Of a stretch of 64,000 nucleotides of DNA, positions 1 to 64,000 are shown piece after piece. Each line of letters opens with the position of its first letter. Within the stretch, counting starts at the first letter, position 1. This DNA comes from Bdellovibrio reynosensis. Its GTDB lineage: Bacteria; Bdellovibrionota; Bdellovibrionia; Bdellovibrionales; Bdellovibrionaceae. Below the pieces are notes generated by a model. It worked only from the letters and a program-made list of their open reading frames with translations. It was not told the origin of the DNA and ran no database searches. The position numbers and the translations under genes are program-made. The stretch lies in the NCBI RefSeq assembly GCF_022814725.1, contig NZ_CP093442.1, positions 2,480,001-2,544,000 of the forward strand, read 5' to 3'.

Positions 1-1449
1 TTTCACCGATGAAGCGGATTCTAAGGCAAAAGCCACGTCCAACATTTTTTGTTCTTCAAAGTGACATGCGGTTAATTGAATACCGATTGGCAGGCCGTCT
101 TGGGATAATCCAAATGGCACGCTCATTCCCGGTAAACCCGCGAGATTTGTAGAGGTCGTAAAGATATCGTTTAAATACATTTCTAAAGGATCATCAATGC
201 GTTCACCGAGTTTAAATGCCGGTGCTGTTGTAACCGGGCTTAAAATCACGTCGCATTTTTTGAACGCCTCTAAATACTGATTGGTGATCAGGCGGCGCAC
301 TTGGCCAGCTTTGTTGTAGTAAGCATCATAGTAGCCACTTGATAAGCAGTAAGTGCCAAGCATAATACGACGCTTTACTTCTGCACCAAATCCTTCGCCG
401 CGAGTTTTTCCGTAAAACTCATCAAGCTCGATGGCTGAAAGATTTTTAAAGTCTGCTCGGTAGCCGTACTTCACACCATCATAGCGAGCTAAGTTTGATG
501 AGGCTTCACTAGCGGCAACTAGGTAATAAACCGGAACCGCCATCTCGGTAAGTGGAACAGAAACTTCAACAATCTCTGCCCCCATTTGTTTTAAAGTCTC
601 TATGGATTTTTCCACAGTCTTTTGCACATCTGGATGAAGGCTTCCTGCCATGTTTTCTTTTTTTATACCGATCTTAAGGCCTTTGATATCAGACTTCAGA
701 CTTTTGCTCCACGCCGGCACTTGTTTTTGCGTGGTTGTCGAATCGTTTTCGTCAAAACCAGAAATAACTTCTAGGGTAAGGGCTGCATCTTTCACACTTG
801 ATACCATGGGCCCCGCTTGATCTAACGAAGACGCATAGGCAATGATACCGTAACGACTTACACGGCCATAGGTTGGTTTAACACCGACAATCCCACAGAA
901 GCTTGCTGGCTGACGAATAGATCCACCGGTATCAGTACCGATTGTTCCAGCGACTAAGCGTGCTGCTTGTGCCGCTGCTGATCCACCAGATGATCCACCA
1001 GGAACACATTCTAAGTTCCATGGATTTTTCACTGATCCATGAAATGAAGTTTCATTTGATGAACCCATAGCGAATTCATCTTGATTCAATTTTCCTAATA
1101 CAACCACACCCGCCTTTTTTAAGCGCGCAACCACCGTTGCATCATAGGGCGGAATAAAGTTTTCTAAAATCTTAGAACCCGCTGTGGTTCTAATGCCTTT
1201 AGTACAAAGCATTTCTTTAATTCCAAAGGGCACACCAGCCATCGGACCCACGTCTTCACCTTTAGCAATGCGCGCATCAATTTCCGCGGCATCGCTTAAA
1301 GAGTTAGGATTGATGGAAGTAAAAGAATTTAATTTTCTATCCAAAGTTTCAATACGTGTCTGAAAGTGTTGCGCCACTTCCTTTGCACTTACTGATTTAT
1401 TTTTTACGGCATCAGCAATTTCACTGATCGAGGCAAATGTTAAATCCAT
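1..1449 (-). CDS. gatA: Glutamyl-tRNA(Gln) amidotransferase subunit A (3' end cut by window)
   Basis: Catalytic amidase subunit of the GatCAB complex, which converts misacylated Glu-tRNA(Gln) or Asp-tRNA(Asn) to the amidated form in the cytoplasm. I translated it by hand: the frame is open from the ATG at 1449 to base 1, giving 483 residues without a stop, close to the usual family length, so only a few C-terminal codons should be missing. The amidase-signature triad is visible: Lys78 in GVPFGIKEM, the Ser-rich loop GGSSGGSAAA at about 151-160, and the nucleophile Ser178 in TDTGGSIRQP. It follows gatC by 11 bases on the same strand, as in most gatCA operons. gatB is not in the window. Identification is secure from the motifs and the gatC neighbour. 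Confidence 0.97.
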   Translation of the reverse strand, partial: MDLTFASISEIADAVKNKSVSAKEVAQHFQTRIETLDRKLNSFTSINPNSLSDAAEIDARIAKGEDVGPMAGVPFGIKEMLCTKGIRTTAGSKILENFIPPYDATVVARLKKAGVVVLGKLNQDEFAMGSSNETSFHGSVKNPWNLECVPGGSSGGSAAAQAARLVAGTIGTDTGGSIRQPASFCGIVGVKPTYGRVSRYGIIAYASSLDQAGPMVSSVKDAALTLEVISGFDENDSTTTQKQVPAWSKSLKSDIKGLKIGIKKENMAGSLHPDVQKTVEKSIETLKQMGAEIVEVSVPLTEMAVPVYYLVAASEASSNLARYDGVKYGYRADFKNLSAIELDEFYGKTRGEGFGAEVKRRIMLGTYCLSSGYYDAYYNKAGQVRRLITNQYLEAFKKCDVILSPVTTAPAFKLGERIDDPLEMYLNDIFTTSTNLAGLPGMSVPFGLSQDGLPIGIQLTACHFEEQKMLDVAFALESASSVK

Positions 1450-1460
1450 TTTTTTAGTCC

Positions 1461-1742
1461 TTAAACAACAGGTGGAACTTTAAATAGGTTGCCAGCACGC
1501 GAAGGAGCGTTGGCCGTCATATCTTCAGCGGTGAAACTTTGTTTCACTTCATCTTCCCGCCAATAGGCTTCAATTTCCGTGGGAGTGATCAGAGGCTCTA
1601 AGCCTGCGGTATTAATTTTTGAGATCTGCTCAAAGTGACCTAACGCCTTGGCCAGTTGTGTGCTGTATTCTTCAGCTTCCTGGTCGCTTACATGTAAACG
1701 TGCAAGCTTGGCGATATGCTCAATGGTTTTCTTGTCAATCAT
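1461..1742 (-). CDS. gatC: Glutamyl-tRNA(Gln) amidotransferase subunit C
   Basis: Small subunit that wraps around GatA and stabilises the GatCAB amidotransferase. The 93-residue product begins MIDKKTIEHIAKLARL, the typical GatC N-terminal helix, and ends NLFKVPPVV, the conserved C-terminus that docks on GatA. The frame is open further upstream (to 1796), but a GAAGGAG Shine-Dalgarno sequence lies at good distance only from the ATG at 1742; an ATG two codons earlier sits too close to it, so 1742 was chosen. It is transcribed before gatA and diverges from ligA, with about 100 bases between the two start codons that must hold both promoters. Confidence 0.95.
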   Translation of the reverse strand: MIDKKTIEHIAKLARLHVSDQEAEEYSTQLAKALGHFEQISKINTAGLEPLITPTEIEAYWREDEVKQSFTAEDMTANAPSRAGNLFKVPPVV

Positions 1743-1839
1743 GGGCATTTCTCCTTCACAAAAAATAAAAGTAATCAAAAAACATAACTCAGTCACTCTT
1801 AGGGCGATGCATCTTTTCCAGACTGGACCTTAATGATAG

Positions 1840-3849
<2,010 letters not shown>

Positions 3850-3850
3850 A

Positions 3851-3883
3851 AATAAAAAACCCACGGTTTTTACGCCGTGGGGT
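3851..3883 (-). terminator. Intrinsic terminator for the histone gene
   Basis: A seven-base-pair stem CCCACGG/CCGTGGG (3860-3866 with 3875-3881) with an eight-base loop. On the minus strand it is followed by a run of T residues (the A-rich stretch 3851-3859), so it best serves the leftward histone gene. It also lies directly behind the ligA stop and may block read-through from that side. Confidence 0.8.
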
Positions 3884-3907
3884 CTAATTTCTTAGATACA
3901 CATCAAA

Positions 3908-4102
3908 TTAAAGATGGTCGATAACGATATCGCGAGCCATAACAGTTTTACGACCGTCAGCTTTTGCGCTCTCGATACCTTTCAAGCAAAGTTGCTCGAT
4001 AGCTTTGCTAAGTACATCAATTGTCTCAGCAGAAGTGTTCATTTGACCTTTATCTTTGATGAGTTTTTTCACTTTGCTTGTCACTACAAGTACGTCTGCC
4101 AT
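3908..4102 (-). CDS. Bacterial histone-fold DNA-binding protein (HBb/Bd0055-like)
   Basis: A 64-residue protein that is a single bare histone fold. The visible pattern is helix 1 VTSKVKKLIKDKG, loop QMNTS, long helix 2 AETIDVLSKAIEQLCLKG to about residue 48, loop RKTV and helix 3 MARDIVIDHL. The RKTVMARDI stretch matches the loop 2/helix 3 signature RKTVkaeDI of archaeal histones. Established knowledge: B. bacteriovorus HD100 encodes such a protein (Bd0055, HBb), reported as an abundant chromatin component whose dimers bind DNA in an unconventional way. The start has a GGAGAGG ribosome site seven bases upstream. Inference: this is the HBb orthologue and acts as a nucleoid-compacting dimer; it may be essential, as reported for HD100. 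It stands alone between ligA and a phosphoesterase gene, with its own terminator. Confidence 0.93.
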   Translation of the reverse strand: MADVLVVTSKVKKLIKDKGQMNTSAETIDVLSKAIEQLCLKGIESAKADGRKTVMARDIVIDHL

Positions 4103-4191
4103 GATTAAACCTCTCCATCCATGTTATTGAAACAGTAAAAAGGGTTGCATAGGGTCAAGAAATTGACAATATGAAATCTTCTTGCGGCGCA

Positions 4192-5667
4192 CTAATTATT
4201 TGATGAACTTCCACGTCCTGGGTTCGTCATCAGCTCTGACTTGCCATCCATAAATCTAAAAAGTTCAGCTTGTCGGGTCCCCTGTTCACCCGGAGAAAGC
4301 CACACGTAGGTTTTTTGATCAAGGGGCTTTGTGCATTCCACATCTAAGAACGCCGGTGACCAACAGCCACTGTTAAGGTGTTCCACTGATCCAATGATTT
4401 CATGGCGGGTCTGGTGTGTATGACCAAAAACAATCCGGTGTACCTTCGTGATGGCACTAGCCATTGCTAACACCCGATCATCCGGCTCTTTGTAGCCAGA
4501 AACGAGCGAAGTCACTGACTTGCTGTAAAATAAGAAGAAGGGCAGCAACAAAAATAACGGAATAAACGCCCAAAAAAACGACACTTCGTAAACGGAGCGA
4601 ACAAAGACCATTAGTTGAAAGATTAAAAAGAAGGTCACGAAAATCATAAACGCACGATCTAACCATAGTTCGCGCGCTAGCAAAAATGGATTACTTGCAG
4701 CCGGTGCTACAAAGAGTTCTTTAAGTTCACGCACCATGCGCGGTTCAGCGTTTGATTTTTGCGCAATCAAGGCAACACGATCTTCAATCTTTAAAGGATT
4801 TCTGATCGGCGCAGCCAAGCGGTCAAAGAAAGAGTGAATCAAAGTCATCACTGCCCCCCAAAACCAAGTTAAGACAAGAAGTGGTTGGGCGCGGGCCACG
4901 TACCTAAAGAAAAAGCGAATGTATTCAGGCAAAGTCATGATGTAGTTACTATCAACATGGGGATTAAAAAATCCCATACCGTTCATTATGTAACGACAAG
5001 CCAAGTTCCCAAACGGCAGCTTTAGTGAAACGTAGTTATAACCACGCACAAAGGGGTTGATTGGGTCTTCACACATACAATACGGGTCGTATTGATTGCC
5101 ATGCTCAATCAAAGTGTCTTGGTTGCTGATGTAAAACCATTCTGCAAAACGAACTTCATGGCGCTTGTGATCCGGCAGGTTCAGGTGTTTAAAAATTTCT
5201 TCCTGCACCTGGGGGAAATGCAATTCTAAATCATGATTACCGATAACGAAAACGGCACGATTTCCGCGCAGAATGAATTCACGCAAAGTATTTACGAAAT
5301 CGACATGATCCTTAAGAATCATTTCAATCTTATAGCGAGAACGTTCTTCCCGTGGATATAAACCGCGCTGACGCTCTAACCACTCTACGTGAAACACCGG
5401 TTCTTTAGGGACGCTGGTAACGCTGTCAAAATCAAAGATGTCGCCGTTAAGAATCAGTTCAACGGGCGCGCCCTGCGCTTTGTCTTCGATGTGTTTAACG
5501 AATTGGGTAAAGGTATCGTCAAAGAAAAATTGCCGAGTTTTAAACTTCTTCCACAAGGGATACTTCGGATTAATAGGTTCCGCCTCACACAAGTGCAAAT
5601 CACTGATTATGGCAGTGTGTGTGGCATTTTTGAAATCAGGAAAAGCTTGTGAAAAAGAAGTGGGCAA
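4192..5667 (-). CDS. Membrane-associated calcineurin-like metallophosphoesterase
   Basis: The 491-residue product carries the dinuclear-metal phosphoesterase motifs in order: SDLHL (about 22-26), GDIFDF (about 75), GNHDLELH (about 140) and GHTHQTRHE (about 415). This layout is close to the UDP-2,3-diacylglucosamine hydrolase (LpxH) branch. Unlike plain LpxH (about 240 residues) it has an insertion of well over 100 residues with two or three hydrophobic segments near 330-390 (FMIFVTFFLIFQLMVF; FFWAFIPLFLLLPFFLFY), so it is probably membrane-bound. The start is a TTG at 5667 with a strong GGGAGGA five bases upstream; no in-frame ATG comes before the first motif. The start region overlaps the divergent murD. 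The substrate cannot be deduced. Confidence 0.85.
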   Translation of the reverse strand: MPTSFSQAFPDFKNATHTAIISDLHLCEAEPINPKYPLWKKFKTRQFFFDDTFTQFVKHIEDKAQGAPVELILNGDIFDFDSVTSVPKEPVFHVEWLERQRGLYPREERSRYKIEMILKDHVDFVNTLREFILRGNRAVFVIGNHDLELHFPQVQEEIFKHLNLPDHKRHEVRFAEWFYISNQDTLIEHGNQYDPYCMCEDPINPFVRGYNYVSLKLPFGNLACRYIMNGMGFFNPHVDSNYIMTLPEYIRFFFRYVARAQPLLVLTWFWGAVMTLIHSFFDRLAAPIRNPLKIEDRVALIAQKSNAEPRMVRELKELFVAPAASNPFLLARELWLDRAFMIFVTFFLIFQLMVFVRSVYEVSFFWAFIPLFLLLPFFLFYSKSVTSLVSGYKEPDDRVLAMASAITKVHRIVFGHTHQTRHEIIGSVEHLNSGCWSPAFLDVECTKPLDQKTYVWLSPGEQGTRQAELFRFMDGKSELMTNPGRGSSSNN

Positions 5668-7004
5668 ATCTTCCTCCCAAGAATATGATCGTGCAGATGA
5701 ACGAATTTATCAAGAACCTGAAAACTCCAATAGCAATAGTCGGTATGGGTAAAAGTGGCGAAGCAACTAGACGTCTGCTTTTACAACTGGGATTTGCCTC
5801 AGATTCAATTCTTACTTTCGACGTCAAACTTGAAACGGCAGACTTTAAAGACCCCGATTCGCTGATGACTGAAGCTAGACCACAAACTCTGGTGGTTTCC
5901 CCAGGGGTTCCCTTAAGTGCTGGTTGGATCACCAAAGCGCGCGAGCAAGGCACGAAAATCACAAGTGAAATCTCACTTGCTTCGTCTTGTTTAACCAGTG
6001 AAAAATTAATGGGTGTGACGGGTTCAGTAGGAAAAAGCACGACGGTTTCACTTTTAGGTGCCGGATTAGAGTCCTTTTCTAAAAGTGGCTTTATCGGCGG
6101 AAATCTGGGATTTCCTTTTGCCGATTATACGGCTGATGTTCTTGAAGGCAAACGTCCGCGAGCGGATTGGGTGGTCTTGGAACTTTCAAGCTATCAACTT
6201 GAAAACTGTGAAAACTTAAAACTCGACTATTCCGCGATTACTTATTTCACCTCTAATCATCTAGAACGATACGACAACCTAGAACATTATTATCGTACAA
6301 AGTGGAATATCCTTTCGTTGACTAAAAACTCCATGTTTTTAAATAGCGAAGGTGGCGATCTGATTGAGTACTTTAAGAAAAATGGTGATGGCGAACAAAT
6401 CAAGGTCATTTCAAAAAATGATCCTGATCTAGCAAGCTACCAACTTGAAAAAGCTCAACTAATTGGTCAACACAATCAGGATAACCTGGCACTTGCTTCA
6501 GCACTTGCCATTGCTGCGGGCTGGCCTCAACAAGCCATTGAAGGAATGAAATCATTTAAAGGCTTAGCCCATCGCTTAGAAAACTTAGGCTACATTAATG
6601 GCATTCGTTTTATCAACGACAGTAAAGCTACAGCAATGGACAGCGTGCTGATCGCCACCACTGCAGCCTTTGACACCTTAGAAAATGGTGGAAAGCTTTA
6701 CCTGCTTTTAGGCGGAAGAGACAAAAATCTTCCCTGGCAGGATTTAATTCCGCTTAACAAATTACAAGGTGTAGAGTTTATTTTCTTTGGTGAATGCAGA
6801 GAAATTGCTCAGAAAAAGTCCGCTTTGCCGGGACCTTCTTTTGCGCATCTTTCTGAAGCTTTAGAAGACACTTTCAAGAAAGCTAAGAAAACCGACACGG
6901 TTTTATTAAGCCCAGGTGGAACAAGCTTAGACGAATTTAAATCCTTTGAAGACCGTGGAAATTTCTTTAAGAAAAAAATCGAAGAGTTTTCAAAAACTAT
7001 CTAA
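5649..7004 (+). CDS. murD: UDP-N-acetylmuramoyl-L-alanine--D-glutamate ligase
   Basis: Adds D-glutamate to UDP-MurNAc-L-alanine in cytoplasmic peptidoglycan precursor synthesis. It has the N-terminal Rossmann-like motif IAIVGMGKSG, the Mur ligase ATP loop GVTGSVGKSTT, the central ELSSYQLE segment, then HRLE and FINDSKATAMDS, all diagnostic of MurD. Length 451 is normal. Start choice is uncertain: the GTG at 5649 has AGGA seven bases upstream but overlaps the divergent phosphoesterase gene by 19 bases. ATGs at 5685 and 5697 (MNEFIKNLK) fit the family N-terminus better but lack a clear ribosome site. Its 3' end overlaps the convergent next gene by eight bases. It stands alone, outside any mur/fts cluster in this window. 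Confidence 0.93.
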   Translation: MKKKWANLPPKNMIVQMNEFIKNLKTPIAIVGMGKSGEATRRLLLQLGFASDSILTFDVKLETADFKDPDSLMTEARPQTLVVSPGVPLSAGWITKAREQGTKITSEISLASSCLTSEKLMGVTGSVGKSTTVSLLGAGLESFSKSGFIGGNLGFPFADYTADVLEGKRPRADWVVLELSSYQLENCENLKLDYSAITYFTSNHLERYDNLEHYYRTKWNILSLTKNSMFLNSEGGDLIEYFKKNGDGEQIKVISKNDPDLASYQLEKAQLIGQHNQDNLALASALAIAAGWPQQAIEGMKSFKGLAHRLENLGYINGIRFINDSKATAMDSVLIATTAAFDTLENGGKLYLLLGGRDKNLPWQDLIPLNKLQGVEFIFFGECREIAQKKSALPGPSFAHLSEALEDTFKKAKKTDTVLLSPGGTSLDEFKSFEDRGNFFKKKIEEFSKTI

Positions 7005-9126
7005 ACGACAACACGGATAGCGAATTAGCATCCACCGGCAATACGCGGGAGTATATTCTTCCGCTTCTTTGCCCTAGAACCACAACCTCGTGGGTGTCTT
7101 CAGGAACGTTATAAATAATAAATCCACCACCAGCGATACCTTTGCCAGTTTGAAGAATTCGTCCTTGCATATCGAAGTACACAATAAATCTTGATTCAAA
7201 GTTATCGTAAGCCGCTAAATGCACTTCAAAATCTTCATCCGGAACAAAGCCGACGATAAACCCCGAGGTTGGCGTATCATCGATTTTCAAATAAGTCTTA
7301 ATTGAATTCAGCCACGGCCACTGCACTAAAGGTAAATGCAGGAAGCTGTCTGTATCGTTATATAAATACCTTGCCGCCACATAATCAGAGCCTTCAGGTT
7401 GAACACGCATCATACCAATACGCGCGATAGAAGGAAGTGTAACTGTGGTGACACCATTTTCAACGTTCACATCGTTAGTTAAGCTTTGCAACGTGACGAC
7501 AGCGTTTTTGGCTTCACCGGTAAAGGCATCAAACACTCTTAATGGCACAGATTCATTGCGAATCGTGGCATCGATATTTCCTTCAGCCAAAGCACCTTCA
7601 TCAACCACGACATTCATATAACCAAATATCGCATTTGATCTTACAGCTAATAATGAATGAAACCCTGGATTTGCGCCGATGAAAGCATAAAGTCCATTTT
7701 CACCGGTGGACTTCAGCGTCGGATCCGGAAGCATAAACTGATTAAAATAAATCGGCACTAAGCTTGGATCTGATTCGACGCTGACTTCGATTCCTGAAAC
7801 TGTTTTTCCATCCAGGCTGACTTTACCCCAGATGATTGTTTCATGGTTTTCAAAAGACTGATTGCGCTGTTGGGAAACGATATCCAAAAGGGCATTTATC
7901 ATGCTTTCAGGGAAAAGCTGGGTTTTAAATTCAGCACCAGAAAGAATGATGGCTGAAGTTTGCAAATGATTCGGAGCTGCCGCACGAAGAACAGTACTAG
8001 AACCCTTCGCCACATTATCCATGGATGCATATCCATCTTTTTTAACGCTGATTTCACTGACACCTTTTACGAAGGTGGCGCGCGTACTAGATGGGGCGAC
8101 ATCATTCGGCTTAGAATTATAAGCACTTGCAATGATCCCAGCAAAGTCAGGACGGGGAGCGATTTTGATTGCGGGCCCTTGCACAGATTTTTCTTCGCTA
8201 CTGATAAGTCGACTTAACTTAAATGAACCTTCACCTAAAGTTTTTCCGTCTTTATCTACTAAACGGGCAACCACAGAGCCTGAAGTGTCTTCAACATCGA
8301 TATTATAAAGACCCTTAATCAGATCGACGCGTCCTAGTTCCTTTAAAACACCTTCATCGTTACGACGAATTTCAATATGATGTTCATTTGTGATCGCAAG
8401 ACCACCGGTGATCTCAAGTGGGCCGACGATGGATTTTCCCAAAGCGCGTTCTTCAATTAAAGAATTTGCTGGAGAAAATGACGATTCATTATCGACGCCA
8501 GTTTCAGCACTTGGTTTTCCAGGGAATTGCACCTTCGGACCAGGAAGTTGTGTTTTGTTTCCTGCACCAGCAACGTAAACATTTTTTGCCGGAGCCGAGT
8601 GAACTAACACTCCGGACTTTTCTAAAACTTCCTTAGCCATGTCAGACCACGTAGGCACAGTCCAATCTTGGCCAAGAACCTCACTGCGTCTTTGTGCTTC
8701 TTGTAGGCGTAAAGCTTGTTTCGCAGGAAGCTGATCAATCCATTGTCCTGAATCTGCTTCCGCTACATTTTGCGAATCAAAGTTTATTCTTTCGACGCTT
8801 TTCTGCAACACCATTTCTGGAAGCGCCACTTTTTTGCTGAATACCGGAGTTGAAGAATTTCTTTCAACTGCCAAGGTCAGTGGCTTCAATTGCTCGATGC
8901 GTGCCCATTCAGACAGATCTTTTTCAGATTCTAATACTTCTTCGAAAGCGATGTGAGGAGGGGAGTTTTTTTGCGCCTTGATCGTTAAGGCTTCATAAAT
9001 AGGAATGAACTTCAAGCCACCGAGATGGCTTGGCCAGCAAAAGCTTAAGGCTAATACTGCCAGCGGGATAATCCGCTTAAGTCGCATTCCTTGCAACGAC
9101 AACCTCTTAATTTTAAGGATAGTCAC
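6997..9126 (-). CDS. Large exported protein of unknown function
   Basis: A 709-residue protein I do not recognise by name. It begins with a signal-like segment (RLKRIIPLAVLALSFCW). The middle and C-terminal parts read as beta-rich extracellular modules: GPLEITGGLAITNEHHIEIRR, a carboxypeptidase-regulatory-like stretch (KVSLDGKTVSGIEVSVES... ENGLYAFIGANPGFHSLLAVR) and a C-terminal region ending RSGRIYSRVLPVDANSLSVLSFR. No catalytic motif is evident, so a surface or periplasmic structural/adhesion role is only a guess. The GTG at 9126 is the longest start; a TTG ten codons in, preceded by AAGAGG, or the following ATG (MRLKR) would give a better signal peptide. It precedes a small lipoprotein gene only in genomic order and has a promoter-sized gap of about 24 bases behind that gene. 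Confidence 0.6.
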   Translation of the reverse strand: MTILKIKRLSLQGMRLKRIIPLAVLALSFCWPSHLGGLKFIPIYEALTIKAQKNSPPHIAFEEVLESEKDLSEWARIEQLKPLTLAVERNSSTPVFSKKVALPEMVLQKSVERINFDSQNVAEADSGQWIDQLPAKQALRLQEAQRRSEVLGQDWTVPTWSDMAKEVLEKSGVLVHSAPAKNVYVAGAGNKTQLPGPKVQFPGKPSAETGVDNESSFSPANSLIEERALGKSIVGPLEITGGLAITNEHHIEIRRNDEGVLKELGRVDLIKGLYNIDVEDTSGSVVARLVDKDGKTLGEGSFKLSRLISSEEKSVQGPAIKIAPRPDFAGIIASAYNSKPNDVAPSSTRATFVKGVSEISVKKDGYASMDNVAKGSSTVLRAAAPNHLQTSAIILSGAEFKTQLFPESMINALLDIVSQQRNQSFENHETIIWGKVSLDGKTVSGIEVSVESDPSLVPIYFNQFMLPDPTLKSTGENGLYAFIGANPGFHSLLAVRSNAIFGYMNVVVDEGALAEGNIDATIRNESVPLRVFDAFTGEAKNAVVTLQSLTNDVNVENGVTTVTLPSIARIGMMRVQPEGSDYVAARYLYNDTDSFLHLPLVQWPWLNSIKTYLKIDDTPTSGFIVGFVPDEDFEVHLAAYDNFESRFIVYFDMQGRILQTGKGIAGGGFIIYNVPEDTHEVVVLGQRSGRIYSRVLPVDANSLSVLSFR

Positions 9127-9149
9127 TTTTGACTACTCTTTAAGGGTAT

Positions 9150-9590
9150 TTAAAATGAGCGGAAGTCGTCAATGACGTTACGGGTGTCACGACTTTGGTT
9201 AAGCGCCTGTCTTAAGCGCTCAGCAAGGATTCCAGCTTTGTCGTCATCACGGTCAACAAGGTCAAAACCACCGTCTTCGTTTCGACCTTCGACTAGGACT
9301 TCAACCTGGACGTCATAGGGACGGCGGTCCCCAAGTATTGTCAAATGAGAGTAAAAACGCTCCTTTGCCATGTCCATCTTCTCTATCGACTTGTTTTTCT
9401 TGTCATAAAACTGGGAAACGATTTCTCGACCATTCTGACTGATCGAGCGAGGTTCGCCGATAACTCCAACAATCACCCGTCTGGTTTCACTGACACTCAG
9501 CGGAGTTTCCCGTAAGATCACTCCGCCAGTCGTGCAACTAGACAAAAGAACAGTCGATAAAAAAAGACAGCTAACAAAGAAATGTTTCAT
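9150..9590 (-). CDS. Predicted lipoprotein of unknown function
   Basis: A 146-residue protein with a textbook type II signal: charged n-region MKHFF, hydrophobic core and lipobox LLSSC, with the acylated cysteine at about residue 19. The mature part is highly charged (QFYDKKNKSIEKMDMAKERFYSH; VEGRNEDGGFDLVDRDDDK) and ends RDTRNVIDDFRSF; no family was recognised. The start codon overlaps the stop of the transaldolase gene (TAATG), so the two are translationally coupled and probably co-transcribed. A periplasm-facing outer-membrane lipoprotein is likely; the function is unknown. Confidence 0.75.
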   Translation of the reverse strand: MKHFFVSCLFLSTVLLSSCTTGGVILRETPLSVSETRRVIVGVIGEPRSISQNGREIVSQFYDKKNKSIEKMDMAKERFYSHLTILGDRRPYDVQVEVLVEGRNEDGGFDLVDRDDDKAGILAERLRQALNQSRDTRNVIDDFRSF

Positions 9591-10237
9591 TATTTCTTCT
9601 GAGCCTTGTTCCAGTCGTCCATGAATAATTTGATACCTTTGTCAGTCAAAGGATGATGAGTCATTTGCTGCATTACCTTAAATGGAATTGTCGCGATATC
9701 AGCACCCATTTCAGCGGCAATTTGGATGTGCATTGGGCTGCGAACACTTGCAACTAGAACTTCAGTGTCGAAGTCATAGTTGTGGTACATCTGGATTACT
9801 TGATCCACCATTGTCATACCTTCAACACCAATATCATCTAAGCGTCCTACGAATGGCGAAACCATTGTCGCGCCAGCTTTAGCAGCAAGCAATGCCTGCA
9901 TTGGCGAGAAAACCAATGTAACGTTTGTTTTGATACCTTCAGATTTTAATTTTTTAACGGCGATCATTCCATCTTCAGTCATTGGAATTTTAACAACGAT
10001 ATTAGAAGCAAGTTTAGCTAGCTCTTTACCTTCGCGAATCATTTCTTCAGCTTGAAGACTGATTACTTCAGCCGAAACCGGGCCAGAAACTTCTTTACAG
10101 ATTTCTTTGATTACGTCATGAAATGGTTTTCCAGATTTTGCGATCAGTGATGGATTCGTAGTAACGCCATCAACCCATCCGCGCAGATTGGCTTGTCTAA
10201 TTTCTTCGATTTCAGCTGTATCAATGAAAAACTTCAT
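9590..10237 (-). CDS. tal: Transaldolase (fructose-6-phosphate aldolase-like, small type)
   Basis: A 215-residue TIM-barrel aldolase of the short transaldolase/FSA subfamily: [25 protein letters not shown], the Schiff-base lysine in NVVVKIPMT-type context ([11 protein letters not shown], about residue 85), [24 protein letters not shown] and ASVRSPMHI. Enzymes of this class either move dihydroxyacetone units in the non-oxidative pentose phosphate pathway or cleave fructose 6-phosphate; the sequence alone does not decide, and the annotation as transaldolase follows family convention. The start has GGAG seven bases upstream. It is followed by a coupled lipoprotein gene. It lies 54 bases downstream of the dap operon end and may be transcribed with it. 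Confidence 0.92.
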
Positions 10238-10291
10238 GAGGGGCTCCGTCTTAAAGATTAAAGGTACCCCAAATTTGTACGTTGCCTATTA

Positions 10292-10801
10292 TTAAAAATC
10301 AACCAGGCTTTTACCTTGAATAAAAAACTCTGCTTGCTGTGCTGGCGGCGCCGATCGAGAGATTTCACTAAGACTTTTCTGATAAATAGGATGCTCATAT
10401 TGAGGCCACGCTTCTGAGGAGCAGCGAATTATCAGCGGGTCTTGGTGCAGCATCGGATAAGGCAATGTCAGACGGGGCGACATCAAAATCTTATCATCGT
10501 AGGTTAACAAGATAAGTTCTGTTTTACCTTTTCGGTTCACACCTTGGCTACCTTCATCGGAAAGTGACATTACAAAGTACAACATCTGATCGACGCTCAT
10601 CTGCGATTCATAACGAACCACAAATTCAATATTGGCACTAAGATCTAAATGCTCTGGTGTCAGGTATCTTTTAAAAACTGATGAGATCGCTACGATCTCA
10701 CCAATTTCTGTAAATTGGCTTAAAAGGTTTTTTGCCTTTTCAATTCCACCCACTAAATCCAGGGCGATATGAATTAATGCCGAATGGCGGGTAGGGTTCA
10801 T
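10292..10801 (-). CDS. Degenerate HPPK (FolK)-family protein
   Basis: A 169-residue protein matching the overall plan of 6-hydroxymethyl-7,8-dihydropterin pyrophosphokinase: N-terminal IHIALDLVGGIEKAKNLL, then SSVFKRYLTPEHL, NIEFVVRYES and the late block MSPRLTLPYPMLHQDPLI. In active enzymes the magnesium-binding motif before that block reads R-x-L-D-L-D. Here the aligned stretch reads KTELILLTYDD, so at least the second metal-binding aspartate is replaced by isoleucine. I infer it is a FolK homologue that may have lost pyrophosphokinase activity or altered its chemistry. The start overlaps the dapB stop by four bases, so it is the last cistron of the ftsK-dap operon. Confidence 0.65.
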   Translation of the reverse strand: MNPTRHSALIHIALDLVGGIEKAKNLLSQFTEIGEIVAISSVFKRYLTPEHLDLSANIEFVVRYESQMSVDQMLYFVMSLSDEGSQGVNRKGKTELILLTYDDKILMSPRLTLPYPMLHQDPLIIRCSSEAWPQYEHPIYQKSLSEISRSAPPAQQAEFFIQGKSLVDF

Positions 10802-11487
10802 GCTTTTTTACCAAAAAGCACGTCACGAATTTGATAAAGGCCTGGCTTTTTTTGTTTAACTAACCAAGTCGCTGCTTGAACGGCACCTTTAGCAAAAACA
10901 GTGCGATTAAGGGCGTTGTGTTCAAACACCAAAACTTCTTCATCACTCATCGAATAAACTTTATGAATCCCGAAAACACCGCCACCGCGAATCGCTAAGG
11001 GTTCTGGCAAATCTTTTTGCACGGCTTTTTTTAAATTTTCCTGCAAAGTAATCGCAGTGCCTGACGGTTTGTCTTTTTTCTTATTGTGGTGGATTTCTTC
11101 AATTTGGAAGTCAAAGTGAGAAATCGCAGCTAGTGACTTAAGTGCTTCGTTAAGTACAGCAACACCTAAGCTCATATTTGAAGACCACAGAACAGGAAAG
11201 GTTTTGCTATATTTTTCTAGTAAATCTTTTTCTTTTTTTGAAAAGCCGGTAGTGCCGCAAACTACGGGAGTTTTGTGTTCACTGGCTCTTTTAAGAACGT
11301 CTTTTAAAGCCTCGGGTGAAGAAAAATCAATCCACACATCGACTTGAGCTGCTTTTCTTGAATCCCATTTGTCCTCGCGATCAAACGGATAAAAAACTTC
11401 AGCGCCCTTCGTGTTTTCAATTACTTTAGCAATTTCCTGGCCCATGCGTCCGCTGGCACCGACGATCCCGAACTTCAATTTCTTCAC
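10798..11487 (-). CDS. dapB: 4-hydroxy-tetrahydrodipicolinate reductase
   Basis: NAD(P)H-dependent reductase of the lysine/diaminopimelate pathway. It shows the nucleotide-binding motif GIVGASGRMGQEI at the N-terminus, CGTTGFS (about 92), SSNMSLGV, and the DapB signature EIHHNKKKDKPSGTA containing the catalytic His and Lys. The 229-residue length is slightly short (about 240-270 is usual) because of a compact first domain (VFYPFDREDKWDSRK). It overlaps dapA and the FolK-like gene by four bases each (ATGA), so translation is coupled. It supplies meso-diaminopimelate for the cell wall, together with dapA and dapF. Confidence 0.97.
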   Translation of the reverse strand: MKKLKFGIVGASGRMGQEIAKVIENTKGAEVFYPFDREDKWDSRKAAQVDVWIDFSSPEALKDVLKRASEHKTPVVCGTTGFSKKEKDLLEKYSKTFPVLWSSNMSLGVAVLNEALKSLAAISHFDFQIEEIHHNKKKDKPSGTAITLQENLKKAVQKDLPEPLAIRGGGVFGIHKVYSMSDEEVLVFEHNALNRTVFAKGAVQAATWLVKQKKPGLYQIRDVLFGKKA

Positions 11488-12365
11488 ACTAAACCCACTT
11501 TTTTCATCTCGGCATGCAAGCTTTCTGTATGCTCTGGTGATAATTCCACCAACGGTAAACGCATTGAAGCTGAATCAATTACACCCATTAACTGCAATGC
11601 TTTTTTGACAGGAATTGGATTTGCTTCAACAAAAAGCAAGTTTATCAAGTTCATGTATTTATTAATATCCGTGCGAGCTTTTTCAATTTGCCCTTCAGAA
11701 GCCCACTGTCTCCATTGCACCATTTGTTTTGGAATCACATGGGTTGCTACTGAAATAACACCATGGCCACCAGCTGCTAAGAATTCAACGTAAGTTCCAT
11801 CATCCCCTGAAAGCATCACGAAATCTTTTCCACAAGCTTTCATGATTTCGCTAGCAAGATCAATTTTTCCAGTGGCTTCTTTAATGCCAATAACTCCTTT
11901 AACCTTAGAAAGGTTGGTCACAGTTTCAGGAGCAAGTGAGGTCACAGTTCTGCCAGGAACGTTGTAAAGCAAAGTTGGAATATTCACCGACGATGCGATT
12001 GCCTTAAAGTGTTCATACAATCCTCTTTGTGGAGGTTTATTGTAATAAGGAACAACAACCAAAATCGCGTCAGCGCCCATGGCTTCAGCTTTTTTTGAAT
12101 CTTCAATGGACTTTGCTGTATTGTTAGATCCTGTTCCTACGATCAAAGGAACGGAAGGTCCTACTGACGAACGAATATGTTTAAAAAGCTCTGACACTTC
12201 AGAAGATGAAAGTGTAGGGCTTTCCGCAGTTGTACCATTAACGACAAAACCGTTAATGCCACCATCAAGTTGTTGCTTTAGCAGTCGATCCAAAGATGAA
12301 AAATCAATTTTGTCGTTTTTAAAAGGCGTAATTAGCGCCGTGAACGTACCTCTAAAGTCTTTCAT
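11484..12365 (-). CDS. dapA: 4-hydroxy-tetrahydrodipicolinate synthase
   Basis: Condenses pyruvate with aspartate semialdehyde, the committed step of the diaminopimelate branch. A (beta/alpha)8 barrel of 293 residues with the N-terminal FRGTFTALITPFK, GTTAESPTL, the tyrosine in VVPYYNKPPQRGLYEHF, LYNVPGRT, the Schiff-base lysine in GVIGIKEATG (about 165) and LSGDDGTYVEFLAAGG. All catalytic residues expected for DapA are present. It overlaps dapF upstream and dapB downstream by four bases each. Nothing in the sequence suggests a lysine riboswitch, since it is internal to an operon. Confidence 0.98.
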   Translation of the reverse strand: MKDFRGTFTALITPFKNDKIDFSSLDRLLKQQLDGGINGFVVNGTTAESPTLSSSEVSELFKHIRSSVGPSVPLIVGTGSNNTAKSIEDSKKAEAMGADAILVVVPYYNKPPQRGLYEHFKAIASSVNIPTLLYNVPGRTVTSLAPETVTNLSKVKGVIGIKEATGKIDLASEIMKACGKDFVMLSGDDGTYVEFLAAGGHGVISVATHVIPKQMVQWRQWASEGQIEKARTDINKYMNLINLLFVEANPIPVKKALQLMGVIDSASMRLPLVELSPEHTESLHAEMKKVGLV

Positions 12366-13216
12366 CGAACCACCTCAAGATTATATTTAAAATCACCAAC
12401 AAATACGGCTTCACCAGTCATAAGCGGATGAACCTCTTTGTCATTAAAGACTACTTGCAAAGATCCACCAGGCATTTGCACAACCACTTTGGGTTGATTA
12501 CTACCTTGCGCATGAACGAAAGCCGCTGCCACGGCACCCGTGCCACAAGCTAAAGTGTAATCTTCAACTCCACGTTCAAAGGTGACAGCTTTGATGTGGT
12601 TTTCAGAATCTACAGCATAAAAAGTCACATTCGCCCCGGCAGGCTTTAAATCCGGATGGTGGCGGGCAGCTCTTGCCATTTCTTTTAAAGAAAGGGTCGC
12701 AGATAAGTCAGAAATTTTTTGTACCAAGTGAGGTACACCTGTGTTCACCAAAACAAACTTTTCGGTTTTATCGCCGATTTTTAAAATCTGTTCTTGGTTT
12801 ACCATCTTTGCTTCAGGCATTAATACCCGAACATGCCCATCCCCAAGGATTTGTGTCGTTACCAACCCTGCACCTGTTTCAAACTTTAAAGAATTTTTTT
12901 CAGCAGGTTCCATGGTTTCATAACAGTAAAGAGCCGCGCAGCGAGCCGCGTTTCCGCACATCTCTGCTGTCGAGCCATCGCTATTATAAAAGTCCCATTT
13001 AAAATCAAAGTCTTTGTCGCCAGACTCGATCAACAATAGACCGTCTGTTGCTAGCCCTAAGATTTTATCACAAACAAGTTTTGCAAATTGGGGCCGAGAA
13101 AGTCCCAACTTGATTTCAGTGCCGACCCATTCAGAACCGTCACGCGCGTCTACTAAGGCAAACGTGTTTCCTGCTCCGGACATCTTTGTGATATTCACCG
13201 GTAAAAAGTTTTTCAC
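12362..13216 (-). CDS. dapF: Diaminopimelate epimerase
   Basis: Converts LL- to meso-diaminopimelate by a two-cysteine, cofactor-free mechanism. Both catalytic cysteine loops are visible: MCGNAARC (about 88) and ACGTGAVAAAF (about 229), together with the N-terminal ITKMSGAGNTFALVDARD and the later TFERGVEDYTL. The 284-residue length is typical. It sits between an LptM-like small lipoprotein (overlap four bases) and dapA (overlap four bases). The lipoprotein-dapF pairing is also found in enterobacteria. Confidence 0.98.
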   Translation of the reverse strand: MKNFLPVNITKMSGAGNTFALVDARDGSEWVGTEIKLGLSRPQFAKLVCDKILGLATDGLLLIESGDKDFDFKWDFYNSDGSTAEMCGNAARCAALYCYETMEPAEKNSLKFETGAGLVTTQILGDGHVRVLMPEAKMVNQEQILKIGDKTEKFVLVNTGVPHLVQKISDLSATLSLKEMARAARHHPDLKPAGANVTFYAVDSENHIKAVTFERGVEDYTLACGTGAVAAAFVHAQGSNQPKVVVQMPGGSLQVVFNDKEVHPLMTGEAVFVGDFKYNLEVVR

Positions 13217-13425
13217 GGCTCCTCCGTGGTTGAGGAATCATTTTCTTCATCTTCAAGTGAACGATATTTTTTCTGATACTTTTTTTGTTCGGCTTCTTTT
13301 AGGATGGGTTTTCCATGTCCAATGGGTGCAGGGTTTAGTGGCGGAAGCGGTTTCCCTTTCACTCCACATGCACTAAGCCCAAAAACGACGACCATCGCTA
13401 AGAAAATATTATTCAGGCGTTCCAT
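13213..13425 (-). CDS. Small LptM/YifL-like lipoprotein
   Basis: A 70-residue lipoprotein: signal peptide MERLNNIFLAMVVVFG, lipobox LSAC with Cys20, then CGVKGKPLPPLNP, the short motif typical of the LptM (YifL) family, followed by a charged tail. LptM of E. coli helps the LPS translocon LptD mature, and its gene lies directly upstream of dapF, exactly as here. The assignment is inferred from the motif plus this synteny; the tail (KKYRSLEDEENDSSTTEEP) is not conserved in a way I can judge. It overlaps the TPR gene upstream by 17 bases. Confidence 0.7.
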   Translation of the reverse strand: MERLNNIFLAMVVVFGLSACGVKGKPLPPLNPAPIGHGKPILKEAEQKKYQKKYRSLEDEENDSSTTEEP

Positions 13426-14275
13426 TCATCCCCTTTAACTCGCTTTCAACCTCGGCAAGGTGTCGGCAAAGCATGGGGTCTATCATATACTGTCTATACT
13501 GATTCGCTGAAATGTTTTTGCAGGTCATCACGTATTTCTGGGCAATGTCTAAGTTCGTGCGTTTTTGCGCTAAATCAAATTTCCACAACCAATAGGATGT
13601 TTCAGGGTACTTATCGTCGGACTTTTTCAAATTGGTAAGAACTTCTTGGGCTTTTACTAGGTTCTTGGCAGAAATATATTTGTCCGCTTCTAAAACTGAC
13701 CAGAACTTTTGCAGTGGGGATTTCTTAATAACCACGGTATCGGCCAATCTTTGATAATCAACCCATTTACCAAGGCACCCATAGGCTTGGGCCAGGCTTA
13801 GTTTGAATTCTTCATCATAGGGAAGAGCCCAAATTTGTTTTTGCACAAGCTCTAGGGCATTTTTGCAGTCCCCCTTGGCGATTAAAAGGCGGGACTGTTC
13901 TTTGATGATAGAAAAGTTGTCAGGTTCAATGCGAGAAGCTTCGACGACCTTATCTAAGGCTTGATTAAGTTCGTTTTTACGAAGTGAAACACCGGTTTCA
14001 AAAAGCTGTTGGGCCTTATCACTAAAGAAAATATGCCCCACTTCAGAAATTGTTTTTTTAAGTTCAGCAATAGCCTGCGGACGGGTTTCTTTTTGCAAAG
14101 CATTGGCAAGGATGTTGAGCGCCTGTTGGCGATCTCTTTGCAAACTTAAGTTGTAGGCTTTTTCGATAATATCTTTATACGTCTCAGACTTAGCGGGCTT
14201 GGTCTGAGCGAAACTAACAAGGCAAGAAAAAGAAAGAGCCGCTATAAGAGCGGCTCTTTTAAAATTCAATCTCAT
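13409..14275 (-). CDS. Exported tetratricopeptide-repeat protein
   Basis: A 288-residue protein with an N-terminal signal peptide (RAALIAALSFSCLVSFAQ, cleavage likely after AFAQ-type site). A helical repeat region follows with TPR-like spacing (AYNLSLQRDRQQALNILANAL; EPDNFSIIKEQSRLLIAKGDCKNALELV; YDEEFKLSLAQAYGCLGKW). TPR proteins are protein-interaction scaffolds; the partner here is unknown. It starts only three bases after the previous stop and overlaps the LptM-like gene by 17 bases, which places it inside the ftsK-dap operon. An envelope-assembly scaffold role is an inference from location. Confidence 0.72.
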   Translation of the reverse strand: MRLNFKRAALIAALSFSCLVSFAQTKPAKSETYKDIIEKAYNLSLQRDRQQALNILANALQKETRPQAIAELKKTISEVGHIFFSDKAQQLFETGVSLRKNELNQALDKVVEASRIEPDNFSIIKEQSRLLIAKGDCKNALELVQKQIWALPYDEEFKLSLAQAYGCLGKWVDYQRLADTVVIKKSPLQKFWSVLEADKYISAKNLVKAQEVLTNLKKSDDKYPETSYWLWKFDLAQKRTNLDIAQKYVMTCKNISANQYRQYMIDPMLCRHLAEVESELKGMNGTPE

Positions 14276-14278
14276 TGA

Positions 14279-14851
14279 TTATTGTTTTTGGAATGATTTC
14301 AAAACAACAGTCACTTGACCGAATTGGCTTGGAGCAACTTGTTTCAACAAACCAGACATTGGAACTTTCTCTGGGTTGATCCATGCGTTGATTTCAGCGT
14401 TTTGTTCTTTGTCTTTTAGACGAGCGTGGATGCACTCGAAAGTACCAGCAGGAACTGTGATTGTAGCTTCTTTAACTTCGATCACTTCTACGTCTTGTTT
14501 AGGTACTTGTTGTTCTTTACCGTTAACTAGCATTTTTTTGATTTCGCCAGTGTTTGGATCGATCAAAGTTTCGATTTTTTGTTTGCCAGCAAAACCAAGA
14601 TCAGCATCTTGTTGCATCCAGATTCCATCGTTGCCGATAGACTTCACAGACATAACCATAGTTCCTTTTAAGAAACCCATGTCGATCGTGTAGTCAGCGC
14701 GATCGCCAACTTTCCAGTCCAAACCCAAAGTGCGAGCTTGGTCCATGATTGCAGGCATTTGAACCTGAACTAAAACATCGTGTGCTGTTGGAGCAGCAAC
14801 TGCATTTAATGAGAACGCCAAACCTAAAGCGGCGATAAGAGCCTTAAACAT
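14279..14851 (-). CDS. Secreted/periplasmic protein of unknown function
   Basis: A 190-residue protein with a clear signal peptide (MFKALIAALGLAFSLNAVAA, cleavage after AVAA). The frame extends further upstream, but the ATG at 14851 has AAGGAGGAATT directly in front and begins the signal peptide, so it was chosen. The mature part is beta-rich (ADYTIDMGFLKGTMVMSVKSIGNDGIWMQQD; TIETL-like IETLIDPNTGEIKKMLVNG; ATITVPAGTFECIHARLKD), resembling periplasmic beta-barrel or lipocalin-like folds, but no family was recognised. It lies 70 bases downstream of ftsK and three bases before the TPR gene, and is probably in the same transcription unit. Confidence 0.7.
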   Translation of the reverse strand: MFKALIAALGLAFSLNAVAAPTAHDVLVQVQMPAIMDQARTLGLDWKVGDRADYTIDMGFLKGTMVMSVKSIGNDGIWMQQDADLGFAGKQKIETLIDPNTGEIKKMLVNGKEQQVPKQDVEVIEVKEATITVPAGTFECIHARLKDKEQNAEINAWINPEKVPMSGLLKQVAPSQFGQVTVVLKSFQKQ

Positions 14852-14921
14852 AATTCCTCCTTGATTGTTTATGGTGCTTTTAATCACACCACGACCAAGG
14901 GAGGGCCCGTCAAGGCTCAAT

Positions 14922-17327
14922 TTATTGTTCTCCGAAACTTCCTACGAGAACTTGACGCGGCTTGCTGCCATTTGATGGTCCCACAACACCTTCGCGTTCA
15001 AAAACTTCAATCAATCTTGCTGCTCTTGGGTAACCCAATTTGAATTTTCGTTGAATTAATGAAGCTGAAACTTCCTTTTGTGCTGAAGCCCAAGAAAGTA
15101 TTTCGTCATAGCGTTCATCATACTCTTCTTCTTCAAATCCAGAAGCTCCACCTTCGCCAGCTTCTGATCCATCCGGAGCAAAACCTTCAAGAGCACGCAT
15201 TGCTAAAGGATCGTATTCAGGTTCTGCTTGAACGGCCCAGTGTTTAACGACATTGCCAATTTCTTTATCTGACAAATAAGGACCGTGATGACGAGTCGGC
15301 TTACCCACACCTGGAGCTTGGAATAACATATCACCATTTGGAAGAAGTCGTTCTGCGCCAGAATCATCAATGATAATTCGCGAGTCCATTTTTGATGCCA
15401 CCTTCAAAGCGACACGACCTGGGATATTGGTTTTAATCAATCCCGTAACTACGTCTTTGCGCGGTGATTGGGTTGCAAGGATCAAGTGAATACCACAAGC
15501 ACGAGCTTTCTGAGTTAAGCGCTGAATGGGTTCCTCGATGTTTTGTTTTTCAACGATCATCAAGTCAGCCAGCTCATCCACGACGATTACGATATAAGGA
15601 AGTGGTTGATAGTAGTACTGCTCAAGCTTGGCTTTTCCTTCTTCAAGCTCCAAGTTGATTTTTTCATGCTCTTCAACTTCGTTCTTGGCAAGATTTCCCG
15701 TTTTTTCATTGAAAGCTTCAATCTTACCAACACCGAATTTTGATAAAGATTTATAGCGTTTTTCCATTTCACGCACGGCCCACTTTAAAGCAGTCGAAGC
15801 TTTTTTAGGTTCTGTCACGTGTGGAAGCACTAGATGAGGCACAGTTGAAAACGGAGCTAAGTCGACCATTTTCGGGTCAATCAAAACTAAACGTAGGGTT
15901 TTAGGGGAATGTCTAAACAGAAGACCCGTAATAATTGATCCTACAAATACCGACTTACCAGAGCCTGTCGTACCAGCAATAAGTAAGTGAGGCATTTTTC
16001 TTAAGTCGACAACTTTTGGTTCACCATCCACCGCACGGCCAACGGCCATTGGTAAAGCAAGATCTTCACTCCAGAAAGTGTCTTCGGCGATAAGATCTTT
16101 ATAATAAACTGTTTCACGCTTTAAATTCGCAGTTTCAATACCAACAACGTCTGTACCAGGAATGTGTCCCACCACGCGCACTGATTCAGAAGAAAGTGCC
16201 AAAGATAAATCATCTTCTAGCTCAGAGATCTTACTGATCTTAACGTCGGCATTAGGTTTAAATTCGTACATTGTAACCAGGGGCCCTGGTTTCGCATCGA
16301 CAATCTGGCCTTCAATAGAGAAGTTCTTAAGTTTCTCTACAAGTGAATCGGCCTTACGCTGAATTTCGGCTTTATCAATTTTAATACGGGAAGCCGGAGG
16401 ATCTTCAAGGAGTCCAAGCTTAGGCATATCCCAATTTTCAATTCGACGAGGTGGTTTGACCTTCATCACGACTTTACGTTTCTGCGATAGGCGGACTGCT
16501 GGAGTTTCTTCTTCATCCTCCATGCCCTCTTCTTCATCTTCTTCAACTTCTTCTTCGTCAGCAATGGCTTTGAATTTTGTTTGTACGGCCCCACGAAGAT
16601 CTACTGTTTCTTTTTCGTCGCCTTCTTCTTCTTCCTCTTCGTCTTTATCTACAAATTTTTTGTCAGAAAGTGGAAATACAGTTTTGTTCTTATCAGCCTT
16701 AGAAGCTTTTGGTTTCTTTTTATCAGTAACAAACATGCCACCAAAGAAAGCGGCAATTTTGTCTGTCGTTTTTTTCTTTTTTAGATAAGCAAGTAAATCA
16801 CGTGGTGCTTCAGTCAATTCCTGCAACGACTTTTCAAAGTAAAACACGATCAGCACAGCCATCAATGAAAGCAAGATGACTTGCACACCGATAGAATTAA
16901 ATGCGCGCATTAATGCTTGAGAAACACCTAAACCTAAAAGGCCGCCCAGATAAATTTGTTTTTGGAAGATCTTTGTCGTTGGCAAATACAGCGACAACAA
17001 GGCTGCTGTATTTACGATAAGCATAAGGGCCCAAACGAAGCGGATATTCTTAAGATTTAAAGACTCTCCTCGAAAACTTGCGATAGCGACGCGGAAAAAG
17101 CAGGTCACCATAACCCAGGCAGCAAGACCCAGGGATTGATAAAGCATATCCGCCAGGAAACTTCCCACAATACCGCAGTAATTGGTGGCCCTTAGGCTTT
17201 GACCCGTCGAATTTAACGATGGGTCCATAGGGTTGTAACTAATTAAAGCTAGAGCGAAAAAGAGCCCTAAACCTAAAAAGCTAATTGAGATAACGTCCTG
17301 TCGGTACTTTTTTAGGAATTGATTCAT
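14922..17327 (-). CDS. ftsK: DNA translocase FtsK/SpoIIIE
   Basis: Septum-anchored motor that pumps DNA and clears the terminus during division. The 801 residues contain four N-terminal membrane helices (to about 170). A strongly acidic linker follows (DEEEEEEGDEKE and EEEVEEDEEEGMEDEEE, about 220-270). The alpha/beta motor has Walker A GTTGSGKSVFVGS and Walker B IVIVVDELADLMI, and there is a C-terminal winged-helix gamma domain (SASLIQRKFKLGYPRAARLIEVFEREGVV). The length is similar to B. subtilis SpoIIIE rather than the long E. coli form. It is first in a leftward operon leading into lysine/diaminopimelate genes and diverges from queE, with 113 bases between the starts. Confidence 0.97.
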   Translation of the reverse strand: MNQFLKKYRQDVISISFLGLGLFFALALISYNPMDPSLNSTGQSLRATNYCGIVGSFLADMLYQSLGLAAWVMVTCFFRVAIASFRGESLNLKNIRFVWALMLIVNTAALLSLYLPTTKIFQKQIYLGGLLGLGVSQALMRAFNSIGVQVILLSLMAVLIVFYFEKSLQELTEAPRDLLAYLKKKKTTDKIAAFFGGMFVTDKKKPKASKADKNKTVFPLSDKKFVDKDEEEEEEGDEKETVDLRGAVQTKFKAIADEEEVEEDEEEGMEDEEETPAVRLSQKRKVVMKVKPPRRIENWDMPKLGLLEDPPASRIKIDKAEIQRKADSLVEKLKNFSIEGQIVDAKPGPLVTMYEFKPNADVKISKISELEDDLSLALSSESVRVVGHIPGTDVVGIETANLKRETVYYKDLIAEDTFWSEDLALPMAVGRAVDGEPKVVDLRKMPHLLIAGTTGSGKSVFVGSIITGLLFRHSPKTLRLVLIDPKMVDLAPFSTVPHLVLPHVTEPKKASTALKWAVREMEKRYKSLSKFGVGKIEAFNEKTGNLAKNEVEEHEKINLELEEGKAKLEQYYYQPLPYIVIVVDELADLMIVEKQNIEEPIQRLTQKARACGIHLILATQSPRKDVVTGLIKTNIPGRVALKVASKMDSRIIIDDSGAERLLPNGDMLFQAPGVGKPTRHHGPYLSDKEIGNVVKHWAVQAEPEYDPLAMRALEGFAPDGSEAGEGGASGFEEEEYDERYDEILSWASAQKEVSASLIQRKFKLGYPRAARLIEVFEREGVVGPSNGSKPRQVLVGSFGEQ

Positions 17328-17440
17328 TTAAAAAATTTACGAAATTCCCTACAGTTAGTCAGGCTTAAAGCCCGTGTACTTGACTTAAGCCCTGAGACAC
17401 AGGCAAAACGTCCTGTAACAGCGAGTGAATTTAGGCCTAT

Positions 17441-18079
17441 ATGCTTAAAATAAATGAGATTTTCTATAGTATTCAGGGCGAAACGACTTATGTGGGGAAT
17501 CCCACGGTTTTCGTGCGTCTAACGGCTTGCAATCTGCGCTGCACTTATTGCGACACGAAATATTCTTATTACGAAGGCGAGATGCAAGGCCTTGATGCTA
17601 TCATCGCAACAATCGCTTCGCACAAAACTCCTTACGTTTGTATCACCGGTGGTGAACCTTTGTTACAAAAAGAAGTTCACACATTAATGAAAACTTTGTG
17701 TGACCAAGGTTACAAGGTTTCTTTGGAAACTAGCGGATCAAAAAGCGTTGAAGCAGTGGATCCAAGAGTAAAAATAATTTTAGACGTAAAAACTCCTGAT
17801 AGTGGTGCAGCAGATTCTTTCATTATGGATAACATCCGCTTTTCCACGACCAGCACGGAATACAAGTTTGTCATCTGTTCAGAAGAAGACTTCGTTTGGT
17901 CTGAAACTTTCTGTCGTCAACATAATTTATTCGAAAATTTCGTTGTTTTATACAGTCCATCATACGGCCAAGTATCTGAACGCTGGTTGGCAGAAAAAAT
18001 ATTGCAGCAAAATTCATCTGCAAGGTTGCAATTGCAGCTTCATAAGTATATTTGGTCTTCCGAAACACGCGGAGTATAG
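17441..18079 (+). CDS. queE: 7-carboxy-7-deazaguanine synthase
   Basis: Radical-SAM enzyme that converts carboxy-tetrahydropterin to 7-carboxy-7-deazaguanine in queuosine biosynthesis. QueE signatures are present: MLKINEIFYSIQGETTYVGNP, then the cluster motif C30-NLR-C34-TY-C37 (the CxxxCxxC radical-SAM spacing) and the glycine motif YVCITGGEPLLQ. The 212-residue length matches the family. No other queuosine genes are visible nearby, and no preQ1-riboswitch-like leader was found upstream. It diverges from ftsK. Confidence 0.95.
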   Translation: MLKINEIFYSIQGETTYVGNPTVFVRLTACNLRCTYCDTKYSYYEGEMQGLDAIIATIASHKTPYVCITGGEPLLQKEVHTLMKTLCDQGYKVSLETSGSKSVEAVDPRVKIILDVKTPDSGAADSFIMDNIRFSTTSTEYKFVICSEEDFVWSETFCRQHNLFENFVVLYSPSYGQVSERWLAEKILQQNSSARLQLQLHKYIWSSETRGV

Positions 18080-18195
18080 GATTTTATTTCAGTGATTTTT
18101 TCTGAGCCGACTTTGTCCTCGAAAGAATTTTGAAACAACAATCACTCCAATTAAGCCTGGCAATTTTTGTTAAGCCTGAAAATTTTGGGAGACCC

Positions 18196-18495
18196 ATGAC
18201 GCCGAACCTAAACAGTTCAGATAATCTTTTTGTCGCTAATCTTCAGTCTGTAAGCTTGGAAAAGCTTGTGAAGAGCAAACTTGAAGTTCTATTTGCTCAG
18301 CAAAAAGAAGCACAAGTTGAGCTTAATGGCTTATACAACGTAGTTATCGAACAAGTGGAAAAGCCTCTATTAGAGCTTGCTTTGCGTGCTTATAACGGCA
18401 ATCAGGTGAAAACCGCGCAAATGCTTGGCATCAATCGCAATACTCTTAAGAAGAAAATTGACAACTATAAGATCCGTGTAAAGAAAATGAACTAA
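18196..18495 (+). CDS. Fis-family helix-turn-helix DNA-binding protein
   Basis: A 99-residue protein whose C-terminal 40 residues form the Fis-type helix-turn-helix: LLELALRAYNGNQVKTAQMLGINRNTLKKKIDNYKI. The two-helix core before it (VEKPLLELAL) would form the dimer interface, and the N-terminal part is short and polar as in Fis. The frame is open from 18130, but the ATG at 18196 has GGGAG just upstream and gives the expected Fis length, so it was chosen. It probably acts as a nucleoid-associated or global regulator, or as the DNA-binding remnant of an NtrC-type activator. It precedes a tandem hairpin repeat and dnaB. Confidence 0.8.
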   Translation: MTPNLNSSDNLFVANLQSVSLEKLVKSKLEVLFAQQKEAQVELNGLYNVVIEQVEKPLLELALRAYNGNQVKTAQMLGINRNTLKKKIDNYKIRVKKMN

Positions 18496-18561
18496 TACAT
18501 TCTTTTCAGGCATCAGTGGGCCATCATTTGAACCGCGTCTCAGTCTAAGGCCCACAAATAT

Positions 18562-18619
18562 TACTACGACGAAGTCGGAGTGTAGAAAAGCTACTACGAC
18601 GAAGTCGGAGTGTAGAAAA
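18562..18619 (+). repeat. Tandem hairpin repeat upstream of dnaB (family A)
   Basis: Two copies of a 28-base unit at 18562-18589 and 18592-18619, period 30. Each unit is a partial palindrome: CTAC outer arm, CGAC-GAA-GTCG inner hairpin and GTAG closing arm. The copies are identical over 28 bases. A diverged copy lies on the minus strand between gyrB and gyrA (see 49902). The repeat ends 28 bases before the dnaB start codon. It could be a REP-like element, an RNA hairpin in the dnaB leader or a protein-binding site. Confidence 0.85.
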
Positions 18620-18647
18620 CTACTTTCGTTACTCTAAGAGGGGTTCA

Positions 18648-20057
18648 ATGAGTACGCGAATTCCGCCTCAAAATCTCGAGGCAGAACAATCAATTCTGGG
18701 CGGTCTCATGTTAGACCGAGAAGCATTAGACCAAGTTGGCGACGTGCTTATGGCTGATGATTTCTATAAGCCAGCCCATCAAAAGATCTATAACGCTATT
18801 AAAGAATTGCACAGCAAGGGTCAGCCGATTGATATCATCACGGTGACGAACGTCCTTCAGGGCGAAGGCTCCATGGAAATGGTGGGCGGACCTGAATACC
18901 TTGTTGGCTTACTAGATAAAACTATCTCATCAGCAAATATCGGCAGCCACGCTAAGATCGTAAAAGACAAAGCGACTTTACGTCGTTTGATTCAAATCAA
19001 TAGCAGCCTTATTGAAAAAGCTTACGATCAAGATTTCGTCGACGTTGAATCTTTCGTCGATCAGGCTGAATCTGAAATCTTCAAAGTCGGCGAAGCTAAA
19101 ACAGCGACAGGTCTTGTCGGTTCAATGGAAATCGTTAAGGCTTCCATCCAAAAGATCGAAGAGCTTTATAAAAACAAAGCAGAAATCACTGGTATCGGTA
19201 CCGGCTTTAAAAAGCTTGATGAAATGACCGCGGGTCTTCATCCAGGCGAGATGACGATCATTGCCGCTCGTCCGTCCATGGGTAAAACAGCGTTCTCTTT
19301 AAATATTGCTCAGCACGTGGCTTTACGTTTGAAAAAGACTGTTGCTTACTTCTCATTAGAGATGGGTAAAGAGTCGATGATGATGCGTATGTTGTCTGCT
19401 GAATCCAAAGTTAGCATGAGTGAAATTCGTAACGGTCGTATTCAAGATTCAGCTTGGCCTAAGTTGATCAATGCAGCTAGCGCCCTTTCTGAAGCTTCTA
19501 TTTTCATTGATGATACTCCAGGTGTTTCACCTTTTGAGATTCGTTCCCGTGCCCGTCGTTTAAAAGCAGAGCACGGTCTTGATGTGATCATGATCGACTA
19601 CTTGCAGTTGATGAGCATGAAACAGAAATTCAATTCCCGTGAGCAAGAGGTTGCGGAGATTTCAAAATCTCTAAAAGCCATTGCCAAGGAATTACAAATT
19701 CCTATCATCGCACTAGCCCAGCTGAATCGTGGGGTAGAGGGTCGTACGGAAAAGAAACCAATGCTATCTGACCTGCGTGAGTCTGGATCGATCGAACAAG
19801 ATGCCGACGTTATCATGATGCTTTATCGTGATGACTACTACGATAAAGAAAATCCAGATAAACAAGGTCACGCAGAAGTTATCGTTGGTAAGCAGCGTAA
19901 TGGTGCCACAGGCCCTGTTAAACTGCGCTTTGATGCTCAATACAATAGATTCAGAGACGCAGAGCCAGAAGCTCCAACAGCTTTTGCGCCACCTCAAGCA
20001 CCTCCACCAATGCCAGGCGGCAGACCTAAAAACTTTGCACCTGGCGCCCCAGTTTAA
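18648..20057 (+). CDS. dnaB: Replicative DNA helicase DnaB
   Basis: Hexameric 5'-3' helicase that unwinds DNA at the replication fork. Of 469 residues, the N-terminal domain begins with IPPQNLEAEQSILGGLMLD, the linker follows near 150-180, and the RecA-like motor holds Walker A ARPSMGKTAFSLN, Walker B LDVIMIDYLQLM and the DnaB signature ISRSLKaLAKEL-type stretch (ISKSLKAIAKELQIPIIALAQLNR). No intein is visible. The start has AAGAGGGG upstream. It lies behind the Fis-type gene and the tandem hairpin repeat and is followed 14 bases later by a dehydrogenase gene. The C-terminal proline-rich tail (APPQAPPPMPGG) is a local feature. Confidence 0.98.
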   Translation: MSTRIPPQNLEAEQSILGGLMLDREALDQVGDVLMADDFYKPAHQKIYNAIKELHSKGQPIDIITVTNVLQGEGSMEMVGGPEYLVGLLDKTISSANIGSHAKIVKDKATLRRLIQINSSLIEKAYDQDFVDVESFVDQAESEIFKVGEAKTATGLVGSMEIVKASIQKIEELYKNKAEITGIGTGFKKLDEMTAGLHPGEMTIIAARPSMGKTAFSLNIAQHVALRLKKTVAYFSLEMGKESMMMRMLSAESKVSMSEIRNGRIQDSAWPKLINAASALSEASIFIDDTPGVSPFEIRSRARRLKAEHGLDVIMIDYLQLMSMKQKFNSREQEVAEISKSLKAIAKELQIPIIALAQLNRGVEGRTEKKPMLSDLRESGSIEQDADVIMMLYRDDYYDKENPDKQGHAEVIVGKQRNGATGPVKLRFDAQYNRFRDAEPEAPTAFAPPQAPPPMPGGRPKNFAPGAPV

Positions 20058-20071
20058 GATAATGGGCCTCT

Positions 20072-20998
20072 ATGAGGCCCTTGCGATATCTTCTTAAGAA
20101 AAAATCGGAACCGCAAAACTTCAAGCCTGTTGTTTTAGTAACAGGTTGTTCTTCTGGTATCGGCTTAGCTTTAGCTAAACTTCTTCATCAACAAACGGAA
20201 TACCGCGTGGTCGCGACAGCGCGAGAAAAAAGTATCGCTAAGCTGCGCGAACATTTTCTTGATGATGAACGCTTTGTGGTTCGCCCTTTAGATGTCACTA
20301 GTGAAGCAGATCGCACCCGACTTTACAGTGAAATCGGTAAGCTGTGGGGTGGGGTTGATGTGTTAGTGAATAACGCGGGTATTTCATATCGTTCAGTGAT
20401 TGAGCACATGACCGAAGAAGATGAATTCAAACAAATGGCCACCAACTATTTTGGACCGATGGGTTTGATTCGACTTTCACTTCCGCATATGCGCCAAACG
20501 GGCCGTGGAAAGATCATCAATATTTCTTCAGTAAGCGGAATGCTTGCGATGCCAACGATGGCTTCTTATTCTGCTTCTAAATTTGCCTTAGAAGGGGCCA
20601 GTGAAGCCTTGTGGTATGAAATGCGCCCCTTTGGCGTAACTATTTCTTTAGTACAACCAGGATTCATTCATAGCACTTCATTTATGAACGTATACCACAC
20701 CGATGGTTCTGATCCGACACGCAATTGGAAGGGACCTTATTCCGATTTTTATCAGAACATGACCCCGTTTGTAGCAAAGATGATGAATATGTCTTTAACG
20801 ACCCCCGAAAAAGTCGCTAAACAAATTCTTAAAATCATGAAAACCAACAATCCACCGCTATGGGTTCCAGCGACTTTTGATGCAAAGTTATTCTATTATG
20901 TGCGCAGGGCTTTACCCCGCCGAATTTTGCTACCTATCTTGTATTGGTTTTTACCAAACGCCCGAAAGTGGTCGAAAGAACATTCCCATCGCCGTTAA
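20072..20998 (+). CDS. Short-chain dehydrogenase/reductase family oxidoreductase
   Basis: A 308-residue classical SDR: nucleotide-binding TGCSSGIGLALAK near the N-terminus, structural NNAGIS, and the catalytic Ser/Tyr/Lys set in ISSVSGMLAMPTMASYSASK, followed by a C-terminal PxxxxS region (VQPGFIHSTSF). The substrate is not evident; such proteins often reduce carbonyls in lipid or sugar metabolism. A basic N-terminal extension (MRPLRYLLKKKSEPQNFK) and the tail (LPRRILLPILYWFLP) suggest peripheral membrane association. It begins 14 bases after dnaB, so it may be co-transcribed with it. Confidence 0.85.
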   Translation: MRPLRYLLKKKSEPQNFKPVVLVTGCSSGIGLALAKLLHQQTEYRVVATAREKSIAKLREHFLDDERFVVRPLDVTSEADRTRLYSEIGKLWGGVDVLVNNAGISYRSVIEHMTEEDEFKQMATNYFGPMGLIRLSLPHMRQTGRGKIINISSVSGMLAMPTMASYSASKFALEGASEALWYEMRPFGVTISLVQPGFIHSTSFMNVYHTDGSDPTRNWKGPYSDFYQNMTPFVAKMMNMSLTTPEKVAKQILKIMKTNNPPLWVPATFDAKLFYYVRRALPRRILLPILYWFLPNARKWSKEHSHRR

Positions 20999-21162
20999 CA
21001 GCACTATTGGCTCGACCAAGGCCCGAATTGCGCCTTAGCTGTTGAGTTCCTATTAACCTCTTGATGGACTAGTAACGTCCAAATAATGAGGCTTCTGAAC
21101 GGATTCGGAAGACTTATTCTTCGTTTCAAGCGAAGGGACCCATTTGCACGGAGGCAATGAGG

Positions 21163-21357
21163 ATGGAAAAACCTCTTATCAAGACAGTGGTTGAAGCAAC
21201 AGGTTTACCTGAAGACCCAGTTCAAAGAGAACTGAATCAACTTATCGCTCAACACGGGAAAAATCCTGACGATCTTACGATTGAAGATTTACGCGAAATT
21301 GTCGCTGATTACTTGCATTCAGTGATGCTTGAGTGCTGCGAAGAATACAGCGCCTAA
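21163..21357 (+). CDS. Small conserved-looking protein of unknown function
   Basis: A 64-residue acidic protein: MEKPLIKTVVEATGLPEDPVQREL, then a helical stretch LTIEDLREIVADYLHSVMLECC with two adjacent cysteines near the C-terminus. The ATG at 21163 lies eight bases behind GGAGG, whereas the ATG two codons earlier lies only two bases from it, so the later one was chosen. A strong ribosome site and a following terminator support a real gene. No family was recognised. It stands between the dehydrogenase and the convergent trypsin gene. The 160-base leader upstream shows short inverted repeats but no riboswitch I can name. Confidence 0.65.
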   Translation: MEKPLIKTVVEATGLPEDPVQRELNQLIAQHGKNPDDLTIEDLREIVADYLHSVMLECCEEYSA

Positions 21358-21370
21358 TTTTCAGTTTTTT

Positions 21371-21407
21371 AAAATAAGAAAGGGTCCTTGCGGACCCCTT
21401 CTTATTT
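21371..21407. terminator. Bidirectional intrinsic terminator
   Basis: Long hairpin with arms AAATAAGAAaGGGTCC and GGACCCcTTCTTATTT around a TTGC loop. T-rich flanks exist on both strands (TTCTTATTT to the right, T/A-rich to the left), so it can end the small gene on the plus strand and the trypsin gene on the minus strand. Confidence 0.88.
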
Positions 21408-21431
21408 CCCCTCTAGAACACATGCCTTCAA

Positions 21432-22289
21432 TTATTTTGAAAGCTTAGCTAAACCCTCTTTAATGAAAGCGGCCTGTGCTGCCACCTCAGTGTAAACACT
21501 GTAAGTCTGGCAGTTATCAGGATCACCTTCTTTGTAGATTCCACGGCTGGTTACGCCCCAAACGTACTCAACGTTATCTACTTTTAAAAAGGCAGGCCCA
21601 CCAGAGTCTCCGTGGCAAGCCCCTTTGCCTTTAGTTTGATCCAAAACGATTTCTGTATTTCCCATTCTGTCGTAAATTTGCACATTGGCTTTACGAAGAT
21701 TGTAGTCGTTTTCTACGTTCACACCGTCAGTTTTGATGTAACCGTATCCTGCCAATGTCACTGTCGCGTCTTTTTTCAAAAGGGATGAATCAGTAAGAAG
21801 TTTAGCAACGCCATAGCCTTTTGGCAGTTCGCCAGTGAACTTAACTAAAGCGATGTCATTTAAATCTTCCTGTGCTTCGACGTCTGTTCCATAATCCTGG
21901 TGCATCACTACATCGACGATTTCTAAAACATCTTTCTGAGTCGCTTTGTTCAAATCCAAATGGAAAATCACTAGCATTCCGCCTCTTTTGTCATCTTCGG
22001 CAATATAGGGAATGCAGTGAGCGGCAGTTAAAATAACATTTTTTGCGATGAGCGTGCCTGTGCAAAACGACTGAGATTGTTCGCCTTGAGCATCTTCTCT
22101 GAATGACATCAAAGCTACTGTGGATTTAACGATTTGATCGTCAGCTTTTACTTTTTCGCCACCAATAATAGAGGCTGTAGAAGTAGAAGTGCCAAATTCA
22201 GACTTAGGAGTGCTTTTAGGAGAACAAGCAACCATTGAGCTTAGAACAACAGTCGCTAAAAGTACTTTCGTTGAAAGTTTAGAAATCAT
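21432..22289 (-). CDS. Secreted trypsin-like serine protease (lipoprotein)
   Basis: A 285-residue S1-family protease. The signal peptide MISKLSTKVLLATVVLSSM ends in the lipobox MVAC, so it is probably anchored by lipid at the outer membrane. It shows an activation-site-like SIIGGEKVKADDQ, the catalytic triad His in LTAAHC, Asp in LNDIALVKF and Ser in GDSGGPAFL, and cysteines at the usual S1 spacing. The ATG at 22289 has AGGAGGGAAT immediately upstream; a longer frame to 22340 lacks a signal peptide start. Such proteases are common in Bdellovibrio and are thought to act on prey proteins; that role here is inferred. Confidence 0.93.
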   Translation of the reverse strand: MISKLSTKVLLATVVLSSMVACSPKSTPKSEFGTSTSTASIIGGEKVKADDQIVKSTVALMSFREDAQGEQSQSFCTGTLIAKNVILTAAHCIPYIAEDDKRGGMLVIFHLDLNKATQKDVLEIVDVVMHQDYGTDVEAQEDLNDIALVKFTGELPKGYGVAKLLTDSSLLKKDATVTLAGYGYIKTDGVNVENDYNLRKANVQIYDRMGNTEIVLDQTKGKGACHGDSGGPAFLKVDNVEYVWGVTSRGIYKEGDPDNCQTYSVYTEVAAQAAFIKEGLAKLSK

Positions 22290-22392
22290 ATTCCCTCCTA
22301 AGGTGAGCGCCGTTAAACACCCATTTTGGAACCAGGGCAATACAATTTTTCAAATGTAATTCATAAGAAAATCTTATGGCGGGCTTGCGCCC

Positions 22393-22431
22393 GGCAGAGC
22401 CGAAGCGCCTGCGCGCGTAGGCTGAAGCAGC
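22393..22431 (+). repeat. Dispersed intergenic repeat, copy 1 (family B)
   Basis: A 39-base GC-rich element that recurs at 60999-61036 with a few substitutions and one deleted base. The last 19 bases, GCGCGTAGGCTGAAGCAGC, are identical in both copies. It lies between the trypsin and rplI genes, outside any reading frame, and is preceded by the small palindrome GGGCTTGCGCCC-like stretch at 22381. Confidence 0.8.
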
Positions 22432-22442
22432 TTCAATAGGAA

Positions 22443-22470
22443 ATAAAAAAGGGAACCCGAAGGTTCCCTT
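22443..22470 (-). terminator. Intrinsic terminator of the rpsF-rplI block
   Basis: Perfect stem GGGAACC/GGTTCCC with loop CGAA (22451-22468). On the minus strand it is followed by a run of T residues (A-rich 22441-22450 on the plus strand). It lies about 30 bases beyond the rplI stop. Confidence 0.9.
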
Positions 22471-22499
22471 TACGTAACTAATTAATTCAAAAGAACTAA

Positions 22500-22943
22500 C
22501 TAAGCGCGCTCTACAGAGATTTGGATTTTAGCTTCCATACCTTCTGAGTAACGAACTACAGCCTTGTGTTGACCCAATACTTTGATTGGCTCTTCAAGGT
22601 GGATGTCACGACGGTCTACTGAGTGACCCATTTTTTGCAATTCTTTAGAGATATCTGTTGTTGTAACAGTACCGAAAAGTTTGTCAGTTTCACCAGCAGC
22701 CAATTTGAAAGTAACAGTTGTACCGTTAACTTTGTTCAATAGCTCTTGGCGCTCTGCCATTGCTTTTTTCTTTTTAGTTTCAGCAACGCGTTTCAAGTGT
22801 TCGTATTCTTTTACGCGTTTTTCAGTTGCTTCAGCAGCAAGTTTGCGTGGGAACAAGAAGTTTCTTGCGAAACCTTCAGAAACGTTCACAAGCTCACCAA
22901 CACGACCTACATCTTTAACGTCTTTTTGAAGAATAACTTTCAT
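22500..22943 (-). CDS. rplI: 50S ribosomal protein bL9
   Basis: A 147-residue bL9: N-terminal domain MKVILQKDVKDVGRVGELVNVSEGFARNFLFPRKLA, with the family signature GxxGExxxVxxGYxRNxLxPxxxA, a long charged connecting helix (EKRVKEYEHLKRVAETKKKKA) and a C-terminal domain (LFGTVTTTDISKEL; RRDIHLEEPIKVLGQH). The ATG at 22943 has GGAG upstream and is the canonical start; the frame extends upstream but without family homology. It is last in the rpsF-DUF2232-rplI unit and followed by a terminator. Confidence 0.98.
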   Translation of the reverse strand: MKVILQKDVKDVGRVGELVNVSEGFARNFLFPRKLAAEATEKRVKEYEHLKRVAETKKKKAMAERQELLNKVNGTTVTFKLAAGETDKLFGTVTTTDISKELQKMGHSVDRRDIHLEEPIKVLGQHKAVVRYSEGMEAKIQISVERA

Positions 22944-22994
22944 GTGATCTCCATTTACTACTTCGTCGCCGAAGTGCAATTTAAGTAAAGTTAC

Positions 22995-23882
22995 TTAGTT
23001 ATTTTCAGCAGTCTTGATTTTTTTAATCCGACTTCTGAAATCAACCCAGTAATCGATCAGGCCAATAACGCTCAGTAAGAGCAATAATTGTCCGACCAAG
23101 ATTATGTACGTCAGAATTCTTGTAAAGGCACCAGCCTTCATAGAATCCAGAAATACCTCCAACACCGCCAGCCCTTGAAAAAAATAAAGAACGATAATTA
23201 CGTTCACAATATTTACAGCCAGGATGGCAATGGCCTTACCGCCAAAACTCACCATTGTTAGAAGGAAGGCAGTCATCGCAATCCAGATCACGTAATCAGG
23301 AACACGATATTCTAACAACTTGAGCTGAGAGGCAATTTTCTCACGGGGCAAATTGAGCCATGAAAAAACGCGTTTCTCAAAAATTAATCCCAAACCTAAC
23401 GCCAAAATTAAAATGATGACGATAGCTGAAGGGATTTGCTGAACCAAAATTTCTGGATCTAATTTTACCGTCGGGTTCATAGCTTGAACTTTGCCGGCAA
23501 ACTGTTCCGCTAACCTTTGAATTTCAGCCTGCGTATTAATTCCGTTTGTTCTAAATGCCCCAAGAAGACCAAGGCCTGTGGCCGCTGCCCCTGCAGAAAT
23601 ACTTAGAAGTCCCGAAATCCACCACCCAATACCTTTTTGCTCTAATTCCATGTAGGCCCCTAAAGTCATCCAAACAGAGCCAAGAAAAAGTGCGAGAGGT
23701 TGTGCGTTCAGGAACCACGCAGTTCCTGTTGCTAACAGTCCCAAAATCCAAAAGGCGAGGGGACCATAAGCTTTGCGTAGGACACGAAGAAGAGGAGCTC
23801 CCATAACCACAGTGAGCATCGACAACAAAATCGAGAGAGATGAGATTGTGATGAACTTCTGTGTGGTAGCAGTCTTCTTCAT
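22995..23882 (-). CDS. DUF2232 (YybS-like) multi-pass membrane protein
   Basis: A 295-residue integral membrane protein with about eight hydrophobic segments. The C-terminal half (YRVPDYVIWIAMTAFLL; NIVNVIIVLYFFQGLAVLEVFLD; LIDYWVDFRSRIKK) fits the DUF2232/YybS family, which commonly sits beside rpsF, rpsR and rplI. Its function is unknown; some relatives look like energy-coupling-factor S components, but nothing here proves transport. It lies 21 bases after rpsF and 51 before rplI on the same strand. Confidence 0.85.
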   Translation of the reverse strand: MKKTATTQKFITISSLSILLSMLTVVMGAPLLRVLRKAYGPLAFWILGLLATGTAWFLNAQPLALFLGSVWMTLGAYMELEQKGIGWWISGLLSISAGAAATGLGLLGAFRTNGINTQAEIQRLAEQFAGKVQAMNPTVKLDPEILVQQIPSAIVIILILALGLGLIFEKRVFSWLNLPREKIASQLKLLEYRVPDYVIWIAMTAFLLTMVSFGGKAIAILAVNIVNVIIVLYFFQGLAVLEVFLDSMKAGAFTRILTYIILVGQLLLLLSVIGLIDYWVDFRSRIKKIKTAENN

Positions 23883-23903
23883 GGCTTACGCCTTTATTTT
23901 TAA

Positions 23904-24362
23904 TTATTCGCCTTTATCGAAACGCTCAGAACGCTCTGCTTTCGCAGCTGCAAAAGCGGCTTTACGAGCAGCCATTTTTGCTTCACGTTCTTTTTCACGA
24001 GCTGCAGACTCAGAAAGACCTTTTTTGAAGCTTTCCAAGTATTTTGCCAAAGGCACGCGCTCATCAAGACGAGTGTGCATGAAGCGAAGAACTTTATCGT
24101 TGATACGCATAGTTCTTTCAAGCTCTGCAATCGCTTGTGTGTCTGCTTCGAATGTAGCATGGAAGTAGACAGCTTTTTTCAACTTGCCAATTGGAGTAGC
24201 CAAGTTTCTTTTGCCCCAAGTCTCTAGTGAATTCACAGAGCCCTTGTAGTTTTCAATTGTCGCTTTATTTTTTTTGAAAAGCTCTTTTTGATCTTCAAGA
24301 GTTGCATCTGGGTGCATAAGAACGACAACTTCGTATGGTTTTGTCGCAGTAGTAGTAGCCAT
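23904..24362 (-). CDS. rpsF: 30S ribosomal protein bS6
   Basis: A 152-residue bS6: MATTTATKPYEVVVLMHPDATLE, then GSVNSLETWGKRNLATPIGKLKKAVYF and FMHTRLDERVPL. The C-terminal tail is extended and Ala/Lys/Glu-rich (AREKEREAKMAARKAAFAAAKAERSERF), longer than in E. coli bS6 without its glutamates. The ATG at 24362 with AAAGGA seven bases upstream was chosen over an upstream in-frame start lacking a site. rpsR, usually the next gene, is absent here: the DUF2232 gene follows directly. Confidence 0.97.
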   Translation of the reverse strand: MATTTATKPYEVVVLMHPDATLEDQKELFKKNKATIENYKGSVNSLETWGKRNLATPIGKLKKAVYFHATFEADTQAIAELERTMRINDKVLRFMHTRLDERVPLAKYLESFKKGLSESAAREKEREAKMAARKAAFAAAKAERSERFDKGE

Positions 24363-24511
24363 GTAACGATCCTTTCGGTTTATAGCCCCCACCTCTTTGA
24401 GCGGGAGCAAGGATGACTTTTTAAAAATGTTTTAAGGGTTTAGCACGGCTTAAGCCTAAGCACAAGGATTAGGCATTTGAATCCTCAACATTCCAGCCCT
24501 AGAATGTCTAA

Positions 24512-25201
24512 ATGGTTACATTTATTGAGATTGTGGAGGGCGCCAACGAAGGCTCCCGTTTTAAAGTTGAAGAGGGTTTGACCATCGGTCGATCGCGAGC
24601 CGATATCGTGATTAAGGACCCCAAAGCCTCTAGCACCCACGCTCAATTTGCCATCGACGGGAAGGGTCAGTTCGTTTTAATGGACATGGACTCTTCTAAC
24701 GGAATCCACATTGCCGGTCGCCGTGTGAAAAAAGTGGCCTTATTATCAGGGGTTATCTTTGAGATCGGTCGCACTCAGTTTAGAGTTGTTACGGTTGAAG
24801 AAGAGCTTGCTCTTGATTTCAGTCGCCTTATAACGTGGCGCAACATTCTAAAGGACCGTCTTAGCGAGCTTCAACCAATGGGACTTATTGAACAGGCGCA
24901 ACTTGAAAGATTCAGCCCCGCTTTAAAATTGACCTTCATTCAAGGTATTCAAACCGATGAAGAAATTATTTTAGGGTATGGACCGCGCATGGCAGGGTCG
25001 GACTCTTTGGATATCGAACTTTTGGATGAAGAAGCACCTAAAGAGGCCTTTGAACTAATCCCTGGCCCCGGCATGGTCGAAATTAAAATTAAGTCTGCAG
25101 GTCGGGTTTTACTTAACAATAAATCCGTCAGTGCCGAAATGTTAAAAGATGGGGACTTGATCTCTTTAGGCAGCACCCTTATTAAGGTAGCGTACTTGTA
25201 G
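24512..25201 (+). CDS. Double FHA-domain protein
   Basis: A 229-residue cytoplasmic protein. The N-terminal half is a forkhead-associated domain: EGLTIGRSRADIVIKDPKASSTHAQF, then MDMDSSNGIHIAGRRV, with the Arg, Ser-x-x-His and Ser-Asn residues that bind phosphothreonine. The C-terminal half looks like a second, degenerate FHA domain (EIILGYGPRMAGSDSLDIELLDEEAP, then GRVLLNNKSVSAEMLKDGDLISLGS) lacking the clear S-x-x-H pair. It probably scaffolds Ser/Thr-kinase signalling. It is followed by an alpha/beta hydrolase and a DUF3095 gene with almost no gaps, so these three likely form one operon. It diverges from rpsF. Confidence 0.85.
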   Translation: MVTFIEIVEGANEGSRFKVEEGLTIGRSRADIVIKDPKASSTHAQFAIDGKGQFVLMDMDSSNGIHIAGRRVKKVALLSGVIFEIGRTQFRVVTVEEELALDFSRLITWRNILKDRLSELQPMGLIEQAQLERFSPALKLTFIQGIQTDEEIILGYGPRMAGSDSLDIELLDEEAPKEAFELIPGPGMVEIKIKSAGRVLLNNKSVSAEMLKDGDLISLGSTLIKVAYL

Positions 25202-25209
25202 AGGACGTG

Positions 25210-26097
25210 ATGGAAACAACACCGAAACAAACGGGCAGCTTTGAAAGTTTTGACGGAACTTCGATTTATTATGAAGTTCGCGGCGAAGGCGAGCCTTTGA
25301 TTTTGGTGTACGGTATTGCGTGTTTGATGAACCATTGGCATCACCAAACCGAAACTTTCTGTAAACGCTATAAGGTCATCACCTTTGATCTGCGTGGCCA
25401 TCAAAAAAGCAATCCCGTTGTCGATATGAATCAGCTTTCTATGGAAGCTCTTTCTAAAGACATTCAAGCATTGATGAGTCATTTAAACATCGAAAAGGCC
25501 CATTTTGCGGGGCACAGTTTTGGTGTGCCTATAATTTTAAAATTATACGATGACCGTCCAGAGCTTTTTCATTCCATGGTTTTGATTAACGGCTTTGCTA
25601 AAAATCCAATTAAGGGAATGTTTGGATTAGATGTTATCGAGCCGTTTTTTTATTTCGTAAAAACCCAATACGAAAAACAACCGCAGGTGTGGAATACTAT
25701 GTGGAAAATGGCTGTTGATAATCCCATGTCGATTTATCTAGCGGCACTAGCTGGTGGTTTTAATCTTAAAGTCACACACATTAAAGACATTGAAGTCTAC
25801 ATGCGGGGCGTGGCTCGGCTAAATCTAGAAGTTTTTTTGAATCTGTTTGAAGTGTTAATGGAATACGATGGGGAAAACGTTTTAGAAAAGATCAATGTTC
25901 CGGTTTTAATCTTGTCGGGTGAAAAAGACATGGTTACGCCCATTCGCTTTCAGTATCACTTTAAAGAAAAAATTAAAAATTCAGAATTCGTACTTGTTCC
26001 TTACGGATCGCACTGCACTCAATTAGACTTTCCTGATTATACGAACTTAAAAATGGAAAACTTCTTTGAGAGAGTCAGACGCAGTGACAAGCTATAA
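25210..26097 (+). CDS. Alpha/beta-fold hydrolase
   Basis: A 295-residue hydrolase beginning with a strand-rich DGTSIYYEVRGEGEPLILVYG. The nucleophile elbow GHSFG lies near residue 97, the oxyanion-side VYGIACLMNHWHHQ resembles HGxxxxxxxW, the acid is in LSGEKDMVTP, and the catalytic histidine is in YGSHCTQLDF. This is the usual triad of esterases/thioesterases/dehalogenase relatives; the substrate is unknown. The ATG at 25210 lies five bases behind AGAGG; a GTG just before it is too close. Its 3' end overlaps the next gene by 14 to 32 bases, depending on that gene's start, so translation is coupled. Confidence 0.85.
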   Translation: METTPKQTGSFESFDGTSIYYEVRGEGEPLILVYGIACLMNHWHHQTETFCKRYKVITFDLRGHQKSNPVVDMNQLSMEALSKDIQALMSHLNIEKAHFAGHSFGVPIILKLYDDRPELFHSMVLINGFAKNPIKGMFGLDVIEPFFYFVKTQYEKQPQVWNTMWKMAVDNPMSIYLAALAGGFNLKVTHIKDIEVYMRGVARLNLEVFLNLFEVLMEYDGENVLEKINVPVLILSGEKDMVTPIRFQYHFKEKIKNSEFVLVPYGSHCTQLDFPDYTNLKMENFFERVRRSDKL

Positions 26098-27232
26098 AGA
26101 CTTTCTAAACTCCATTCCCGTTTTCGACGATTTTCTGCAAGTTTCTAATGATCAATATTTTAAGTTAGTCCCAGAAAACTGGGGCTTGATTCTTACTGAC
26201 GTTAAAGGTTCTACAAAAGCCGTGCAAGCGGGCAAACACCGTGAAGTGAATATGATTGGTGCTGCTTGCATCACAGCGATTTTAAATGAACTGAATGATC
26301 GCGATCTTCCATTTGTCTTTGGTGGAGACGGCGCAAGTCTTTTAGTCCCACCACTTAGTAAAGACCTAGCACAAAAAACAATGGCTGAAGTTCAAAATTG
26401 GTCCATGAAGGAATTTGGCTTAGAATTGCGTAGTGCTTACTTTGATCTTTCTGAGGTTTACAAAGAAGGCCACCAGTTGTTGCTTGGTAAACATCGCTTA
26501 TCCCCGGGCAATCATACTTATCAATTTCGCGGCGGAGCTTTAAAGCGCGCCGAAGATAAAATGAAACAAGAGGATCGTAGCGTACGCGATGATAAAGCAG
26601 GAAGTAGTCCCAATCTTGAAGGACTGACTTGTCGTTGGGAGCCTTTAACCGCAAAAAAGGATTTGATCTTGACGGTGTTAGTAAGCGCCAACGGCAATGA
26701 AGCCAGTGCTTTTGAGATTTATAAAAATCTTTTAAAATCTTTGCGCAATATCATCGGCGGCGATTTTAAATATGCCTGCCCCGTGCAACGCCATAATTTA
26801 AAAATAAAGTGGCCGCCAGAAACATTGTTAATAGAAGCAAAAAGCCGCAAAGGAAACTTTCTAAAAAGTTTTTTTCTTTCTTCGTGGGAATCGTTTGTTG
26901 CTTATCTATTTTTTCGTTTTAACTTAAAAGCCGGTCTATTCAATCCAGAGCGCTACAAGGAAGAATTAATTTCTAATTCAGATTTCCAAAAATATGACGA
27001 CTTATTGCGCATGGTTTTAGATTGTTCAAGTGAACAAGTATTAGAAATTGAAAAAGTGCTAACAGAGTTTGAAGAAAAGGGCGAGCTTGTGTTTGGTACT
27101 CACAAATCCAATCAAGCTTTAATGACTTGTCTTGTTTTTTCTGCGACTCAAAACCAGCATTTGCACTTTATTGATGGCGCCCAAGGCGGCTATACCTTAG
27201 CCGCCGTCGAATTAAAAAAGAAACGCGCTTAA
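26084..27232 (+). CDS. DUF3095 protein (class III cyclase-like)
   Basis: A protein of about 382 residues. The N-terminal half has LILTDVKGSTKAVQAGKHREVNMIGA and PFVFGGDGASLLVPP, the hallmarks of DUF3095, a family related to class III nucleotidyl cyclases: the DVKGST aspartate and the GGDGA aspartate correspond to the two metal-binding positions. I infer a nucleotide-binding or cyclase-like fold, but the activity is unproven. Later segments (HTYQFRGGALKRAEDKM; LEGLTCRWEPL; DGAQGGYTLAAVELKKK) match the same family. Starts are uncertain: the TTG at 26066 or the GTG at 26084, the latter behind GAGAGAG, is preferred. Overlap with the hydrolase indicates coupling. It converges on the subtilase genes with a gap of five bases. 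Confidence 0.8.
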   Translation: MTSYKDFLNSIPVFDDFLQVSNDQYFKLVPENWGLILTDVKGSTKAVQAGKHREVNMIGAACITAILNELNDRDLPFVFGGDGASLLVPPLSKDLAQKTMAEVQNWSMKEFGLELRSAYFDLSEVYKEGHQLLLGKHRLSPGNHTYQFRGGALKRAEDKMKQEDRSVRDDKAGSSPNLEGLTCRWEPLTAKKDLILTVLVSANGNEASAFEIYKNLLKSLRNIIGGDFKYACPVQRHNLKIKWPPETLLIEAKSRKGNFLKSFFLSSWESFVAYLFFRFNLKAGLFNPERYKEELISNSDFQKYDDLLRMVLDCSSEQVLEIEKVLTEFEEKGELVFGTHKSNQALMTCLVFSATQNQHLHFIDGAQGGYTLAAVELKKKRA

Positions 27233-27237
27233 ATTTT

Positions 27238-28860
27238 CTACTGCCAAGCAGCCTTGGTTAAATCAAATCCATAACGATTCACCGAGCCATCAGAAGTGAA
27301 AACTACTTTGACTGTGTGGCCTTCAATGGGTGCCGTATAAAGCCCGTTGTTGCGCCCAAAAATCTCTGTCACCTTGGTTCCGTTTTGATCAAAAAGTTCA
27401 ACTTTATCAAAATCAGCTTCCGTATTGAAAAGCGAAAAGTATAAAGAGATGCGCTTAGCTTGTGGGATATCTACGATAAATTCTTGGCGAGTGTTTGCAG
27501 CATAAGGGTGGGCCGTAGAAAATTTTAAATTTACCTTACTCCAGTTTGCCGGATCCGCAGGATCTGGCCATTCGGTGTTGGTAAGGGCGTAATAGGCGTT
27601 AGCAATACCTCGACGGATTTTTAAATTTCCCACTCGCTTAGATGTTGCCATGATTCGCGAGCGCACGCGTGTATTTAAAAGATCTGGTTTATCACTCCAC
27701 ATTAGGGCTGCAATTCCAGATACATGGGGAACTGCCATCGATGTTCCAGACATAGAAGTGTAATCACCATATAGATAAGATGAATAAATATTCACACCAG
27801 GTGCAGCGACATCAACCGTGTAGCGTCCATAGTTACTAAAATCAGCAAGCTGACCTTTGTTGGTAATGGCAGCAACAGAAATAACGTTAGCAACCTCATA
27901 GTTCGCTGGATAAGAAGGGGTCTTATCGTTATCGTTTTCATCGTTACCTGCAGAAGCTACGAACAAGGCGTTGGCTTTATGGGATTCTTCAATGGCTAAT
28001 TTTAAATTGGCAGAATAGCCGCCACCACCCCAAGAGTTTGAAAGTATCTTTGCACCCATTTTGTTTGCGTAATTAATTGCTTTGATGGCGGCATCCAATG
28101 TGCCTTCGCCTTCTTCGTCTAAAAATTTTACCGGAAGCATTGTCACGTGCCACGCTACGCCCACAATCCCCATGGCATCGTCACCAATCGCTCCCAATGT
28201 TCCTGCGACATGGGTGCCGTGCCCATAATCATCAAGGGGGTCTCCTGTTGGTTTGTCGGCTTTTACAAAGTTTGCGCCATGGATGTCATCGATGATGCCA
28301 TTGTTATCATCATCAACTCCTTCTTTTCCGTTTTCCTCTTTTTCATTCACCCAAATATTTTCTACTAAGTCGGGGTGAGTGTATTCCACCCCTGAATCAA
28401 TGATGGCGACTAAGATTTTTTTTGAACCTGTCGTGATATCCCAGGCTTTTTCGGCGTCAATATCCATATCCCTTACGCCCGGATTACGATCTATATCAGA
28501 TTGACCTATATTTCTTAATCCCCACAACAATCCCAACATCGGGTCATTCGGGATACGCGAAGCTTTGTAAATATAATTTGGCTCAGCGATATCAACCCAA
28601 GGATTTTCAGAAAGTATTTTGACTACTTCTTCTTGCAATTCAAATACGGGTCTACGGATCACGACGATATTTTGTTCTGGAATTGTGGATATCACTGTGG
28701 ATTTCAGACGAGCTTCAATTTCGTGGCGAGGTGAATGCACTGACAATTGCGGCTTTAGTTTTACGACGAATTCCCCGGGTACTGTCTTAATTTTTCCTGC
28801 TTGAGATAAAATTGGAAATTGAAAGATCAGGAATAACAGAAATAAAAAGCTCTTTTTCAC
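27238..28860 (-). CDS. Subtilisin-like serine protease (S8), copy 1
   Basis: A 540-residue secreted protease. Signal peptide MKKSFLFLLFLIFQFPIL; inhibitor-I9-type prodomain (VPGEFVVKLKPQ to IAEPNYIY); catalytic Asp in VAIIDSGVEYTHPDL, a calcium-type loop DDDNNGIIDD, His in DYGHGTHVAGT, and Ser in SGTSMAVPHVSG. A C-terminal beta domain (NTRQEFIVDIPQAKRISLYF... DKVELFDQNG...) ends NRYGFDLTKAAWQ. A GTG start at 28860 behind GAGGGG gives the cleanest signal peptide; another in-frame GTG lies four codons upstream. It belongs to a three-gene tandem array with the same architecture. Confidence 0.95.
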   Translation of the reverse strand: MKKSFLFLLFLIFQFPILSQAGKIKTVPGEFVVKLKPQLSVHSPRHEIEARLKSTVISTIPEQNIVVIRRPVFELQEEVVKILSENPWVDIAEPNYIYKASRIPNDPMLGLLWGLRNIGQSDIDRNPGVRDMDIDAEKAWDITTGSKKILVAIIDSGVEYTHPDLVENIWVNEKEENGKEGVDDDNNGIIDDIHGANFVKADKPTGDPLDDYGHGTHVAGTLGAIGDDAMGIVGVAWHVTMLPVKFLDEEGEGTLDAAIKAINYANKMGAKILSNSWGGGGYSANLKLAIEESHKANALFVASAGNDENDNDKTPSYPANYEVANVISVAAITNKGQLADFSNYGRYTVDVAAPGVNIYSSYLYGDYTSMSGTSMAVPHVSGIAALMWSDKPDLLNTRVRSRIMATSKRVGNLKIRRGIANAYYALTNTEWPDPADPANWSKVNLKFSTAHPYAANTRQEFIVDIPQAKRISLYFSLFNTEADFDKVELFDQNGTKVTEIFGRNNGLYTAPIEGHTVKVVFTSDGSVNRYGFDLTKAAWQ

Positions 28861-28945
28861 TGCGCCCCTCACAGAAAAGTTGTTTCAGCTACTAAGGAAA
28901 AGCCTAACAACCGATCGTGAGGGTGGCCAGGTGACTGATAACATT

Positions 28946-30247
28946 CTAACGAACTGTCAGTGCTGAATGTGCGCTGACCAATCCCGCTTTGGTTTTTCCT
29001 TGTAAGGATTTTAATGAGCGTGATGTTGCAACGATTCTTCTTTTTAGACCACGGCCCGAAAGGTCTGGTTCTTTTGCAGAAAGAAGAGCCGCTAAGCCGG
29101 AAACGTGCGGCGCTGCCATGGACGTACCGCTGTAATAACCATACTTCCCATTGTTAATAGTCGAAAGAATGTTAACCCCTGGTGCTGCCACATGCACTGT
29201 GCTTGCACCATAGTTTGAAAATTCAGCAAGCTTACCTTGGTTATCAACAGCAGCGACGGTCAGAATATTTGGCACATCATAAGAAGCTGGGTAACGGGGA
29301 TTTTTATCATTGTCATTTGTTTCATTTCCAGAGGCGACAACAAACAGGGCGCCCGCTTCGTTCGTTTTTTCAATGGCTTCTTTCAGAGTTTCTGAAACTC
29401 CACCACCACCCCATGAATTGTTTAAAATTTTTGCTCCCATTTTGGTTGCGTAGTTAACACCTTTTAAAGCCGCGAATAACGAACCACTGCCAGATGCCTT
29501 TAAGAATTTAATCGCCATAAGGCGAACTTCCCACGCTACACCAGCGCCACCAATGCCATTATTGGCTTTAGCCCCAATGGTACCAGCGCAGTGGGTGCCA
29601 TGGCCATGATCATCCCAAGGACTGCCGGTGGGCTTATCTGGAATTTCGAAATTGGCACCGTAGATATCATCAACTATTCCATTGCTGTCATCATCGACGC
29701 CACTTTTTCCGTTCAGTTCTATTGTGTTCGTCCACATGTTTTCTTTTAAATCAGGATGAAAGTAATCAATTCCTGAATCAATCACGGCAACTATAACTTT
29801 TTTTGAACCTGTCGTGATATCCCAAGCTTTATCCACAGAGATATCCATACCGGCAACACCAAGGCGGCGCTGATAATCATATTGCCCGGTATTTTTTAAT
29901 CCCCACATCAACGTAAACATAGGGTCTGTGGCAGACTTGTTCATATGGTAGATATAGTTGGGCTCAATAATTTTAATATTTGGATCTTCTGCGAGAATAT
30001 CAATAGCCGAAGACTGCAGCTCAAACACAGGGCGACGAAGAAGAACTGTGTTTTGTTCCGGGATCACATCAATAACAAAGCCCGCGCCCGCATCGAGCTG
30101 ATGAATAACATCAAGCACAGAAACTGAATCTTTAAACTTAATAACATATTCACCAGGAACTGCATCAACTGCAGCCAACAGTTCAGAGCCAAGACCTAAG
30201 AAAAAAAACAAAAGCCCACAAGAAGCTTTTTTAAAATTCAACTCCAA
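28946..30247 (-). CDS. Subtilisin-like serine protease (S8), copy 2, short form
   Basis: A 433-residue subtilase. Signal segment CGLLFFFLGLGSELLAAV; prodomain VPGEYVIKFKDS to IIEPNYIY; catalytic Asp in VAVIDSGIDYFHPDL; loop VDDDSNGIVDDIYGANF; His in GHGTHCAGTIG; Ser in YSGTSMAAPHVSG. It ends soon after the catalytic domain (SAHSALTVR), so it lacks the C-terminal beta domain present in the two flanking paralogues. The triad is intact, so it should be active. It is the middle of the three-gene array and was probably made by duplication with loss of the tail. Confidence 0.95.
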   Translation of the reverse strand: MELNFKKASCGLLFFFLGLGSELLAAVDAVPGEYVIKFKDSVSVLDVIHQLDAGAGFVIDVIPEQNTVLLRRPVFELQSSAIDILAEDPNIKIIEPNYIYHMNKSATDPMFTLMWGLKNTGQYDYQRRLGVAGMDISVDKAWDITTGSKKVIVAVIDSGIDYFHPDLKENMWTNTIELNGKSGVDDDSNGIVDDIYGANFEIPDKPTGSPWDDHGHGTHCAGTIGAKANNGIGGAGVAWEVRLMAIKFLKASGSGSLFAALKGVNYATKMGAKILNNSWGGGGVSETLKEAIEKTNEAGALFVVASGNETNDNDKNPRYPASYDVPNILTVAAVDNQGKLAEFSNYGASTVHVAAPGVNILSTINNGKYGYYSGTSMAAPHVSGLAALLSAKEPDLSGRGLKRRIVATSRSLKSLQGKTKAGLVSAHSALTVR

Positions 30248-30340
30248 AGACGTCCTCCTCGCAAAGAATGTTTGGAAATCTTAGCAAGTGACGTGAATTC
30301 GCTATAGAGCTATTTATCTGTTCCTTTACATGACCTTAAA

Positions 30341-30370
30341 AATAAAAAAGGCCGTCTTGCGACGACCTTT
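30341..30370 (-). terminator. Intrinsic terminator of subtilase copy 3
   Basis: Stem AAGGCCGTC/GACGACCTT with loop TTGC (30348-30370) and one mispair. On the minus strand a T-rich run follows (A-rich 30338-30348 on the plus strand). It lies 25 bases beyond the stop of the third subtilase. Confidence 0.82.
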
Positions 30371-30394
30371 CTAGTTTCAGATTTTTAAAGCGCT

Positions 30395-32038
30395 TTATTT
30401 CCAAGCAGCTTTTGTAATGTCGAAACCATAACGGTTCACTGAATCATCTGAAGTGAACACGATTTTCACATACTCGCCAGGAATTGGTGTAGAGAATGAA
30501 TCATCGTTTTTACCGCTAATTGAGGCTAATTTTTTTCCAGAAGCATCGTACAATTCGACCTTATCGTAATCTCTTTCTGTGTCGAATTTAGAGAAGTATA
30601 AAGCGATTTGTTGTGCGCCTGGTACACGAACTTCATATGTTTCGTTCGTTTTTTCTTTGTATGGATGTGCAGAAGAAACACTGACTGCAACAGTTGCCCA
30701 GTTTGCTGGATCGTTTGGATCTGGCTGCGGAAGAGTGTTCGTTAACATCGCATAAGCATTCGCCATACCTGCTTTTGATTTTCCTCGAAGACCGGCGATT
30801 GGTTTTGCTGTTGTAACGATTCTTTCTTTCATTTCGACGTTTGAAAGATTCGGCTCATTACTTTTTAGAAGTACCGCCATACCTGACACGTGAGGAGCTG
30901 CCATTGAAGTTCCTGACCATGAATCATAACCGCCACCTTTGATAGACGAATAAACATTCACACCCGGAGCACCAACGTGCACTTTTGTTTTACCGTAGTT
31001 AGAAAAAGAAGCAATTTGACCGCGGTTATCAACAGCCGCGACAGAAACGATGTTCGCAACATCATAAGTAGCAGGGTAGGTAGGGTTTGCGTCGTTGTTG
31101 TTTGATTCATTACCAGCAGCAGCTACGAAAAGTGTATTTGCTTGGTGAGATCTTTCAATTGCTTGTTTTAAAGTTTCAGAATAGCCACCGCCACCCCAAG
31201 AGTTTGAAAGAATCACTGCGCCCATCTTAACTGCGTAGTCGATACCTTTAAGTGCGCCTTCTAATGAACCAGAACCACTAGCTGATAGGAACTTAACGCC
31301 CATCAAACGCACGTTCCAAGCTACACCCACGATCCCGCGACCATCGTTACCTGTAGCACCGATAGTGCCAGAGCAGTGTGAACCGTGACCGTGGTCATCT
31401 AGAGGATTTCCAGTTGGTTTATTCGAATCTACGAAGTTAGCACCATGGATGTCATCGACGATACCGTTGTTGTCGTCATCCACTCCCGCTTGACCTTTGG
31501 CTTCAGCTTCATTGATCCAAAGATTTTCTTTCAAATCCGGATGGTTGTAATCGATACCAGTATCGATCACCGCAACAATTATATCTCTGTTACCAGTTGT
31601 GATGTCCCAAGCTTGCTCCGCGCCCACATCCATTCCGGCAATACCTTCACGGCGTTGAGAGTCTTGTTGTCCTGTGTTTTTGATCCCCCAAAGATTTCCC
31701 AACAAAGGATCATTTGAAGTTTTATTGATGCGATAAATGAAGTTCGGTTCAACGATATCAACCAACGGATTTTCGGAAAGTGTTTTGATAACGTTAGATT
31801 GAATTTCAAAAACCGGGCGCTTAATCACCACGATGTTTTGACCCGGAATGGTAGACTTAACATATGAACCAAGAGCTTGGCTCAAAGTGTGGACAGAGGA
31901 TTGAGCAGAAACTGTATCCTTTAGTTTTACGATATATTCGCCCGGTACTGATTCAGGAGCTGCTGCAAAAGAATTAGCTGCCGTAAAAATCACTCCTACA
32001 AGGCCTGCTGTGAAGGCTCTTCCGATAAGCCTAACCAT
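30395..32038 (-). CDS. Subtilisin-like serine protease (S8), copy 3
   Basis: A 547-residue secreted subtilase. The signal peptide MVRLIGRAFTAGLVGVIFTA ends near AANSFAAA; prodomain VPGEYIVKLKDT to VEPNFIY; catalytic Asp in VAVIDTGIDYNHPDL, loop DDDNNGIVDDIHGANF, His in DHGHGSHCSGT, Ser in WSGTSMAAPHVSG. A C-terminal domain ends NRYGFDITKAAWK, nearly identical to copy 1. The ATG at 32038 has AAGGAGGATTTT immediately upstream and starts the signal peptide; the longer frame to 32080 was rejected. It is the first-transcribed of the array and has its own terminator. Confidence 0.96.
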   Translation of the reverse strand: MVRLIGRAFTAGLVGVIFTAANSFAAAPESVPGEYIVKLKDTVSAQSSVHTLSQALGSYVKSTIPGQNIVVIKRPVFEIQSNVIKTLSENPLVDIVEPNFIYRINKTSNDPLLGNLWGIKNTGQQDSQRREGIAGMDVGAEQAWDITTGNRDIIVAVIDTGIDYNHPDLKENLWINEAEAKGQAGVDDDNNGIVDDIHGANFVDSNKPTGNPLDDHGHGSHCSGTIGATGNDGRGIVGVAWNVRLMGVKFLSASGSGSLEGALKGIDYAVKMGAVILSNSWGGGGYSETLKQAIERSHQANTLFVAAAGNESNNNDANPTYPATYDVANIVSVAAVDNRGQIASFSNYGKTKVHVGAPGVNVYSSIKGGGYDSWSGTSMAAPHVSGMAVLLKSNEPNLSNVEMKERIVTTAKPIAGLRGKSKAGMANAYAMLTNTLPQPDPNDPANWATVAVSVSSAHPYKEKTNETYEVRVPGAQQIALYFSKFDTERDYDKVELYDASGKKLASISGKNDDSFSTPIPGEYVKIVFTSDDSVNRYGFDITKAAWK

Positions 32039-32171
32039 AAAATCCTCCTTCAATTGGGGTATAAGACGTCCCAGTTCCAAAATGGTACCAATGTGAAGGT
32101 GAGCTGGTTATTTATTTTTTTCGTTCGCTTTAGGCGAGGTGATTTTTAGGATGAAGGTCTAGGAAATTAGA

Positions 32172-32420
32172 CTAAGAAACAGCTTTTTTACTGGATGTTG
32201 GTTTTGATTCTAGATCAATAAATCCAAAACTTAACTGCACCGGAGATGCGAGTGCCACTACGCGATCCGGATTTTCAGCAATTTCTTTTCGTTCTGATGG
32301 GGTCGTTACGATAGTTCCTGTCGAAGATTTAATAAGATGTTTGATAAAGGCTTCCTTCACACTGTCAGGTGCATTCTTATTAAAGCCTAGTTCTGCCATT
32401 AATTGGTCAATCTTCTTCAT
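32172..32420 (-). CDS. Small hypothetical protein
   Basis: An 82-residue cytoplasmic-looking protein: MKKIDQLMAELGFNKNAPDSVKEAFIKHL, a polar middle (SSTGTIVTTPSERKEIAENPD), then ALASPVQLSFGFIDLESKPTSSKKAVS. No signal peptide, membrane segment or known family was found. The start has GGATTTTCAATG, a weak site. It lies between the subtilase array and the sdhCAB terminator. It may be a lineage-specific small protein; moderately sure it is real, because the frame is clean and the composition normal. Confidence 0.5.
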   Translation of the reverse strand: MKKIDQLMAELGFNKNAPDSVKEAFIKHLIKSSTGTIVTTPSERKEIAENPDRVVALASPVQLSFGFIDLESKPTSSKKAVS

Positions 32421-32540
32421 TGAAAATCCTTACGCCTTAAGTCTAGTTCGGTATTTTGCTGAAGAAGCTTTATGAAGATTTCAAAAGAAGTTGATCAACG
32501 ATGTCTCTAATTGAAACACCGTAAACTTACTGAGTGGTTA

Positions 32541-32571
32541 AAAAAAAAGAGGAGCCAAATGGCTCCTCTTT
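32541..32571 (-). terminator. Intrinsic terminator of the sdhCAB operon
   Basis: Perfect stem AGAGGAGCC/GGCTCCTCT with loop AAAT (about 32549-32569). On the minus strand a long T run follows (the A-tract 32540-32548). It lies 26 bases past the sdhB stop. Confidence 0.92.
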
Positions 32572-32596
32572 AATCTTACTTTTTGAAGGTTAGAGA

Positions 32597-33385
32597 CTAA
32601 CCAGCGCCGCCGTCTTTATGTTTCGGACGTTGAGTCGCGCTAGCCACAAAGAACTCACGATTCATGCGCGAGATATTTGTTAATGAGATGTCCTTAGGAC
32701 AAGCCACTTCACACGCACCCGTTGTCGTGCACGATCCAAAACCTTCAGCATCCATCGCGCCAACCATTTTAATTGCGCGTTCTTTTCTTTCAACCTGACC
32801 TTGCGGAAGCAAAGCCATGTGAGAGATTTTTGCTGAAGTGAATAGGGCTGCAGAAGCATTTTTACAAGCAGCCACGCAAGCTCCACAACCAATACAAGTT
32901 GCCGAAGACATCGCTTCATCAGCGTCTGCCTTAGGAACTAGGATTGAGTTTGCATCCACTGCATTTCCGGCATTTTCAGAGATGTAACCACCAGCTGAAA
33001 TGATGCGGTCTAAAGCAGATCTATTCACCATCAAGTCTTTGATCACTGGAAAAGCTTGGGCTCTCCACGGTTCTAAAGTCAGAACTTCACCGTCATCAAA
33101 ATTTCTCATGTGCAATTGGCAGACTGTTGTTGAACGAAGGCGGCCATGGGCTTCGCCATCGATCACAAATCCACATGATCCACAGATTCCTTCACGGCAA
33201 TCGTGATCAAAGGCAATTGGTTCGTCGCCTTTAGAAATCAATTCTTCATTAACTGCATCAAGCATTTCCAAGAAAGAAGCATCTTCAGAAACGTTCTTAG
33301 CCTGATATTCCACGAAACCACCCTGATCCTTAGGACCTTTTTGGCGCCATACTTTCAATGTTAGATTCAATAATTTTCCAGCCAT
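32597..33385 (-). CDS. sdhB: Succinate dehydrogenase/fumarate reductase iron-sulfur subunit
   Basis: A 262-residue electron-transfer subunit. Cysteine motifs are in order: [2Fe-2S] CREGICGSC then C about 12 residues later (STTVC), [4Fe-4S] [11 protein letters not shown], and [3Fe-4S] [12 protein letters not shown]. It passes electrons from the flavoprotein to the quinone site at the membrane. It is last in the leftward sdhC-sdhA-sdhB operon, 10 bases behind sdhA, with a terminator downstream. The C-sub, A, B order and the single cytochrome subunit fit the B-type (Bacillus/Wolinella-like) complex. Direction of catalysis cannot be read from the sequence. Confidence 0.96.
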
Positions 33386-33395
33386 CTTAAGCCTC

Positions 33396-35312
33396 TTATT
33401 TATAGCTACGAGTTGCTAAGTGAACGTTTTCAAATTGAAGTTCTTCTGTATGACGAGTTTCAGGAACGCCATCGCCGTTGTATTCCCAAGCAGCTACGTG
33501 GCAGAAATTCGCGTCATCACGTTTTGCTTCACCGTCAATTTGGTATTCTTCACGATAGTGACCACCGCATGATTCTTTGCGTTCTAAAGCATCACGGCAC
33601 ATCAACTCACCAAGCTCGATGAAGTCAGCAACACGGCCCGCTTTTTCAAGCTCAACGTTCAAGTAATTTGCATCACCTGGAACGCGCACGTTTTGCCAGA
33701 ATTCTTCTTTCAATTTTGGTATTAGTTCTAAGGCTTTTTTCAAACCTTGTTCATTACGAGCCATTCCACAGTATTCCCACATGATGTGACCAAGTTCTTT
33801 ATGGAAGCTGTCCACTGTGCGGTTACCTTGGATAGACATTAGTTTTTGAATTTCTTTTTTAACGCCGTCTTCAGCTGCTTTAAATGCATCATGGGTAGCA
33901 GAAACTTTTTCTAGTTTCGTTCCACCGATGTAGTTGCCGATTGTTGATGGCAATACAAAGTAACCGTCAGCCAAACCTTGCATCAACGCCGAAGCACCCA
34001 AACGATTTGCCCCGTGGTCAGAGAAGTTAGCTTCACCCGCTACGAAAAGACCTGGAATAGTAGATTCCAAGTTATAATCAACCCACAAGCCACCCATAGT
34101 GTAGTGTGGAGCAGGGTAGATCATCATTGGCATTTTGTATGGGTTATCGCCTGTGATCTTTTCATACATTTCAAAAAGATTTCCGTAACGCTCAGAAATT
34201 TTATCTACACCTAAGCGCTGGATGGCATCTTTGAAATCTAGGTAAACGGCTTTACCAGTTTCATTTACGCCACGGCCTTCATCACAACGGTACTTCGCTT
34301 GGCGGGAAGCAACGTCACGCGGAGCCAAGTTACCAAATGAAGGGTAAACTCGCTCTAGATAGTAATCTCTTTCGTTTTCTGGAATCTCGTTTGGATGACG
34401 TTTGTCACCTTGGGCCTTAGGAACCCATACGCGCCCATCATTACGAAGAGATTCAGACATCAATGTCAGTTTTGATTGGTTTTCACCGTGTACAGGAATG
34501 CACGTTGGATGGATTTGCGTGAAGCAAGGGTTCGCAAAGTAAGCGCCACGTTTGTGAGCTTTCCAAGCTGCTGTCACCGCGCAGTTCATAGCATTCGTAG
34601 AAAGGAAGAACACGTTAGAATAACCACCGCTGGCAATAATAACTGCATCAGCCTCGTGGGATTCAATTTCGCCGGTGTTTAAGTTACGAACAACGATACC
34701 GCGAGCTTTTCCATCGATCATCACTAGATCAAGCATCTCGCGACGAGTGCGAAGCTCTACTGTGCCAGCGTCCACTTGTCTCATCATTTCAGAGTAAGCA
34801 CCTAATAAAAGCTGCTGACCAGTTTGACCGCGGGCATAGAATGTTCTTGAAACTTGCGCACCACCGAATGAACGGTTTGCTAAAGTTCCGCCGTATTCAC
34901 GAGCAAATGGCACGCCTTGAGCCACCATTTGATCAATGATGTTTGCAGATACTTCAGCTAAGCGGAAAACGTTGGCTTCACGTGCCCGGAAGTCGCCACC
35001 TTTTACAGTGTCGTAGAAAAGACGGTAAGTTGAGTCGCCATCGTTTTGGTAGTTTTTCGCAGCATTAATACCACCTTGAGCCGCCACGGAATGGGCGCGG
35101 CGAGGGGAATCATGAATACAGAATGCTTTTACTTTATAACCAAGCTCACCCAAAGAAGCGGCCGCTGAAGCACCGGCAAGACCAGTACCAACTACGATGA
35201 CAGAATGTTTTCTTTTGTTCGCAGGGTTCACCAGCTTATAGTTGAACTTTGAACTTTCCCATTTTTTTTCAATAGGGCCACTAGGGATTTTACTATCAAG
35301 TTTTTTAGACAT
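33396..35312 (-). CDS. sdhA: Succinate dehydrogenase/fumarate reductase flavoprotein subunit
   Basis: A 638-residue flavoprotein. The FAD-binding motif [21 protein letters not shown] lies near residue 38, the flavinylation histidine is in [14 protein letters not shown]-type context (HSVAAQGG), and the substrate-binding loops are [11 protein letters not shown] and [11 protein letters not shown]-like [15 protein letters not shown]. The late [19 protein letters not shown] is diagnostic. Oxidises succinate to fumarate, or the reverse. It sits 12 bases after sdhC and 10 before sdhB. The length is typical of B-type enzymes. Confidence 0.97.
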
Positions 35313-35324
35313 TTCTCATTCCTT

Positions 35325-35984
35325 TTAGCGCGTGAGGAAAAGATAAAGAGGTTGAGCGATAAAACCTAAAGCTACGATCACCGCGTAAGCGATGCTTAGC
35401 TTTGCCCACACGGGGCGGTAAGTGCCTTCCATCAATCCCAAAGATTGGAATGTGGAGCCAACACCGTGACTAAGATGGAAACCTAAAAGAATCAAAGCAA
35501 CCACATACCAAGCAACATAAGCTGGGCTTTGGAAAACTTCTTCCATCAGTTTTGCTAGGTCACGCATCACCACGCCATTCACGTTCGTTTCATAGTAGGT
35601 GCCGAACTTAAAAGTAGCGATATGAAGAATAACGAAAACCAGGATCAAAGATCCTTGGATTGCCATCGTACGTGAAGCAAGGGAAACTCTTTTCGCGCCC
35701 TTAGCCTGTACTGCATACTTCTGTTGTTTAGCTGCGCGGTTAGCAGCAGTGAGTGAAAAGGCCATGTACACGTGCACAAGCAAAGCTAAAACCAAAACCG
35801 TTTCAGCAACGTAAATTAAATTACCGCTTGTTAGTGCGTGCCCGTAAGCATTGTAGGCATCGTTACTAATAAAAATTAATAAATTACCCGCCATATGCGC
35901 TAGCACAAAGCCAGCCCAAATCAGACCTGTAATTCCCATCACGTATTTCTTCCCGACGGTGGAACCGAGAAACCCAGACAACAT
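35325..35984 (-). CDS. sdhC: Succinate dehydrogenase/fumarate reductase cytochrome b subunit
   Basis: A 219-residue membrane anchor with five hydrophobic helices and conserved histidines that would ligate haem (FVLAHMAGNLL, VLALLVHVYMAF, LVFVILHIATF, LGFHLSHGVGS). This matches the single-subunit B-type cytochrome b558 family. The ATG at 35984 with AAGGAG upstream was chosen; a TTG nine codons earlier also fits the frame but has no better site. First gene of the sdhCAB operon, diverging from etfB; the 170-base gap must hold both promoters. Confidence 0.93.
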   Translation of the reverse strand: MLSGFLGSTVGKKYVMGITGLIWAGFVLAHMAGNLLIFISNDAYNAYGHALTSGNLIYVAETVLVLALLVHVYMAFSLTAANRAAKQQKYAVQAKGAKRVSLASRTMAIQGSLILVFVILHIATFKFGTYYETNVNGVVMRDLAKLMEEVFQSPAYVAWYVVALILLGFHLSHGVGSTFQSLGLMEGTYRPVWAKLSIAYAVIVALGFIAQPLYLFLTR

Positions 35985-36153
35985 GGCCAAAGACTCCTTG
36001 TATTTTCTCAATAAGCTTCCAGTTAACTTACTCTTTTGGACTGTAATTTGTCTATGACACCCGTCATGTTTCGCGACACGTTAAATATGGAATTTAGTTT
36101 TGCCTTTCTTAGACTTGCGATAGAACAAATCCTCTAAAAAACGGGGTAAAAAC

Positions 36154-36927
36154 ATGAAGATTTTTGTGTGTATCAAGCAGGTGCCTGACACCGAAACAAA
36201 GATTAAAATCTCTCCCGACCAAACCGGTATCGACTCGGCGGGAATTAAATGGGTTTTAAACCCTTATGACGAATACGCAGTAGAAGAAGCTGTGAAGCTT
36301 CGCGACGCAAACCCAGGTTCGCAAGTTTGGGTACTTAGCGCAGGACCAAAGACTCGCGTTGTTGAATCTTTGCGTACGGCCTTGGCGATGGGTGCTGATG
36401 AAGCCATCGTAATCAATGCTGAAAACCTTGATAATTTTGCAACTGCAAAAGCTTTAGCAGAAGTGATTAAAGCTGAAGGCGGAGCAAAAGTTATTTTCTC
36501 TGGCAAACTTGCGATTGATGATAACGCTTCTTCAGTAAGCCAAATGTTAGCTGAATTCTTAAATGTTCCTCACTCCACGGTGGTTTCTAAATTCACATTT
36601 GCTGGTGAAAACGTAGTGGTTGAGCGTGATGTTGAAGGCGGAGCTAAAGAAGTTGTGCAAATGATGACTCCAGCAGTTGTTGGTGCGAACAAGGGTTTAA
36701 ATATGCCTCGTTACGCAAGTCTTCCTGGCATCATGAAGGCTAAAAAGAAAGTTATCAAAGAAGTTGAATTCGCATCTTTGAACATTCCTGCAACTGACGT
36801 GAAAGTAAAATACTCTGGCATGACACTTCCTGCAGAAAAACCACCTGTGAAAATGATTTCAGGTGATGCTGCGGCTCAAGCAAGTGAGCTTGTTAAACTT
36901 CTTCGCGACGAAGCGAAAGTTCTGTAA
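36154..36927 (+). CDS. etfB: Electron transfer flavoprotein beta subunit
   Basis: A 257-residue EtfB: MKIFVCIKQVPDTETKIKI, then GIKWVLNPYDEYAVEEAVKL and the AMP-binding-type GADEAIVIN stretch; the signature VQMMTPAVVGANKGLNMPRYASLPGIMKAKKK is present. It forms a heterodimer with EtfA and shuttles electrons from acyl-CoA and other dehydrogenases to the quinone pool. The start has GGGG in front of AAAAAC. It is followed by etfA nine bases later and diverges from the sdh operon, so two electron-entry systems share an intergenic region. Confidence 0.97.
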   Translation: MKIFVCIKQVPDTETKIKISPDQTGIDSAGIKWVLNPYDEYAVEEAVKLRDANPGSQVWVLSAGPKTRVVESLRTALAMGADEAIVINAENLDNFATAKALAEVIKAEGGAKVIFSGKLAIDDNASSVSQMLAEFLNVPHSTVVSKFTFAGENVVVERDVEGGAKEVVQMMTPAVVGANKGLNMPRYASLPGIMKAKKKVIKEVEFASLNIPATDVKVKYSGMTLPAEKPPVKMISGDAAAQASELVKLLRDEAKVL

Positions 36928-36936
36928 GGGGCAAAA

Positions 36937-37905
36937 ATGGGAAAAGTATTAGTTTTTACTGAACATACAAATGGCAACCTTAAGCGCAGCTCAATGGAAC
37001 TTCTTCAAGCGGCTGCTAAATCTGGTAACACAGTTGTTGCTGTTGCTTTCGGTTCTCACGCGGGTGATGTGACTGCAGCGGCAGGTCACAACGGCGCTAA
37101 TGAAATTTACGTAGTGAAAGATGCATCTTTGGATTCATACAATCCAGAAGCTTTCACAGCAAACATCGCCTCTGTCGTTGAAAAAGTTCAACCAACAATC
37201 TTGTTGGCTTCAGCGTCTGCTACTGGAAGAGATTTATTCCCACGTGTAGCGGCTCGTTTAAACACAGGTGTTGCAAGTGATTGCACAGAACTAAACATCT
37301 CTGGCGACACTGTAACGGCAACTAAACCGATGTACTCTGGGAAATGTTTTGCAAAAGTTAATTTTGAAAACAGCCCAGTGAAAATCGTTTTAATGCGCGC
37401 CAATCAATTGCCTGTGGCGGCGGCTGATACTTCTAAATCAGCAACTGTTGTTGAACATGCGGCAGCAAAACCTGATCTAAAAACTTTGATCAAAGAAATC
37501 GTTAAAGGTGCGAGTGAAAAATTGGATCTGACTGAAGCTAACGTGATCGTTAGCGGTGGTCGTGGTCTGAAAGAAGCTGCGAACTTCAAGATGTTAAGCG
37601 ATCTTGCTGATGTTTTGGGTGCGACAGTGGGCGCTTCACGCGCGGTTGTTGATGCGGGTTGGGTAGGACATGGTATGCAGGTAGGACAAACTGGTAAAAC
37701 AGTAGCTCCAACTTTGTATATCGCTGTTGGTATCTCTGGCGCGATTCAACATTTGGCTGGTATGAGTGGATCAAAAGTGATTGTTGCAATTAACAACGAT
37801 CCAAATGCTCCGATCTTCCAAAAGGCAACTTACGGTATCGTGGGCGATGCTTTTGAAATCGTTCCAAAACTGACTGAAGAGTTCAAAAAAGCTCTTCACC
37901 ACTAA
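36937..37905 (+). CDS. etfA: Electron transfer flavoprotein alpha subunit
   Basis: A 322-residue EtfA. The C-terminal FAD-binding domain is clear: VVSGGRGLK-type VIVSGGRGLKEAANF, ASRAVVDAGWVGHGMQVGQTG, then VAPTLYIAVGISGAIQHLAGM and INNDPNAPIFQKATYGIVGD, the family signature. Partner of EtfB directly upstream. The following acyltransferase gene starts two bases after its stop, suggesting one transcription unit etfB-etfA-acyltransferase. Confidence 0.97.
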   Translation: MGKVLVFTEHTNGNLKRSSMELLQAAAKSGNTVVAVAFGSHAGDVTAAAGHNGANEIYVVKDASLDSYNPEAFTANIASVVEKVQPTILLASASATGRDLFPRVAARLNTGVASDCTELNISGDTVTATKPMYSGKCFAKVNFENSPVKIVLMRANQLPVAAADTSKSATVVEHAAAKPDLKTLIKEIVKGASEKLDLTEANVIVSGGRGLKEAANFKMLSDLADVLGATVGASRAVVDAGWVGHGMQVGQTGKTVAPTLYIAVGISGAIQHLAGMSGSKVIVAINNDPNAPIFQKATYGIVGDAFEIVPKLTEEFKKALHH

Positions 37906-37907
37906 TT

Positions 37908-38561
37908 GTGTTTAGAAAATATATTCTTCCGATTATTGTGTTTGTATTTTATCGAACCCTCTCGGCAACGTGGAGGGTTCGAATTATTGAGCCTGATTCT
38001 TTAAAACAATCTTTGAAAAATCGAGAGTCCGTTATCTTCGCCCATTGGCATGGTGATGAACTTGCTTTGCTTCACACAGTAAGACGTTATCGTGTAGCGA
38101 CCATTGCATCACAATCCAAAGACGGTGAGCTAATGAACACTGTTTTAAAATGGATGGGTGCAAGAACTAGCAGGGGTTCTTCCACTCGTGGTGGCGTACA
38201 AGCCTTAAAAGGTTTGTTGCGTTTACTAAAAGACGGGGGAAATTGCAGCTTTGCAGTGGATGGACCAAAGGGCCCGTTACACAAAGTAAAGCCCGGTGTT
38301 TTTGAATTATCCCGTATGGTCAATGCGCCTATTTATGCTGCCGGTATTGCTGTTGATCGTGCCATTCATTTTCCAAAATCTTGGAACAAAACTTTTCTGC
38401 CGAAACCTTTCGCGAAGGTGATTATTTATTGGCACAATCCAATGAATCCAGTGCCTCGAGATGGTGATGCAAGAAACCCAGACCTTGCTCTAGAGTTAGA
38501 GTCCCTTTTACACCACTCTAGACAGCAAGCTCTTAATTTCATTGCCGATAATAAAACCTAG
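37908..38561 (+). CDS. DUF374-type lysophospholipid acyltransferase family protein
   Basis: A 217-residue protein with a hydrophobic N-terminus (ILPIIVFVFYRTLSATW) and the acyltransferase motif HWHGDELAL (a variant of HxxxxD). It also has SSTRGGVQALKGLLRLLKDG and AVDGPKGPLHKVKPG, the pattern of the DUF374 branch of the LPLAT superfamily. It may acylate a lipid A or phospholipid precursor at the inner membrane; the substrate is not determined. It begins with GTG two bases after etfA and has no obvious ribosome site, so translation may depend on coupling. Next come the chaperone genes after a 55-base gap. Confidence 0.82.
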   Translation: MFRKYILPIIVFVFYRTLSATWRVRIIEPDSLKQSLKNRESVIFAHWHGDELALLHTVRRYRVATIASQSKDGELMNTVLKWMGARTSRGSSTRGGVQALKGLLRLLKDGGNCSFAVDGPKGPLHKVKPGVFELSRMVNAPIYAAGIAVDRAIHFPKSWNKTFLPKPFAKVIIYWHNPMNPVPRDGDARNPDLALELESLLHHSRQQALNFIADNKT

Positions 38562-38616
38562 TGCTAGCTTTTTAAGGTGAGTTCGACTCTCAACTTTTTA
38601 AAGGGACTTTTAAAGT

Positions 38617-39426
38617 ATGAAACTTCTAATCAGCATCTTGATGCTCATCTCGACTACTTCTTTTGCGCAAAAATCCACGGAGGTCGTGGCTCAGGTGGGC
38701 AAAAAATCGATCACTGTTGAAGACTTCAACAAAAAGTACAACGAGATCAAATCGCAAACCATCAATCCACCATCAAAAGAACAATTCCTTGAAGACCTAG
38801 TTCGTTACGAAGTGGGTTTGCAAGAAGCAGAAAAACGCAATTTACAAAAAGATCCAATCGTTCAAGAACGTTTTGACCAAGAAATGTATAAAGCGTTGCT
38901 TGAAAAAGACATCGGTCCACGCGTTCAAAAAATCCAAGTTTCTGATAAAGAAATGGCTGAGTGGTACGCAAAAAATCCAGAACTACGCACTAGCCACATT
39001 TTGATTGAATTCAAACCAGGCGCGACTGCTGCGCAAATTGCGGAAGCTAAAAAGCGTGCCGTAGAAATTTTTGAAGAAGTTAAAAAAAGCAAAAGACCAT
39101 TTGAAGAGCTTGTAAAATTGTACTCAGACGATGCTCTTTCTAAACAAGCGGGCGGCGACATAGGTTGGCAGTCTCGCGTAACTCTTGTTCCAAACTACTA
39201 TGAGGCTGCGTCGAACATGAAGGTCGGTGAAATCAAGGGGCTCATCGAAACTCAGTTCGGTTTCCACATCCTTAAGTTGACTGGAAAAAGAAGCTTTGAA
39301 AACGCAAATAAGCGTCAAATCAGAGCCGCTGTTTTCGATGAAAAAAGAAAACAGCTTTTCAACGACTACTTTGATAAGTTGAAAAAGTCGTACACGATTA
39401 AAGAAAATAAGAGTGCGATCAAATAA
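38617..39426 (+). CDS. Periplasmic parvulin-type peptidyl-prolyl isomerase, copy 1
   Basis: A 269-residue exported foldase. Signal peptide MKLLISILMLISTTSFA; SurA-N-like helical part (VGKKSITVEDFNKKYNEIK to DPIVQERFDQEMYKALLEKD); then one PpiC rotamase domain (LRTSHILIEFKPGATAAQIAEAKKRA... LSKQAGGDIGWQSR... EIKGLIETQFGFHILKLTGKR). First of three consecutive parvulin-family genes. It probably assists outer-membrane protein folding. An SD-like AAAGGG lies upstream of the ATG. Confidence 0.9.
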   Translation: MKLLISILMLISTTSFAQKSTEVVAQVGKKSITVEDFNKKYNEIKSQTINPPSKEQFLEDLVRYEVGLQEAEKRNLQKDPIVQERFDQEMYKALLEKDIGPRVQKIQVSDKEMAEWYAKNPELRTSHILIEFKPGATAAQIAEAKKRAVEIFEEVKKSKRPFEELVKLYSDDALSKQAGGDIGWQSRVTLVPNYYEAASNMKVGEIKGLIETQFGFHILKLTGKRSFENANKRQIRAAVFDEKRKQLFNDYFDKLKKSYTIKENKSAIK

Positions 39427-39439
39427 GGAATTATAACTT

Positions 39440-40408
39440 ATGAAATTTTTAAAGAGCCCCGCAAAAACGGGGCTTTTTCTTTTTATAGCTTTAGCTTTGG
39501 CGGGTTGTCCTTCGAAATACCAAAAGGTTTCTACAAAACCTGTGGCAAAGGTGAATGACCACGTTCTAACTACCAAACAATTTGCCAACCAGTTGGCGCG
39601 TAAACTTCGTAACTTCGATGCCCTGGCAGCAAAAGATCCCAGCAACATCCACAGGGTTAAAGAAGATATTCTGAAGGACTTTTTAGTTAAAAGTCTGACG
39701 CTGGATTGGGCCCGCGCCCAAAAGATCGTTATTTCAGAAGGTGATTTAGATAAAGAAGTCGATAAACTTCGCGGCAACTATCCTGATGACCTTTCATTCC
39801 GCCGTGCTTTGGCTCAAGAAAATCTGTCATTTTCAGAATGGCGCGAAGAACTTAGATATTCTTTGGTTGAACGTGAGGTCTTTAAAATTCTTAATGAAAA
39901 AATAAAGCAACCTACCGAAGAAGAAGTGAAGCGTTACTATGAAGAAAATAAAGAGCGCTACAAAAAGAAAGAGCGCATTTACCTTCGCCAAATCGTCGTG
40001 GACGAGGATGCTAAGGCTGATGCGATAAAAGTTGATCTAAAAACTGCGGATTTCGCAGAACTTGCCAAAAAATATTCAATCACTCCTGAGGGTAAGACGG
40101 GTGGGGTCGTAGGTTGGATTGAAAAAGGTACGGTTGATTACTTTGACCCGCTTTTTAGCGCCGCATCGGGCCTACAAACAGTGAAAAGTCCTTTTGGTGT
40201 GCATTTGATTAAGGTTGAAAAAAAAGCCCCAGCAATGACTTTAGCGCTTGAGGATGTAAGGTCGCAGATCTTAAGGGCTCTACGTGCTCAACGCGAGCAG
40301 GCAGAATACGTGGCGTGGCTTGATGCCCAGCTCAGAAGTAGTAAAGTTCTAAAAGACTACGATCTTATGAACTCTATTAAGATAGATACTCGAGGCAGTA
40401 ATGATTAA
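39440..40408 (+). CDS. Parvulin-type peptidyl-prolyl isomerase lipoprotein, copy 2
   Basis: A 322-residue lipoprotein: MKFLKSPAKTGLFLFIALAL with lipobox LAGC, a SurA-N helical region (KVNDHVLTTKQFANQLARKL; SFRRALAQENLSFSEWREELRYSL) and a PpiC domain (RIYLRQIVVDEDAKADAIK; TPEGKTGGVVGWIEKGTVDYF; VKSPFGVHLIKVEKKAP). The signal-peptide codons contain a perfect intrinsic terminator hairpin (see 39455), which is unusual. No later start codon would keep a signal peptide, so the start is retained. The 3' end overlaps the third parvulin gene by eight bases. Confidence 0.88.
   Translation: MKFLKSPAKTGLFLFIALALAGCPSKYQKVSTKPVAKVNDHVLTTKQFANQLARKLRNFDALAAKDPSNIHRVKEDILKDFLVKSLTLDWARAQKIVISEGDLDKEVDKLRGNYPDDLSFRRALAQENLSFSEWREELRYSLVEREVFKILNEKIKQPTEEEVKRYYEENKERYKKKERIYLRQIVVDEDAKADAIKVDLKTADFAELAKKYSITPEGKTGGVVGWIEKGTVDYFDPLFSAASGLQTVKSPFGVHLIKVEKKAPAMTLALEDVRSQILRALRAQREQAEYVAWLDAQLRSSKVLKDYDLMNSIKIDTRGSND
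39455..39484 (+). terminator. Terminator-like hairpin inside a coding region
   Basis: Perfect seven-base-pair stem AGCCCCG/CGGGGCT (39455-39461 and 39468-39474), loop CAAAAA, then the T-rich run TTTTTCTTTTT. It begins 15 bases inside the second parvulin gene and covers its signal-peptide codons. It probably limits read-through from the upstream chaperone gene, or acts as an attenuator. Confidence 0.85.
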
Positions 40409-41345
40409 TTTTATTTTCGCACTTCTTGCAGCAACTCCAGTTCACGCTGAGCTTGTGGAAAAAACTGTGGCTATCGTCGGATCCGAGGTCGTTCTTGAAT
40501 CTGATTTTAAAGATTTAGAAAAAAAATTAGGTAAGCAAGGCCTGGTGGATGAGTCTCTTCTTTTTGGCAAGCCTATCGAAAGCCTTAAGGGAAACCGCAA
40601 AGCGCAACTTGATTATTTGATCAACGAAAGTCTTTTACAATCCGAGATCAAACGCTTGAATTTATCTGTGACTGCAGACCGTGTTGATTCTGAAATCAAA
40701 GACATGGCTAAAAGAAATAATGTAAATGAATCCGAACTTTTCAACATTATTAAGGGCCAGGGGATTTCTGCTACGGAATACAAAAACTTTTTAAAACAAA
40801 GTATTGAAAAGCGCTCTCTGATGGATGCAGAGATCATTTCAAAACTGCGTATTTCTGATGAAGATGCTTTAAATGAATACTTAAAGAAAAATCCAAACGC
40901 AGGTCCTTCCATTGATGAGTTCAGCGTGGCGCACATTTTCTTTAGCCCTAAAAAAGGCGGTGGTGAAGCAGCCTTAAAAAGAGCTGAGACTGTATTAATC
41001 AAACTTCGTAACGGGGATAATTTTGATACTTTGGCTCAACAACACAGTGAAGATCCGAATTTTTCTGCTGGCGGAAGTTTAGGTACTTTTAAAAGTGGTG
41101 AGTTTTTGCCTGAAATCGAACAAGCCATTTCAACTTTAAAAGTAAACGAAACTAGTGGTATCGTGAAATCCCGCATGGGTTTTCATATCGTTAAGTTAAC
41201 TGGTAAAAAACTAACCACCGATCCAAAGTTTGAGGCTGCTAAAGAAAGAATTAAAGCGTTCCTTTTAGAAGAAAGCTTCAAACGCCAATTAAAAACGTGG
41301 CTTGCGAATAAACGCGAAGAATCCTTCGTGCGCATCAATGAGTAA
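40401..41345 (+). CDS. SurA-like periplasmic chaperone/peptidyl-prolyl isomerase, copy 3
   Basis: A 314-residue protein with a short signal peptide (FIFALLAATPVHA). The SurA-N domain begins ELVEKTVAIVGSEVVLESDF, continues through IESLKGNRKAQLDYLINESLLQSEIKRL, and is followed by one PpiC domain (FSVAHIFFSPKKGGGEAALKRAE; DPNFSAGGSLGTFKSGEFLPEIEQA; VKSRMGFHIVKLTGKK). Of the three paralogues this is the closest to SurA in layout and in its position directly upstream of pdxA, as in E. coli. It probably escorts outer-membrane proteins. It overlaps the gene before by eight bases and pdxA by eight. Confidence 0.88.
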   Translation: MINFIFALLAATPVHAELVEKTVAIVGSEVVLESDFKDLEKKLGKQGLVDESLLFGKPIESLKGNRKAQLDYLINESLLQSEIKRLNLSVTADRVDSEIKDMAKRNNVNESELFNIIKGQGISATEYKNFLKQSIEKRSLMDAEIISKLRISDEDALNEYLKKNPNAGPSIDEFSVAHIFFSPKKGGGEAALKRAETVLIKLRNGDNFDTLAQQHSEDPNFSAGGSLGTFKSGEFLPEIEQAISTLKVNETSGIVKSRMGFHIVKLTGKKLTTDPKFEAAKERIKAFLLEESFKRQLKTWLANKREESFVRINE

Positions 41346-42297
41346 AATTAGAATCGCCTTAACCACTGGTGATGCCGACGGCATTGGCTTTGAAGTTACC
41401 GCCAAAGCCTTAAGTCTTTTGCCAAAACAAAAAGGCGTGCAGTTCATCATGTGGCGTACTGATGGCGCAGATAAAAAATATCTTTCGCTGATCGATAAAA
41501 AATATGAACGAATCACTGTCGACACTTTAGAAGAAGCATTAAAAATCGAAGGCCCTTATCTTATCGACATCGCCTCTGAGCTTTCGCCAGCGCATTGGGT
41601 GGAAGTCACAGCAAAGGCCTGTCTAGATAAAAAGATCGACGCGATGGCGACAGCTCCCTTATCTAAGCCTGCTATTAAGCAAGCCGGCTTCAAAGACCTA
41701 GGGCACACTGATATTTTAAAGCGTCTTTCAAAATCCAAATTCGTGAATATGGGTTTTATCGGCGAAAAGTTTAATGTGGTTTTGGCGACGGCACATTTAC
41801 CTATTAACAAAGTCAGCGAAAGTCTGCGCTTTGATAACTTGTCTCAAGCATTAATCAATGCAAATTCTTTACGAACCAAGCTTACAAAATTGCAAAGTAA
41901 GCGACCTATCGCCATTCTGGGATTGAATCCCCATGCGGGCGAAAGAGGTCTGATTGGCAACGAAGAATTAAAGCTTTTCCCGCAGATCTTAGACTTTGCA
42001 AAGAAAAATAAGATCCCTATTGAAGGGCCGTTAGTTCCCGATGCGGCCTTCTTTGAAACTAATTGGAAAAGATATTCCGTATACTTAGCTCTTTATCACG
42101 ATCAGGGCCTTATTCCGTTTAAGATGATTCACGGGCAGGACTCGGGCGTTCATATTAGTTTAGGTATTCCTTTCATTCGCACAAGTGTCGATCACGGCAC
42201 AGCTAAAGATATTTTTGGAAAAAATGTCGCAAATCCTCACTCGATGATGGATGCAATTACTTGGGCCGTAAAATTAGCTCGACTCAAGCGGGCTTAG
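41338..42297 (+). CDS. pdxA: 4-hydroxythreonine-4-phosphate dehydrogenase
   Basis: NAD-dependent enzyme of the pyridoxal 5'-phosphate (DXP-dependent) pathway. Motifs: IRIALTTGDADGIGFEV, GHTDILKRLS, LGLNPHAGERGLIGNEE, FETNWKRYSVYLALYHDQGLIPFKM and SVDHGTAKDIFGKN; metal-binding histidines are present. The frame is open from 41302, but the ATG at 41338 overlaps the SurA-like gene by eight bases and begins where the family does. Length 320 is normal. The surA-pdxA adjacency is widespread in proteobacteria. Confidence 0.95.
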   Translation: MSKIRIALTTGDADGIGFEVTAKALSLLPKQKGVQFIMWRTDGADKKYLSLIDKKYERITVDTLEEALKIEGPYLIDIASELSPAHWVEVTAKACLDKKIDAMATAPLSKPAIKQAGFKDLGHTDILKRLSKSKFVNMGFIGEKFNVVLATAHLPINKVSESLRFDNLSQALINANSLRTKLTKLQSKRPIAILGLNPHAGERGLIGNEELKLFPQILDFAKKNKIPIEGPLVPDAAFFETNWKRYSVYLALYHDQGLIPFKMIHGQDSGVHISLGIPFIRTSVDHGTAKDIFGKNVANPHSMMDAITWAVKLARLKRA

Positions 42298-42335
42298 ACT
42301 ATATTTCTAAATTCTTGTTTAATTTTGAGGTGTAT

Positions 42336-43706
42336 ATGTTTCAACCGGTTATTTTTAGAGAATACGACATCCGTGGAGTTTACAACGGGCAATTCGACGA
42401 CCACTTTGCTTATCTATTGGGTCGCGCTTACGTTGTTTATTTAAAAGAAAATAAAGGTCTTACTAATCCAACAATCTCTTTAGGTCATGATGCTCGTGAA
42501 TCATGCCCGGCTATCATTAAAAACCTTGCCAAAGGAATGATGGAATCGGGAGCTAAAGTTATTCACTTGGGTTTAGTTACAACACCCGTTTGTTATTTTT
42601 CGACTTTTGAACTTAAAGGCGTTGATGGTGCAATCCAAGTAACTGGTTCCCATAATCCTCCTGAATACAATGGATTTAAAATCTCTGTAGGTAAAGGCAC
42701 AATCTTTGGTGCTGAAATCCAAAAGCTTCGTCAGATCATTGATCGTGGCGAATTCATCAACGGTCAAGGCTCTGAAGAACACTTCGACATTAAACCAATG
42801 TACTATGAGCGCTACAAAAAAGAGTTCGGTCAAATCAAAGACATCAAGGTTGTTTTAGATTGCGGTAACGGGGCTGGTGGATCTGTTGTGCGTGGCTTAT
42901 TTGAAGCTGTAGGCTTAAAGCCAACAATCATGTTTGAAAAACCTGATGGCACATTCCCGAATCACCATCCAGATCCAACTGTCGAAGAAAACCTAGAAGA
43001 CCTTAAGACGCAAGTTCTAAAAGAGGCTGCGGTCTGTGGAATCGGTTTTGACGGTGATGCGGATCGTATCGGTGTGGTTGATCACACTGGTAAGATGGTT
43101 TACGGCGATGAACTGATGGTTATTATCGCTCGTGACATCCTTTCTAAACAAAAGGGTGGAAAGATCATCGGCGACGTGAAGTGTTCTGATCGTCTTTACC
43201 AAGACGTTGAAAAACACGGTGGCCAACCCATCATGTGGAAGACGGGACACTCGCTAGTAAAAGAAAAAATCAAGGTTGAAAAAGCACCCTTCGGTGGAGA
43301 AATGTCGGGCCACGTGTTCTTTGCCGATCGCAACTACGGTTATGATGATGCTCCATACGCAGCTTTACGTTTGGTAGAGATTCTAGCAAAGACCGGAAAA
43401 ACTATTCCGCAGCTGCTTGAAGGACTTCCTCCAGCATTCAACACGCCAGAAATTCGCATTGATACTACTGAAGAAAAGAAGGTGTTGATCGTTGAAAAAA
43501 TGATCGAGGCTTTCCCGAATAAGCCCGATGCAGATTACAAAGTGGATTTTACTGATGGTATTCGTTTAAGTTTTGCTGATGGATGGGCATTGTGCCGTTC
43601 ATCGAACACTCAACCCGTTGTGGTTGTTCGTTACGAATCTTCATCGCAAGCGGGATTAGATAAAATCCGCTCTCGAGTGGAAGCCGTCGTAAATAAGTAC
43701 TTATAA
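42336..43706 (+). CDS. Phosphomannomutase/phosphoglucomutase
   Basis: A 456-residue alpha-D-phosphohexomutase. FREYDIRGVY opens the protein, the phosphoserine loop is VTGSHNPPEYNGFK (about 105), the metal loop is GIGFDGDADRIGVVD, the sugar-binding loop is APFGGEMSGHVFF and the phosphate-binding loop is CRSSNTQPVVVVRYESS. This is the AlgC/ManB type, which makes mannose-1-P or glucose-1-P for envelope polysaccharides. The ATG at 42336 lies behind GAGG; the longer frame from 42261 lacks family sequence. It has a terminator directly downstream. Confidence 0.94.
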   Translation: MFQPVIFREYDIRGVYNGQFDDHFAYLLGRAYVVYLKENKGLTNPTISLGHDARESCPAIIKNLAKGMMESGAKVIHLGLVTTPVCYFSTFELKGVDGAIQVTGSHNPPEYNGFKISVGKGTIFGAEIQKLRQIIDRGEFINGQGSEEHFDIKPMYYERYKKEFGQIKDIKVVLDCGNGAGGSVVRGLFEAVGLKPTIMFEKPDGTFPNHHPDPTVEENLEDLKTQVLKEAAVCGIGFDGDADRIGVVDHTGKMVYGDELMVIIARDILSKQKGGKIIGDVKCSDRLYQDVEKHGGQPIMWKTGHSLVKEKIKVEKAPFGGEMSGHVFFADRNYGYDDAPYAALRLVEILAKTGKTIPQLLEGLPPAFNTPEIRIDTTEEKKVLIVEKMIEAFPNKPDADYKVDFTDGIRLSFADGWALCRSSNTQPVVVVRYESSSQAGLDKIRSRVEAVVNKYL

Positions 43707-43715
43707 TGATATTTT

Positions 43716-43746
43716 TAAGCCCATCTATTCAGGTGGGCTTTTTTTA
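43716..43746 (+). terminator. Intrinsic terminator after the phosphohexomutase gene
   Basis: Stem AAGCCCA/TGGGCTT with a short interior and seven following T residues (43718-43746), directly behind the stop. Confidence 0.9.
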
Positions 43747-43797
43747 CACCCTTCGTAAACTAGACCTAATTTATAAATCCTTGTTTTCGCAGTGAAC

Positions 43798-43803
43798 TAT
43801 AAT
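43798..43803 (+). promoter_or_regulatory. Candidate -10 element for the solute-binding protein gene
   Basis: A perfect TATAAT lies 122 bases before the downstream ATG, in an AT-rich gap of about 220 bases. No clear -35 hexamer sits at the usual distance. The identity is tentative. Confidence 0.35.
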
Positions 43804-43871
43804 ACAAATGATTGAGTAGATCTGATTGTTTATTACTATAAACTCTATGGATGAAATGTTTCCTACTGGTA

Positions 43872-43888
43872 ATTAGGATAATCCTAAT
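43872..43888. promoter_or_regulatory. 17-base palindrome, possible operator
   Basis: ATTAGGAT-A-ATCCTAAT: two perfect 8-base arms around a single central base, 37 bases upstream of the solute-binding protein start and downstream of the TATAAT at 43798. It fits a dimeric repressor site. Confidence 0.5.
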
Positions 43889-43924
43889 GCGTTCGGTATG
43901 AAGCCTTTTTTAGAGGGTGTTAAG

Positions 43925-44686
43925 ATGCAAAGACTTATGTTGGTTGTAATAGCTCTGCTGTTTTCATTTCAGGCAGAAGCAAAAACTTACAAAATTTTAG
44001 TTGAAGACAACTGGCCACCATTTGCTTTCAGAGAAAAAGGCAAACCTCGCGGACTTTCAGTGGATATTGTTTTAGAAGCCTACGCAAAAGCCGGCGTGAA
44101 AATAGAATTGATCCAAGTGCCATTCTTAAGATGTATTGCCCTGACAGAATCAGGAAAAGAATCAGGCTGCTTTAACTCTGCAAAAAACGAAGAGCTGACA
44201 TCTAAATTTTTATTCCCAAAAGAACACCTTTTCAGAAGCCGCGGTTTAATCGTTAGTAAAAAACTAAACGTGATGAAGCCGCTAACAAAAGTAAAAGATC
44301 TGGAGGGTAAATCCGTAGCCCTACCAGCAGAGTTTCCCTTCGGACAAGAATTCGATGATAACAAAAAAATCCTAAAACACGCCGTAGCCAGCGATTCAAT
44401 CAGTTTAAAAATGGTAGCAGCAGAAAGAGTTCTTTACGCAGCCATTGATGAAATGGTTTTAGCGTTCTATCTAAATAACGATAAATCCTTAAAAGGAAAA
44501 ATCGTCCCAGTCCTAGAGCTAACCAACGAACCGATCTACGTGCATTTCTCAAAAACCCACAAAGACACACCAGTCTTAATGGAAAAATTAGATCAAGGCT
44601 TAGCCGAACTAAAAAAATCCGGCGACTACGACAAGATTCTACAAAAGTGGTTAGGCAAAGACGTAGCCCTAGAAAAATTCAAATAA
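43925..44686 (+). CDS. ABC-type polar amino acid solute-binding protein (solo)
   Basis: A 253-residue periplasmic binding protein of the SBP_bac_3 type. Signal peptide MQRLMLVVIALLFSFQAEA; YKILVEDNWPPFAFREKGKPRGLSVDIV; then KDLEGKSVALPAEFPFG, and a tail DKILQKWLGKD. Length fits the family. The ATG at 43925 behind GAGGGTG was chosen. No permease or ATPase genes lie beside it, so it works with a distant transporter or as a sensor. Codon usage is notably A-rich (CTA, CCA and AAA codons abundant), unlike its neighbours, and it is bounded by its own promoter region and terminator. Transfer is possible but unproven. Confidence 0.85.
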   Translation: MQRLMLVVIALLFSFQAEAKTYKILVEDNWPPFAFREKGKPRGLSVDIVLEAYAKAGVKIELIQVPFLRCIALTESGKESGCFNSAKNEELTSKFLFPKEHLFRSRGLIVSKKLNVMKPLTKVKDLEGKSVALPAEFPFGQEFDDNKKILKHAVASDSISLKMVAAERVLYAAIDEMVLAFYLNNDKSLKGKIVPVLELTNEPIYVHFSKTHKDTPVLMEKLDQGLAELKKSGDYDKILQKWLGKDVALEKFK

Positions 44687-44713
44687 AGAAAACCACATTA
44701 CTTCAGACACAAA

Positions 44714-44744
44714 AAAACCCCAGAAGCAAAGCAACTGGGGTTTT
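44714..44744 (+). terminator. Intrinsic terminator of the solute-binding protein gene
   Basis: Stem AAAACCCCAG/CTGGGGTTTT with an 11-base loop and further T residues on the right. It lies 28 bases behind the stop. Confidence 0.88.
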
Positions 44745-44765
44745 CTATTTTCACAATCTACCAAC

Positions 44766-44962
44766 CACTTAAGGTTGGCGAGAAGGGTTCAAGCGCAAGG
44801 CGGAGGATTCTTCGCGAAACGCAGGCGTACCTGTAAGGTACGTCGGAGAGAAGCGAAGAACCGCACAAAAATCGCAGGATGCGTTTTTTGCGCGAAGCCC
44901 GAAGGGTTTGGGGCAGGAGCCCCAAACACAACGCAGTCGATTGGGCCCTTATCGACGACCGC
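44766..44962. other. GC-rich structured intergenic element behind atpE
   Basis: About 200 bases far more GC-rich than their surroundings, with nested inverted repeats. These are TTCTTCGC/GCGAAGAA enclosing GGCGTACCT-GTA-AGGTACGTC, a CGCA/TGCG hairpin before TTTTTT, and a nine-base-pair perfect stem GTTTGGGGC/GCCCCAAAC with loop AGGA. A 70-codon open frame crosses it but is rich in unlikely residues and has no ribosome site, so I treat it as non-coding. It may be an RNA 3' element of the atp transcript or a small RNA. Confidence 0.6.
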
Positions 44963-44964
44963 GA

Positions 44965-45297
44965 CTACGCAAGACGTAGAGCGATAATCAATGCGTAGAT
45001 TACTAGAGACTCGATAAGTGCTAGACCCAAGATCATTGGGATCAATAGTTTACCAGAAGCCGCTGGGTTACGAGCGATACCGTCAAGAGCTGTAGCTGCA
45101 GTTTTACCTTGAGCCATAGCGCCACCGAATACAGACAATGCGATAGCGATAGCAGCTGCGATAGCAACCAAACCGCGGTCAGCAGGAACTGCAGCAGTAG
45201 CAGTCGTAGTAGCTTCAACAGCAGCAGGAGCTGCTTCTTGAGCGAATGCAGATACAGAAGCCAACATAGCAACCATAGCAACGATCATTTTTTTCAT
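44965..45297 (-). CDS. atpE: ATP synthase Fo subunit c
   Basis: A 110-residue proteolipid, longer than the usual 75-85. It begins with a signal-peptide-like segment (MKKMIVAMVAMLASVSAFAQ) and an Ala/Thr-rich spacer, then two membrane helices joined by the loop GIARNPAASGK (RNP in place of the common RQP). The ion-binding carboxylate is Glu96 in LIESLVIYALI. Gln63, Ser97 and Tyr101 sit at positions that coordinate sodium in known sodium c-rings. A ring of these subunits rotates in the inner membrane. The start has GAGGAGAAT upstream. Last visible gene of the leftward atpZ-I-B-E set. Confidence 0.95.
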   Translation of the reverse strand: MKKMIVAMVAMLASVSAFAQEAAPAAVEATTTATAAVPADRGLVAIAAAIAIALSVFGGAMAQGKTAATALDGIARNPAASGKLLIPMILGLALIESLVIYALIIALRLA

Positions 45298-45336
45298 GTG
45301 ATATTCTCCTCTAAATAGAGTGGTTAATTTTGCTTC

Positions 45337-46026
45337 TTAGTGGTCGTGTGCAATCGCAAATGCCACATAAACCATTGAAAGCAATGTAAATACAAAAGCT
45401 TGAACAAAGCAGACGAACAATCCCATCATGTAGAATGGAATTGGTACGCCGATTGGAACTAAATCAAGGAACACAGAAAGTACTGTGTGGTCGCCCATCA
45501 TTACGTTCGCAAGACGAAGACCCAAAGAGAAAGGACGAACCATGTGTGAAACAAGTTCGATCACAAACATCAATGGAGCTAAGAAGATCACCGGACCCAT
45601 AAAGTGTTTAAGGTAAGCGACGATGCCGTTTTCTTTGATACCTTGGAAGTTATAAACCAAGAACATCAACACACCGAAACCGAAAGTGGTGTTGATATTT
45701 TCTGTCGCAGGAGTCATCCCTGGGATCATTCCGATTAAGTTATTAAATAAGATAAAGAAGAAGACTGACGTGAAGAACGGAACGTAGTGTTTGCCGTGTT
45801 CGCCGATAACCATGTCGGCAAGTCCCGACATCATTTCTGTTAGCATCTCCATGATTCCACGAAGAGAAAATTTGCTAGCAGGAAGAATCGCTGCTTCACC
45901 TTTACCAAGTGCTGCGCGAGCGGCAAGGCCGATACCTGCGGCTGCAACAGTTGCAACACCAAGAGTAGCAACGTGAGAGTAGTGGTGACCAACACCAGGA
46001 ATAAGTTGAGTCCAGTTAAACGACAT
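45337..46026 (-). CDS. atpB: ATP synthase Fo subunit a
   Basis: A 229-residue membrane subunit forming the ion half-channels beside the c-ring. It has about five or six hydrophobic helices. The conserved arginine lies in FSLGLRLANVMMGDH and the C-terminal helix VPIPFYMMGLFVCFVQAFVFTLLSMVYVAFA is typical. The N-terminal region (VGHHYSHVATLGVATVAAAGIGLAARAAL) matches bacterial atpB. The start lies behind GAAGGAAA and overlaps the atpI gene by 11 bases. The F1 genes and the b subunit are not in this window. Confidence 0.96.
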   Translation of the reverse strand: MSFNWTQLIPGVGHHYSHVATLGVATVAAAGIGLAARAALGKGEAAILPASKFSLRGIMEMLTEMMSGLADMVIGEHGKHYVPFFTSVFFFILFNNLIGMIPGMTPATENINTTFGFGVLMFLVYNFQGIKENGIVAYLKHFMGPVIFLAPLMFVIELVSHMVRPFSLGLRLANVMMGDHTVLSVFLDLVPIGVPIPFYMMGLFVCFVQAFVFTLLSMVYVAFAIAHDH

Positions 46027-46372
46027 TGTCTTTTCCTTCTCTAGAGGCTTCTTTCACTGCAAATGAAATTGCGGAAAGAATTAAGCTTGCGACTCCCATG
46101 GAAAACCACAAAGGGCTAAACCACGAAAGTTTAACAAGCGTAAAGATAATAATCCCTAAAATCGCGTACTTAAATACAATGATCCCGATAGCCAGGGCAA
46201 TCAATTTCTTACGAAAGATCAAGCTAAAGCCAACAGCAAGAAGAATACAGCTTGTAAGGATGGTTAAAGAGCCAGCGACAAATGAAAGGGCTTGCTGAGG
46301 CGCGTAAAAATATTGAAGTAACAACCCACCAATTAGGGTCACTACCGATTGAACTATCAGAACTATCTTCAT
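46016..46372 (-). CDS. atpI: ATP synthase subunit I (AtpI-like)
   Basis: A 118-residue four-helix membrane protein: MKIVLIVQSVVTLIGGLLLQY, SLTILTSCILLAVGFSLIF, KLIALAIGIIVFKYAILGIIIF, LWFSMGVASLILSAISFAV. This fits subunit I, an assembly factor for the c-ring encoded in front of atpB. The ATG at 46372 starts one base after the atpZ-like stop; a longer frame begins at 46402 inside that gene. Identification rests on topology and position more than on motifs. Confidence 0.8.
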   Translation of the reverse strand: MKIVLIVQSVVTLIGGLLLQYFYAPQQALSFVAGSLTILTSCILLAVGFSLIFRKKLIALAIGIIVFKYAILGIIIFTLVKLSWFSPLWFSMGVASLILSAISFAVKEASREGKDNVV

Positions 46373-46373
46373 T

Positions 46374-46607
46374 TTATTGAACGGGCCCTTTAGGGCCTGC
46401 ATCCTGTTTTTCTTCCTGCTTTTGCATACGGCGCAAAAGCCAGATAACCCGCCACAACCATCCGATTAAAGCCGCAAACGAAAGGCCGACAAATATAAGG
46501 CCCTTCGAGTTGTACTTCCGATCAAGGTATTCGCCAAGGTAAAAACATCCGATGATAAGACCGACAAGTTCAAAGCCCATCGATGCAAAAATTATATAGT
46601 TTTTCAT
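46374..46607 (-). CDS. AtpZ-like Fo-associated small membrane protein
   Basis: A 77-residue protein with two hydrophobic segments: MGFELVGLIIGCFYLGEYLDRKYNSKGLIFVG, then LSFAALIGWLWRVIWLLRRMQKQEE. The pattern GYxxGxxLDxxxxT..P of the AtpZ/AtpQ family is recognisable in a divergent form (LGEYLDRKYNSKG). Located at the head of the Fo operon, as AtpZ usually is. The start codon overlaps the stop of the upstream TPR lipoprotein gene (TAATG). Confidence 0.75.
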   Translation of the reverse strand: MKNYIIFASMGFELVGLIIGCFYLGEYLDRKYNSKGLIFVGLSFAALIGWLWRVIWLLRRMQKQEEKQDAGPKGPVQ

Positions 46608-47404
46608 TACTTCCTATATCCTTTCGCACCCGGAGCATTCTTCATGCGTTCTTGAAGTCGTTTAATACGAAGTTCAATGTATTCCGGTGGACTGTACTTA
46701 CCGCGATATTGTTCCAAAATGCCGATGGCACTTTTAAAATCAAAATTCTCTTCGTAACAAACAGCCAAAATCAAAGCCACGTTTTCTTGCACTGCTTTTT
46801 CAGGATACTTTTGAATTAACATCTTAAAAATATCCGCGGCTTTTGAAAATTCCTTTTTGCCAACTAGGATATTGCCCTTAAGCATCAAAGCATTAAAGCG
46901 AATGTTGTCATCACTTTTCAGCAGCAATAAAGAATCAATCTCTGATTCTGACTGAAAAAAGTTATTTAAGTAATACTGGGATCTTGCGATGTTCATTTTA
47001 TATTGAGCCGCTTCTTGATCCGTGTGAGGCATTTGTTGAAGTTTGCTATATTCGATGATCGCAAGACTATAGTTCTGCAGATTATTAAAATAGATCGAAG
47101 CAATCTGTTTTTGCGCTTCTAGACGCTCTTTTTCGTCCAAAGAATGTAAAACAATGAACTGATAATAAGAAATCGCCTTATTAAAATCCTTCACTTCAAA
47201 AAACGAAATGCGCGCGGCCTCGCGGGCAGCTTCTAGTGGATATTTAGTTGGACGATTTCTTTTAATGACTCGATCAAGATAACCCAAGGCCGTGCGATAA
47301 TGCTCTTGGGTTATGGCTTTTTGCGCTTGTTTAAATTCCGCCTCCTCCTGGGAGGAGCAGGCGGTCAGTGCTAGCACTAGGATGACCAGTAGTGCTCTGG
47401 TCAT
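46607..47404 (-). CDS. TPR-repeat lipoprotein (BamD-like architecture)
   Basis: A 265-residue lipoprotein: MTRALLVILVLALTAC with lipobox LTAC (Cys about 16), then about five helical hairpin repeats (AEFKQAQKAITQEHYRTALGYLDRVI; AISYYQFIVLHSLDEKERLEAQKQIASIYF; LVGKKEFSKAADIFKMLIQKYPEKA). The arrangement resembles BamD-like TPR lipoproteins but no decisive signature was found. The ATG at 47404 starts one base after the gyrA stop, so it follows gyrA in one transcript, and its own stop overlaps the atpZ-like start. Thus gyrA, this gene and the Fo genes form a continuous run. Confidence 0.82.
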   Translation of the reverse strand: MTRALLVILVLALTACSSQEEAEFKQAQKAITQEHYRTALGYLDRVIKRNRPTKYPLEAAREAARISFFEVKDFNKAISYYQFIVLHSLDEKERLEAQKQIASIYFNNLQNYSLAIIEYSKLQQMPHTDQEAAQYKMNIARSQYYLNNFFQSESEIDSLLLLKSDDNIRFNALMLKGNILVGKKEFSKAADIFKMLIQKYPEKAVQENVALILAVCYEENFDFKSAIGILEQYRGKYSPPEYIELRIKRLQERMKNAPGAKGYRK

Positions 47405-47405
47405 C

Positions 47406-49886
47406 TTAGTGAGTGACTCCTTCAGGAGCCGGTGTTGTTTCTTCTGGAGTGACTTCTTCTTCAACCACGGCAACGCCTGTCACTGTCTCTTCTTTGTCGT
47501 CCAAGTTGATCAAACGAACACCTTGAGTATTACGGCCAAGAACAGAGATATCAGTCACTTTCATACGGATAACCTGTCCATTGTCAGTGGAAAGAATAAG
47601 TTCCATTTTTTCAGAAACTTTTTTCGTTCCGATAACAAGGCCCACTTTGTCTGTGGTTTTTTGCGTGATGATACCAACACCGCCACGAGACTGAATTCTA
47701 TATTCTTCAGTTTCAGAGCGTTTGCCGTAACCTTTTGATGTCACCATTAAGATGGTATCTTTAGTTCCTTTTTCAAGAACTTCCATCGCCACAACAATAT
47801 CATCTTTAGCAAGAGTGATCGCTTTCACGCCACGAGCGGTACGGCCCATGCCGCGCACGTCGTTTTCGTTAAAGCGAATCGACATACCTTCTTTGGTCGC
47901 AATAAAGATATCGCTTTGACCGTCTGAAATCTTAACGTCGATAACGCCGTCATCAAGATCTGTAGTTAAAGCGATAATGCCTGCGGTACGTGGGTTCGCG
48001 AACGCATCCAAAGATGTTTTCTTAATCACACCTTTTTCAGTCAACATCACCACGAATTTATTTTCGCTAAATTCATTTACAGGCAAGATCGAACGAACAT
48101 TTTCGCCACTAGATAACTGAACCACGTTTGCTAAAGATTTACCCTTAGAAGTTCTAGTGCCTAGTGGAAGTCTATGAACTTTCACCCAGTAAGCTTTACC
48201 TTTATCAGTAAAGATCAAAAGCATGGTCTTAGTCGAAGCAGAGAAGATGTCTGTGACATAGTCTTCTTCTTTCGTTTCCATACCTTTAAGACCTTTACCA
48301 CCACGTTTTTGCACGCGGTATTCTTGCGCTGGGATACGTTTGATTAAACCTGTGTTTGTCACAGTCACAACCATTTGTTCGTCAGCGATAAGATCTTCAT
48401 CTTCGATATCATTCAAATCGCCCGTGATTTGCGTACGGCGCGGATCTGCGTAACGTTTTTTGATATCTTCTAGTTCTGTCACGATAATTTTGTAAATTTC
48501 GCGAACATCTGAAAGGACGAATTTCAACCAGTCGATTTGTTTCATCAACTCTGCTAGTTCAGCGATGATTTTATCACGCTCTAAACCAGTCAAACGTTGC
48601 AAACGCATTTCTAGAATTGCTACTGCTTGTTTTTCAGAGAATTCGAATTTCGACATCAACGCTTCACGAGCTGTATTAGCTTCTTTTGAAGCGCGGATGG
48701 TTTTGATCACTTCTTCGATGTGGTCTAAAGCTTTCTTTAAACCTTCTAAGATGTGGGCGCGTTCCTGAGCTTTTTTAAGTTCGAAAATACAACGTTTCGT
48801 AACAACGTCACGACGGTGATCAACGAACGCTTCAAGCATGCCTTTAAGATCGAAAGTAACCGGTTGGTTTTTCGCATCCAAAGCAAGCATGATAATACCG
48901 AAGCTTGTTTGCAGTTGGGTGTACTTGTAAAGTCTATTCAAGATCACGCTTGCGTTTTCACCACGTTTTAAAGTGATTACGATACGCATACCTTCACGCG
49001 AAGACTCGTCACGGATATCAGAGATACCTTCAACTTGCTTATCACGAACAAGGTCCGCAATGCTTTCAATCAATTTTGCTTTATTAACTTGGTACGGAAT
49101 TTCCGTAACGATGATTTCTTCACGGTCTTTGGCTTGAACGATTTCAGCAACCGCTTTAAGCGAAATAATACCACGGCCTTTTTTGTAAGCCTGAAGAATA
49201 CCTTCACGACCCGCGATCACACCGTAAGACGGGAAGTCTGGGCCTTTGATGTGCACTAATAAATCTTCTAGTTGGCAATCAGGGTTGTTGATCAAGTGAA
49301 CGCAACCATCGATCACTTCACCCAAGTTGTGCGGTGGAATGTTCGTCGCCATACCTACGGCGATACCCGTAGAACCATTCACTAAAAGATTTGGGAATTT
49401 TGCTGGAAGAACTAACGGAACTTCTAATGAGTCATCGTAGTTCGGTCCAAATGGAATCGTTTCTTTATCGATATCCATTAGCAGTTCTTCTGCTAAGTGG
49501 GTCATTCTGATTTCTGTGTAACGCATGGCTGCTGCGTTATCACCATCGATAGAACCGAAGTTTCCTTGTCCATCCTCAAGTGGATATCTCAAAGAGAAAT
49601 CCTGGGCCATACGAACCATAGTTTCGTAAACCGCAGAGTCACCATGTGGATGGTATTTACCGATGACGTCTCCGACCACACGAGCAGACTTTAAGTAGGG
49701 TCTGTTCGGGCGGTTGTTCATTTCATTTTGCGCAAACAAAACACGGCGGTGAACCGGCTTTAAACCGTCACGCACGTCTGGAAGAGCACGACCCACGATA
49801 ACTGACATGGAATACTGAAGGTAGGCTTCACGCATTTCCTTGTTGATATCGACGAGAGTTACACCTTTTTCATTCATATTATCCAT
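47406..49886 (-). CDS. gyrA: DNA gyrase subunit A
   Basis: An 826-residue type II topoisomerase subunit that breaks and rejoins DNA. The catalytic tyrosine is in AAMRYTEIRM, the quinolone region is HPHGDSAVYETMVRMAQ (Ser and Glu at the two resistance positions), and there is a coiled-coil ILEMRLQRLTGLERDKI. The C-terminal beta-pinwheel has blades such as NTGLIKRIPAQEY, with a GyrA-box-like QRGGKGLKGME. Start MDNMNEKGVTLVDINKEMREAYLQYSM. It lies 41 bases after gyrB and runs into the TPR lipoprotein gene. A family A hairpin repeat occupies the gyrB-gyrA gap. Confidence 0.98.
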   Translation of the reverse strand: MDNMNEKGVTLVDINKEMREAYLQYSMSVIVGRALPDVRDGLKPVHRRVLFAQNEMNNRPNRPYLKSARVVGDVIGKYHPHGDSAVYETMVRMAQDFSLRYPLEDGQGNFGSIDGDNAAAMRYTEIRMTHLAEELLMDIDKETIPFGPNYDDSLEVPLVLPAKFPNLLVNGSTGIAVGMATNIPPHNLGEVIDGCVHLINNPDCQLEDLLVHIKGPDFPSYGVIAGREGILQAYKKGRGIISLKAVAEIVQAKDREEIIVTEIPYQVNKAKLIESIADLVRDKQVEGISDIRDESSREGMRIVITLKRGENASVILNRLYKYTQLQTSFGIIMLALDAKNQPVTFDLKGMLEAFVDHRRDVVTKRCIFELKKAQERAHILEGLKKALDHIEEVIKTIRASKEANTAREALMSKFEFSEKQAVAILEMRLQRLTGLERDKIIAELAELMKQIDWLKFVLSDVREIYKIIVTELEDIKKRYADPRRTQITGDLNDIEDEDLIADEQMVVTVTNTGLIKRIPAQEYRVQKRGGKGLKGMETKEEDYVTDIFSASTKTMLLIFTDKGKAYWVKVHRLPLGTRTSKGKSLANVVQLSSGENVRSILPVNEFSENKFVVMLTEKGVIKKTSLDAFANPRTAGIIALTTDLDDGVIDVKISDGQSDIFIATKEGMSIRFNENDVRGMGRTARGVKAITLAKDDIVVAMEVLEKGTKDTILMVTSKGYGKRSETEEYRIQSRGGVGIITQKTTDKVGLVIGTKKVSEKMELILSTDNGQVIRMKVTDISVLGRNTQGVRLINLDDKEETVTGVAVVEEEVTPEETTPAPEGVTH

Positions 49887-49901
49887 AATTCACCAACTCT
49901 A

Positions 49902-49925
49902 TCTACACTTCGACTTTGTCGAAAA
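49902..49925 (-). repeat. Family A hairpin repeat copy between gyrB and gyrA
   Basis: On the minus strand reads CGACAAAGTCGAAGTGTAGA, which agrees at all but two of 20 positions with the unit repeated upstream of dnaB (CGACGAAGTCGGAGTGTAGA). The inner CGAC/GTCG hairpin is kept. It occupies nearly the whole 41-base intergenic gap and has the same orientation relative to transcription as the dnaB copies. Confidence 0.7.
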
Positions 49926-49927
49926 AA

Positions 49928-52378
<2,451 letters not shown>

Positions 52379-52402
52379 TCAGCTTAAAAAACTGAGGGAG
52401 CA

Positions 52403-53527
52403 TCACTCAAGAATGTGACCATCCTTGATACGCATCACAGAAAGCTGATCGAGGCTGAAAGAATCGGGCAGTGTGAAATCCGTCGTCGTTACAAAAATCT
52501 GCGTATTGATTTCGTGTAGGAACGTAATCAAGGCTTCTCTTTTGCCCTTATCGAGTTCGGATAAAACATCGTCCAACATCAGCACAGGATAGGTCCCGTG
52601 AGCCTTACGATGATACACGATTTGAGCCATTTTGAAAGACAATATGATCGCTCTTTGCTGCCCTTGGCTACAATAAAATCTTGAGTCTTTTTGACCATAT
52701 AGGAACACGATATCGTGCTTGTGAGGACCTACTAAACTAGTGCCGCTCGAAAGCTCCGCATCATGAAGTTCTTGAATGCGTTTTTGAAGTGCAAAAAAGA
52801 CTTCTTCTCGGGAAAAATTCAGCGCATTTTGATCGCTAATCACATATTCCACTGAGATATCCACATCGAAATTCCCAGAAATGTATTGCATGGCATTATT
52901 AAACTCTTTGGCCAAACCGTTCAAAGCACTGATGCGGGCATAGGCGAAATCGGCCCCTAAACGCAAGAATTGGGGGTTTAGGCTGTCCAAAAGGTTCTGG
53001 GTGAGTATTTTATCGTTTAAACCCTCTACGTAGTTTTTAAGTATCTTATTGCGCGTTTTCAGCGCTTTTCGATAATCGGCGATCAAATCGGCATTTTTGC
53101 GATCAAAGGTCACTAGCAACTCATCCACCAGTTCACGGCGGTGATCAGCACCTTCTTTGATCGATGCTAAACTTTCAGGACTAAACACAACACTAGCAAA
53201 AATTTTTCGAATATCTGTCGAAGTCACTTTCTTATCGTTCAAAGTTAAAACTTTGCGACTTTTCGTAAGCCCTAATTTTAATTTGTAATGAAGATCGTTC
53301 TGAGTAATCAGAGCTTGAATAAGCGCCTGCTGATTATTCGAATTGATAAGAGTGGAGTTATCACTGTAGCGAAAAGAATCGCCTTGGGAAATTAGATACA
53401 AAGCCTCTAGTAAGTTTGTTTTACCTTGGCCGTTCTCTCCTAAAAAAACATTCACACGCGGAGAGAAAGAGAACACTACGTCCCGATAATTGCGAAAATT
53501 AACAAGACGTAGTTTTTCGAAAATCAT
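52403..53527 (-). CDS. recF: DNA replication and repair protein RecF
   Basis: A 374-residue SMC/RecN-like ATPase that loads RecA at gaps with RecO and RecR. Walker A GENGQGKTNLLEALYL near residue 33, ABC-type signature YCSQGQQRAIILSFKMAQ, Walker B YPVLMLDDVLSELD. The ATG at 53527 overlaps the last base of the dnaN stop (TAATG) and starts the family sequence MIFEKLRLVNFRNY; a longer in-frame start within dnaN was rejected. Confidence 0.97.
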   Translation of the reverse strand: MIFEKLRLVNFRNYRDVVFSFSPRVNVFLGENGQGKTNLLEALYLISQGDSFRYSDNSTLINSNNQQALIQALITQNDLHYKLKLGLTKSRKVLTLNDKKVTSTDIRKIFASVVFSPESLASIKEGADHRRELVDELLVTFDRKNADLIADYRKALKTRNKILKNYVEGLNDKILTQNLLDSLNPQFLRLGADFAYARISALNGLAKEFNNAMQYISGNFDVDISVEYVISDQNALNFSREEVFFALQKRIQELHDAELSSGTSLVGPHKHDIVFLYGQKDSRFYCSQGQQRAIILSFKMAQIVYHRKAHGTYPVLMLDDVLSELDKGKREALITFLHEINTQIFVTTTDFTLPDSFSLDQLSVMRIKDGHILE

Positions 53528-54633
53528 TAGATTCTCATAGGCATCACAACGCAAGTGTAAGAACTGTCGTTATGAGGTCTCATCAATCCTGGGGATAAGT
53601 GATCATTTAATTCAAAATCGATTTTATCTTGGTTCATGCTAGTTAAAATATCTGTGATGTATTTAGCATTGAAACCAATTTTAATTTCATTACCTGCGTA
53701 ATCCACTTCGATTTCTTCTTTTGCGTCTCCTAGTTCAGGATTGTTCGAAGAAATTTCCATGCGACCGTTTGTCAGGTTCAACAATACCGCTTTTGATTTT
53801 GCATTCGCCAAAAGTGATACGCGTTTAAGTGAAGTTAAGAAAGCATCACGGTTGATCATCACTTTTTGCGGAAGCTTCTGTGGAATAAACTGTTGATAAT
53901 TCGGGTACTTTCCTTCGATCAAACGAATCATCAGGATTGTTGATGAATGCTTAAGTACGAATTGAGATCCTTCAATCGCGATTTCCACATTTCCTTCAAT
54001 GCCTTCTAAAATCTTTTTGATTTCATGAAGACCTTTTCTAGGAATGATCACTCCTTGAGTCGCTGCCACTTTCACTTCAGACAATGGCTTATTAACCAAA
54101 CTCATTCTGTGACCGTCAGTAGCAACCATTTTAAATCCAGCTTGTGGACTTAATTCAAAGAACACACCGTTAAGGTGATAACGTGTTTCATCGTTTGATA
54201 CAGAGTAAATTGTTTTATCAATCATCTCTTTCAAAACTTGTGCATCAATGCTGATGAAACCTTGAGAGTTGTAAGTAGGGAAGATCGGATATTCTTCAGC
54301 AGAGATACCAACAATTTTTGAAGTGTACTTACCTTGTTTAATCTCTAACCAATTATTTTCTTTTTTAATTAAAGTGATTGGTCCTTCAGAAAGTTCTTTA
54401 GCGATGTCGAAAAGACTTTTTGCGCTTACTGCCACTTTACCTGGCTGATGAACTTGAACCTTGATTTGGTCAGTAAGGCTGACTTCCAAATCTGTGGCAA
54501 AAACTTTAAGAGAGTTCTGGTCTGCTTCCAAAAGAACATTGATCAGAATTGGCATTGTGTTGCGCTTTTCTACGATGTTCTGTGTTTTACCGATAAGGCC
54601 TAATAGATCTCTCTTATCAATTTCTAGTTTCAT
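53527..54633 (-). CDS. dnaN: DNA polymerase III beta sliding clamp
   Basis: A 368-residue clamp: MKLEIDKRDLLGLIGKTQNIVEKRNTMPILINVLLEA, three topologically similar domains, VATDGHRMSLVNKPL and a C-terminus SYTCVVMPMRI matching the clamp family ending (xxxVMPMRL). It encircles DNA and tethers polymerase III. The start lies behind AGAGGATGAA. oriC separates it from dnaA. Confidence 0.98.
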   Translation of the reverse strand: MKLEIDKRDLLGLIGKTQNIVEKRNTMPILINVLLEADQNSLKVFATDLEVSLTDQIKVQVHQPGKVAVSAKSLFDIAKELSEGPITLIKKENNWLEIKQGKYTSKIVGISAEEYPIFPTYNSQGFISIDAQVLKEMIDKTIYSVSNDETRYHLNGVFFELSPQAGFKMVATDGHRMSLVNKPLSEVKVAATQGVIIPRKGLHEIKKILEGIEGNVEIAIEGSQFVLKHSSTILMIRLIEGKYPNYQQFIPQKLPQKVMINRDAFLTSLKRVSLLANAKSKAVLLNLTNGRMEISSNNPELGDAKEEIEVDYAGNEIKIGFNAKYITDILTSMNQDKIDFELNDHLSPGLMRPHNDSSYTCVVMPMRI

Positions 54634-54711
54634 TTCATCCTCTAGTTCAGAATCTATCTTTGAGCTCTTCTTTGAACTCTCTTAATACCTATTACTTATA
54701 TATATAAATAC

Positions 54712-54726
54712 TAGTAGTAGTAGTAG
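54712..54726 (+). promoter_or_regulatory. DnaA-trio element
   Basis: Five consecutive TAG trinucleotides on the plus strand, read 3'-GAT on this strand, matching the DnaA-trio consensus. It lies between the AT-rich DUE and the DnaA-box side. Known role: guides DnaA filament formation on single-stranded DNA. Confidence 0.75.
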
Positions 54727-54780
54727 GGGCGTGGAAAACCTAACAAATCCCCTAAATCCCTGTAAACACTAAAAAACAGT

Positions 54781-54789
54781 TGTGGATAA
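54781..54789 (+). promoter_or_regulatory. Perfect DnaA box
   Basis: TGTGGATAA equals the reverse complement of the consensus TTATCCACA. It is the only perfect box in the dnaA-dnaN gap, about 55 bases from the trio. Confidence 0.85.
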
Positions 54790-54890
54790 TGGCTCTGCAT
54801 AATTCTGCTGAAAAGGGCTCGATTTTGGGGGTAACTTGGATCCACAATCCAAACCCCTGAATCTTCCACAGCCCTTTCCACAGTCCACAT

Positions 54891-56309
54891 TCACACCCCT
54901 GTGATATTGTGGATTCTTTGTTCTAAATCTTCGATATCTTTAGCAATATCTTGGTCGGTTGCTTGTAGATTGCGAACACGTTCTAGCGCATTCATCACAG
55001 TTGTATGATCTTTTCCGCCGAAAGCTTTGCCGATATCCACCAGTGATTTATCCAGGAACTTTTTAATCAAATACATGGCAATTTGACGTGGAACGACAAT
55101 AGGTTTTGCGCGCGTAGATGATTTTAAGTCTAAAACTTTCACTTTAAAGTGGTCTGCAACAAGCTTCATAATCTCTTCCACACTGATTGTGGATTGAGTT
55201 TCATGGTGCGCAAGAATGCGTTTCACAAGGTCATAATCAATCGGTAAACCTTGAAGCTCAGAGAACATTTTAATCTTACGTAAATTGCCCTCTAACTCTC
55301 TGATCGAGCGTTTAGAAATACGTGCGATATAATTCACAACGTCTTCAGGTACGCGCACATTAAATTTTTCGGCTTTATATCTTAGGATCGCGATTCTGGT
55401 TTCAAGATCCGGCATGGTGATATCCGCAATCAAACCACGTTCTAAACGCGTACGACTACGGTCTTCTAAGCCATGGATATCTTTAGGCATTCGGTCTGAA
55501 GCCAGGATGACTTGTTTGCGCGTATCGATGAAGCTATTAATAGTGTGGAAAAACTCTTCCTGAACAGCTTCCCCGCGGGCGATATACTGCACGTCATCCA
55601 CCAATAAGATGTCTGAATTTTCGCGGTATTTTTGGCGAAACTTATCCATTTCATAGCGGCGGATGGCTGAAATACATTCATTTAAGAAACGTTCTGCAGA
55701 TATATATGTAATTCTAAGATGCGGAAATTGCTCACGAATTTGGTTTCCCGCAGCGTGAAGCAAGTGGGTTTTACCCATTCCCACTGGTCCATATATATAG
55801 AGAGGATTATAATCATCAGCTGCCGGGTTGCGGGCAACGTTATAGCAAGCCGCGTGAGCAAATTCTGAATTTTTACCCACTACAAATGTGGAAAAGGTCA
55901 GTTCAGAGTTTAAAGCCTCCTGGCCAGACCTTGGTTGAGTAACCTGGATATTCTGAGCACGAGCTAATTGAGCCTGAAGGATTTCGCTACCACCCAAAAC
56001 CTCTTCTGGAGGCTGGTTAGCTGTCTCAATATGAGAATTTACTTTGCTTCCAGTAATACTAAACTCGACCTCAAAAGGTCTTCCATAAGTATCTGAAATC
56101 TCTGTGAAAATTTTATCCTGCAGATTCTCAATAACGAAGTATTGATGAAGGGCATTAGGTACGCCAAGGACAATTCTTGGTCGCTCAAGACTACCCAAGG
56201 TATTCACGTACTCAATAGGATCTAGCCAGGTATCCAACAACTTGTTGTTGTCGTTCCGGCTTTTCATTTTAGTTTTGATCAGTGTCCAAAAAGACGAGTT
56301 TAATTCCAC
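54891..56309 (-). CDS. dnaA: Chromosomal replication initiator DnaA
   Basis: A 472-residue initiator. Domain I (SSFWTLIKTKMKSRNDNNKLLDTWLDPIEY), variable domain II, AAA+ domain III with Walker A GPVGMGKTHLLHAAGN and sensor/Walker B DILLVDDVQYIARGE, and DNA-binding domain IV with GKDHTTVMNALERV (K in place of the common R of the RDHTTV signature). GTG start at 56309 behind GAGGGGAAACAC. It binds the oriC boxes just downstream and opens the DUE. It runs leftward; rpmH runs away from it rightward. Confidence 0.98.
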   Translation of the reverse strand: MELNSSFWTLIKTKMKSRNDNNKLLDTWLDPIEYVNTLGSLERPRIVLGVPNALHQYFVIENLQDKIFTEISDTYGRPFEVEFSITGSKVNSHIETANQPPEEVLGGSEILQAQLARAQNIQVTQPRSGQEALNSELTFSTFVVGKNSEFAHAACYNVARNPAADDYNPLYIYGPVGMGKTHLLHAAGNQIREQFPHLRITYISAERFLNECISAIRRYEMDKFRQKYRENSDILLVDDVQYIARGEAVQEEFFHTINSFIDTRKQVILASDRMPKDIHGLEDRSRTRLERGLIADITMPDLETRIAILRYKAEKFNVRVPEDVVNYIARISKRSIRELEGNLRKIKMFSELQGLPIDYDLVKRILAHHETQSTISVEEIMKLVADHFKVKVLDLKSSTRAKPIVVPRQIAMYLIKKFLDKSLVDIGKAFGGKDHTTVMNALERVRNLQATDQDIAKDIEDLEQRIHNITGV

Positions 56310-56337
56310 GTGTTTCCCCTCAACGCAGTCCGAACCC

Positions 56338-56366
56338 TCTTTAACAAGTGCAGCTTAAATTTTCAA
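56338..56366 (-). promoter_or_regulatory. Candidate sigma-70 promoter for dnaA
   Basis: On the minus strand TTGAAA (56366-56361), 17 bases, then TAAAGA (56343-56338). The -35 matches five of six; the -10 only three of six. Position, 29 bases before the start, is suitable. Tentative. Confidence 0.35.
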
Positions 56367-56414
56367 CAGTTGACCTTGATGCCGCATTGTGATTAATTAG
56401 TGCCCCACGTATCT

Positions 56415-56429
56415 AGTTGGGACCCAACT
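56415..56429. promoter_or_regulatory. Perfect 15-base palindrome in the dnaA-rpmH gap
   Basis: AGTTGGG-A-CCCAACT, arms of seven bases with a single central base, flanked by the imperfect arms TGCCCCA and TGTGGCA. It lies between the dnaA and rpmH promoters and may be an operator for one or both. Confidence 0.45.
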
Positions 56430-56456
56430 TTGTGGCACATATATAGAGATCCGCCG

Positions 56457-56485
56457 TTGACTTAGTTATCGCGGATGAATAAAAG
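56457..56485 (+). promoter_or_regulatory. Candidate sigma-70 promoter for rpmH
   Basis: TTGACT, 17 bases, TAAAAG: five of six and four of six matches to consensus, 41 bases ahead of the rpmH start. Confidence 0.55.
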
Positions 56486-56526
56486 ACGTCATTTAGCGTC
56501 GTAAAAATCTCGGGGAGATAAGAGTT

Positions 56527-56676
56527 ATGAAACGTACATACCAACCATCAAATAAACGTCGTAAAACTACACACGGTTTCCGCGCTCGTATGGCTACTAA
56601 AGCTGGTCAAGAAGTTCTTAATCGTCGTCGCGCTAAAGGTAGAAAGCGTTTGACGGTTTCTACAGGTGGAAAATAG
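56527..56676 (+). CDS. rpmH: 50S ribosomal protein bL34
   Basis: A 49-residue very basic protein, hand-translated because it is short: [20 protein letters not shown] to the end RLTVSTGGK, the complete bL34 signature. The ribosome site GGGGAGATAAG lies upstream. It overlaps rnpA by 11 bases, the usual rpmH-rnpA arrangement near oriC. Confidence 0.98.
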
Positions 56677-57025
56677 TTCTCCACTAATTATTAAGCGAAG
56701 TTCTGAATTTCTCTCTCTAAAGCAAACGGGAAAAAGACACTGGCCTACTAAATGGTTACTTTTGAATTATCAAAAGAATCAGGTAGGTCAGTTACGTTTC
56801 GGGGTCACTGCAAGTCGCAAAGTGGGCTCTGCAGTTGTTCGCAATAAACTGAAGCGTTGGTCTCGGGAATATTTCAGGGCTTTGTCTGTAGATGGAAAGT
56901 CTATTGAAGCCGACATCAACATTATTTTTAAACCTATGGATTCCAACTTCTACAAAGGCCTCAACCACGAGGAATTTGTTAAAGCTATGGATCGGGGTTT
57001 GGAAGTCTTACGAAAAAATATCTAA
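56666..57025 (+). CDS. rnpA: Ribonuclease P protein component
   Basis: A 119-residue basic subunit that helps the RNase P RNA process tRNA 5' ends. The RNR motif [15 protein letters not shown] and the [13 protein letters not shown] segment are diagnostic. GTG start inside the end of rpmH; the stop overlaps the yidD frame. The RNA component is not in this window. Confidence 0.95.
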
Positions 57026-57263
57026 AGGTTTTCTTTGGTTTTTAGTAAGTGCTTATCGAACTCTTGGTACCACTCATTTAGGTGGTTCTTGTCGCTTTGA
57101 ACCTAGCTGTTCTGCCTACGCATTAGAAGCAATTCAATCACATCATACTCACACAGCTCTTTGGTTAATCACTAAACGAGTATGTAAGTGCCGACCAGGT
57201 GGACCTTATGGTTACGATCCGGTTCCGCACAAAGAGGGGAATACCCATGCAGCAAAAGAATGA
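56976..57263 (+). CDS. yidD: Membrane protein insertion efficiency factor YidD
   Basis: Small cysteine-containing YidD: FLVSAYRTLGTTHLGGSCRFEPSCSAYALEAI and KRVCKCRPGGPYGYDPVP are the family core. The start is doubtful. No ATG lies where YidD proteins usually begin; a TTG at 56976, overlapping rnpA, follows ACGAGG only three bases away and gives about 95 residues. The frame is open further back but lacks homology there. The stop overlaps the yidC start region by 17 bases. Role: assists YidC-dependent insertion. Confidence 0.85.
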   Translation: MLKLWIGVWKSYEKISKGFLWFLVSAYRTLGTTHLGGSCRFEPSCSAYALEAIQSHHTHTALWLITKRVCKCRPGGPYGYDPVPHKEGNTHAAKE

Positions 57264-58845
57264 TTCACCATCGTTTTTTGATCCTAAAACACTTATTGCC
57301 GTAGCCACTGTCGCTTTAGTTTATTTTGGTTGGCAGACCTATTTAGGAAATAAATATCCTAATTATAACAAACCAAAAACAGCACAAACTGAGACTCAAA
57401 AGACAGACGCTACCCAAGGCACGACAACAACAGCTCCTAACACTGTTGAAACAAAATCAGAAGTCGTCGCAGCTCCGGCAGTTCAAGATCAATCCTTTCA
57501 ATTTTCAAATGATAAAGTAGCTTTCACCCTGACTAGTCACGGAATGGGTCTTAAGAACTTCACTTTGAATAACTACCAAGACAAAGAAAAAAATCCGATC
57601 AAAGTTGGCCATGGTACTCAAGAATCCATGTTCGAAATGCGCTTAGCAAATGATGCTAAAGCTTTGGATTTTAATGTTACTGAACAAGCTCCTGGTCATT
57701 ACATTGGAACAGCCGTTGTGGGTGAGATGTCAGTAAAAAGAGAGTTGAAGTTCAACGCTGAAAACTCTTCATTCACAAACACGATCATATTGACTAACCC
57801 GAATGAAGAAATCAAAAAAGGTTTCTCAATCGTAATTCCAGAGAATATCCAAGTTGCTAAATCTAGCTCGATCTTTTTCCCTAACTATGAACACCAGGAC
57901 TTCTTCGTTGTTCATAACGGTGGAAAACACGAGACAGTAAACTTCAATAACGCTTCTGAAAATGTTCTTCAGTCTTTCCCAGCGACTTCTATTTTATCAG
58001 TAAGCTCGCAATACTTTGCAGCTGCGATTTTAGATAAATCTGCAGTGATTCCTGAAGTAAAAGTTGCTGCTGATCTTAATAATAAAAAAGCTTTGGCGGA
58101 ATTAACTTACAAGCCAGTTCAAACTCAAAGCGAAATGAAGTTTGAAGAGATCTTTTACGTAGGTCCAAAATCCATCGATGCTTTAAAAGCAGTTGATCCT
58201 GAATTAGCTAACATCATTGATTTTGGTTTCTTTGGGTTTATCGCACGCCCTCTATTATATGTGATGAAGGCTTTCCACTCTGTGGTTGGTAACTGGGGTT
58301 TTGCGATCATCCTATTAACATTATTGGTTCGTCTATGTGTATTGCCTTTCAATATCATGTCTTTCAAATCAATGAAGGCGATGGCTAAGGTTCAACCTTT
58401 GATTCAAAACCTGCGCGAAAAATATAAAGAAGATCCAATGCGTTTGAATCAAGAGATGATGGCCGTTATGAAACAAAACGGCGCTAACCCAATGGGTGGC
58501 TGTCTTCCAATGCTTTTGCAAATCCCAATCTTCTTTGCTTTGTATCGCGTAATCGGTTCAAGCATCGAACTTTATCATTCTCCATTCATTGGTTGGATTC
58601 ATGATCTAAGTTCTTACGATCCGTTCTATGTTTTGCCAGTATTGATGTCGGTATTTATGTTCATCCAACAGAAGATCACGCCGTCTACAATGGATCCTAC
58701 TCAAGCTAAGATCATGTTGTTCTTACCAGTAGTGTTTTCGTTGTTCATGTTGCAGTTACCAGCGGGTCTGACACTTTACATGGTTGTCAGTACTTTGTTT
58801 GGAATCATTCAACAATACCTGATCATGAGAGAAAAGAAGGCTTAG
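57247..58845 (+). CDS. yidC: Membrane protein insertase YidC
   Basis: A 532-residue insertase of the long Gram-negative type. One N-terminal helix (LIAVATVALVYFGWQ), a large periplasmic beta-rich P1 domain (to about 330), then the core five-helix region (NWGFAIILLTLLVRLCVLPFNIMSFKSMKAMAKVQPLI; MGGCLPMLLQIPIFFALYRVI; LFLPVVFSLFMLQLPAGLTLYMVVSTLFGIIQQYLI). The ATG at 57247 lies behind GAGGGG. It inserts proteins such as Fo c subunits. Confidence 0.97.
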   Translation: MQQKNDSPSFFDPKTLIAVATVALVYFGWQTYLGNKYPNYNKPKTAQTETQKTDATQGTTTTAPNTVETKSEVVAAPAVQDQSFQFSNDKVAFTLTSHGMGLKNFTLNNYQDKEKNPIKVGHGTQESMFEMRLANDAKALDFNVTEQAPGHYIGTAVVGEMSVKRELKFNAENSSFTNTIILTNPNEEIKKGFSIVIPENIQVAKSSSIFFPNYEHQDFFVVHNGGKHETVNFNNASENVLQSFPATSILSVSSQYFAAAILDKSAVIPEVKVAADLNNKKALAELTYKPVQTQSEMKFEEIFYVGPKSIDALKAVDPELANIIDFGFFGFIARPLLYVMKAFHSVVGNWGFAIILLTLLVRLCVLPFNIMSFKSMKAMAKVQPLIQNLREKYKEDPMRLNQEMMAVMKQNGANPMGGCLPMLLQIPIFFALYRVIGSSIELYHSPFIGWIHDLSSYDPFYVLPVLMSVFMFIQQKITPSTMDPTQAKIMLFLPVVFSLFMLQLPAGLTLYMVVSTLFGIIQQYLIMREKKA

Positions 58846-58861
58846 AAGCCGTGTAACAGCT

Positions 58862-58890
58862 GCTCTATTTTAATAGAGCGTAGTTTTTTT
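58862..58890 (+). terminator. Terminator-like hairpin between yidC and jag
   Basis: Perfect stem GCTCTAT/ATAGAGC with loop TTTA (58862-58879), then TAG and seven T residues. It lies 16 bases after the yidC stop and may be partial, since jag follows. Confidence 0.7.
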
Positions 58891-58923
58891 GATTAAATTT
58901 TAAGTTTATAACTAGGAGGAAAA

Positions 58924-59484
58924 ATGGGTTTTTTTAGTAAGCTTTTCGGGGGAAAAAGCAAAAGTGCTAACAGCGAAGTTGAAGCACTGATTCAAAAGAC
59001 CTTAGAAGGAATCATCGAAAAAGCACAATTCGATTTAACTTTTGAAATTAACACTGAAAAAGAAGAAGACGGTGGCTCTACTTTATCGGTTGAATTCAAT
59101 GGTGCTGATGAAGAAATCCTTAAAGATAAAAAAGGTCAGATGTTGGACGCTTTCCAATTGTTCCTAAAGCGCGTTGTTCAACACAATTTTCCAGAAGATA
59201 AAACTAACATCACTGTTGATTGCGGTGGTTACCGTGATGAATCAGCAAATGCTTTGATTGAGCGCGCTGAAAATCTTAAAGCCATCTGCATAGAACAAGG
59301 TAAATCAGTTTATTACCGTGCTCTTCCGCCAAAGGATCGCAAAGTTGTTCACCAATATTTGGCAAAAGATCCGCGTGTAAAAAGCCGTTCACTAGGTGAT
59401 GGCCTTTACAAAAAAATCAAAATTTATCCTGCTAAAGGGCAAGCTCAAGGCAATTCTGCTGAAGAGTCTGCAGCTAACGACTAA
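58924..59484 (+). CDS. jag: RNA-binding protein Jag/KhpB (KH and R3H domains)
   Basis: A 186-residue protein. An N-terminal Jag_N-like region (GFFSKLFGGKSKSANSEVEALI), a KH domain (FDLTFEINTEKEEDGGSTL to ILKDKKGQMLDAFQLFLKRVV) and an R3H domain (ALIERAENLKAICIEQGKSVYYRALPPKDRKVVHQYLAKDPRVKSRSLGDG). R3H keeps the R-x-x-x-H pattern in KDRKVVHQ. The yidC-jag-mnmE order is typical. Likely binds RNA with KhpA. Confidence 0.92.
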   Translation: MGFFSKLFGGKSKSANSEVEALIQKTLEGIIEKAQFDLTFEINTEKEEDGGSTLSVEFNGADEEILKDKKGQMLDAFQLFLKRVVQHNFPEDKTNITVDCGGYRDESANALIERAENLKAICIEQGKSVYYRALPPKDRKVVHQYLAKDPRVKSRSLGDGLYKKIKIYPAKGQAQGNSAEESAAND

Positions 59485-59500
59485 GTCGACAACGACTTAG
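59481..59500 (+). terminator. Hairpin at the jag stop codon
   Basis: Perfect eight-base-pair stem CTAAGTCG/CGACTTAG with loop ACAA, overlapping the jag stop. The downstream T-run is short (ATTTAC), so it is more likely a weak terminator, a pause or a processing signal than a full stop. Confidence 0.45.
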
Positions 59501-59524
59501 ATTTACAAGGTCACAGAGGTTCCT

Positions 59525-60985
59525 ATGTTTCGTGGAGATCGTGATAAAGATACTATTTGTGCGGTCTCCACACCTCACGGTGTTGGGGGAATCTCTGTTA
59601 TTCGTATTAGTGGTCCCAACGCTCTATCTATCGTTTCAAAAATCTGTACATTTTTGCCTGAACATCCTGAATCCCAGCGCGCTTACTTTGGATCTTTAAC
59701 GGCGGACGCCGGTAGAGCGAAGGGCCAAGGGGCCGTAGCTGAAGCAGATGAGATTGACGAAGTTCTAGCAACTTACTTTAAGCATGGTCGCTCTTTTACC
59801 GGCGAAGAAGTTATTGAAATTTCTTGTCACGGAAGCCCGGTTATTTGCCAAAGCATCCTTCATCAATTAGTGGCTTTAGGTGCTCGCCCTGCAGATCGCG
59901 GAGAGTTCACTTATCGCGCGTTCATGAATGGAAAATTAGATCTTGTCCAAGCTGAAAGCGTTCTTTCGTTGATTGAATCGCAAAGTCAGCAAGCTGCGAA
60001 GCTAGCTCTTCGACAGTTAAAGGGATCTGTTTCCCATAAATTAGAAGATATCGAAAACGACATGACTTGGATTCTTGCCCACGCTGAGGCGGGAATTGAT
60101 TTTTCTACTGAAGACATCAAGGTCGTCGATAATACGGTTGTTTTAAACCGTTTAAATAATATTGAAAAAGGCCTTACTGAATTAGTTGGTACTTTTAAAG
60201 TCGGCCGTCTTTTAAAAGATGGTTTTAGAGTCGTACTTACAGGTCTTCCAAACGTAGGTAAATCGAGCCTTTTAAATCTTTTCTTAGAAGATGAAAGAGC
60301 TATCGTCACTGATATCCCTGGAACTACTCGCGATGTGATTCACGGGGATACTAGCTTTAAAGGCGTTAAGTTTACTTTCTTAGATACCGCGGGTCTGCGT
60401 GAATCGGTTTCTGACTTAGTCGAAAAAATTGGTATTCAAAAATCCAAGGAAGCAACAGGGGAATCCGACTTTGTTTTCTTTGTTATAGATATCGAAAAGG
60501 GTCTTTCAGCAGAAGAAATCACCATTTTAGATGGTTTAGACCCGCAAAGAACCTACATTTTAGCTAATAAAACCGACCGTTTATCGGCTCCAGTGGGCTC
60601 GGAAACTGTCGAAAAAGCACTTAAAAACAGTAAATTTTTCCAAAAGATCAAGGACTTAGAGCTCTTCCGCAAAAGAAGGATGTTCTTTGTAAGCGCTCTT
60701 GATAAAACTGTGCGCGCTAAGGTTCTTGAAGAGTTAGTGGCAGAATTTGCAGATTTGCAGCTAGAAAACACAGTTTTAATTTCCAACTCCCGCCATTTAG
60801 AAAATCTCTCTCGGGCTTTAGAAAATACGATTCGCACCAAATCCCTGGTCGAAAGCGGAATGGGTGAAGAGTTCATTGCTCTTGAATTAAAAGAAGCATT
60901 GATCGCGATCCACGAAACTTTGGGCAAACGGTTTGATGATCAGATCATGGATCGCGTATTTAAAGAATTTTGCATTGGTAAATAG
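59525..60985 (+). CDS. mnmE: tRNA modification GTPase MnmE
   Basis: With MnmG it installs the 5-carboxymethylaminomethyl group on wobble uridine. A 486-residue protein with an N-terminal tetrahydrofolate-binding domain (DTICAVSTPHGVGGISVIRISGPNAL), a helical domain, and a G domain: P-loop GLPNVGKSSLLN, switch DIPGTTRDVI, DTAGLRES, NKTD. The C-terminus CIGK supplies the conserved cysteine. Upstream jag and downstream mnmG are neighbours in many genomes. Confidence 0.98.
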   Translation: MFRGDRDKDTICAVSTPHGVGGISVIRISGPNALSIVSKICTFLPEHPESQRAYFGSLTADAGRAKGQGAVAEADEIDEVLATYFKHGRSFTGEEVIEISCHGSPVICQSILHQLVALGARPADRGEFTYRAFMNGKLDLVQAESVLSLIESQSQQAAKLALRQLKGSVSHKLEDIENDMTWILAHAEAGIDFSTEDIKVVDNTVVLNRLNNIEKGLTELVGTFKVGRLLKDGFRVVLTGLPNVGKSSLLNLFLEDERAIVTDIPGTTRDVIHGDTSFKGVKFTFLDTAGLRESVSDLVEKIGIQKSKEATGESDFVFFVIDIEKGLSAEEITILDGLDPQRTYILANKTDRLSAPVGSETVEKALKNSKFFQKIKDLELFRKRRMFFVSALDKTVRAKVLEELVAEFADLQLENTVLISNSRHLENLSRALENTIRTKSLVESGMGEEFIALELKEALIAIHETLGKRFDDQIMDRVFKEFCIGK

Positions 60986-60998
60986 GTCGACGGGTGTC

Positions 60999-61036
60999 GG
61001 CAGTGCCAAAGCGCACGGCGCGTAGGCTGAAGCAGC
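60999..61036 (+). repeat. Dispersed intergenic repeat, copy 2 (family B)
   Basis: A 38-base copy of the element at 22393-22431, with identical GCGCGTAGGCTGAAGCAGC at its end. It fills most of the 60-base mnmE-mnmG gap and ends 10 bases before the mnmG start, so it overlaps the leader region. Confidence 0.8.
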
Positions 61037-61045
61037 GGAGATTTT

Positions 61046-62974
61046 ATGAGCACAAAAAAACATGACGTGATAGTTGTTGGTGCCGGCCATGCAGGTGTTG
61101 AGGCTTGTTTGGCTTCCGCGCGTTTGGGTTTAAAAACCTTGATGATCACTTCCAATATCAGTCGTATTGCTTATATGAGCTGCAACCCTTCGATCGGTGG
61201 ACTTGCAAAAGGCCACATGGTTCGTGAAATTGATGTCCTTGGTGGACAGATGGGGATTGCTGCTGATGAAACTTGTATTCAGTACAAGCGTCTTAACTCT
61301 TCGAAAGGACCCGCAGTTCGCGGAACTCGAGTTCAAAATGACAAACATCTTTACTCTCAATTTCAAACTGAAGCCTTAAAGAACCAAGAAAATTTAGATC
61401 TGCTTGAAGGTGAAGTGAAACGCCTGATCTTGGAAAAAGATTTGTGTGTGGGCGTGGTTTTACAAGACGGTTCTGAGATTTTTGCTTTAGCAACTGTGAT
61501 TACAACTGGCACCTTCATGAACGGTGTTATGCATATCGGTCTTCGCCAGGAAGCTGGCGGTCGGGTAGGGGATAAACCTTCAATTGGTCTTTCCGATCAG
61601 TTGGCGCAATTTGGTTTTGAAGTAAAAAGATTAAAAACTGGAACTCCGGCCCGGTTACATAAAGATAGTATCGATTGGTCTAAAACCATCGCTCAAGGTG
61701 GCGATGAAAAGATCTATCCATTCAGCTATCGTTCTTCTAGCAATCTAAAGCTTCCGCAAATTGATTGCTTCCTTACTAGAACAACAGAGCTCACACATGA
61801 AATTATCCGTAATAACCTAGATAAATCTCCGATGTTTTGCGGGATTATTGAAGGTACGGGACCTCGTTATTGCCCATCGATTGAAGATAAGATCACTCGT
61901 TTCGCTGAAAAAACCAGTCATCAAACTTTCTTGGAACCAGAAGGTTTAAATACGGATCTTATTTATCTTCAAGGTATCTCAACAAGTTTACCTGAAGATA
62001 TTCAAGACCAATTTCTTAAAACGATCCCAGGATTAGAAAACGTGAAGGTCGTTCGTTACGGTTATGCCGTTGAGTATGACTATATAGAACCAACGCAAAT
62101 CTGGCATCGCTTAGAAACCAGAACGATTCGTCAGCTTTTCCTAGCTGGTCAAATTAACGGAACTTCTGGTTATGAAGAAGCAGCTGCACAAGGTTTTGTT
62201 GCCGGCGTAAATGCTGCGCACTCTGTTTTAGGAAAAGAAGAATTCATTCTTGGTCGCGATGAAGCCTACATCGGCGTACTTATCGATGATCTTGTGACTA
62301 AGGGAACCCGCGAACCTTATCGCATGTTCACTTCGCGTGCTGAACACAGACTTGTTCTAAGAGAAGATAATACTATCGATAGATTAGGTGCTATTGCTGC
62401 GAAAATCGGTATTGTAAATGATCAGTCATTACAACTACTGGAAGGCTTGCAAGAAAAACGTAAGAATTTGCTTGGAAAATTGCGCACAGAAAAGATTTAT
62501 CCAACCAAAGATGTGCAGGAACTTCTTACGAAAATTCCGACTCCAGAACTAACAAAGTCTTTAACTTTTGAAGAGTTACTGCGACGTCCTGAAATTGTTT
62601 GTTCACATCTAGAACAATTCGGTTTTGTCGTTGATAGCGATCCAAATGTTAGTGAACCAGTCGAAATTGAAGTAAAATACTCTGGTTACGTAAAAAGACA
62701 GATGGAACTTATCAATCAGTCGAAACGCCTGGAAGAAATGTTACTTCCAGACACTTTGATTTATGCGGATGTACGCGGTCTTTCGAATGAAGAGAAGGAT
62801 AAGCTGCAACGCGTTAAACCACGTACCTTAGGCCAAGCTCAACGCATAAGCGGGGTAAATCCTTCAGCTATTCAAGCGATCATGATACATCTTAAAGGAC
62901 ATAAGAAAATCAAGGAGATCGAACTTGAAGGACAACAAGGAGCAAGAAGCCCCGGTCATATTTTGGCGGATTAA
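61046..62974 (+). CDS. mnmG: tRNA uridine 5-carboxymethylaminomethyl modification enzyme MnmG
   Basis: A 642-residue FAD-dependent partner of MnmE. FAD-binding [21 protein letters not shown] is near the N-terminus, the family signatures [12 protein letters not shown] and [20 protein letters not shown] are present, and the C-terminal helical domain contains [14 protein letters not shown]. It ends PGHILAD. The ATG lies behind GGAG at the end of the family B repeat. It overlaps rsmG by 50 bases. Confidence 0.98.
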
Positions 62975-63590
62975 CGAGTGGTTCCCGGATTTAAGTCCTG
63001 CGGTCAAAGCTAGTCTAAAGACCTATCACGATGAACTTATTAAGGCCAATCGTACGCTAAATCTTATTTCGCCAAAGACCATCTTTGTGGGTGATGCCAT
63101 CCACTTTGCTGATTCTATTTTATCTTCAAAAACTATCTTTGGCTCTAATTCTAAGATCGACCAGATCTATGACTTCGGAAGCGGCAACGGCTTTCCGGGT
63201 CTGGTGTTTGCGATCTTGTATCCCCAGGTAAAAGTAGTCCTTGTCGAGAGTGATTCAAAGAAGTGTGAATTCCTTAAGGGTATGGCTGCGACTTTAAAGC
63301 TTTCGAATGTTACGGTCGAATGTAAGAACGTGGACGCTTTGCCGGATGGTTCTGTTCGCTACGCTATGGCCCGCGGCTTTTCTAGTATTTCAAAGACAAT
63401 TCTAGTTGCAAGAAAATCAATGCCTAAAGGCGGGATCTTTTATCACATCAAGGGCGAAGAGTGGGGGATGGAAGTCAGCGAGATCCCGACACAGCTTTGT
63501 TCAATCTGGAGTCCCGCTTTAGCCGGAGAATATAAACTTCCGATCGGCCAAGTTAAATTTTCTATCGTTAAAACAGAGAAAATTGCCTAA
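62925..63590 (+). CDS. rsmG: 16S rRNA (guanine527-N7)-methyltransferase RsmG
   Basis: A 221-residue SAM-dependent methyltransferase. The SAM-binding motif [19 protein letters not shown], acidic turn [15 protein letters not shown], and [11 protein letters not shown] are diagnostic. TTG start at 62925 with AAGGAG seven bases upstream, giving a 50-base overlap with mnmG. The stop directly abuts parS. parA and parB, which often follow, are not within the window. Confidence 0.95.
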
Positions 63591-63606
63591 TGTTCCACGT
63601 GGAACA
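63591..63606. promoter_or_regulatory. parS centromere site
   Basis: TGTTCCACGTGGAACA: a perfect 16-base palindrome that differs from the common bacterial parS consensus TGTTTCACGTGAAACA only at the paired inner positions. It would be bound by ParB, whose gene lies outside the window. It exactly fills the gap between the rsmG stop and the opposing gene's stop. Confidence 0.92.
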
Positions 63607-64000
63607 TTAATGTCCTGATGGAGCGGGTGCAGAACCCGCTTTTTCATTTCCCAAACCCGCTTGTTTTATTCTTTCTTGTACATCCCAGGTTCTTTTTGCT
63701 TTTCTTAAGCGTTCTTCGGCCTGGTAAGAATCCCACTCTTTTGGATCGGGCCATGTTTCGCCTTTTTTAAACGCCGCCAGGTAAGATTTCTTTGAATCCC
63801 GGGCGCGAGCCTTTTTCTTTAGTTCTAAATACTGCTTTTCTTGCAAAAGCTTCGTGAGTCTCTCTTTTGATTCTCTTACGCGCTTTTGGGCGTACTTAAT
63901 TTGACCTGTTTGGGGAACAACGTCTGCTAAAGTCTTTTCGTGATCAGCAAGGGTCTTTTGTTCGCCCGCAATAGCTACATCTGTAGCTTTTAATTCAGCC
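63607..64000 (-). CDS. Coiled-coil-like hypothetical protein (5' end cut by window)
   Basis: Frame open on the minus strand from its stop at 63607 to the right edge with no in-frame stop, so only the C-terminal 130 or so residues are visible and the start lies beyond 64000. I hand-read the part up to the edge: AELKATDVAIAGEQKTLADHEKTL then VRESKERLTKLLQ, which is highly charged and heptad-like, then a proline-poor tail KKGETWPDPKEWDSYQAEERLRKAKRTW and a C-terminus GSAPAPSGH. No family recognised. It converges with rsmG across parS. Confidence 0.7.
   Translation of the reverse strand, partial: AELKATDVAIAGEQKTLADHEKTLADVVPQTGQIKYAQKRVRESKERLTKLLQEKQYLELKKKARARDSKKSYLAAFKKGETWPDPKEWDSYQAEERLRKAKRTWDVQERIKQAGLGNEKAGSAPAPSGH

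Follow-up and report, generated by a model that had tools for sequence, protein, structure and literature searches.

A near-identical orthologue of the Bdellovibrio histone HBb in Bdellovibrio reynosensis

The closest described relative of the protein considered here is HBb (Bd0055) of Bdellovibrio bacteriovorus HD100, for which crystal structures have been published both free and bound to DNA (PDB 8FVX, 8FW7, 8CMP, 9EZZ, and 9F0E). HBb ranks 12th in abundance among 2,125 proteins of HD100 and is the top protein of the nucleoid fraction (PMC10627809); it bends DNA and binds genome-wide, and an attempt to delete its gene failed (PMC11317129). Its DNA-contact residues are T8, S9, K10, K12, K16, N22, T23, S24, A25, K52, T53, and R57, and its salt bridges link D49-R51-D58 (PMC11317129). 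The geometry of the HBb-DNA complex is disputed by two groups, one describing an end-on sheath on straight DNA (PMC10627809) and the other a bending dimer (PMC11317129). The other histones used for comparison each differ from the protein studied here: HLp of Leptospira perolatii (9QT0) tetramerises and wraps about 60 bp (PMC12701072); the ZZ histones, of which Bd3044 is the type, carry an N-terminal zinc-finger-like domain; and archaeal HMfA and HMfB have longer alpha2 and alpha3 helices and wrap DNA as hypernucleosomes (PMC11317129).

Here, we analysed a window of 64,000 nucleotides from the complete genome of Bdellovibrio reynosensis (3,582,323 bp), in which the following features were located (window coordinates).

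3908..4102, minus strand: hbb orthologue, a tailless singlet histone of 64 aa with alpha1, alpha2, and a short alpha3
4110..4116, minus strand: Shine-Dalgarno-like GGAGAGG seen in the sequence, with the ATG 7 nt downstream
4145..4169, minus strand: promoter-like block TTGTCA-N12-TATGCAA, conserved in the genus and occurring once in the genome; putative promoter
3860..3881, minus strand: terminator-like hairpin (intrinsic type) common to the histone gene and convergent ligA, with the T-run TTTTTTATTTTT on the histone side
1849..3849, plus strand: ligA, NAD-dependent DNA ligase, the convergent neighbour (ORF, translation, and synteny; context only)
4192..5667, minus strand: metallophosphoesterase-like gene, upstream of the histone gene on the same strand (ORF and synteny; context only)
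54891..56309, minus strand: dnaA, marking the oriC region, 51 kb from the histone gene on the same strand (context)

The histone ORF runs from an ATG at 4102 to 3908 on the minus strand (the original prediction had given no strand), and its translated product is MADVLVVTSKVKKLIKDKGQMNTSAETIDVLSKAIEQLCLKGIESAKADGRKTVMARDIVIDHL. This protein scores above the curated Pfam cut-off for PF00808 (CBFD_NFYB_HMF), and it is equal in length to HBb and identical to it at 61/64 residues (E=1.5e-34), a match that clusters it by sequence with the bacterial dimer histones. The three substitutions that set it apart, E3D, E17D, and V43I, are judged conservative and, in the alignment, fall outside all HBb residues published as DNA-contact, RD-clamp, or named dimer-interface residues and outside the D49-R51-D58 salt bridges (lists taken from PMC11317129). 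The interface residues V11, L31, I35, L38, and I59 are the same in both proteins, and the RD clamp motif R51-K52-T53...D58 is present together with the alpha1 lysines K10, K12, and K16. HBb and this protein thus agree at every residue listed for DNA contact, the RD clamp, or the dimer interface. An ORF of 64 aa with an SD-preceded ATG leaves no extra domain, as in the HBb type, and is too short to hold an N-terminal ZZ zinc finger.

An AlphaFold2 model of the monomer, run with 30 relatives, reached a pLDDT of 82 and contains helices at residues 2-19 and 25-48 and a short one at 56-58, where alpha3 amounts to one turn; the shortened alpha2 and very short alpha3 of the bacterial dimer histones are thus both seen in the model. 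Foldseek ranked five HBb chains on top (E 2e-7 to 1e-6, 95-97% identity; best matches 9ezz, 8fvx, 9f0e, and 8cmp), followed by archaeal HTkC and then by Leptospira HLp, which shares the bacterial singlet histone fold (probability 1.00, 34% identity). HMfA and HMfB share the histone fold, the RKT loop-2 motif, and the RD clamp at 28-30% identity, but the full-length alpha2 and alpha3 of HMf hypernucleosome stacking are absent from the model, whose alpha3 is short, and the sequence matches HMf weakly (E about 0.07). The C-terminal histone domain of the Bd3044 type is about 48% identical to the HBb orthologue. The original prediction had described a complete, tailless histone fold of 64 residues, and the ORF, the PF00808 match, and the AlphaFold2/Foldseek results bear this out; its assignment to the HBb/Bd0055 type agrees with the 61/64 identity, the kept functional residues, and the Foldseek ranking. 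As a check it had proposed structure prediction of the dimer; prediction of the monomer gave a model closest to the HBb crystal structures.

Very probably, then, the B. reynosensis protein is the HBb orthologue, an alpha3 histone of the "bacterial dimer" kind that would serve, by analogy with HBb, as a nonspecific, HU-like, DNA-bending nucleoid protein. From the HBb crystal we infer that it would form a handshake homodimer, gripping minor grooves via alpha1 (T8, S9, K10, K12, K16), loops 1 and 2 (N22-A25, K52, T53), and R57, and that the dimer would bend DNA without sequence specificity. As HBb does in HD100, it may act as an abundant and probably essential nucleoid protein working beside HU/IHF-family proteins. 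It is unlikely that dimers instead coat straight DNA as an end-on sheath with no bending, as in the first HBb crystal model. The 8FW7 crystal structure of the near-identical protein (PMC10627809) favours such a sheath, and the contact residues are all common to HBb and the B. reynosensis histone, but another co-crystal form points to bending, as do MD, tethered particle motion, and assays of topology and circularisation (PMC11317129); at 95% identity the B. reynosensis sequence does not discriminate between the two.

The strong ribosome site of the original prediction corresponds to the GGAGAGG found 7 nt from the ATG, of which GGAGA is kept across the genus, with an SD-like sequence at 75/78 loci. 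Its claim that the histone gene has its own terminator stands only in part: a terminator-like hairpin (-13.2 kcal/mol, z -2.3) does sit in the 58-bp gap separating the gene from the ligA stop, and the cleaner T-run (TTTTTTATTTTT) falls on the histone strand, but the hairpin is common to ligA and, because it scores on both strands between convergent genes, is not exclusive to the histone. Upstream, the block TTGTCA-N12-TATGCAAACCTTTTA (4145-4169, minus strand) is accompanied by TGCGCCGCA at 4183-4191 and is conserved in part beyond the genus, as TATGTAA. We regard the block as a promoter candidate with non-canonical spacing, unlike sigma-70; a consensus search of the histone strand returned no sigma-70 promoter, and Rfam gave zero matches for an RNA element around the gene. 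A role for the block as a regulon signal was rejected because the pattern is found once genome-wide.

The convergent ORF at 1849-3849 (+), which we take to be ligA from sequence recognition and from its earlier naming, confirms that the histone gene adjoins this ligase gene, as the original prediction stated; the metallophosphoesterase name derives from the translation motifs SDLH, GNHD, and GHTH. Relatives with long flanks mostly show a metallophosphoesterase gene followed by the histone gene on that strand, next to which come convergent ligA and, further on, gatC. Gene order is the same, and the dnaA distance similar, in the genome taken as HD100 (G001). Among loci of distant relatives with rearranged flanks (L103, L115, L117, L123, and also L054 and L086), the metallophosphoesterase gene is inverted in some and ligA moved or inverted in others, with the histone intact. 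In 18/18 measurable genomes of the genus, the histone gene shares its strand with dnaA and lies 44-61 kb away from it; the location "near oriC" given in the original prediction is accurate as regards the gene, with dnaA 51 kb off in B. reynosensis.

The further suggestion, that this version of the histone differs or packages DNA near oriC, was not supported, given 95% identity to HBb, all tested functional residues kept, and genome-wide binding of HBb. Local action of the protein, in which it would package or regulate the DNA around oriC or ligA, is very improbable. The proximity of dnaA, the adjacent ligA, and the conserved order speak for it, but in DAP-seq HBb bound throughout the HD100 chromosome with no sequence specificity (PMC11317129), so that the question of packaging near oriC is unsupported, and the location of a gene does not predict where a diffusible protein binds. 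In addition, the ligA neighbourhood is disrupted in part of the distant relatives that retain the histone (e.g., L054, L059, L086, L123), and since the histone persists where the arrangement breaks, ligA seems to adjoin the histone gene without being its partner. The gene's chromosomal place, on the strand of dnaA and about 50 kb away from oriC, is inherited and may bring a small gene-dosage gain during replication. That the constant oriC distance and the conserved, genome-unique promoter-like block together reflect selection to supply histone at the right time and in high dosage while the cell replicates inside its prey is a doubtful reading.

The histone is encoded in 24/24 searched genomes of the genus, at 86-100% identity. 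At the class level 129/130 genomes match by row count, part of them weakly, and 302/325 genomes of the phylum have some match, the weaker of these probably belonging to other histone types, judged from their low scores. Within the genus 53/64 residues are invariant, and 45 of those columns vary in codon; the 22 unsaturated pairwise comparisons give dN/dS values of about 0.02-0.09, which indicate strong purifying selection. T8, S9, K10, K12, N22, T23, S24, R51, K52, T53, R57, and D58 are invariant in 30 proteins down to 70% identity, and K16 is kept in at least 90% of these relatives. Synonymous divergence is lower in the histone gene (pS 0.22-0.74) than in its neighbour (0.78-0.92), which would fit codon selection for high expression. 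The possibility that the ORF is a chance ORF or decaying relic, for which its small size (64 aa) alone speaks, is vanishingly small in view of purifying selection, presence in all 24 genus genomes, the conserved SD, and the hairpin that follows the gene in almost every member of the genus. A contig labelled as a Streptomyces griseus MAG (L061:1378-1569) encodes an HBb that is 84% identical and lies in synteny with ligA and the metallophosphoesterase gene; the contig is probably a mislabelled or contaminated bin.

The host differs from HD100 in base composition and in histone content. Window GC is 42.3% vs 50.5% in HD100 (PMC11317129), as the original prediction had anticipated in noting a lower GC. 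No second histone was detected in the B. reynosensis genome with P0001, PF00808, PF09123, or a Bd3044-type protein; the Bd3044-type ZZ query matched above chance only the histone domain of the HBb orthologue, and thus no ZZ copy was detected. A second histone occurs in 7/24 genus genomes. L031-L036 carry one, and the copy in L032 is about 168-188 aa long with an N-terminal Cys-rich, zinc-finger-like domain (Bd3044/ZZ type). Although a review calls Bd3044 essential (PMC11318664), the absence of the ZZ histone from this genome and from the majority of the genus fits poorly with that description. Four HU/IHF-family genes lie in the same genome outside the window (G000:C1 660301, 1044439, 1884637, 3049503).

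The histone gene is real and conserved, and the kind of protein that it encodes is already known, leaving the novelty implied by the original prediction unsupported. What is slightly new is minor: the lack of a detected second histone, the conserved dnaA distance, and the conserved, genome-unique promoter-like block. The results confirm HBb as a universal, almost invariant nucleoid protein of the genus, at 42% GC as at the 50.5% of HD100, and a genome whose sole detected histone is HBb offers a cleaner background than HD100 for HBb studies.
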